In this document: positions 1 through 32,082 of the stretch, in pieces | Position numbering within the stretch: position 1 is the stretch's first letter | Layout: the number at the start of each line of letters is the position of its first letter | Assembly (NCBI GenBank): GCA_009778965.1 | Contig: WRFE01000015.1 | Span: 1-32,082, forward strand | Source of the DNA: Candidatus Endomicrobium labiotermitis | GTDB lineage: Bacteria > Elusimicrobiota > Endomicrobiia > Endomicrobiales > Endomicrobiaceae | DNA: 32,082 bases | Reading direction: 5' to 3' | Position numbers and translations under genes: made by a program | Notes under the pieces: generated by a model | Told to the model about the DNA's origin: nothing | Databases searched by the model: none | Seen by the model: the letters and a program-made list of their open reading frames with translations, nothing else

Positions 1-49
1 AACCTGCAATAACTACTACGGCGATTAATACTAAAAGACCTGTGCTCAT
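1..49 (-). CDS. LemA-like membrane protein, N-terminal fragment
   Basis: Only the first 16 codons lie in the window. Read on the minus strand they give MSTGLLVLIAVVVIAG, a short polar start followed by a strongly hydrophobic segment. A good Shine-Dalgarno GGAG (complement of 58-61) sits 8 nt before the ATG, and the ATG overlaps the stop of the neighbouring sulfatase-family gene in an ATGA arrangement, so the two are translationally coupled. The start resembles LemA-family proteins, which begin with one membrane helix followed by a helical domain, but so few residues are visible that any one-helix membrane protein could fit. That a gene starts here is well supported; the family is a guess. Confidence 0.45.
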   Translation of the reverse strand, partial: MSTGLLVLIAVVVIAG

Positions 50-2055
50 TGTGTTTTCTCCTTTTTTGCCGCTGAGGTTTTTAAATAAAAATCAGCTTCG
101 GCAAGGTTTCTTTTGTAATATTCTATCATTTCCGCATGTTCTTTTGTTTCTTCGGTTTTTGAAAGCATTTTTGTTTTCGCGTCAAATTTAAAAGTTTTGC
201 AGGAATTATTGTGTATATTATACAAAACTGCATTATCTCCTGACAATATAAAACCGTCGGTATTATAAGCAATGTGATTCTCTTTTTCCAAAACGCTTGT
301 TCCGGCCGCTGTGTATTTTGTGTCCGAAAGTGATAAATCGTAAAGCGTAGGCATAATATCCATGTGACAGGCGGCAATATCGGTATTAAAAGGTTTTTTT
401 AGTTTTTCCGGCGCATAAATATACATAGGTACGGAATATTTTTTGAAAAGTTCTTCATCAACTGCCGCCGCGATTTCTCTAAGGTTATGGTCGCCGGTTA
501 TAACTACTATGGTATTTTTTGCAAGAGCAGAATTTTTTATTGCCTGTAAAAATTTTGCCGCTTCCCTGTTTGCGAACTGGTAACTTTCAAATATTTTTTT
601 ACCGTACTTTTTTTCTCCGGGCATCATACGCTTTAAGTCTTCGGGAATATTAATTGTAAGGGGAACATAATCAGGCGGTGTTTCATAAGGCGGATGCGTA
701 CCCGTGGACATCGCGTAAATAAATTTTGGCGTTTCAGGGTCGGCGTTAAGTTCTCTTAATAAAAGTTCGAAAAACTGCGCGTCGTTTATTCCCCATTCGT
801 GTCTGTGTTCATTTTTTATGTCGCCTTCGCCGTAAGTTCTGTCAAAACCCTGAGCTTTAAAAAAGTTTTCTATCCCTCTCCAGTTAAGGCTTCCGCCGTA
901 AATGGCTTTTGTCAGATAGCCGGCGGTTTTATAAGGAAGCGCTGCCGCGCTCGGAAACTGTTTATATGCTGCCGGACTTTGCGTTATCTGCATTGCAAGC
1001 GGTCTTTGCGGCATATTGAGAATTGTATTTTCAAGTGCGTGAATGGTAATGCTTCCCGCCGAAAGAAAATTATAAAAAACGGTGTCTTCATCAAAATGTT
1101 TTTTGAGTTCTCCCAAAACGTCAAAATCCGCGCTGTTGAAAATAATAGGCAATGCTCCGAAACTTTCCAGAACTATAAATACAACATTTGGTCTTATTGC
1201 TTCTGCTTCCTTATTAACAGGAGTGATTTTTTCAAAACCGGAAAGATTTATTGTTTCTTTATCAATCCCGAATTTTTGCGCTATATCTAAAGGGTTTTGG
1301 CTTTGTTCCTGTTTAGCCTGTATAGCGTCAGTAAAAGCATGCGCTCCGCCGATAGAAAGTTTGTTTATAAAAGCGTTTGACGAAATTTGCGTGTAAAAAG
1401 TTCCTAAAGGAAACATAGATACAGTGCCGCGCGCAGCAAGAAAGATTAAGCAGGGAACTATTAAAACGATTACAATTTTTATGTAGATATTCCAATACTC
1501 TGCTGCAATTAAATTTTTTTTATTCAAGAGACGTTTGTCGGTATTTTTGACAAGCTTAAAGAATATAAAGACTATGGATACAAGAACAATAAAAGCCGGT
1601 ATAAAACGCCAGTCTGTAATGATAGTTGCGGCAATGGCTCTTGTGTCATCGGCAAATGCTTCGAAAATAAGCAGATTTATATGTTCGTTAAAATAAGTGA
1701 AGAAACCGAAATCTATTATTGTAAGTAAAGCCAGTACGCTGAAAATATATAAATAATAATACTTTATTACTGCCGCAAAAATTTTAAATGATTTTAAATC
1801 TCTTACTGCAAGGAAAACCGTAAAAATAAGAACAGGCAGTATATTTATATACGCCAAAACCGAAAGGTCAAATCTGAATCCCAGAAAAAAAGCCCTGAAA
1901 ACATCTCCGTATAATCCCGAAAGCGAGGAAAAATCGGCAAAATAAAAAAAGAAAAAAAATCTGTAAATTGTCATCAAAACCAATGCAGCAATGTTTATCG
2001 GAACAATTTGCAGTAAGCAATCAAAATATTTTTCGAAATTGTAATTTCGTACCAT
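46..2055 (-). CDS. Membrane sulfatase / LTA synthase-family phosphotransferase
   Basis: A 669-residue membrane enzyme of the alkaline-phosphatase superfamily, LtaS/OpgB-like. About five hydrophobic segments fill residues 15-210. They are followed by a periplasmic catalytic domain beginning PNVVFIVLESFGA near residue 290, whose Glu is a predicted metal ligand. The predicted nucleophile is Thr337 in SAGSITIHALE, matching the conserved Thr before the loose G-L-E motif of the family. TGDHN (Asp522, His523) supplies further metal ligands, and STGTHPPY is also typical. Family members move phosphoglycerol or phosphoethanolamine head groups from lipids onto envelope glycans or lipids. The substrate here is unknown. 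Since the organism appears Gram-negative, an OpgB-like or phosphoethanolamine-transferase-like role is more likely than true lipoteichoic acid synthesis. The Met start follows GGCGGAG on the minus strand. Confidence 0.85.
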   Translation of the reverse strand: MVRNYNFEKYFDCLLQIVPINIAALVLMTIYRFFFFFYFADFSSLSGLYGDVFRAFFLGFRFDLSVLAYINILPVLIFTVFLAVRDLKSFKIFAAVIKYYYLYIFSVLALLTIIDFGFFTYFNEHINLLIFEAFADDTRAIAATIITDWRFIPAFIVLVSIVFIFFKLVKNTDKRLLNKKNLIAAEYWNIYIKIVIVLIVPCLIFLAARGTVSMFPLGTFYTQISSNAFINKLSIGGAHAFTDAIQAKQEQSQNPLDIAQKFGIDKETINLSGFEKITPVNKEAEAIRPNVVFIVLESFGALPIIFNSADFDVLGELKKHFDEDTVFYNFLSAGSITIHALENTILNMPQRPLAMQITQSPAAYKQFPSAAALPYKTAGYLTKAIYGGSLNWRGIENFFKAQGFDRTYGEGDIKNEHRHEWGINDAQFFELLLRELNADPETPKFIYAMSTGTHPPYETPPDYVPLTINIPEDLKRMMPGEKKYGKKIFESYQFANREAAKFLQAIKNSALAKNTIVVITGDHNLREIAAAVDEELFKKYSVPMYIYAPEKLKKPFNTDIAACHMDIMPTLYDLSLSDTKYTAAGTSVLEKENHIAYNTDGFILSGDNAVLYNIHNNSCKTFKFDAKTKMLSKTEETKEHAEMIEYYKRNLAEADFYLKTSAAKKEKTQ

Positions 2056-2071
2056 TAAAACTCCGCCAATT

Positions 2072-2197
2072 CACAAATAACAATTAATAAATAATAAAGA
2101 ATAAATGTCGAATTTTCGCAAAACGAAAATGTTTTAATATGTTTCGCCTTTGGCGAAACTCTGAAATTATTAATTATTCATTATTAATTAATAATTC
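2072..2197. repeat. AT-rich palindromic intergenic repeat, copy A
   Basis: The block lies between the divergent sulfatase-family gene and ilvD. Outer arms rich in AATTAATAA and ATTAATTATT are roughly complementary and enclose two short hairpins. The first is ATTTTCG / CGAAAAT with a 5-nt loop (2112-2130). The second is GTTTCGCC / GGCGAAAC with a TTT loop (2141-2159). A second copy of the same layout lies at 27863-27992 after hydF. This looks like a dispersed non-coding repeat rather than a gene. The hairpins are not followed by T runs, so they are poor intrinsic terminators. Confidence 0.7.
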
Positions 2198-2231
2198 TTT
2201 TGTCAATTATATCATTTTTCAATGAATAATT

Positions 2232-2240
2232 TGATATAAT
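2232..2240 (+). promoter_or_regulatory. Extended -10 promoter of ilvD
   Basis: TGATATAAT is a perfect -10 hexamer with the TG extension. No convincing -35 lies 17 bp upstream, which is usual for extended -10 promoters. Transcription would start near 2247, giving a leader of about 30 nt with AAGGAG before the ilvD ATG. The leader is too short for a riboswitch or T-box. Confidence 0.6.
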
Positions 2241-2277
2241 TTATGATAATAATTTTAGCAAGGTAAGGAGAATAAAA

Positions 2278-3927
2278 ATGAGAAGCGATCAGATAAAAAA
2301 AGGGGCTGTCAGGGCTCCTAACAGATGTCTTTTATATTCAACAGGCATAAGCCCCAGAGATTTAGACAAACCTTTTATAGGCATAGCGTCGTCTTTTACG
2401 GATTTGGTTCCGGGTCACGTTTCAATGCGCGATTTGGAAAGATATATAGAAAGAGGAATAGCAGCTGCAGGCGGAGTTCCTTTTATTTTTGGCGCGCCGG
2501 CGGTGTGCGACGGTATTGCTATGGGTCATAGCGGTATGCATTATTCGCTTGCTTCAAGAGAAATAATCGCGGATTTGGTTGAAACCGTTGCAAACGCTCA
2601 TATGCTTGACGGGCTTGTTCTGCTTACCAATTGCGACAAAATCACCCCGGGTATGCTTATGGCGGCGGCAAGACTTAATATTCCCTCGATAGTTGTTACC
2701 GCGGGAGCAATGTTGAGCGGGATGTATGATAATAAAAAACGTTCGATGGTTCGAGATACTTTTGAAGCCGTCGGGCAATTTCAGGCAGGCAAAATTTCTG
2801 AAAAACAGCTAAAAGAATTGGAAATGGCGGCTTGTCCCGGAGCAGGGTCATGCCAGGGAATGTATACGGCAAACACTATGGCCTGCCTTACCGAAACAAT
2901 GGGAATGTCTTTAACCGGCTGCGCTACGGCTTTGGCTGTAAGCGCTAAGAAAAAAAGAATAGCTTACGAGTCCGGCATAAGAGTTGTCGAGATGGTAAAA
3001 GAGAATATAAAACCGCGCGACATTTTAACTTTGGATGCTTTTAAAAATGCGATAACAGCCGATATGGCTTTGGGCGGTTCTACTAATACCGTTTTGCATT
3101 TGCCTGCTATAGCTAATGAAGCGGGAATTAAACTTTCGCTTGATTTATTTGACGAAATATCAAAAACGACTCCGCAGATTTGCTGTTTAGAGCCTGCAGG
3201 TGATCATTATATGGAAGATTTAGATAACGCAGGCGGTATACCGGCAGTTCTTTCAGCGCTTGAGCCGAAACTTTTTTCTTCCAAAACAGTAAACGGTACT
3301 AATATAAAAATAATAGCCGAAGAAGGCAAAATTTTAGACGAGAATGTAATAAGAGCTAAAAATCCTTACAAGCCCGAAGGCGGTATAGCTATTTTAAAAG
3401 GAAATATTGCTCCAAACGGCAGTGTTGTAAAACAAGCGGCTGTAAGCGAAAAAATGAAAGTGTTTTCAGGGCCAGCTAAAATTTTTAATTCCGAAGAAGA
3501 CGCTATGAAAGCTATACTTGACAAAAAAATAACCTCGGGCTATGTTATTGTCATAAGATACGAAGGCCCGGCAGGCGGTCCCGGGATGAGGGAAATGCTT
3601 TCTCCGACAAGCGCTCTTACGGGAATGGGTTTAAGCGACAGCGTGGCATTGCTTACCGACGGCAGATTTTCGGGAGGAACAAGAGGTCCGTGTATAGGAC
3701 ATATTTCTCCGGAAGCGGCTTCAGGCGGCGCGATAGCGGCAATAAGTGACGGCGACATAATTGAAATAGATATTCCGAAAAGAACCTTAAATGTTAAACT
3801 TTCTGATGATGAAATAAAGTTAAGGCTTGCAAATGCCGTAAAACCCGAACCGAAAGTCAAAACGGGTTATCTTTCAAGATACGCCAAGCTTGTTCAATCG
3901 GCTGATACAGGAGCGGTGTTAAAGTAA
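2278..3927 (+). CDS. ilvD: Dihydroxy-acid dehydratase
   Basis: This 549-residue enzyme of the IlvD/Edd family dehydrates 2,3-dihydroxy-isovalerate and 2,3-dihydroxy-3-methylvalerate to the 2-oxo acids that precede valine and isoleucine. Signatures are [10 protein letters not shown] (Cys119) and [15 protein letters not shown] (Cys192), the conserved Fe-S cysteine motifs, plus [11 protein letters not shown] (Cys77). The N-terminal motif is VPGH, as in the E. coli-type enzyme, rather than the TPCN form of the [2Fe-2S] plant type. An oxygen-sensitive cluster is therefore likely, which suits an anaerobe. [19 protein letters not shown] near the C-terminus is also diagnostic. Length is normal for the family. 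The start follows AAGGAG by 8 nt. The adhesin gene begins only 17 nt after the stop, so the two are probably on one mRNA. Confidence 0.97.
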
Positions 3928-3944
3928 AATTGTTGGAGGCCCTA

Positions 3945-6900
3945 ATGAAAAGTATAAGAATAATTTTATTATTTATAGCAGTATGCTTTATCTCTGCTTT
4001 AAATGCTTATTCTGCTGAATTTTTAGTAGGAACTCCATCAGAATTAAATACTGCGATAACAACATCGGTTACCAGGGATACCATAACAGTAACAAATGAC
4101 ATATTTATGGACGTTTCTATGGCAACTATCACCGGAAAAAATATTTCGATAATCGGAGATAATTCCGGAAATTCCGTGACATTATTCGGAAATAATAATA
4201 CCGGTTTAGTAAATACTTCGACCGTAAACATAAACAATATTTGTTTTTCAAGTTTTACTGGAGCCGCAGCGATACATAACGTAAACCGCAGTATGATTGT
4301 CTCGACAGGACCGGATGCGAATGTGTCTTTTATGTTTAATAATTCAACCAGAACGGCAGGCGGCGGCGGAGCCATATATAATGTCAGCAGTGCCGGACAA
4401 TCAAACCTTTCCGGTACAATAATTTTGGCTTCCGCGACATTTTACGCAAACAATGCCTTGAATGGCGGAAAAGGCGGCGCCATTTTTGGTTGGTCAGGCA
4501 GTAATATTATTCTTGGAACAGCAACTTTTATCTCTAATACGGCTACGGAAGGCGGCGCCATATTTTTATTCGGCGATGGGGCTTTGGGCTACAAATCGAC
4601 GCTGACTTGCGATAACGGTTACTTTGAGTTAAACCGGTCTACAAATCACGGCGGAGCCATACATAATACGGAAGGCGGCGTTTTAATTCTTTCTTCCGCA
4701 ACATTTTTCAGAAACAGCGCAGGCACTCACGGCGGGGCTATCGCAAGCGGTTATTCGTGGGCAAATGCCTATTTCGGCAATGTAACATTTACTTCAAACA
4801 CGGCAAACGCTAACGGCGGCGCGATATACCACTACGGAAACAGCGGCGGGATTGCAATCACTTCAACAGGAACATGGGCGTCTTTATTGTTTCAGTTTAA
4901 CCGGGCTAATAACGGCGGAGCTGTATATAATAATCTGCAGGCAAATCCTGTTAATCTAATTTTTTCCTCATCAACGTATATTCAAAATACGGCAACTACT
5001 AACGGCGGCGCGATATTTAATGCCAGTTATTTAACTTTTGGCAACGCGTGGTTTTTCTCAAACAGCGCGGCTAGCGGCGGAGCGATATATAACGCAAGCG
5101 TCTTGACTTCAACATTGACGTATTCAATGTTTTCTTTAAACAGAGCGGCAAACGGCGGCGCGGTATTTATGAATTCAGGCGGCATTGTTTTTGATGTTGC
5201 TACATTTACAGGAAATATAGCGACAAGTTCGGGCGGAGCGTTATATTTACGTACAGCCAGTACGGTTACATTTACCTATAATGCTATATTTACAAATAAT
5301 ATTTCAAGCGGCAGCGGCGGAGCGATATATTTAGAGGGAACCGGAAATGTATATTTTGCAGGCTCAAATATTGTTGCTGTAGGAAACATAGCAGGCACCA
5401 ACGGAGGGTTCATATATTCAACCGGAGAAAAAAATGTAGATTTAACATTCAGCAATATAACGTATGCGAACAATACAGCCGCTAACGGCGGATTGTTATA
5501 CGGAATCGGCGGCACGACTTTTAGATTTAACGGGACTGATACAAACATAAACAACTCTACGGCATCCGTATCAGGCGGCGCAATATACTTGGGAGCAGGC
5601 AGCGGGGTAAATTCTTTAGGTACTCTGTTAAATGCTCAAAGCAACCAAGCAGCGACCGGCGGATTTTTATATGTAACCGGAGGAACGGCGGCGTTTGCAG
5701 GAGCGAATATATCCAATAATACGGCATCTGTGTCCGGCGGGGCAATATATGCACAAAATAATTCAAAAATAAGCTTTAGCGGCGGGACTACGACATTTCA
5801 AAGCAATACATCGTTAACATCCGACGGCGGAGCAGTCTATTTAATCGGTTCATCGATAAGTATTTCAAATGCATATACGGAATTTATCAATAATTCGGCG
5901 GCAGGTAATGGCGGAGCGATATATGCAGAGCAATCAATAATGAGTTTTAGTGGCAGTATAATGTTCAGTTCAAACAGCGTAAACGCTTACGGATATGGCG
6001 GAGCTATATTTGCAAATCAGTCAACAATGAATTTTAGCGCGACAAACGGAAATATAGAATTCAATTCAAATAAGGCAACCGGTAATTTCAGTTCCGGAGG
6101 AGCAATAAGAGCAGAACAGGCAATAATGAATTTTATTGTTTCAACCGGTAATATTGTATTTAGCGGAAATAGCGTAGGTTATTCCGGCTTTGGCGGAGCG
6201 ATATCCGCATTGCAGTCAACAATGAGTTTCAGCGCGACAAACGGAAGTATATTGTTTAGCTCAAACAGCGCAGGCGCAGGGGAAAGAGGCGGAGCTATAT
6301 ACGCAAACAAGTCATCAATGAGTTTTATTACCGTAAACGGAAACATAGAGTTCAATTCAAACAGAGTAGAAACGTATTCCGGAGGGGCGATAGCTGTAGA
6401 CGGGTCAACAATGAGTTTTAATGTAACAAACGGAAATATATTGTTTAGTTCAAACAGTACATCTGCAAATGGAGGAGCTATAGGAATATGGTCCGGTAAT
6501 AATTCAATAATAGATTTTATTGTTTCAAGCGGTAATATAATATTCACTTCAAACAAAGCAGGTTCTTACGGCGGTGCCATAGTATCATGGGCAGACGATT
6601 CAATAATAAGTTTTAACGTTTCAAGCGGCAATATAATATTTAGCTCAAACACGGGCAGCGCGGGCGGAGCCCTATATTTGCTTGGTTCTACAATGAGTTT
6701 CAATGCAACAAATGGCAGTATAATATTTAGTTCAAACAGCGCAAACAGTTATTCTTTTGTCGGCAGCGGCGGAGCGATATATGCTCAAAATAATTCAAAC
6801 ATAAGTTTTAGCGGAGGAAGCACGACGTTTCAAAATAACAAAGCGGTAATAGACGGCGGAGCAATATATTTGATTGGTTCATCAATGAGTTTTTCAAATG

Positions 6901-9900
6901 TATATTCGGAATTTATCAATAATTCTGCGGAAGGAAAAGGCGGGGCAATATATTTAAGCAGTTCAGCAATAATAATAGACAGCACATACGGACAGGTAAT
7001 GTTTGCAGGCAACCGCGCGGCGCTGGGTAGCGATATATATGCGAATAATTCACAAATAAATTTTAATGCGCTAAATTTGATAACAATATCAAGCGGAATA
7101 TATATAGGAAGCAATAACAATGCAATAAACAAAACAGGCAGCGGGGAATTGTATTTGAGCGGAATGAATTTTATACAGGGAGAATTAAATCAAACCGCGG
7201 GAATAACAACAATAAATCAGTCAACATTTACATTTTTCAGCGGAGAGTGGAATGTAACAGACAGCGAAGGGATACGCATAACCAATTCAAACGTGACAGT
7301 TGAATCGACCGTAAATTCATTATTCAGAGATAATTCTAAATCCAACGGCGGCGCGATATTCTTGGAAAACGCCACAGCAGAATTTGTGCAGACCGTGGAT
7401 TTTATATCTAACACGGCAGGAGACAGCGGCGGAGCAATGTATATAGGAAGCGGTGCAACGGTAGCAGCAAACAATATAACATTTACCGGAAACACGGCAG
7501 GACAGAAAGGCGGAGCTGTTTATATGGAAGGAACAGCCGGAAATAATGCGGTATTAAACATAACGCAGAACACTGATACTTTAATATCAGGAAATATGGC
7601 AGACGGCGAATCGAACGTATTTTATTTAGAGCAGTATTCACAGTTAAATTTAAATATAGCAGACGATATAACAATGACAATAGCAGACGCTATAGCGTCT
7701 ATTGGAAACAGCAATAACATAATAACCAAAACAGGAAAAGGTATATTAGAGTTAGACAGCAATATTAATGAGATAGACGGTATATTAAATATATTTGACG
7801 GAACGGTAAGAACAGGCTATGCGACAGGAATCGGCGACATATATTTTACAAGCGGAACGCTGAACATAATGGATGACGTAACAATGACAAATAAAATATA
7901 CGCGTTGGATAGTAATTCAATAATAGATTTGGATATTATAAGCAGCGTGACAGTAACAATAAACGGATTGATAGGCAAAGACAATACAGGAATTTTTGAG
8001 AAAAACGGATTAGGGAAAATAATAATATCGGGTTCCGGTTCAAATATAGGCAAAACAGACGTTAACAGCGGGGAAATGGTAATATTGTCAAATGATTTTG
8101 GTTCAGAAAGATTGACTGTAAAAGAACATGCGATATTAAGCGGTACCGGAAAAATAATAGGAAATGTAACAAATAACGGATTTGTAAGAGCCGGTTATGT
8201 AAGTCCGTCCGATACATCATTTGGAACACTTACAATAAACGGAAATTATATTGAAAGCGGTAATTTGGGAATAAGACTAAACGAAGGAGCCATCGGCAGC
8301 GAAATTGTTCCTACAAACGATAAGTTAATAGTAACCGGAAATGCAACAATTAATACAGGGAGTCTTATAGATTTAGATATGACGCATGGATTTGAGATAT
8401 ATAAGAAATACACAATATTGGAATCCAACGGATTAAGTGGAATATACAGCGGACTTAAAGCACTGTATCCGTCTATTGATATAAGAATCAGCAAGGATGC
8501 AAATAATGTTTATTTAAAGATAGCAGGAATAGATACGGATTATATGGAAATACCGGGATTAGATCATAACAATACGGAAGTAGCAAAAATAATAGACGAA
8601 ACAACTTGGAGCGGAGATTCAAACAAAATAAATGATATATCGAAAATAGTAGGAACAATGGACCCGCTGGACAATGCAGGCAGAAGAAGAGTTTTGGAGG
8701 AAACAGCGGGAAGTATATACGCAAACGCATTATTGGCAAGCGGGCAGCAAATGAGACAGGCGTATCACAGAATACTTGACAGAAGAGAAAGCGGGTATGA
8801 GGGATATAATGTGTGGGCGGGAATATACGGTTCACAGAGAAAAGTAGAACAAGATTCTAACAGCGGAGATTTTAAAGCGCGTAACGGATATTTAATATTG
8901 GGATTAGAAAAATACAGCGATAACAGCAACTTTATGATGGGTTACTATGCAAGCATAGGTCAGCACGATACGCATCAGTGGGATGATATAGTAGATATAA
9001 ACGATTACCGCGGCGGATTGTATTTAGGGAAATTTATAGATAAGTGGACAATAAGAGCAGAATTAAGCGGAGGTTATCAGCAGTATCAGGGAAAAAGGCA
9101 GCAACTGCTGCTGCAGTCAAGAACGGAAAGCGAATATGACGGATGGAACATAAATGCAAATGTGGAAGCGTTTTACAAGATATTGGAAAGCAATATAGCA
9201 AACATAAGTCCGTTTGCTGGATTGGATGGAAGTTTTATAAAGACGAGCGGATTCAGGGAAAAAGGATTTGATAATGCAGCTGCGGTACTTACGGTAAAAG
9301 ACAATCAGTTTGAGATATTGAACGCGGCAGTGGGATTGAGAGCGGAAAAAGAGGTCGGAATATTAAGATGGTACGGAGAATTGGGAGCAAGATATAATTT
9401 GAGAGGCAGTAAAGGAACATTCACAGCGTCGCTGAATAATTTAAACAATGAAATGAAAATATTTGGAGCGGGAAACAGCCTGTTGTCCGGAAAAGCGGAG
9501 TTAGGATTTAGCGCTGATATCTGGAAAGGATTGGAAGTATTTGCAATGGGTTCGTACGAGAAAGCGGAAAGATTTCATCAGGTGGTAGGTGAAACAGGAA
9601 TAGGGTACAGGTTTGGACAAACTTCAAAGGACAAAGAACAGAGTTCAAATAAAGACAACGACAAAGCAAAACGGCAAGAAATGCTGAAACAGGAGGAAGA
9701 ACAAAATAGAATTGCGGAAGAAAGGGAAGCGGCAGAAAGAGCGGCGAAAAAGGCGGAAGAAGAAAGAACAAGACAAACGGCAATAGCAGCGTTGAAGAAA
9801 CAGATAGAAACTACAAGAGTGCATTTTGACTTTGATAAATCAAATTTAAGACCTGACGCAAGAAGAGCAACGGAAGAAATAGCGCAGGCGCTGAAAGAGT

Positions 9901-10145
9901 TAAAAGAGCTTGATGATACAATACAAGTGACAATAGAAGGGCATACGGATGAAATAGGAACTCATAAATATAATGAAGGATTGTCGCAGAGAAGAGCAAA
10001 CGCTGTGCATAAGAAGTTAGTAGAATTGGGAGTAGAAGCGGAGATGCTAGACAAACAATGGTTTGGAAAGACAAGACCGACAGCTACAAATAAGACAAAA
10101 GAAGGCCGAGCACAAAACAGAAGAGCTGAGATAATACTGAAGTAA
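3945..10145 (+). CDS. Giant Pmp-like autotransporter with C-terminal OmpA domain
   Basis: A 2066-residue surface protein. I start it at ATG 3945, preceded by TTGGAGG and followed by a clear signal peptide (residues 1-24, cut near AYSA-EF), rather than at the in-frame TTG 3930, which precedes the ribosome site. Residues about 130-1200 are a beta-helix passenger with about 30 GGA[I/V/L] motifs and many FxxN motifs, as in chlamydial polymorphic membrane proteins. A further beta-helix stretch runs to about 1570. Residues about 1620-1893 form an autotransporter beta-barrel (starting GYNVWAGIYG, ending IGYRFGQ). A Lys/Glu/Ala-rich coiled linker follows (about 1894-1950). An OmpA-like peptidoglycan-binding domain (about 1955-2066) contains HFDFDKSNLRPDA, GHTDEIGTHKYN and LSQRRANAV. 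A classical autotransporter ends at the barrel, so the added domain would sit in the periplasm and tie the protein to the wall. Probably an adhesin, cotranscribed with ilvD. Confidence 0.9.
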   Translation: MKSIRIILLFIAVCFISALNAYSAEFLVGTPSELNTAITTSVTRDTITVTNDIFMDVSMATITGKNISIIGDNSGNSVTLFGNNNTGLVNTSTVNINNICFSSFTGAAAIHNVNRSMIVSTGPDANVSFMFNNSTRTAGGGGAIYNVSSAGQSNLSGTIILASATFYANNALNGGKGGAIFGWSGSNIILGTATFISNTATEGGAIFLFGDGALGYKSTLTCDNGYFELNRSTNHGGAIHNTEGGVLILSSATFFRNSAGTHGGAIASGYSWANAYFGNVTFTSNTANANGGAIYHYGNSGGIAITSTGTWASLLFQFNRANNGGAVYNNLQANPVNLIFSSSTYIQNTATTNGGAIFNASYLTFGNAWFFSNSAASGGAIYNASVLTSTLTYSMFSLNRAANGGAVFMNSGGIVFDVATFTGNIATSSGGALYLRTASTVTFTYNAIFTNNISSGSGGAIYLEGTGNVYFAGSNIVAVGNIAGTNGGFIYSTGEKNVDLTFSNITYANNTAANGGLLYGIGGTTFRFNGTDTNINNSTASVSGGAIYLGAGSGVNSLGTLLNAQSNQAATGGFLYVTGGTAAFAGANISNNTASVSGGAIYAQNNSKISFSGGTTTFQSNTSLTSDGGAVYLIGSSISISNAYTEFINNSAAGNGGAIYAEQSIMSFSGSIMFSSNSVNAYGYGGAIFANQSTMNFSATNGNIEFNSNKATGNFSSGGAIRAEQAIMNFIVSTGNIVFSGNSVGYSGFGGAISALQSTMSFSATNGSILFSSNSAGAGERGGAIYANKSSMSFITVNGNIEFNSNRVETYSGGAIAVDGSTMSFNVTNGNILFSSNSTSANGGAIGIWSGNNSIIDFIVSSGNIIFTSNKAGSYGGAIVSWADDSIISFNVSSGNIIFSSNTGSAGGALYLLGSTMSFNATNGSIIFSSNSANSYSFVGSGGAIYAQNNSNISFSGGSTTFQNNKAVIDGGAIYLIGSSMSFSNVYSEFINNSAEGKGGAIYLSSSAIIIDSTYGQVMFAGNRAALGSDIYANNSQINFNALNLITISSGIYIGSNNNAINKTGSGELYLSGMNFIQGELNQTAGITTINQSTFTFFSGEWNVTDSEGIRITNSNVTVESTVNSLFRDNSKSNGGAIFLENATAEFVQTVDFISNTAGDSGGAMYIGSGATVAANNITFTGNTAGQKGGAVYMEGTAGNNAVLNITQNTDTLISGNMADGESNVFYLEQYSQLNLNIADDITMTIADAIASIGNSNNIITKTGKGILELDSNINEIDGILNIFDGTVRTGYATGIGDIYFTSGTLNIMDDVTMTNKIYALDSNSIIDLDIISSVTVTINGLIGKDNTGIFEKNGLGKIIISGSGSNIGKTDVNSGEMVILSNDFGSERLTVKEHAILSGTGKIIGNVTNNGFVRAGYVSPSDTSFGTLTINGNYIESGNLGIRLNEGAIGSEIVPTNDKLIVTGNATINTGSLIDLDMTHGFEIYKKYTILESNGLSGIYSGLKALYPSIDIRISKDANNVYLKIAGIDTDYMEIPGLDHNNTEVAKIIDETTWSGDSNKINDISKIVGTMDPLDNAGRRRVLEETAGSIYANALLASGQQMRQAYHRILDRRESGYEGYNVWAGIYGSQRKVEQDSNSGDFKARNGYLILGLEKYSDNSNFMMGYYASIGQHDTHQWDDIVDINDYRGGLYLGKFIDKWTIRAELSGGYQQYQGKRQQLLLQSRTESEYDGWNINANVEAFYKILESNIANISPFAGLDGSFIKTSGFREKGFDNAAAVLTVKDNQFEILNAAVGLRAEKEVGILRWYGELGARYNLRGSKGTFTASLNNLNNEMKIFGAGNSLLSGKAELGFSADIWKGLEVFAMGSYEKAERFHQVVGETGIGYRFGQTSKDKEQSSNKDNDKAKRQEMLKQEEEQNRIAEEREAAERAAKKAEEERTRQTAIAALKKQIETTRVHFDFDKSNLRPDARRATEEIAQALKELKELDDTIQVTIEGHTDEIGTHKYNEGLSQRRANAVHKKLVELGVEAEMLDKQWFGKTRPTATNKTKEGRAQNRRAEIILK
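5735..5926 (+). repeat. Duplicated passenger segment, first copy
   Basis: Within the adhesin, this stretch and 6767-6950 are near-copies at DNA level. Both run GGAIYAQNNSxISFSGGxTTFQ, then GGA[V/I]YLIGSSxS, then EFINNSAxGxGGAIY. Between them lie about ten shorter units of the form SxMSF...GNIxFSSNS...GGAI. The pattern suggests growth of the passenger by segmental duplication. Confidence 0.75.
6767..6950 (+). repeat. Duplicated passenger segment, second copy
   Basis: Partner of the segment at 5735-5926, with the same order of motifs (AQNNSNISFSGG, YLIGSSMSFS, EFINNSAEGKGGAIY). Substitutions are scattered, many at third codon positions, and one small length difference precedes DGGAIYLI. The duplication is therefore not very recent. 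Confidence 0.75.
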
Positions 10146-10148
10146 CGA

Positions 10149-10168
10149 CAATTACGAATTACAAATTA
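10149..10168. repeat. Short AT-rich intergenic repeat
   Basis: CAATTACGAATTACAAATTA follows the adhesin stop. The first 12 bases recur exactly at 12941-12952 between ilvN and ilvC, and AATTACGAAT recurs at 12963. Such low-complexity AATTACGAATT strings are probably dispersed in the genome. Function unknown. Confidence 0.5.
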
Positions 10169-10170
10169 TG

Positions 10171-10224
10171 AAAGCGACACGGGCAGGCTTTGAAATGATT
10201 TCAAAGCCTGCCCGTGTTGCTTTT
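10171..10224 (+). terminator. Strong intrinsic terminator after the adhesin gene
   Basis: A 22-bp stem pairs 10174-10195 with 10199-10220 around a 3-nt loop, with a single G-T wobble. It extends by three A-T pairs (AAA before, TTT after) and ends in TTTT. The stem is GC-rich in its centre (CGGGCAGGC). This closes the ilvD-adhesin transcript, and from its symmetry it could work weakly on the other strand too. Confidence 0.85.
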
Positions 10225-10238
10225 CAAAGTAAAATATA

Positions 10239-10247
10239 TGATATAAT
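10239..10247 (+). promoter_or_regulatory. Extended -10 promoter upstream of the small exported protein
   Basis: TGATATAAT, identical to the cores before ilvD and tpiA, lies about 15 nt beyond the terminator. TTGCTT at 10217-10222 is a possible -35, but its 19-bp spacing is long. Transcription would begin near 10254, before GGAGG at 10273 and the ATG at 10283. Confidence 0.6.
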
Positions 10248-10282
10248 AATAGCGTTTTACTTAATTTAGCATTGGAGGCTGT

Positions 10283-10588
10283 ATGAATAAAATAAAAATT
10301 TGTATTTTTGCCTGTTTTTTTATGTTGTCCGGCAGTATTGTTTCTTTTGCGCAGAATGATACTTTGAAAATGATGAATGATATGATAGATCAGCAGGTAA
10401 AGCAGATACAGGAAATATCTAAAAATATGACGCCTGAAGAAAGAGAAGTATTTCACACATATCTGAGTCAGGCTTTGAAAGAACAGAAAGCTAAAATGGA
10501 GCCGATGTTTGACGAATTAGGACCTAAAGAAAAAGCGGAATATGAAAAATATTGGAAAGAAATATTTAAAAAGTTCGGAATTAAATAA
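10283..10588 (+). CDS. Small exported helical protein, function unknown
   Basis: A 101-residue protein with a signal peptide (residues 1-23, cut near SFA-QN), so about 78 mature residues in the periplasm. The mature part is highly charged and predicted to be almost all helix (DQQVKQIQEISKNMTPEEREVF, EKAEYEKYWKEIFKKFG). There are no Cys residues after cleavage and no lipobox. I recognise no family. The MTPEER helix recalls small periplasmic stress chaperones only loosely. It has its own promoter and TTGGAGG ribosome site and stops 40 nt before ilvB, so it may share the ilvBNC transcript. A link to the adhesin just upstream, for example as a periplasmic helper, is conceivable but untested. Confidence 0.8.
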   Translation: MNKIKICIFACFFMLSGSIVSFAQNDTLKMMNDMIDQQVKQIQEISKNMTPEEREVFHTYLSQALKEQKAKMEPMFDELGPKEKAEYEKYWKEIFKKFGIK

Positions 10589-10628
10589 TGTAACGCTGTA
10601 AAATTTTAAAAGGAGGACAAACATTACT

Positions 10629-12368
10629 ATGTCGCAAAAAATGACTGGCGCGCAGATTTTGATTGAAAGTTTACTCAAGGAGAACGTTGAAGTAGTGTTT
10701 GGGCTTCCCGGCGGACAGGCTTTACCTATTTTTGACGCGATTTACGGTTCGAAATTAAATTTTGTATTAACAAGGCACGAACAGGCAGCATCCCATATGG
10801 CGGACGGTTATGCCCGTTCTACCGGAAAGACCGGTGTATGTATAGTTACATCGGGTCCCGGGGCTACAAATACGGTAACCGGACTTGCTACCGCCTATAT
10901 GGATTCGGTACCTCTTATTGTTTTTAGCGGACAGGTTTCAACAGCGGTAATAGGACAGGACGCTTTTCAGGAAGCGGACACCACCGGCATTACAAGATCC
11001 GTGACAAAGCATAATTTTTTGGTTAAAGACGTAAAAGATTTGGCAAAAACCATAAAAGAAGCTTTTTATATAGCATCAACAGGAAGACCGGGACCGGTTT
11101 TAGTTGATATTCCGGTTGACGTACAGCGCGGAATCTGCGAATTTGCGTATCCGGAAAAAGTTGAAATCCGTTCATATAAACCTAATTACAACGGTCATCC
11201 CGGGCAAATTAAAAAAGCGGCTGAAATTATAAATAAAAGTGAAAGACCGGTTTTATATATAGGAATGGGAGTAATAGCTTCAAACGCCGAAGATGAAGTT
11301 TTGGAAATCTCAAAAAAAGCTGATATTCCGGTTACAAATACTTTACTTGCGAAAGGGGCATATCCGAACGATTCTGCGTTAAGCCTCAATATGCTCGGTA
11401 TGCACGGAACTTATTACGCGAATAAAGCTGTTCAGGCAGCGGATGTTATAATAGCTGTCGGCGCAAGGTTTGATGACAGATGTACCGGAAAAGTCTGCGA
11501 TTTTGCAAAAAAAGCGAAAATTATACATATAGATATAGACCCCGCTGCGATTTCAAAAATAGTAGATACTGATATTCCGGTAGTGGGTGACGCGAAGACA
11601 GTGTTAAAAGAAATGAGTTCTTTGATAAAAAATAAAGAACGCAAAGAGTGGATAGAAAAAATCGGAGAGTGGAAAAAAGAACATCCTCTTTCTTATGAAA
11701 GAAATGATGATAAACTTCGTCCTCAGTATGTTATAGAAAAAATATCGGAACTTACAAAAGGCGAAGCTATTGTCGCCACGGAAGTCGGCCAGCATCAAAT
11801 GTGGTCCGCCCAGTATTATAAAGCCGCAAAACCCAGAACGTTTATCAGTTCAGGCGGGCTTGGCACTATGGGGTTTGGTTATCCGGCAGGTATAGGCGCG
11901 AAATTCGGAAATCCGGATAAAGAAGTTATAGTTATTGCCGGCGACGGTTCTTTTCAGATGAATATGCAGGAAATGGCGATTGCCGTTTTGAATGAAGTTA
12001 ATATTAAAACAGTTATTTTGAATAATCAGTATCTCGGAATGGTGCGCCAGTGGCAGCAGATGTTTTACGGTAAAAGATATTCGCGCACGTGTTTGGCGAA
12101 ACGTAAAACCTGTCCTTCTTCGTGTAATACTCCGGACAGGGATAAATGTCCTGTTTACGTTCCGGATTTTGTAAAATGGGCGGAGAGTTACGGAGCTTTG
12201 GGCATACGCGTTACAGATAAAAAAGACGTTGAACCGGCAATAAAGAAAATGCTTGAAGCCAAATGCCCGGTTGTGCTTGACGTATGGGTGGAAATAGAGG
12301 AAAACGTTTTTCCTATGGTTCCCGCAGGCGCGTCGCTTGATGATATAATGGTAAGGATGAACGGATGA
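10629..12368 (+). CDS. ilvB: Acetolactate synthase, large catalytic subunit
   Basis: A 579-residue thiamine-diphosphate enzyme that condenses two pyruvates to acetolactate, or pyruvate with 2-oxobutyrate, the first common step to valine and isoleucine. The N-terminal TPP domain has VFGLPGGQALPIFDAI with the catalytic Glu in TRHEQAASHMADGYAR. The middle FAD-binding-like domain has NTLLAKGAYP and GARFDDR. The C-terminal TPP domain has GDGSFQMNMQE...NNQYLGMVRQWQQMFY. Unusual is a stretch after KRYS with four cysteines (Cys488, 495, 499, 507; CX6CX3CX7C) just before VPDFVKWAESYG, where most homologues have a short link. AGGAGG lies 12 nt before the chosen ATG, a little far; the next in-frame ATG is four codons on. 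The regulatory subunit gene follows. Confidence 0.96.
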   Translation: MSQKMTGAQILIESLLKENVEVVFGLPGGQALPIFDAIYGSKLNFVLTRHEQAASHMADGYARSTGKTGVCIVTSGPGATNTVTGLATAYMDSVPLIVFSGQVSTAVIGQDAFQEADTTGITRSVTKHNFLVKDVKDLAKTIKEAFYIASTGRPGPVLVDIPVDVQRGICEFAYPEKVEIRSYKPNYNGHPGQIKKAAEIINKSERPVLYIGMGVIASNAEDEVLEISKKADIPVTNTLLAKGAYPNDSALSLNMLGMHGTYYANKAVQAADVIIAVGARFDDRCTGKVCDFAKKAKIIHIDIDPAAISKIVDTDIPVVGDAKTVLKEMSSLIKNKERKEWIEKIGEWKKEHPLSYERNDDKLRPQYVIEKISELTKGEAIVATEVGQHQMWSAQYYKAAKPRTFISSGGLGTMGFGYPAGIGAKFGNPDKEVIVIAGDGSFQMNMQEMAIAVLNEVNIKTVILNNQYLGMVRQWQQMFYGKRYSRTCLAKRKTCPSSCNTPDRDKCPVYVPDFVKWAESYGALGIRVTDKKDVEPAIKKMLEAKCPVVLDVWVEIEENVFPMVPAGASLDDIMVRMNG

Positions 12369-12369
12369 A

Positions 12370-12448
12370 CGGCAATTAACAATTGAAAATTTATAATTTA
12401 GAGTTTCTTTTTGTTAATTGTTATTTGTTAATTATTAATTGTTAATTG
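12370..12448. repeat. AT-rich intergenic repeat, partial copy
   Basis: The ilvB-ilvN gap is filled by TTAATTGTTA-type repeats (for example TTGTTAATTATTAATTGTTAA near 12425-12447) that resemble one arm of the palindromic repeats at 2072 and 27863, but the central hairpins are missing. The repeat ends directly at the GGAG ribosome site of ilvN. Confidence 0.55.
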
Positions 12449-12457
12449 GAGTAAAAA

Positions 12458-12937
12458 ATGCGTCATACTATTTCAGTTTTAGTTGAAAATAAATTCGGCG
12501 TTTTGGCAAGAATTTCTACTCTTTTTGCGGCACGCGGTTTCAATATAGATTCTCTTGCTGTAGGCGAAACCGAAGATCCTGCCATTTCAAGAATGACAAT
12601 TGTTGTTAAAGGCGACGATTCCATACTTGAACAGATAACAAAACAGCTTAATAAGCTGGTGGATGTAATAAAAGTAAACGATTTTAGCGGTCTGGAATAT
12701 GTTGAAAGAGGGTTGGCATTAGTAAAAATAAACGCTCCCAAAACCGTCCGCGCTGAGATTTTTCGCATAGCGGGGGTGTTTAGAACAAGAATTATAGATA
12801 TTGCCAAAGATTCGGTAATAGTGGAAGTTACGGGCGATGAAGAGAAGATAGAAGCTTTTATAGAAGCTATTGCTGATTACGGTATTAAAGAAGTATGCAG
12901 AACAGGCGTAATAGCTATGTCCAGAGGACACAAATAA
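12458..12937 (+). CDS. ilvN: Acetolactate synthase, small regulatory subunit
   Basis: A 159-residue regulatory subunit. It binds the catalytic subunit, stimulates it, and in known relatives confers feedback inhibition by valine. Residues 1-75 form an ACT domain beginning RHTISVLVENKFGVLARIS, with the glycine-containing loop and ARGFNIDSLAVGETE that line the effector site in characterised family members. The remaining half (DVSGLE-like segment, ERGLALVKI, FRTRIIDIAKDSVIVEVTGDEEKIEAF) is the typical second domain. Length is normal for the long IlvN/IlvH type. The start follows GGAG. It lies about 90 nt after ilvB and before ilvC. Confidence 0.96.
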   Translation: MRHTISVLVENKFGVLARISTLFAARGFNIDSLAVGETEDPAISRMTIVVKGDDSILEQITKQLNKLVDVIKVNDFSGLEYVERGLALVKINAPKTVRAEIFRIAGVFRTRIIDIAKDSVIVEVTGDEEKIEAFIEAIADYGIKEVCRTGVIAMSRGHK

Positions 12938-12940
12938 AAA

Positions 12941-12973
12941 CAATTACGAATTCAAAATTAAGAATTACGAATC
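12941..12973. repeat. Short AT-rich intergenic repeat
   Basis: CAATTACGAATT at 12941 matches the string after the adhesin (10149), and AATTACGAAT follows at 12963. The rest of the ilvN-ilvC gap is A-rich sequence without a clear hairpin or promoter, so ilvC is probably read from upstream. Confidence 0.45.
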
Positions 12974-13037
12974 AACGGCAAAGACAAAAAACGAATGCCG
13001 AATAAAAAATAAAAGAAATAAGTAAAGGAGTCGTAAA

Positions 13038-14039
13038 ATGGAAAAAGAAGCTAAGATGTATTATGAAAACGATGCGGATTTAAGTCTTTTAAAAGGTAAA
13101 ACCATTGCTATTTTGGGTTATGGCAGTCAGGGACACGCACACGCGTTAAACTTGAGAGATTCCGGTATAAACGTAATAGTCGCGCAGCGTGAGGGCGGCA
13201 ATAACTATAAAAAAGCCGTTGAAGACGGCTGGAAACCTGTAAGTATTGCCGAAGCCGTAAAACAGGCTGACTGGGTGCATATACTTTTGCCGGACGAAGT
13301 TCAGAAAAAAGCATGGGATGAAGATATTCTTCCCAACATAAAAAAAGGCGCGGTTATAAGCTTTTCACACGGTTTCAATATACGTTATAAAAGAATAGTT
13401 CCGACGGCTGATATGGATGTTATAATGATTGCTCCGAAAGGTCCCGGACATTTGGTAAGAAGACAATATGAAGAAGGGAAAGGCGTACCGTGTCTTATAG
13501 CTGTTGAACAAAACGCAAGCGGCAAAGCGAAAGAACTTGCTTTGGCATACGCAAAAGGAATCGGAGGAACAAGAGGCGGTGTTTTGGAAACGACCTTTAC
13601 GGAAGAAACCGAAACCGACTTGTTCGGCGAACAGGCAGTTCTTTGCGGCGGAGTTGTTGAGTTGATAAATGCCGGTTTTGAAACTCTTGTTGAAGCAGGT
13701 TATCAGCCGGAAATCGCATATTTTGAATGTTGCCATGAAGTTAAGCTAATAGTCGATTTAATATTTGAAGGCGGTATTGCGAAAATGAATCATTCTATTT
13801 CCGATACGGCGGAATACGGCGAGTATGTAACAGGAAAAAGAATAATTACCGACTCTACTAAAGCCGAAATGAAAAATGTTTTGGGTGATATTCAGTCAGG
13901 TAAATTTGCGGATAACTGGATTAAAGAAAACGAAACAGGCAGACCTTTCTTTAAAAAATGCAGAGAAGAAATTGCAAACAGGCTTATCGAAAAAGTCGGA
14001 ACTCGTTTGAGAAGTAAAATGTCTTGGGCAAAAAAATAA
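13038..14039 (+). CDS. ilvC: Ketol-acid reductoisomerase
   Basis: A 333-residue class I enzyme that rearranges and reduces acetolactate or acetohydroxybutyrate to the dihydroxy acid used by IlvD. The N-terminal Rossmann domain has [20 protein letters not shown]. The catalytic His is His111 in SFSHGF. The knotted C-terminal domain carries the Mg ligands in [12 protein letters not shown] and [18 protein letters not shown]. The cofactor loop reads [12 protein letters not shown]. The two positions that are serine in common NADPH-dependent short enzymes (loop GLREGSKSW) are Gly54 and Asn56 here, so coenzyme preference may be shifted toward NADH; that is inference. The start follows AAAGGAG. It is the last gene of the ilv group. 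Confidence 0.97.
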
Positions 14040-14052
14040 TTCTGTATAAATG

Positions 14053-14129
14053 GTGTCATGCTGAACTCGTTTCAGTATTAGGTACTTAAAAAACTAACAG
14101 CAGACCCTGAAACAAGTTCAGGGTGACAC
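14053..14129. repeat. Palindromic intergenic repeat (TGTCATGCTGAAC type)
   Basis: Arms 14054-14075 and 14107-14128 are inverted copies matching at 19 of 22 positions. The left starts TGTCATGCTGAACTCG and the right ends AAGTTCAGGGTGACA. They are separated by 31 nt. I recall similar GTCAT...TGAAC palindromes scattered between genes in many unrelated bacteria. It sits between ilvC and the PASTA gene and may act as a weak terminator or processing site, though no T run follows. Confidence 0.75.
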
Positions 14130-14151
14130 AACAGGACTTTCGGAGCAGAAA

Positions 14152-14865
14152 TTGTATAAGAAATTTTTTAAACTGTTTATTGTTTTAGCGATTCTTGCCG
14201 CGGCGTGCTATTACTCTTTTAATACTGTAATGAGCGCTATAATACACTCAAAAAAAGAAGTAGTTTTGCCTGATGTTAAAGGCAAAAACATATACGAAGC
14301 TTTGGAAGAACTTTCAAATACCGGTTTCGGTTTGAGAAAAGAAGGCGAAGAGTTTAATAACAACGTTGCTCCGGGTGTAATTTTGCGTCAAAGCCCTCCT
14401 GCGGGAATGAATGTCCGTGAGGGTAAAGTTATTAAAGTTACTATAAGCCGAGGCGGAGAAACTATATACATACCTAATCTAATAGGTCAGACTGTCCGTG
14501 CCGCAGATATTACAATAAAATCTTACGGGCTTATGATAGGCGAAGTTTCGCAAAAATATTCGGTGATAAAAGAAAAAGGAATTGTTATTTCGCAGGATCC
14601 GGCGGCAAAATCCGCGGCGGATAAAGATACTGTTATAAATCTTGTTGTTTCAAGCGGACAGCCTCCCAAAGGCATTATTTATACTCTTGATTGGAAAGGC
14701 AAGTCTTTAGAAGACGTGAAAGTCTGGGCTTCGGAAAACGGCGTATCAATTGAGGTGATAAGAGATAACTCGGAATTACCTCCAGGAACGGTGCTAAAGC
14801 AAAAGCCCGAAGCGGATACAGATATAACAAATTCGAAAAAAATACTTTTGAATATTTCCAAATAA
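14152..14865 (+). CDS. Membrane-anchored PASTA-domain protein
   Basis: A 237-residue protein with a short cytoplasmic N-terminus, one membrane helix (about residues 5-22) and an extracytoplasmic part of three PASTA domains: about 38-105 (VVLPDVKGKNIYEALEEL...LRQSPPAGMNVREG), 106-172 (IYIPNLIGQTVRAADI...VISQDPAAKSAADKD) and 173-237 (LDWKGKSLEDVKVWA...LKQKPEADTDI). PASTA domains bind peptidoglycan fragments and are usually attached to Ser/Thr kinases or penicillin-binding proteins. Neither catalytic part is present here, so this is a stand-alone wall sensor or scaffold. The start is a TTG with a weak GGAG 6 nt upstream; no ATG fits better. rpe follows after 8 nt. In Firmicutes the PASTA kinase gene also lies close to rpe, so the order may be an old remnant. 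Confidence 0.85.
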   Translation: MYKKFFKLFIVLAILAAACYYSFNTVMSAIIHSKKEVVLPDVKGKNIYEALEELSNTGFGLRKEGEEFNNNVAPGVILRQSPPAGMNVREGKVIKVTISRGGETIYIPNLIGQTVRAADITIKSYGLMIGEVSQKYSVIKEKGIVISQDPAAKSAADKDTVINLVVSSGQPPKGIIYTLDWKGKSLEDVKVWASENGVSIEVIRDNSELPPGTVLKQKPEADTDITNSKKILLNISK

Positions 14866-14873
14866 AGGCTGAA

Positions 14874-15527
14874 ATGAAAAAAATTATAATATCTCCGTCG
14901 ATTTTATCCGCTGATTTTTCTAATCTTGAAAAAGATATAGCCGCTATTGAAGATGCAGGTGCGGATTGGGTGCATATCGACGTTATGGACGGGCATTTTG
15001 TTCCTAATATAACTATAGGTCCGGTTGTTGTTAAATCTTTAAGAAAAACTACAAAGATGCTGTTTGATGTTCACTTAATGATATCGGAACCAGAAAAATA
15101 CTGGCGTGAATTTCAAAAATCCGGCGCGGATTTTATAACTTTTCACAGTGAAGTTAAAACTGATAAAAAGAAACTTATAGAAGATATAAAATCTTCCGGA
15201 ATAAAAACAGGCATTTCTATAAAGCCCGCGACGCCTGTTTCCGAAATAGAATATTTGCTTCCTTATTTGGATTTGGTTTTGGTTATGACTGTGGAGCCGG
15301 GTTTCGGCGGACAGTCTTTTATGGAAAATATGCTTCCTAAAATTTCCGAACTCAGAAAAATTATAGATGCGAATAATTATGCTTGTATTATTGAAGTTGA
15401 CGGCGGGATAAATGCTGAAACAGGAATACGCTGCATAGACGCGGGAGCGGACGCGCTTGTAAGCGGTAATTATATTTTTGCCGCGTCAAACCCCAAAGAA
15501 GCGCTTCAATCGCTTTTAACTAAATAA
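14874..15527 (+). CDS. rpe: Ribulose-phosphate 3-epimerase
   Basis: A 217-residue TIM-barrel enzyme that interconverts ribulose-5-phosphate and xylulose-5-phosphate in the pentose-phosphate pathway. Motifs are SPSILSADFSNLEKDI at the N-terminus, HIDVMDGHFVPNITIGP and DVHLMI with metal and catalytic Asp/His residues, MTVEPGFGGQSF for phosphate binding, and EVDGGI with the second catalytic Asp. Length and motif order match the family. It is translated directly after the PASTA gene (8-nt gap, AAAGGCTGAAATG) and is probably on the same mRNA. Together with rpiB at 29367 it supplies the two pentose-phosphate isomerisation steps. Confidence 0.97.
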   Translation: MKKIIISPSILSADFSNLEKDIAAIEDAGADWVHIDVMDGHFVPNITIGPVVVKSLRKTTKMLFDVHLMISEPEKYWREFQKSGADFITFHSEVKTDKKKLIEDIKSSGIKTGISIKPATPVSEIEYLLPYLDLVLVMTVEPGFGGQSFMENMLPKISELRKIIDANNYACIIEVDGGINAETGIRCIDAGADALVSGNYIFAASNPKEALQSLLTK

Positions 15528-15600
15528 ATATTTAAAATAACGATTTTGTTTTGTCTTTGTAGTGCCGCATACACGCGTCTTTTTGCAGCACTCCATTTGA

Positions 15601-15626
15601 GCAATTCAGCGCCAAAGCAAATAAAA
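15601..15626 (+). repeat. 26-bp promoter-upstream block, copy 1
   Basis: This 26-bp sequence (GCAATTCAGCGCC followed by an A-rich half) is identical to 21349-21374 upstream of pfkA. In both places it ends exactly 11 bp before the -35 hexamer, so it spans about -72 to -47 relative to transcription start. A loosely complementary string (ATTTTGTTTTGTCTTTG, 15543-15559) lies upstream, so this copy could also be the right arm of a degenerate palindrome. Confidence 0.7.
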
Positions 15627-15637
15627 TAAAAAATATA

Positions 15638-15666
15638 TTGACAAATATCATTATTTTCACTAGAAT
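15638..15666 (+). promoter_or_regulatory. Sigma70 promoter of the DUF4015 lipoprotein gene
   Basis: TTGACA (15638-15643), 17-bp spacer, TAGAAT (15661-15666). The expected start of transcription near 15673 is only about 7 nt before the ATG at 15680. The TTG that could be read as an upstream in-frame start codon is in fact the first three bases of the -35 box. Confidence 0.8.
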
Positions 15667-15679
15667 TGTCAGGACAAAA

Positions 15680-16954
15680 ATGAAAAACTTAAATAAATTT
15701 ACCATTTTAGGCGTATCGTTATTTTTTCTTTTGATAACCTCATGCAAAAGCATGCAGGGAAATTCTAAGACAACCGTTCTCGAGCAGCCGGGCGAAGATA
15801 GTGTCAACGAATATGTCATTTCAGAAGTTATGAGACAGGCTCTTGCCGACACTCCCAGGAAATATATAAGGGGAATCCATCTTTCTCAATGGGTAAGCGG
15901 TCCCACGAAATTAAGAAACGCCGCCATAGAACTTTTTAATGAAACCGAGCTTAATACTGCTGTAATCACTATAAAAGAAATGGAAGGACAGGTTTATATT
16001 GACGGCGTAAAAACAGCTAATGAAATAGGTGCTTACTTTAATGCGATCCCGAATATAAAACAATATCTGAAACAGTTAAAAGACAACGATGTGTATACCG
16101 TTGCCAGAATGGTGGTCTTCAGGGATGATCTTATGACCAGAAAAAAGCCGTCTACGGCTGTAAAAAATCCCGACGGAACTATATGGGTTGACAGAAAAGG
16201 CATTGCGTGGCTTGATCCGTATAATCAAGACGCACGTAATTATAATTTAGAAATAGCTGAAAGAGCCGCGGAGTTGGGTTTTGACGAAATACAGTTTGAT
16301 TATATACGTTTCCCGTCAGACGGTCCTACAAGAAACTGCAGATATAAAAATAAGAATCATAACGCGGCAGACGCTTCGGACGCGATTGTAGAATTTTTGA
16401 AACAGGCCAATGAAAGACTAAAGCCTAAAGGCGTTAAAATATCAATAGATGTTTTCGGACTGACTACTACGGCAAGAGATGATATGGGTATAGGGCAGAG
16501 AATAGTTGAAATGTCCGAATGGGTTGATTATGTAAGTCCGATGGTTTATCCGTCTCATTATGCTAAAGGCGAGTACGGTATTGAAGACCCTAACAAATCT
16601 CCTTACGAAACTGTTTATATAGCTATGGAAGGGGCTCTGAGAAGAATTCCGGCTGAAAAACTCCGCCCGTGGCTGCAGGATTTTTCCATGGGACATAAAT
16701 ACGGGAAAGACGAAGTGCGAGCCCAGATACAGGCATGTTATGATAACGAAATAGGAGACTGGCTGCTTTGGAATCCAAGATGCATTTATACAAGAGAAGC
16801 GTTAAAAGAAAAGAAATCCGGAGTTGACAGGTCTTTTGAGAAAAGCAATCCGCCCACGACTTTGATGATAAGAACACAGGAAAGATTAGAAAGATTGGAA
16901 AGATTGGAAAGATTGGAAAGAGAAAAAGCGGAAAAGTCTGAAACCGGCAAATAA
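15680..16954 (+). CDS. Lipoprotein with DUF4015 putative glycoside hydrolase domain
   Basis: A 424-residue lipoprotein. I place the start at ATG 15680, which gives MKNLNKFTILGVS...LLITSC with a lipobox at Cys22. The in-frame TTG at 15638 would put a charged 14-residue tail before the signal peptide and overlaps the promoter. Residues about 55-400 match the DUF4015/COG1306 putative glycosidase barrel: GIHLSQWVSGP, VARMVVFRDD, WLDPYNQDARNYNLEIA, FDEIQFDYIRFPSDG with acidic candidates for catalysis, ISIDVFGLTT, YVSPMVYPSHY and RPWLQDF. The substrate is unknown; a surface or wall polysaccharide is likely given the lipid anchor. The C-terminus ends in four to five Leu-Glu-Arg repeats encoded by a 9-bp tandem repeat. 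Confidence 0.85.
   Translation: MKNLNKFTILGVSLFFLLITSCKSMQGNSKTTVLEQPGEDSVNEYVISEVMRQALADTPRKYIRGIHLSQWVSGPTKLRNAAIELFNETELNTAVITIKEMEGQVYIDGVKTANEIGAYFNAIPNIKQYLKQLKDNDVYTVARMVVFRDDLMTRKKPSTAVKNPDGTIWVDRKGIAWLDPYNQDARNYNLEIAERAAELGFDEIQFDYIRFPSDGPTRNCRYKNKNHNAADASDAIVEFLKQANERLKPKGVKISIDVFGLTTTARDDMGIGQRIVEMSEWVDYVSPMVYPSHYAKGEYGIEDPNKSPYETVYIAMEGALRRIPAEKLRPWLQDFSMGHKYGKDEVRAQIQACYDNEIGDWLLWNPRCIYTREALKEKKSGVDRSFEKSNPPTTLMIRTQERLERLERLERLEREKAEKSETGK
16880..16922 (+). repeat. 9-bp tandem repeat encoding Leu-Glu-Arg units
   Basis: Four units of GAAAGATTG (the first ends in A) plus a partial fifth lie near the 3' end of the DUF4015 gene. Each unit is three codons, so copy-number change would keep the reading frame and only lengthen a charged C-terminal helix. 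Confidence 0.85.
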
Positions 16955-16964
16955 AAATAAAATT

Positions 16965-16993
16965 TTGACATATATCGAAGCATTTGTTATAAT
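16965..16993 (+). promoter_or_regulatory. Consensus sigma70 promoter of the DUF948-like gene
   Basis: Perfect TTGACA (16965-16970), 17-bp spacer and perfect TATAAT (16988-16993). Transcription should begin at about 16999-17001, next to the ATG at 17002, so the message is probably leaderless. It is the strongest promoter in the window by sequence and also lies upstream of the YtxH gene and two tRNAs. Confidence 0.9.
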
Positions 16994-17001
16994 AGCCAAT
17001 T

Positions 17002-17271
17002 ATGAGTTTAAATTCTCTGATTATTATTTCTTTAATAGTTGTTTCCATAGCGGCAATTTTTGTTACTATTTATTTAATAATTACGCTTGTTCAGATAACA
17101 AAAGCGTCGAAAGAACTTGAGCTTGCTTTGCAGAAAGTAAACGTAGAACTTGATACGGTTAATAAAATTTCCAGCAAAGTCGTTAATATAACTGAAAAAA
17201 TATCTTCTCCGATTATGTCTGCAGCATCGGTTATTTGCTATATTCTTTCGGGAATAAAATCAAAAAAGTAG
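17002..17271 (+). CDS. DUF948-like membrane protein
   Basis: An 89-residue protein with one N-terminal membrane helix (about residues 5-30, LIIISLIVVSIAAIFVTIYLI) followed by a helical, coiled-coil-like stretch (KASKELELALQKVNVELDTVNKISSKVVNITEKI). This layout matches the DUF948 family, small membrane proteins of unknown function often found beside YtxH proteins. There is no Shine-Dalgarno because the predicted transcript begins at or within a few nt of the ATG. The YtxH-like gene follows after 15 nt with a strong AGGAGGG site, so the pair forms an operon. Confidence 0.8.
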   Translation: MSLNSLIIISLIVVSIAAIFVTIYLIITLVQITKASKELELALQKVNVELDTVNKISSKVVNITEKISSPIMSAASVICYILSGIKSKK

Positions 17272-17286
17272 GTTCAGGAGGGTAAA

Positions 17287-17574
17287 ATGTGTGATAAAAA
17301 AGACACTCTTTTGGCTTTTATTTTGGGCGGAATAGTAGGCGCCGCGATAGGAGTTTTATATGCTCCTAAATCCGGAAGAGAAACAAGATATAATATAAAA
17401 AGATTCGGTGAAGAATTCGCCGATACAGTTAATGATTTAAGCGACGATTTTAAAGAAACCGGCCGTAAAATGTATGAAGAAAGCCGTGAAAAAGTATTGT
17501 CAAGCAAAGATAAAATAGACGAAGCTCTTGCAGCCGGTAAAAAGGCTTTTGAAAAATACGCAAAAGAAGATTAA
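17287..17574 (+). CDS. YtxH-domain protein
   Basis: A 95-residue protein with an N-terminal glycine-rich hydrophobic segment and signature (LGGIVGAAIGVLYAPKSGRETR, residues about 14-35) of the YtxH family. A charged helical tail follows, with alternating Asp/Glu and Lys (FADTVNDLSDDFKETGRKMYEESREK). Family members are small membrane-associated proteins linked to stress in Bacillus, with no known enzymatic role. It is translated from AGGAGGG directly after the DUF948-like gene. The tRNA-Phe gene starts only 9 nt after its stop, so the mRNA and the tRNAs are probably cut from one transcript. Confidence 0.88.
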   Translation: MCDKKDTLLAFILGGIVGAAIGVLYAPKSGRETRYNIKRFGEEFADTVNDLSDDFKETGRKMYEESREKVLSSKDKIDEALAAGKKAFEKYAKED

Positions 17575-17583
17575 TAGAAGCAA

Positions 17584-17656
17584 GCCGAGGTAGCTCAGTC
17601 GGTAGAGCAACGGTCTGAAAAACCGTGTGTCGGCAGTTCGATTCTGCCCCTCGGCA
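17584..17656 (+). tRNA. tRNA-Phe (GAA)
   Basis: A 73-nt cloverleaf. The acceptor arm GCCGAGG pairs with CCTCGGC. The D-arm is TAGCTCAGTCGGTAGAGCA. The anticodon loop CTGAAAA gives GAA. The T-arm is GGCAG TTCGATT CTGCC. The discriminator base is A. CCA is not encoded. Confidence 0.95.
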
Positions 17657-17678
17657 TATTTTTATGCCTTAAATAAAT

Positions 17679-17751
17679 GCCGATGTAGCTCAGTTGGTAG
17701 AGCAATTGCTTCGTAAGCAATGGGTCGTAGGTTCAAATCCTATCATCGGCT
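17679..17751 (+). tRNA. tRNA-Thr (CGU)
   Basis: A 73-nt cloverleaf. The acceptor arm GCCGATG pairs with CATCGGC. The D-arm is TAGCTCAGTTGGTAGAGCA. The anticodon arm ATTGC TTCGTAA GCAAT reads CGU, for the ACG codon. The T-arm contains GGTTCAAATCC. The discriminator base is T, with no encoded CCA. It lies 22 nt after tRNA-Phe, probably on the same transcript. Confidence 0.93.
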
Positions 17752-17847
17752 GATCTGAACACTAAACCTTAACCATATATAAAATCCAACCTTAAGTAAT
17801 TATCAAATCTAACTATTGAATGCCTTAAGCAAAAAATAAAAAAGTCA

Positions 17848-17876
17848 TTGCAATTAAATACAATATGCATTATGCT
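17848..17876 (+). promoter_or_regulatory. Putative sigma70 promoter of the SpoVG-like gene
   Basis: TTGCAA (17848-17853), 17-bp spacer, TATGCT (17871-17876). Transcription would start near 17883, 5 nt before the ATG at 17888. AGGA at 17878-17881 would then be barely included or lost. Part of the upstream sequence (AAGCAAA followed by an A-rich run) weakly resembles the 26-bp blocks before the promoters at 15638 and 21386. Confidence 0.5.
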
Positions 17877-17887
17877 TAGGAATATTT

Positions 17888-18460
17888 ATGAATTTTTTGA
17901 AAATATTATCAGTTTTTGCGGTGGTACTGTTTTTTGCGCATTTGGTTTATGCTGACATTAAAGTCACGAGTGTAGAAAAGAGCGGAGCAGAATACAGCAT
18001 AAGCTTTAATAATTCTATAAAAGTATCCGGTATAAAACTGATAAATAAAGACGGGAAAAATGATATAGAATTTCCGTTTTATATAAGTAAGGGCGTTATA
18101 CATAAGCAGATTTCAGTATTAAACAGGGATTACAGAAAATATCTGATAAACTCTATTGAAAAAGGTTTAGCGTCGGATATTGACAACGCAAATGACAGGG
18201 TAAGTTTTAAAATAAATAAATTCAGCGCTTTGAAAAATCATAAATCAATAAAAGCTTTTATGTCGGTTATTTTTGACGGATTGATAGAAGTTGAGTGTCG
18301 TGTTTTAAGCGGGAAAAACGGATTGTGGATAGCTTGGCCTTCTGTTAAAAAAGAATCGGGCTGGAGCGGGGTTTTTGAGTTTACGAATCTAAAATTAAAA
18401 AATAAAGTTGAATCGGCATTAATCCTATACTACAATGATAAAAATGAAAACGGAAAATAA
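17888..18460 (+). CDS. Exported protein with two SpoVG-like domains
   Basis: A 190-residue protein with a clear signal peptide (residues 1-22, cut after LVYA). The mature part appears to be two SpoVG-like units. Unit 1 (about 23-97) has FNNSIKVSGIKLINKDGKNDIEFPFYISKG. Unit 2 (about 102-185) has KAFMSVIFDGLIEVECRVLSGKNGLWIAWPS. It aligns with the SpoVG pattern of an Ile/Val-rich strand, V-x-x-I-R-V-I-x-G-x-N-G-L-F-V-A-x-P-S, and a C-terminal helix matching KIQDAVLxEY (here KVESALILYY). Known SpoVG proteins are cytoplasmic nucleic-acid binders of about 95 residues, so export and duplication are both unusual. Its last 26 nt overlap the first diguanylate cyclase gene. Function unknown; the SpoVG assignment is from motif reading only. 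Confidence 0.75.
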   Translation: MNFLKILSVFAVVLFFAHLVYADIKVTSVEKSGAEYSISFNNSIKVSGIKLINKDGKNDIEFPFYISKGVIHKQISVLNRDYRKYLINSIEKGLASDIDNANDRVSFKINKFSALKNHKSIKAFMSVIFDGLIEVECRVLSGKNGLWIAWPSVKKESGWSGVFEFTNLKLKNKVESALILYYNDKNENGK

Positions 18461-19823
18461 AAAACACAGCGACAGCATATTAGATATTTTAAGTACCGTA
18501 GGGCTGCCTGTTTTGTCAGGAGCTTTTTTTATTGTATGGGTTATTAATTTTCTTGAAAATCCTATAATTACCTTTCCTCTTATTTCAATATTAATACTTG
18601 CTTTGTATTTTTTTTCCGGAAGTATTTACAGCGGACTTCTTACGGTTTTTGCGGTTGTAGCCGGAGTAGTAGGCGTTATTTTTGTGGAAAGTTCTTCGCA
18701 AGCTTATTATGTGCTTGCGGGATGCGCAATCGTAACTGCTTTTTACTTTCTTTTTGATATGTATAAAGAAAGCTATTTGTCTATGAAAAACGGAAAATCC
18801 GAAGAATATGAAACTCTTGAAAGAGAAAATGCCATAAAAGATTCCGAGATATTGGAGAATAAAAAGAGAAGCGCGTCCATAATGCAGCAGATAAAAAATT
18901 TTCGCCAAATAGGAAGAATGATACAAACCTTTCAGGCGTCTCTTGACGAAGAAGAAATAATAATGAAATCCGGGGATCTTGCAGCGCAGTTTATCGGCAT
19001 AGGCAACTGGAAATTGAAAAAAAATGTTCACGGCGACGTTTTTGCCAGCTATATAAAAAACACGGGGCTGCCGTTAATTGTTACAGATATTTCCAAAGAT
19101 AAACGTTTTACGCTTTCAAAAAACAGATATTTATCGGTTATTGCCGTTCCTGTGGAAGTCAACGGAAGTTTCTGGGGAATAATAAAAGGGACTTCTTATA
19201 AAGCTAACAGTTTTAATGATTCTGATTTAAGGCTTTTGTCAATATTGTCGGGAATCGTAAGCACGGTTTTAAACAATGCCTATCTTTATAAAAAAGCCCG
19301 CGATTTAGCTATAACCGACGGTTTGACTGGACTTTTTACGCAAAATTATTTTAAGGAAAGGCTTAAAGAAGAAATAAACCGTTCCAAAAGCAATAATGTA
19401 TCTTTGGCTGTAGGTCTTTTAGACGTAGATTTTTTTAAAAAAATCAATGATACTTACGGACATCAGGCTGGAGACGCTATTTTGCGTCAGGTAGCCCTGC
19501 TTTTAAGAGGAAGATTCAGGGAAACGGATTTAATTGCCAGATACGGCGGAGAGGAGTTCGGCGTAATAATGCTTCACACTGATTCAAAAGAGGCCTTTAA
19601 AGTATTAGAAGAGATAAGGACTATAATTGAAGCGGAAAGATTTTTTATTCCTACGGAGAGTTATTCTCCTATACAGGTTAGAATTACCGTAAGCATAGGT
19701 TTTGCGGAACTCAGACAGTATAATTCTCTGATTGAAAATGAGCTTATCAAAAAAGCCGACAGCGCTTTGTATAAAGCGAAAAATTCCGGAAGAAACAGGA
19801 CGGTTGAATTCATTGATTATTAA
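18435..19823 (+). CDS. Membrane GAF-GGDEF diguanylate cyclase
   Basis: A 462-residue protein that should make cyclic di-GMP from two GTP. Three to four hydrophobic segments fill residues 18-110. A coiled-coil-rich linker (about 115-150) and a GAF-like sensor domain (about 155-285, with GLPLIVTDISKDKRF and VPVEVNGSFWGIIKG) follow. The GGDEF domain begins ITDGLTGLFTQNYF. The active site reads GGEEF (residues 371-375), with metal-binding Asp in LDVDFFKKINDTYGH. An inhibitory-site RxxD (Arg362 to Asp365) stands five residues before it, so product feedback is likely. ATG 18435 lies inside the SpoVG-like gene, with another ATG at 18444. No ribosome site is visible, so translation is probably coupled. 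Confidence 0.92.
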   Translation: MIKMKTENKKHSDSILDILSTVGLPVLSGAFFIVWVINFLENPIITFPLISILILALYFFSGSIYSGLLTVFAVVAGVVGVIFVESSSQAYYVLAGCAIVTAFYFLFDMYKESYLSMKNGKSEEYETLERENAIKDSEILENKKRSASIMQQIKNFRQIGRMIQTFQASLDEEEIIMKSGDLAAQFIGIGNWKLKKNVHGDVFASYIKNTGLPLIVTDISKDKRFTLSKNRYLSVIAVPVEVNGSFWGIIKGTSYKANSFNDSDLRLLSILSGIVSTVLNNAYLYKKARDLAITDGLTGLFTQNYFKERLKEEINRSKSNNVSLAVGLLDVDFFKKINDTYGHQAGDAILRQVALLLRGRFRETDLIARYGGEEFGVIMLHTDSKEAFKVLEEIRTIIEAERFFIPTESYSPIQVRITVSIGFAELRQYNSLIENELIKKADSALYKAKNSGRNRTVEFIDY

Positions 19824-21162
19824 AAAGGTATTTCCCATTATCACGGCTGCTGCAGTTGTTTTGACGCTTTATTTTATTTTAAATAACGGCATCGGGATAA
19901 TAGTCTGGTCGTATTTTCTGGTTCTTGCCGGATTATACTGTGCCAAATTTTACAGAATAATCGCTCCGGTATGCAGCGTTTTTGCCGTGGCTGTAATAAT
20001 AAAATATTTCGGCGTTTATCCGTATTCTGTTTCAATAACCGCCGTGGTCTTTATTTCCGTTATAGCGATTCCGTATTATTATTTTGAAAAAACCGGAAAA
20101 GAAGAAAAAGAGTTGTCCGATAAAAATTTAAAGCTGAAAAATAAATATACGGAAATTATTGCGGAACATTCTTATGCGGTTACGGAAAGACAGAGATATG
20201 AGGATATGATTGAACGTATAATGCAGCTTTACATTATAGGAAGAGATTTGTCCAAAGACATGCTTGTGGAAGAGTATGTGGGAACTATAATGAAAAGTCT
20301 CCTGCCTAGAACAGGAATTATAAGCATAAATATTTTCGACAGAGTAAAAAACGAATGGAAACCGCTTGCTTTTTCGAAACAGTATCAGCAGAAAGACTGG
20401 GAATTGTATATGCAGTTTGGAAAACCTCTGAATAATGAAATAAGATATGTAGTTATAGATAATCCGCCGTTTTGTTCGCGCGATTATAAAACGGTATTTT
20501 GGCCTTTGAAAATTGAAAACGAGCTTTTAGGATGTATTATAATCGTTTGCGAAAAAGATTATGCTTCAAGATATACTCAGGAAGGAGCCATTTTTGGCCC
20601 GCAGATAGCGTTGGGAACTAAAAGAATAAAGCTTTTCAGCGAAATAAGCGAGAAAACAAGGACTGACGGTCTTACGGGACTATATCTTAAACGTTATTTT
20701 ATGGAAAGGCTTCAGGCTGAAGTCCAGAGAGAAAAACGTTATTCAGGCGGTTTTTACATTTTAATGCTGGATCTTGACCATTTTAAGACTGTAAACGACA
20801 CATACGGACATCTTGTAGGGGATAAAGTTCTCTGTTCTATCGCAAAAATGCTTGTCGATTGTATTCGTCCCGGAGATTTGGTAGGAAGATACGGCGGTGA
20901 AGAATTCATAATATTTATGTCTTTGGCGTCTAAAGACGAAGCCGTTTCCATTGCGCAAAATATTATTGATACAGTTCAAAAGAAAAAATATAAAGAAAAT
21001 GACGAAAAATTCAACGTTACCATAAGCGTAGGAATAAGCAATTATCCCGAAGACGCTGAGAGTATAGATCAAATAATTTCTGCCGCAGATAAAGCTTTAT
21101 ACAAAGCCAAACAAAACGGCAGAAACCAGCTTGTAGTTTACGATAAAAATCTTAGGCTATAA
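19804..21162 (+). CDS. Membrane GAF-GGDEF diguanylate cyclase, second copy
   Basis: A 452-residue protein with the same plan as its neighbour. Hydrophobic segments fill residues about 8-95, followed by a charged helical linker, a divergent GAF-like region (about 150-275) and a GGDEF domain starting RTDGLTGLYLKRYF. The active site is GGEEF (residues 364-368), LDLDHFKTVNDTYGH carries the metal-binding Asp, and RPGD (355-358) is an intact inhibitory site. Start choice is uncertain. An ATG at 19732 would overlap the upstream gene by 92 nt and add charged residues read from its GGDEF end. TTG 19804 (AGGA just upstream) or TTG 19813 fits the membrane start better. The two cyclases probably arose by duplication but are quite diverged outside the GGDEF domain. 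Confidence 0.88.
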   Translation: MNSLIIKKVFPIITAAAVVLTLYFILNNGIGIIVWSYFLVLAGLYCAKFYRIIAPVCSVFAVAVIIKYFGVYPYSVSITAVVFISVIAIPYYYFEKTGKEEKELSDKNLKLKNKYTEIIAEHSYAVTERQRYEDMIERIMQLYIIGRDLSKDMLVEEYVGTIMKSLLPRTGIISINIFDRVKNEWKPLAFSKQYQQKDWELYMQFGKPLNNEIRYVVIDNPPFCSRDYKTVFWPLKIENELLGCIIIVCEKDYASRYTQEGAIFGPQIALGTKRIKLFSEISEKTRTDGLTGLYLKRYFMERLQAEVQREKRYSGGFYILMLDLDHFKTVNDTYGHLVGDKVLCSIAKMLVDCIRPGDLVGRYGGEEFIIFMSLASKDEAVSIAQNIIDTVQKKKYKENDEKFNVTISVGISNYPEDAESIDQIISAADKALYKAKQNGRNQLVVYDKNLRL

Positions 21163-21211
21163 ACCCCACATTTATCATTTGGTAAATCCATTTTTGTCTT
21201 TAAATCACCGG

Positions 21212-21375
21212 GTTTTGTTTGCGACAGGCGCATTATTGCGTCCATGAGTGAGTGTTTTTTAAGATTAACAAATTCAACTGTTTGAGCATAAACAGTAATG
21301 TGTTGTTTTATGCGAGTTGTTGAAATTGCTTGAAAAATACGAACGAATGCAATTCAGCGCCAAAGCAAATAAAAC
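21212..21375. repeat. Long imperfect palindrome upstream of pfkA
   Basis: The gap between the second cyclase and pfkA is an inverted repeat of about 164 bp. The outer arms 21212-21239 (GTTTTGTTTGC...GGCGCATTATTGC) and 21349-21375 (GCAATTCAGCGCC...) are complementary with a few mismatches. Inner arms (AACAAATTCAACTGTTTGAGC against GCGAGTTGTTGAAATTGCTT) also pair. The right outer arm contains the 26-bp block shared with 15601-15626. I see no open frame or transposase remnant in it. Confidence 0.65.
21349..21374 (+). repeat. 26-bp promoter-upstream block, copy 2
   Basis: Identical to 15601-15626. It ends 11 bp before the pfkA -35 hexamer, the same spacing as in the other copy. It forms the right end of the long palindrome at 21212-21375. 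Confidence 0.75.
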
Positions 21376-21385
21376 AAAAATAGTA

Positions 21386-21414
21386 TTGCTCAAGCGTTAA
21401 TAAAAGTGTAAAAT
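21386..21414 (+). promoter_or_regulatory. Sigma70-like promoter of pfkA
   Basis: TTGCTC (21386-21391), 17-bp spacer, TAAAAT (21409-21414). Transcription would start near 21421, leaving a leader of about 24 nt with TAGGAGA before the ATG. It probably serves pfkA, tyrS and the lipoprotein genes downstream. Confidence 0.6.
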
Positions 21415-21444
21415 AATAACAATTATTCTGCATAGGAGATTACT

Positions 21445-22407
21445 ATGGCAAAAAAAATAGGTATTATAACCTCCGGAGGCGATGCTCCCGGAATGAACGC
21501 TGCTGTCCGCGCCGTGACAAGGTACGGTATTTATCTCGGATATCAGATGATAGGAATCAGACGCGGATTCAGAGGGCTTCTTGAAGATGATTTTGCGACT
21601 CTTACATTGCGTTCCGTAAGCGGAATTATAAATACGGGCGGTACGATTCTTCATACAGGAAGATGTCCTGAAACTAAAACAAAAACCGGAATGAACAGAG
21701 CCGTAAATACGATTAAAGAACTAGGCATTGACGGTTTGATAATCATAGGCGGAGACGGTTCTCTTGCCGCGGGCAACGCTATTTCCAAACACGGAATAAA
21801 AGTTATTAATATTCCAGCGTCAATTGATAATGATATTTGCGGAACGGATGAAACAATCGGTTATGACACAGCTTTAAATACCGCTGTTGAAGCTATTGAC
21901 AAAATAAGGGATACCGCGACAAGTCATGACAGGATTTTTGTTGTGGAAATTATGGGTAGAGAACACGGTTTTCTTACTTTAGATGTGGGAATCGCCGCGG
22001 GCTGTGAATATATTGTTGTTCCTGAAATAAAGCCGGATATGAAAAAACTTGCCGAGGAACTTACAAAAGGAAAAGAAAGGGGTAAAACCTCTGAAATTAT
22101 AGCTTTTGCGGAAGGCTGTGGCTCTTCTGCGGCTTTTGCGAAACAAGTAGCGGATATGACGGGGCTCGAAGTAAGAGTGAGTAATCTGGGTTATATACAG
22201 CGCGGCGGCAGACCAAGCGCAAGAACAAGAATTTTAGCTTCTAAATTCGGTTACGCGGCGGTGCATTTGTTTCACAACGGCGAGTATAATAAGCTTGTCG
22301 GAATTACAAACGGAAAAATTTCTTCAATGCCTATCAGTAAGGCTATAGCATGTGAAAAGAAGTTTGACGATAAGGCATTTAAGATTTTAAGAAACTTGTC
22401 GGTATAA
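21445..22407 (+). CDS. pfkA: ATP-dependent 6-phosphofructokinase
   Basis: A 320-residue enzyme phosphorylating fructose-6-phosphate to fructose-1,6-bisphosphate in glycolysis. Motifs are [15 protein letters not shown] (nucleotide site), [10 protein letters not shown] and [16 protein letters not shown] with catalytic Asp128, [14 protein letters not shown] for substrate binding, and [15 protein letters not shown]. Gly105 in GGDGS, with no Lys in the PASIDND motif, points to ATP rather than pyrophosphate as donor, since PPi enzymes carry Asp and Lys at these places. Length fits the bacterial ATP-PfkA group. The start follows TAGGAGA by 8 nt. tyrS begins 13 nt downstream. Confidence 0.96.
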
Positions 22408-22420
22408 TAAGGAAAACACG

Positions 22421-23578
22421 ATGAATGGAGCACTTGAGAAAATAAAACGCGGTACAAATGAAATTATATCTACGGCAGAACTTGAGAAAAAACTTGCTTC
22501 CGGCAAAAAGCTGAGAGTAAAACTTGGCGTTGACCCGACCGCTCCGGATTTGCATTTAGGTCATACCGTAGTAATAAATAAACTTAAAACTTTTCAGGAT
22601 TTAGGTCATCAGGTTGTTTTTCTGATAGGCGATTTTACGGCAAGAATCGGCGATCCGTCGGGACGTTCGGATACCCGTCCTATGATGAGCGATGAGCAGA
22701 TAGCCAAAAATATACAGACATACACTGCGCAGGTTTTTAAAATACTGGATGAAAGTAAAACGGAACTCGTTTATAACAGCAAATGGCTGGAAGAGCTCGG
22801 CATAAAAGGGCTGCTTGCTCTCGCTTCGAGAAATACCGTCGCCCAGATGCTTGTCCGTGATGATTTTGAAAAAAGATATAAAGAAGATAAGCCTATAAGC
22901 ATAGTGGAATTTATGTATCCGATGCTTCAGGCCTACGATTCGGTTGCTTTAAAAGCCGATGTGGAACTCGGCGGAAACGACCAAAAATTTAATCTTTTGC
23001 TCGGGCGCGATATGCAAAGAGATTATGGACAGGAAGCGCAGATTGTAATAACAATGCCGCTTCTCGAAGGCACGGACGGCGTTAAAAAAATGTCAAAAAG
23101 CTATAATAATTATATAGCTTTAAACGACACTTCCAAAGATATGTTCGGCAAAATAATGTCTGTATCCGATCAGCTTATGTACAGATATTACGAACTTTTA
23201 ACGCAGGCTGATTTGAAAACAGTCAAAGAAATGCATCCTAAAGAGGCCAAGGTCGCGCTTGCTCTTGAAATTACGGAGAGATATCATGGGAAAGAGGACG
23301 CTTTAAAGGCGAAAGAAGAATTTGATAAAGTTTTTGCGAAAAAAGATATTCCCGATGATATAGAAGAATTTATTGTTGAAAATAATGCAATAAAACTGTC
23401 TGATTTGCTCGTTAACAGCAATATGGTTTCAAGTAAAAATGAAGCCAGAAGGCTTATAGAGCAGGGGGGTGTTAAAATAGATTTGCAGAAAATCTCGGAA
23501 GACATTGAAATAAAAATTGAAAAAGATTTTATTTTGCAGGCAGGAAAAAGAAAATTTAAGAAGATTGTTGTAAAATAA
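22421..23578 (+). CDS. tyrS: Tyrosyl-tRNA synthetase
   Basis: A 385-residue class I synthetase that attaches tyrosine to tRNA-Tyr. The HIGH-type motif is HLGH (residues 45-48) within [15 protein letters not shown], and the KMSKS loop is exact (223-227). [36 protein letters not shown] marks the tyrosine and tRNA site of the TyrZ-like subgroup. Residues about 320-385 form an S4 RNA-binding domain ([29 protein letters not shown]). It lies 13 nt after pfkA and 15 nt before the LpoB-like gene, each with its own ribosome site, so all three appear to share an mRNA. Confidence 0.96.
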
Positions 23579-23593
23579 TAGGAGGATGGTAAA

Positions 23594-24202
23594 ATGAATT
23601 TGAAAAAATTGTCGTTATGTCTTTTGGCTTTAACGTTTTGCGTAAGCATGTTCGCGTGTTCCGGACAAAGAGTCACAAGAGTCAATAATGACCAACCTAT
23701 TGATTTAAGCGGAAACTGGAACGATACGGATTCGCGATTGGTGTCGCAAGAAATGATAACTGATGCTTTGGGTTCTGCGTGGCTGAGAGATTTTACAGAG
23801 AAGCAGGGAAGAAGACCTGTTGTTATAGTGGGAGATGTTTTAAATATGACTGAAGAACATATAAATACAGGTACATTTGTACAAGATCTTGCAAGAAATT
23901 TAACAAATTCAGGCAGAGTAACTTTTGTCGCTTCAAGAGATCAGCGCGAAGCTTTAAGAGATGAAAGAGCGGATCAGGCGGAGCACGCAAGAGCTTCCAC
24001 TGTAAGCCAGCAGGGAAATGAAACCGGCGCGGATTTTATGCTTAAAGGGCAGATTAGTTCTATGCTTGACACAGGAAGCGGAGCACAGTTAATAGTTTAT
24101 CAGGTTGACCTTGAAATGATTAATATTGAAACTAATGAAAGAGTATGGATGGGCAATAAAACTATAAGAAAAGTAGTATCAAGAAATCGTTTTAGAGCGT
24201 AA
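23594..24202 (+). CDS. LpoB-like lipoprotein (penicillin-binding protein activator family)
   Basis: A 202-residue lipoprotein with lipobox SMFAC (Cys22) and a short Asn/Asp-rich linker. The globular domain (about 45-202) is like LpoB/YcfM: VSQEMITDALGSAWLRDF, RPVVIVGDVLNMTEEHINT, FVQDLARNLTNSGRVTFVASR, GADFMLKGQISSM and YQVDLEMINIETNERVWMGNKTIRK. In E. coli LpoB crosses from the outer membrane to activate PBP1B. Here only family membership can be claimed. The start follows TAGGAGGA. The COG3014-like gene starts 2 nt after the stop, in a conserved-looking trio of exported proteins. Confidence 0.88.
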   Translation: MNLKKLSLCLLALTFCVSMFACSGQRVTRVNNDQPIDLSGNWNDTDSRLVSQEMITDALGSAWLRDFTEKQGRRPVVIVGDVLNMTEEHINTGTFVQDLARNLTNSGRVTFVASRDQREALRDERADQAEHARASTVSQQGNETGADFMLKGQISSMLDTGSGAQLIVYQVDLEMINIETNERVWMGNKTIRKVVSRNRFRA

Positions 24203-24204
24203 TA

Positions 24205-25632
24205 ATGACCGGTATCGGTTTTAAAATTATAAAAGCGCGTTCCTTACGCATTGCCGTTTTATTTCTTATTGCGGCGATGTTCGGGGGATGCGCTTCCGGT
24301 TTAAACGGCAGGTATTACAACCAGTTAAGAGATAAAATAGACTCGGGAGAGTTTCAAGCGGCCGCGGATTTAGTGCAAAACTCTAAAAGAAAATACGGCC
24401 AAAGAAATATTCTTTTATTTCATCTCGACAGCGGGTTTACAAATCATCTCGCCGAAAATTTTCAGATAAGTTTCAGAAATTTTGAAAACGCAAAACTCAG
24501 TTTTGAAGAGTTCTTTCAAAGAAGCATAAGCGCGGGAGCCGCGTCTATGTTTTTTAACGATTCGACTATGCCTTATTCCGGTACGAATTTTGAAAGAACC
24601 CACATGCTTGTTTTTGCGGCTTTAAATCATATTTTGTCGGGTGATGATATGGCTGCAGCCGTTGAAGCAAGACAGGCAAACAGACTGTTTTTGACATTTG
24701 CCGTTGACGGTGATTTTTACAGCGACGACGGTTTTATAAGATATTTTATGGGGCTTGTCTATGAAAATGCCGGATTTTTAAACGATGCGCATGTGTCTTA
24801 TTTCAGGGCGCTGAGAGCCTACCGCGGCGGAGTCGTAAATATTGCTCCTCCCCAAGATTTAATAAACGACGCTTATACCACAGCCTTGCGTTTGAGAATG
24901 TCCGCGAGAGCCGCAGAAATAAAAGCCGAATTTCCTTCCGCGCGTGACAACAGGCTTAATTCGCCGAACGGAGAACTTATTGTAATATGCTATAACGGTT
25001 TTGTACCAAGAAAAATCAGCAGGGTTTTTGAGTTCGCGCTTTTTGATATATGGCCATACATAAATCAGGTTGAAGTTGACGATGAAGGAGAAGCCGCTGA
25101 ATTTGAAAGGGCTAGATCTGTTACAATCGCAGCTTTCGCCAGCGATTTTGTAAGAGTCGCTTTTCCGCAATACCAAAGGATTCCCAATAATATAGTTTCT
25201 TTTTCGGTAGATACTAATGTCAGAACAGAAGTTTCTTATATGGCTCAGGATTTGGCGCAGCTTGCCGAGAGATATCTTGACGATCAGATATTAAAAATCC
25301 GCGCTAAAGCTCTTGCGAGAGCCGCGGTCAGATATGTTCTAGGCAGAACTACTTCAAAAGCCGTTGCCGACGCGACCGGTCACGAAGCCTGGGGATTTTT
25401 AACCAGAACTCTTTTTAATATTTTTACGGCTGTTATTGAAAATGCGGATACAAGGGCATGGAATATTATTCCTGAAAATATACTTATGGCAAGGCTTCAG
25501 CTGCCTGAAGGACAAAATGCAGTTACTCTGAATTTTTTAGACAGAAACGGACGCAGACTTAGAGTTGAAGATATGACGGTTGATATAAAAAGCGGAAGGA
25601 AAAATTTTATCTTTGTGAGGGTAAGGTCATGA
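24205..25632 (+). CDS. COG3014-like lipoprotein
   Basis: A 475-residue exported protein with an N-terminal basic stretch, a hydrophobic core and lipobox MFGGC (Cys29). The mature part is helical and TPR-like early on (FQAAADLVQNSKRKYGQRNILLFHLDSGFTNHLAENF). HMLVFAALNHILSGDDMAAAVEARQANRLF and IRYFMGLVYENAGFLNDAHVSYFRALRAY follow, as I recall for COG3014 proteins of unknown function. A beta-rich C-terminal region ends the protein. The first Met comes immediately after TAA of the LpoB-like gene, so translation is coupled. The stop overlaps the next gene (ATGA). Such proteins recur beside LpoB-like and LPP20-like genes, which suggests a shared envelope role. Confidence 0.78.
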   Translation: MTGIGFKIIKARSLRIAVLFLIAAMFGGCASGLNGRYYNQLRDKIDSGEFQAAADLVQNSKRKYGQRNILLFHLDSGFTNHLAENFQISFRNFENAKLSFEEFFQRSISAGAASMFFNDSTMPYSGTNFERTHMLVFAALNHILSGDDMAAAVEARQANRLFLTFAVDGDFYSDDGFIRYFMGLVYENAGFLNDAHVSYFRALRAYRGGVVNIAPPQDLINDAYTTALRLRMSARAAEIKAEFPSARDNRLNSPNGELIVICYNGFVPRKISRVFEFALFDIWPYINQVEVDDEGEAAEFERARSVTIAAFASDFVRVAFPQYQRIPNNIVSFSVDTNVRTEVSYMAQDLAQLAERYLDDQILKIRAKALARAAVRYVLGRTTSKAVADATGHEAWGFLTRTLFNIFTAVIENADTRAWNIIPENILMARLQLPEGQNAVTLNFLDRNGRRLRVEDMTVDIKSGRKNFIFVRVRS

Positions 25633-26591
25633 AAACAAAAATTTTGTCTTTATTATTCTTGTTCGCTGTTGTTCCGGTTTTTGCGTCTGCGCCCGGGCCT
25701 CAATGGATTAAAACGGAAAAGCATATTAATTATCCGAACGATACTTTTATTACCAGGGTCGGGAAAGGTTCTACGTTCAAGGAAGCTGAATCGGCGGCAA
25801 AAAGAATCATCGTAAATGAGATTGTTAATGCTATACAAAAAAGCGGATTTACAATACGTAAAGCAGACAAGCTTGATGCGTTTATTCTCAGATCTTACGC
25901 TTCGTCATTGTCTTATAACAACAAAGCAGCCGGTGAATTTTATGTTTTTGGCACGGTCAATAGGAACACTATCAGAATGGACATTGAAAAGGAAATACTT
26001 TCAGTCAGAGGTAATGCTATTCACAATTTGCGTAAACTTGACGATTCCGTTTCAAATACTGTTCAAAAAATTAGAGAAGTAGACAATGTTTTAGCTAAAT
26101 ACAGACATGAAGATGTAATGATTCTTTTAAAGCAGTATTTAAAAGGAGATAATCTTATTCTTGAATCGCCGACATTCGAAAAAGAACGTCTTATAGATGA
26201 AAGGATAGAGTTATTTCAAAAAGTTTCATATGTTCTTAAAGTCGATGATTTTAACACAGCTAGAGTAAAAAAGTTTTTTTCTGAAAACGGATTGGTACTG
26301 CTTCCTTCGGTTCCTGATCAAAGTCTCGGGAGAGACATAATAGCCATAAATTGTAAAAAGGATATATCAGAGTCAAGTTACAATGAAGGTTTTAAATACG
26401 ATTGGACTGCTGAAGTATCTTTTACCGACGCTTATAATCCGGGCGTTGTTATATATTCCAATTCTTCATCCGGTTCTGAAAGTTCGGCAATAGAGCACGC
26501 AGCCGGCGAAAAAGCAAGGCTTTCCGCCGAACAGGAACTAAATGATATAATTTTTGATTTTTTGAAGACGACGTTTGACGAAAAAGAATAA
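25629..26591 (+). CDS. LPP20-like exported protein
   Basis: A 320-residue protein with a signal peptide (residues 1-19, cut near VFASA) and no lipobox cysteine. The N-terminal domain PQWIKTEKHINYPNDTFITRVGKGSTFKEAESAAKRIIVNEI resembles the LPP20 family, in which a Trp-containing start and an alpha-helix of Ala-rich repeats follow the signal. A helical middle (RKLDDSVSNTVQKIREVDNVLAKYRHEDVM) and a beta-rich end follow. It overlaps the COG3014-like gene by 4 nt. Function unknown; the trio with LpoB-like and COG3014-like proteins suggests cell-wall or outer-membrane assembly. Confidence 0.7.
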   Translation: MKTKILSLLFLFAVVPVFASAPGPQWIKTEKHINYPNDTFITRVGKGSTFKEAESAAKRIIVNEIVNAIQKSGFTIRKADKLDAFILRSYASSLSYNNKAAGEFYVFGTVNRNTIRMDIEKEILSVRGNAIHNLRKLDDSVSNTVQKIREVDNVLAKYRHEDVMILLKQYLKGDNLILESPTFEKERLIDERIELFQKVSYVLKVDDFNTARVKKFFSENGLVLLPSVPDQSLGRDIIAINCKKDISESSYNEGFKYDWTAEVSFTDAYNPGVVIYSNSSSGSESSAIEHAAGEKARLSAEQELNDIIFDFLKTTFDEKE

Positions 26592-26644
26592 ATAATAAAG
26601 TACAAATAACAAATTTTTGTCTATCGGCAATAAAAGGCAAGAAA

Positions 26645-27889
26645 ATGAAAGCGTTTACCATCCAGATAGGGATTTTCGGCAGAACAAATTCCGGAAAATC
26701 TTCTTTGATGAATTTTATTACAAATCAAAATACTTCGATAGTTTCTCAAATTTCCGGAACGACTACAGACGTTGTATCGAAACAAATCGAGATTAATCCT
26801 TTGGGTCCGGTAACTTTGTTTGATACCGCGGGCATTGGCGATTCTTCCGCTTTAGGTTCTGCCAGAATGGAAAAAACAAAAGAGATTTTAAATTCTTCCG
26901 ATGTTGTTCTTTTGCTTGCCGAAACCGATAAATTCGGGGATTTGGAAATAGAAATAATACAAGCGGCAGACAGAAGAAAAACACCGGTCATAATAGTAAT
27001 ATCAAAAAATGATTTGAATCCTCCGGATTCCAATTTTATTAAGGAGCTTGGCTCCTATTCGAAAAATGTTTTACAGTTTTCTTCCGTCACAGGAAACAGA
27101 GATAACTTTTTAAACGAACTTAAAAAAATATTATTCGGGGTTTTGCCGGAAAACTATATAGAAAATTATTCGCCGCTAAAAGATATTATAAAAAACGATG
27201 ATACCGTTATTTTGGTTATGCCAATAGACGCGGGCGCACCGCGCGGTAAAATTATAATGCCGCAAATACAGACCATAAGGCATATTTTAGATTTAAACGC
27301 CTGCTCTTATATCGCGCAAGACAGCCAGTATCAGACCATATTAAACAATCTTAAAGTAAAACCGGTTATTGTTATAACAGATTCCCAGTCGGTCAAAAAA
27401 ATTGCGGCAATTACGCCCGCTGACGTAAAACTTACAACTTTTTCTACTATATTTGCTGCGGATAAATCCGATATTATTGAAATGGCTAAAGGCGCGTCGG
27501 CGTTAAGTACCCTTAAAGACGGCGATAAAATTTTAATTTCCGAAGCCTGCACGCATCACGCTTCGGCTGATGATATCGGAAGGATTAAACTGCCTAAATG
27601 GATAAAAGAATATGCCGGACAAAACATAGAGATCGTTTATGCAAACGGTCAGGATTTTCCTAATATAGAGGAATTAAAAACATATAAAGTTATTGTTCAT
27701 TGCGGAGCGTGTACATTAAACAGAAAAAACATGCTTGCAAGGCTTAATAAAGCCGTTGAAGCGGGTGTTCCTATAACCAATTACGGCATTGCCATATCGG
27801 TAATGCAAGGCGTGATAGAGAAAGTTTTAGAAGTTTTTCCGGAAGCCCTGAAAGCCTATAAACAACAATTAATAAATAACAAAGAATAA
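26645..27889 (+). CDS. hydF: [FeFe]-hydrogenase maturation GTPase HydF
   Basis: A 414-residue protein acting as scaffold and carrier for the di-iron part of the hydrogenase H-cluster, working with HydE and HydG. The GTPase domain (1-170) has P-loop GRTNSGKSS, TTTDVV switch and DTAGIGD. A dimerisation domain follows. The C-terminal [4Fe-4S] domain has Cys302-x-His304 and, 47 residues on, His352-Cys353-GA-Cys356, the family pattern. HydE, HydG and hydrogenase genes are not in the window. The last eight residues (QQLINNKE) and the stop lie in the palindromic repeat at 27863-27992. The gap to the preceding gene is 53 nt, AT-rich, with only a weak AAGGCAAG ribosome site. Confidence 0.95.
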   Translation: MKAFTIQIGIFGRTNSGKSSLMNFITNQNTSIVSQISGTTTDVVSKQIEINPLGPVTLFDTAGIGDSSALGSARMEKTKEILNSSDVVLLLAETDKFGDLEIEIIQAADRRKTPVIIVISKNDLNPPDSNFIKELGSYSKNVLQFSSVTGNRDNFLNELKKILFGVLPENYIENYSPLKDIIKNDDTVILVMPIDAGAPRGKIIMPQIQTIRHILDLNACSYIAQDSQYQTILNNLKVKPVIVITDSQSVKKIAAITPADVKLTTFSTIFAADKSDIIEMAKGASALSTLKDGDKILISEACTHHASADDIGRIKLPKWIKEYAGQNIEIVYANGQDFPNIEELKTYKVIVHCGACTLNRKNMLARLNKAVEAGVPITNYGIAISVMQGVIEKVLEVFPEALKAYKQQLINNKE

Positions 27890-27992
27890 TTAATAATTGT
27901 TGAGTTTTCGCTTTACGAAAACCGTTTTCATATATTTCAACTTTGGCGAAATTTCAAAATTGTTAATTATTAACTATTTATTATTAATTGTC
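27863..27992. repeat. AT-rich palindromic intergenic repeat, copy B
   Basis: Second copy of the element at 2072-2197. The left arm (CAACAATTAATAAATAACAA) codes the end of hydF. Hairpin GTTTTCG / CGAAAAC spans 27904-27922. A degenerate version of the second hairpin (CTTTGGCGAAA) follows, and the right arm is TTAATTATTAACTATTTATT. The tpiA promoter lies 10 nt beyond it, just as the ilvD promoter lies shortly after copy A. Confidence 0.7.
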
Positions 27993-28001
27993 GTTCAAAT
28001 T

Positions 28002-28010
28002 TGATATAAT
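28002..28010 (+). promoter_or_regulatory. Extended -10 promoter of tpiA
   Basis: TGATATAAT, with no good -35 at the proper distance. The predicted start of transcription is near 28017. The leader includes AAAAGGAG before the ATG at 28048. The ten bases TTGATATAAT are identical to those before ilvD. Confidence 0.6.
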
Positions 28011-28047
28011 TTCTAATCAATATTAACAGAAAAGGAGACGTTTTTTT

Positions 28048-28800
28048 ATGAGAAAACCCTTGATGGCCGGAAACTGGAAAATGAACAAGAGCATAGCCGA
28101 GGCTGTGTCTATGGTAAATGCTTTGAAAACTGCTGTTGCGGATGTTTCTGATGTGGAAATTTTGTTATGCCCTACTTTTACCGCTTTGTATGCGGTAAAT
28201 AATGAAATAAAAGGAACAAATATAAACCTTGGAGCCCAAAATCTTTTTTGGGAACCTAAAGGCGCTTTTACAGGCGAAATTTCTCCTGCAATGGTAAAAG
28301 ATGCAGGCTGTTCATATGTTATTATCGGTCATTCCGAACGCAGGCAGTATTTCGGCGAAACGGATGAAACAGTGAACAAGAGGACAAAAGCCGCGTTTGC
28401 CGAGGGAATTATTCCGATTGTTTGTGTAGGAGAAACTCTTCAGGAAAGAGAAGATAATGTAACTTTTAAGGTTATTGAAGCCCAGATAAAAGGCGGTCTT
28501 GTAAATTTAACCGCTGAAGAAGCCGCGACAGTAGTGATTGCTTATGAACCTGTGTGGGCTATAGGAACCGGTAAAACTGCTACTCCCGATCAGGCGCAGG
28601 AAGTTCATGCTTTTATAAGAAAACTTTATGCGGAACTTTATAAAGATGCCGCCGATAAAGTAAGAATTCTCTACGGCGGATCTGTCAATCCTAAAAACGT
28701 TTCCGAACTTATGAAACAGCCTGATATCGACGGCGGTTTGGTGGGCGGAGCAAGTCTGGAAGCGGATTCTTTTGCGCAGCTTGTAAAATATTCCAAATAA
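28048..28800 (+). CDS. tpiA: Triosephosphate isomerase
   Basis: A 250-residue TIM barrel that interconverts dihydroxyacetone phosphate and glyceraldehyde-3-phosphate. The substrate-binding Lys11 is in GNWKMNK, the catalytic His is in IIGHSERRQYFGETDE, and the catalytic Glu is in AYEPVWAIGTGKTAT. Phosphate loops are ILYGGSVNPKN and GGLVGGASL. Length is standard. The strong AAAAGGAG site is 10 nt or so before the ATG. The stop TAA is followed without any gap by the ATG of the PduL-type gene, so the two are cotranscribed. Confidence 0.97.
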   Translation: MRKPLMAGNWKMNKSIAEAVSMVNALKTAVADVSDVEILLCPTFTALYAVNNEIKGTNINLGAQNLFWEPKGAFTGEISPAMVKDAGCSYVIIGHSERRQYFGETDETVNKRTKAAFAEGIIPIVCVGETLQEREDNVTFKVIEAQIKGGLVNLTAEEAATVVIAYEPVWAIGTGKTATPDQAQEVHAFIRKLYAELYKDAADKVRILYGGSVNPKNVSELMKQPDIDGGLVGGASLEADSFAQLVKYSK

Positions 28801-29370
28801 ATGAAAGTAACGGTGAATGTTTCCAACAGACACATTCATTTGACAAGAGAGCATGTTGAAGCTCTTTTCGGAAAAGACTATGTTCTTACAAAACAAAAAA
28901 CGCTTATGCAGCCTCATCAGTTTGCTGCAAATGAAACTTTGACTGTATCTGGACCGAGAAATGAAGTTTCCGGAGTAAGAATCGTCGGTCCGGAAAGAAA
29001 TCAAACGCAGATTGAAATTACTGTTGCAGACGCGCGTCATTTGGGAATACCGGCTGTTTTAAGAGTTTCGGGAGATTTGAAAGGATCTGCATCTGCTATT
29101 TTGAAAGGACCCGAAGGAATAGTCGAACTTAATGAAGGCGTGATTGTCGCAAAAAGACATATACACATTTCCGAAACTGACGCGATTGAAATGAGTTTGA
29201 AAACAGGCGACCTTGTTTTCGTAAAAATCAGTGGGGAAAGAGCTTTAATGTATGAAAACGTAGTAATAAGAACAGACAAAAAAAACGCCGAACCTGAATG
29301 CCATTTGGATATTGAAGAAGCCAATGCGGCATTAATAAAAAACGGCGATAAAGCGGATATAATAAAATGA
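28801..29370 (+). CDS. PduL-type phosphotransacylase
   Basis: A 189-residue enzyme of the PduL family, unrelated in sequence to classical Pta, that moves an acyl group between CoA and phosphate. Two similar halves carry the metal-binding histidines: NVSNRHIHLTREHVEALFG and LMQPHQFAANETLTV in the first, VAKRHIHISETDAIE and CHLDIEEANAAL in the second. No shell-targeting N-terminal peptide is seen, so it is likely a free cytoplasmic enzyme and not part of a microcompartment. In a fermenter without a visible Pta it could make acetyl-phosphate for acetate and ATP formation. Start is directly after the tpiA stop and the end overlaps rpiB by 4 nt. Confidence 0.92.
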   Translation: MKVTVNVSNRHIHLTREHVEALFGKDYVLTKQKTLMQPHQFAANETLTVSGPRNEVSGVRIVGPERNQTQIEITVADARHLGIPAVLRVSGDLKGSASAILKGPEGIVELNEGVIVAKRHIHISETDAIEMSLKTGDLVFVKISGERALMYENVVIRTDKKNAEPECHLDIEEANAALIKNGDKADIIK

Positions 29371-29831
29371 ACAAAATTAAAAAAGTGGCGTTTGGGACGG
29401 ATCATGCGGCGGCGGAAGTAATAAGAAACACTGTAAAAGAGTATTTGAAAAGCATCGGTTATGAAGTTGAAGATTTCGGTTTTTGCGGAGAAGGATCTTG
29501 CGATTATCCCGATTATGCCGTAAAAGTCGCCGAGAGCGTGCGCGACGGAAAAGCCGATAAAGGCATTCTTATATGCGGTACCGGAATAGGTATGTCAATA
29601 GCCGCAAATAAAGTGCAGGGAGTAATAGCCGCGGTTTGCTGGGATGAAGATACCGCGAAACTTTGCGCGCAGCATAATAACGCCGATATTTTGTGTTTAG
29701 GATCAAGAACCGCTACGGTCAGCGCTTTATGCTCCAGAATAAAAGTTTTCCTTGAAACTGAGTTTGAAGAAAGACATTCGGGAAGAATAGCCAAAATTAA
29801 AGAGATAGAAAAAAAGCAGTGCGCGAAATAA
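29367..29831 (+). CDS. rpiB: Ribose-5-phosphate isomerase B
   Basis: A 154-residue RpiB/LacAB-family enzyme that interconverts ribose-5-phosphate and ribulose-5-phosphate. FGTDHAA (Asp12, His13) begins the protein, with YPDYAVKVAESV, catalytic Cys70 in ICGTGIGMSIAANK, and AQHNNADILCLGSR. The usual SDHAG motif is TDHAA here, a mild change. Its ATG overlaps the PduL stop. The product links to rpe at 14874 for the non-oxidative pentose-phosphate pathway. Sugar-phosphate isomerases of this family can also act on other sugars, but the Cys and HNN motif support ribose. Confidence 0.95.
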   Translation: MNKIKKVAFGTDHAAAEVIRNTVKEYLKSIGYEVEDFGFCGEGSCDYPDYAVKVAESVRDGKADKGILICGTGIGMSIAANKVQGVIAAVCWDEDTAKLCAQHNNADILCLGSRTATVSALCSRIKVFLETEFEERHSGRIAKIKEIEKKQCAK

Positions 29832-29848
29832 ATTGCGGAGTTAAATAA

Positions 29849-30271
29849 ATGAAAAAACTTTTTATAAGTTTGATTTTCTTTTTCTCGGCGTTTGTCTTCG
29901 CTTCAGCTTCGTCAGGAGGTCTTGAGAAAGCATTAATACTTTTAAATGACGGAAAAACAGACGAAGCGATGGATATAGTAAGTTTGAAGCTTAAATCCGA
30001 AACGGTTTCCGCCGACGCATATATGGCTATGGGATTGATACAGCTTGACAAGAAAAATTATTCGCAGGCCAAAGAAAATTTTGAACAAGCTTTGCGGATA
30101 AACAAAAAAATAGTCGCCGCGCACTATATGCTGGCGATGATTTACGAAAAAGAAGGCAATGACGAACTGGCAATAGATAAGTGGCAAAGAATATTAAAGC
30201 ATGCCAAAGACGTTAATCTCAGGGCTCTTGCCGAAAAACACATAAAACAGCTTAAAGGACAACTGGAATGA
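29849..30271 (+). CDS. Exported TPR protein
   Basis: A 140-residue protein with a signal peptide (about 1-20, MKKLFISLIFFFSAFVFASA). It carries about three tetratricopeptide repeats: GLEKALILLNDGKTDEAMDIVSLKL, YMAMGLIQLDKKNYSQAKENFEQALRIN and AHYMLAMIYEKEGNDELAIDKWQRILKH. TPR arrays bind other proteins, so this is probably a periplasmic assembly or scaffold factor. Its stop overlaps the start of the next lipoprotein gene (ATGA). Partner unknown. The start has a modest GGAG 10 nt upstream. Confidence 0.85.
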   Translation: MKKLFISLIFFFSAFVFASASSGGLEKALILLNDGKTDEAMDIVSLKLKSETVSADAYMAMGLIQLDKKNYSQAKENFEQALRINKKIVAAHYMLAMIYEKEGNDELAIDKWQRILKHAKDVNLRALAEKHIKQLKGQLE

Positions 30272-30834
30272 TAAAAAAGTTTTCCGTCTTAGCTGTTTTT
30301 TTTATTTTTTTTATGTCATGCGCTTCAAACAGGGCTGTTATAAAACAGGATTTTGATTTTTCTGCAATAAGAACTGTAAGGGTAGGAAATTTCTCACCGG
30401 CAAACAACGTGCTTAGCAGTTCCGGAGACGCGGTGCAGTCCGCTTTCATAAGACAACTGCTTGCTCGCGGTTTCATGGTTGTTGTTGACCCGAACGCTCC
30501 CGCGGATGCAGTAATACAGGGAAGCGTTCTGACGTTTCAGCCGGAAAGAAGATTTCTTGTCCGTACTTCCGATAATCGCAGACCCGGTCATTGGCATGGC
30601 TGGGGCAGCGACGCAATTGAAGTGGGAGGTTCAAATGTTTACGATTTGGGACCGGCTTTCGGTATGGACGGAAGAGTTATTGCCAGTAACGCTACCGTAG
30701 GAATTTCCGCTCATATGACCGACGTTCGGACCGGAAAAGTAGTCTGGTCTATTTCTTTCTCTTATGAAGGTTTGGATTTGAATTCCGCTTTAAACGGAGC
30801 AGTCAGATTTATAGTCAGAACTTTGCCCAATTAG
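30268..30834 (+). CDS. Small lipoprotein, DUF4136/LpoB-fold-like
   Basis: A 188-residue lipoprotein with lipobox FFMSC (Cys18). The mature domain has IRTVRVGNFSPANNVLSSSGDAVQSAFIRQLLARGFMVVVDP followed by ADAVIQGSVLTF and, near the end, VGISAHMTDVRTGKVVWSISFSYEGLDLNSALNGAVRFIV. This order (strand, helix, 'ADAVIQGSV', 'VDVRTGKVVW') is common to small lipoproteins of the DUF4136, CsgG-like and LpoB-like groups. I cannot choose among them. Tight overlap with the TPR gene suggests they work together in the outer membrane or periplasm. Confidence 0.75.
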   Translation: MIKKFSVLAVFFIFFMSCASNRAVIKQDFDFSAIRTVRVGNFSPANNVLSSSGDAVQSAFIRQLLARGFMVVVDPNAPADAVIQGSVLTFQPERRFLVRTSDNRRPGHWHGWGSDAIEVGGSNVYDLGPAFGMDGRVIASNATVGISAHMTDVRTGKVVWSISFSYEGLDLNSALNGAVRFIVRTLPN

Positions 30835-30858
30835 ACCATAACGTGACAGGAGAAATAA

Positions 30859-32082
30859 ATGAATAAGAAAATATTTTGTGCTTTATGCGCTTTTGTTTTT
30901 TCTTTTAACTTTGCCGGCGCGGAAATCGCTGTTACTGTTTATAACAACAATATAGCCATTATAAAAGACAGCAGGGAAATTGATATTAAGATAGGCGTTC
31001 AAAAAATAGAATTTGACGATGTTGCCGCTTATATTGAGCCGACGAGCGTTTTACCGAAATTTTTAAAAAGTCCTGATAAAATAAAAGTTTTGGAACAGAA
31101 TTTTGATTATGACTTGGTAAGCACAGCGCAGCTTTTAAGCAAATATATAGGAAAAGAGATAGAAATTGAGAGAATAGGCAAAGACAAAAGAGATAAAATA
31201 AAAGGAACATTATTATCATCCGGCGGCGGGCTTGTTGTTCAGACAGATAAAAAAATAATATTAAATCCCGAAGGCGAAGTTTCTCTTGAAAAAATACCGG
31301 AAGGACTAAGATTAAAGCCTACTTTAACATGGCTTGTATTCAGCGAAACCGCTGGAAAGGAGCCTCTTGAAATTTCTTACCAGACGTCAGGAATGAGCTG
31401 GAATGCCGACTATGTTTTGGTAACGGACGAAAAAGACGAAAAGTCGGATATTACCGGCTGGGTAACTATCAGCAACAGAAGCGGCGCGGCGTATAAAAAC
31501 GCGAAACTCAAACTTGTAGCGGGCGATGTTAATATAGTGCGTCCGAGAATGAATTATGCTTACGCTGAAGACGCCATGTACAAGTCGGCGGTTCCAATGA
31601 TGGCAGGCGGAGCGCCGTCGTTTCAGGAAAAATCTTTTTTTGAATACCATATTTATGAACTTCAAAGAAAAACCGATTTGAAAAATAACGAAATAAAGCA
31701 GATTGAATTTACTTCCGCGCGCAATATTCCGATAAACAAAGTTTTTACTTTTAACGCTTCGGTAAATCCCAAGGTTACCGTTAATCTGGAATTTAAAAAT
31801 TCCGAAGATAATAATTTAGGAATGCCTTTGCCTAAAGGCAGGGTGAGGGTTTTTAAATATGACGGAGATTCAATGGAGTTTGTAGGCGAAGACCAGATAG
31901 ACCACACGCCAAAGGACGCAAAGCTTTCAATATACACAGGCAACGCTTTTGACATTACCGGAGAGAGAATACAGACAAATTATAAAACAGCTTCAAAATC
32001 CGCTGAGGAAAGCGTCAGAGTAACCGTCAAGAATTCCAAAGACGTTCCGGTTGAAGTAAATATTGTGGAAAATATGAGCAGA
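30859..32082 (+). CDS. DUF4139-type exported protein, 3' end beyond the window
   Basis: The open frame runs from ATG 30859 (after AGGAGA) to the window edge, 408 residues with no stop yet. A signal peptide covers residues 1-21 (cut near FAGA-EI). AVTVYNNNIAIIKDSREIDIKIG, then IEFDDVAAYIEPTSVLPKF, opens the mature part and resembles proteins with the DUF4139 mucoidy-inhibitor-like C-terminal domain. LEISYQTSGMSWNADYVLVTDE, GWVTISNRSGAAYKNAKLKLVAGDV and YELQRKTDLKNNEIKQIEF fit that domain. The domain is of unknown function and is predicted to be beta-rich. The gene follows the lipoprotein gene by 24 nt. Confidence 0.85.
   Translation, partial: MNKKIFCALCAFVFSFNFAGAEIAVTVYNNNIAIIKDSREIDIKIGVQKIEFDDVAAYIEPTSVLPKFLKSPDKIKVLEQNFDYDLVSTAQLLSKYIGKEIEIERIGKDKRDKIKGTLLSSGGGLVVQTDKKIILNPEGEVSLEKIPEGLRLKPTLTWLVFSETAGKEPLEISYQTSGMSWNADYVLVTDEKDEKSDITGWVTISNRSGAAYKNAKLKLVAGDVNIVRPRMNYAYAEDAMYKSAVPMMAGGAPSFQEKSFFEYHIYELQRKTDLKNNEIKQIEFTSARNIPINKVFTFNASVNPKVTVNLEFKNSEDNNLGMPLPKGRVRVFKYDGDSMEFVGEDQIDHTPKDAKLSIYTGNAFDITGERIQTNYKTASKSAEESVRVTVKNSKDVPVEVNIVENMSR

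Follow-up and report, generated by a model that had tools for sequence, protein, structure and literature searches.

To our knowledge, SpoVG has been described solely as a small cytoplasmic DNA/RNA-binding protein. The basic doublet K50-R51 of Staphylococcus aureus SpoVG is essential for DNA binding (PMC3688583). Among periplasmic proteins, the HhH protein ComEA and ComH of Helicobacter (PMC6877725) bind DNA that enters the envelope, and YfiR is the regulator of the Pseudomonas cyclase YfiN. Endomicrobium symbionts retain and express comEC, comF, comM, dprA, and recA, and the passage of DNA over their outer membrane has been left unexplained (PMC8809381).

We analyzed a stretch of 32,082 nucleotides from Candidatus Endomicrobium labiotermitis (contig WRFE01000015.1; the window), the genome of which comprises 1.89 Mb and has its relatives among public genomes in Endomicrobium and Endomicrobiellum from termite guts. 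An initial sequence-only reading had placed at 17888-18460 (+) an open reading frame of 190 aa with a signal peptide and two SpoVG-like units, and this assignment holds; the protein is named SpoVG2 here. The fold is known, but the branch of exported tandems, along with its signature and operons, seems not to have been described before. In agreement with the initial remark that no role had been described, no paper on an exported SpoVG was found in the literature searched, which covered few subscription journals and does not amount to proof. An exported, duplicated branch alters what this fold is known to do.

Two SpoVG Domains in One Chain

The gene is preceded by a Shine-Dalgarno-like element and divides into the following parts:

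17878-17881 (+): AGGA Shine-Dalgarno-like element, 6 nt 5' of the ATG (read directly)
17888-18460 (+): CDS of the exported tandem SpoVG protein SpoVG2, 190 aa (ORF reading, PF04026, AF2)
17888-17953 (+): signal peptide, residues 1-22, cut after LVYA (hydrophobic segment and A-x-A kept in the family)
17960-18163 (+): SpoVG unit 1, residues 25-92, without the basic doublet; N41, P63, and Y65 invariant (Pfam, AF2, profile comparison, fold search)
18203-18454 (+): SpoVG unit 2, residues 106-189, with the W147/W150 signature; x-K replaces the K-R doublet (Pfam, AF2, profile comparison)

The signal peptide reads MNFLKILSVFAVVLFFAHLVYA and is followed by the two SpoVG-like units. The profile search proposed for each half gave 48.3 bits for the whole protein against Pfam PF04026 (cut-off 29.6, two stretches, E 1.2e-12) and 33.0 bits for unit 2 alone (E 6.7e-8), both above the cut-off, while unit 1 alone remained under the curated cut-off with 19.1 bits (E 0.0015). 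In HHalign profile-profile comparison, the unit-1 family matched canonical SpoVG with E 5e-8 (probability 94.8%) and unit 2 with E 7e-17; the two units matched each other with E 3e-9. Because of the match to the canonical profile, the assignment of unit 1 as SpoVG is secure as well.

Structure prediction and comparison with SpoVG, likewise proposed at the outset, led to the same result. The AF2 model of the full protein (pLDDT 89.9, pTM 0.81) has the identical order in both units, seven strands and then a helix, and Foldseek matched it to SpoVG 2ia9_A (prob 1.00, rmsd 1.6). When unit 1 was folded alone, ranks 1-10 of the fold search were taken by ten PDB SpoVG chains (prob 0.92-1.00). The SpoVG fold is present in SpoVG2 as modeled, the predicted structures matching 2i9x, 2i9z, and 2ia9 with probability near 1. 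Pfam detected SpoVG only, with neither a HhH domain (HHH_3) nor a YfiR domain, and the protein missed the equivalog cut-off of the septation regulator NF009749 (33 vs 108 bits). Profile libraries identify such tandem proteins by the SpoVG domain alone.

SpoVG2 is not a single-domain cytoplasmic protein but a tandem with a signal peptide, and the tandem proteins also differ from single SpoVGs in composition. The mature tandem protein is basic across the family, with a median pI of 9.54, against 6.58 for single SpoVG and 6.32 for other exported neighbors. In the core of unit 2, W occurs at position 147 in 72 of the 77 tandem proteins, compared with 4/65 singles, and position 150 is W, Y, or F in 75 of the 77 compared with one of the 65, where M is found in 64. 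A conserved basic doublet was not encountered at the corresponding site of the window protein, which has P-F-Y in unit 1 and S-V-K in unit 2. Across the family, unit 1 lacks the doublet; unit 2 carries x-K in most Endomicrobiaceae and R-K in many other classes, and the site is deleted in family f16.

Export Across the Tandem Family

Signal peptides were assessed by hydrophobicity and motif. Counting covered the 77 distinct tandem ORFs at all loci, with a start codon and a hydrophobic segment ahead of unit 1 as the criterion. An export signal was found in 74/77 tandem proteins, or 75/77 if L190 is included, a lipoprotein with its signal further upstream. The two other exceptions are L169, a fragment at a contig end, and L192, which is truly without a signal. 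L192 (genome G477) lies between ispE and prs, the usual place of spoVG, and is possibly the cytoplasmic counterpart of the duplication. Among single-domain SpoVGs, 1/65 was flagged for a signal, an artefact of an upstream frame, so that true signals amount to 0/65.

The clean Sec signal peptide with a cut after LVYA, as first read, is borne out by the family: homologues of SpoVG2 retain the n-, h-, and A-x-A regions, the hydrophobic segment and the A-x-A being conserved throughout. Tandem SpoVGs with lipobox forms (LTAC-G, VVSC-G) occur in a phylum other than Elusimicrobiota, and these lipoprotein signals independently support export. Signals in nearly all tandem members, lipoprotein versions elsewhere, and the distinct sequence signature give good support to a use of this fold in exported proteins. 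SpoVG2 is best read as a Sec-exported envelope protein that probably resides in the periplasm.

The opposite view, an ordinary SpoVG regulator retained in the cytoplasm, with its N-terminus membrane-anchored or misread, is very improbable. Initiation beyond the hydrophobic stretch, which the sequence-only reading had itself raised against export, finds no support: between the hydrophobic core and residue 125 the frame offers a single start, the TTG of codon 19, which could initiate a signal-less protein but has no evident ribosome site. The signal-less L192 at the usual ispE-prs site is a further point in favor of retention. Nevertheless, the signal is kept in almost all tandem members though its sequence drifts, lipobox forms exist in another phylum, and the signature residues split exported and cytoplasmic kinds almost completely.

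Distribution, Ancestry, and Selection

The search for similar proteins in Elusimicrobiota showed that the tandem is widespread there and extends to three or more other small phyla; what had looked like a single odd protein belongs to an old, multi-phylum family. SpoVG2 matches were found in 52 of the 77 genomes of Endomicrobiaceae, and profile searches recovered full-length homologues across the order, the class, and several further families of the phylum. Family f15, with small genomes, has canonical SpoVG alone and no tandem according to the profile search. In the window genome (G000) the exported tandem is the sole PF04026 match and no canonical SpoVG gene was detected; several sister genera carry both. 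Beyond Elusimicrobiota, the tandem is present in all three genomes of a first small phylum, in 3/3 of a second, and in 1/9 of a third; judged by group size (3, 3, and 9, against 341 for Elusimicrobiota), these are distinct phyla. A tblastn search of P0001 against plasmids and phages gave no match.

In a tree of the units, all unit-1 copies cluster (100/98) and unit 2 lies closer to the single SpoVGs, although the tree was built on a short alignment and contains some long branches; as far as such sequences can tell, the topology fits one old duplication. Genome G414 encodes two further forms: at L186 a chain of three or more SpoVG units that runs off the end of the contig, and at L198 a short exported single unit-1-like SpoVG adjoining a PorV-like gene. 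Among close relatives dN/dS ranged from 0.17 to 0.52, and SpoVG2 is therefore under purifying selection, even in Endomicrobiaceae living inside protists. The gene is broken in three endosymbionts.

Gene Neighborhood and Possible Partners

In the window, SpoVG2 lies between two tRNA genes, which are listed for context only, and two cyclase genes:

17584-17656 (+): tRNA-Phe, upstream of SpoVG2
17679-17751 (+): tRNA-Thr, upstream of SpoVG2
18435-19823 (+): diguanylate cyclase 1 with TM region, GAF, and GGDEF (Pfam); its start, ATG 18435 or 18444, overlaps the SpoVG2 stop
19732-21162 (+): diguanylate cyclase 2 with TM region and GGDEF (Pfam, conserved order); the true start is probably later than the mechanically assigned TTG

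Elsewhere in the window, inspection by eye showed a 2071-aa ORF at 3930-10145 (+), rich in GGAI/N-S repeats, polymorphic outer-membrane/autotransporter-like, and with an OmpA-like domain at its end, as well as three successive exported or lipoprotein genes of envelope type, LpoB/LPP20-like, at 23594-26591 (+).

The order SpoVG2 and then two GGDEF cyclases (Pfam) recurs in Endomicrobiales, where the SpoVG2 stop overlaps the start of the first cyclase in 18/23 distinct loci; in the window the overlap is 17 or 26 nt. In other families a conserved 7-TM protein, for which no Pfam or NCBIfam match was obtained, is located directly 3' of the exported SpoVG (L101, L104, L109, L119, and also L186 and L189), and L104 has both this protein and the cyclases. 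By analogy with YfiR-YfiN, which sets a precedent, these arrangements would suit a SpoVG2 that is the periplasmic partner of a multi-pass inner-membrane signaling protein, sensing an envelope signal or relaying it to the cyclases. We regard this role as rather unlikely, albeit a serious candidate: by eye the cyclases have no obvious periplasmic domain, the endosymbiont loci L125, L136, L140, and L147 keep SpoVG2 without adjoining cyclases, and at most loci outside Endomicrobiales no cyclase lies beside it.

Other frequent neighbors are PorV/PorQ-family barrels, FlgD/CHU_C-tailed secreted proteins, and lamin-tail proteins, with an S8 protease as well, and in f7/f9 an mraZ-rsmH cluster follows downstream (genes named by eye). 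Together with the basic mature protein and the two aromatics that replace the Phe/Met of cytoplasmic SpoVG at the unit-2 core, these neighbors would suit a binder of an anionic surface polymer, such as peptidoglycan or LPS, that would aid envelope building or the display of surface proteins; endosymbionts do retain murein, LPS, and OMPs (PMC11257099). Such a function is slightly more doubtful still. No cell-wall-binding motif was found in SpoVG2, and PorV-family genes are numerous in Elusimicrobiota; f15 genomes have them but no SpoVG2, whereas G284, G267, and G268 have SpoVG2 but no PorV-family gene. This phylum-wide distribution also rules out an obligate PorV/T9SS link.

The f16 cluster was considered as a type IV pilus operon with SpoVG2 in the place of PilP and rejected, as the neighbors are instead Mur ligase-like, RsmA-like, peptidase, LemA-like, HtpX-like, EF-P-like, HAD-like, DUF192-like, and GspE/PilB-like genes (all by eye) and an S8 protease (Pfam).

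A Candidate Receptor for Incoming DNA

Judged by some of its neighboring genes, SpoVG2 may act on incoming DNA within the envelope. At one locus of another phylum (L188), the order is a ComEA-like HhH protein (HHH_3), a metallo-lactamase-like ORF (named by motif, without a Pfam match), a 69-aa ORF, SpoVG2, and ComEC (PF03772, SNase, Lactamase_B), the start of which overlaps the SpoVG2 stop. HHH_3 proteins were also detected near SpoVG2 in L093, L096, and L109 by Pfam and in L098 by motif. In L109, one open frame at 8432-10141 (+) combines a 23S rRNA-intervening-sequence protein with an HHH_3 domain and may be a read-through of two genes.

ComEC is present in 53/77 Endomicrobiaceae genomes, including the window genome. 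Among the matches over the cut-off, which a divergent ComEA could escape, these genomes gave no HHH_3 protein of ComEA size; the HHH_3 matches sit in long frames of about 720 aa (recognizably Tex in the window genome) or of at least 313 aa. We tentatively favor a possible function of SpoVG2 in transformation, as a receptor for DNA in the envelope comparable to ComEA or to ComH of Helicobacter, since SpoVG binds nucleic acid, the mature protein is basic and exported, one locus includes ComEC, Endomicrobiaceae have ComEC without a ComEA-size HHH_3 protein, and Endomicrobium expresses competence genes according to published work. The signaling and polymer-binding roles are close rivals of the DNA receptor, and both ligands suggested in the initial reading, envelope polymers and extracellular nucleic acid, are still candidates. 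Two SpoVG folds, an export signal, a basic mature protein, purifying selection, and conserved operon contexts form the computed basis. The strongest leads are the ComEA/ComEC locus L188, the apparent absence of ComEA in ComEC-bearing Endomicrobiaceae, and the overlapping operon with two cyclases.

As a DNA receptor, SpoVG2 would bind DNA entering the envelope, with the two units of one chain perhaps replacing the SpoVG dimer as a pseudo-dimer; it would retain this DNA in the periplasm and hand it on to ComEC, the channel. Production of SpoVG2 would, in Endomicrobium, be tied to the two membrane-bound diguanylate cyclases, which would tune the process.

Several findings argue against a DNA receptor. 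The K-R doublet is absent in unit 1 and mostly x-K in unit 2 of Endomicrobiaceae, the link to ComEC is a single locus in a genome that has a ComEA-like gene too, the partners in the window are cyclases and not com genes, and G322 carries ComEC without SpoVG2. In endosymbionts, SpoVG2 and ComEC are lost together (20/1/4/17, Fisher p 7e-7). This co-loss is barely stronger than that of SpoVG2 and PorV (p 6e-6), and genome erosion thus explains most of it; as proof of function it is confounded and was discarded.

Comparison With Known Systems

If SpoVG2 binds DNA, it would bear on the printed open question of DNA uptake in Endomicrobium (PMC8809381). The wider proposal, that in several phyla an exported tandem SpoVG replaced ComEA or was added to it, receives transforming DNA in the periplasm, and is regulated through the cyclase operon in Endomicrobium, is unlikely on present evidence. 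If it were true, a cytoplasmic nucleic-acid-binding fold would have been repurposed beyond the cell membrane and would fill a gap in the DNA uptake of intracellular symbionts.

Like the YfiBNR system of Pseudomonas, the locus has a gene for a small exported protein directly 5' of a membrane diguanylate cyclase; however, SpoVG2 has no YfiR domain match, and two cyclases and no recognized outer-membrane sensor are found here. With the SpoVG family (PF04026; 2i9x, 2i9z, 2ia9), both units have the fold in common, and unit 2 is recognizably close in sequence. SpoVG2 differs from this family in having two units per chain, in being exported and strongly basic, and in its W-x-x-W-P core, while unit 1 has lost the DNA-binding doublet and unit 2 has a weakened one. 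Unlike ComEA, it is without the HhH fold and its DNA binding is putative; like ComEA and ComH, it is exported, and with one locus placing it between a ComEA-like gene and ComEC, it could fill the same role.
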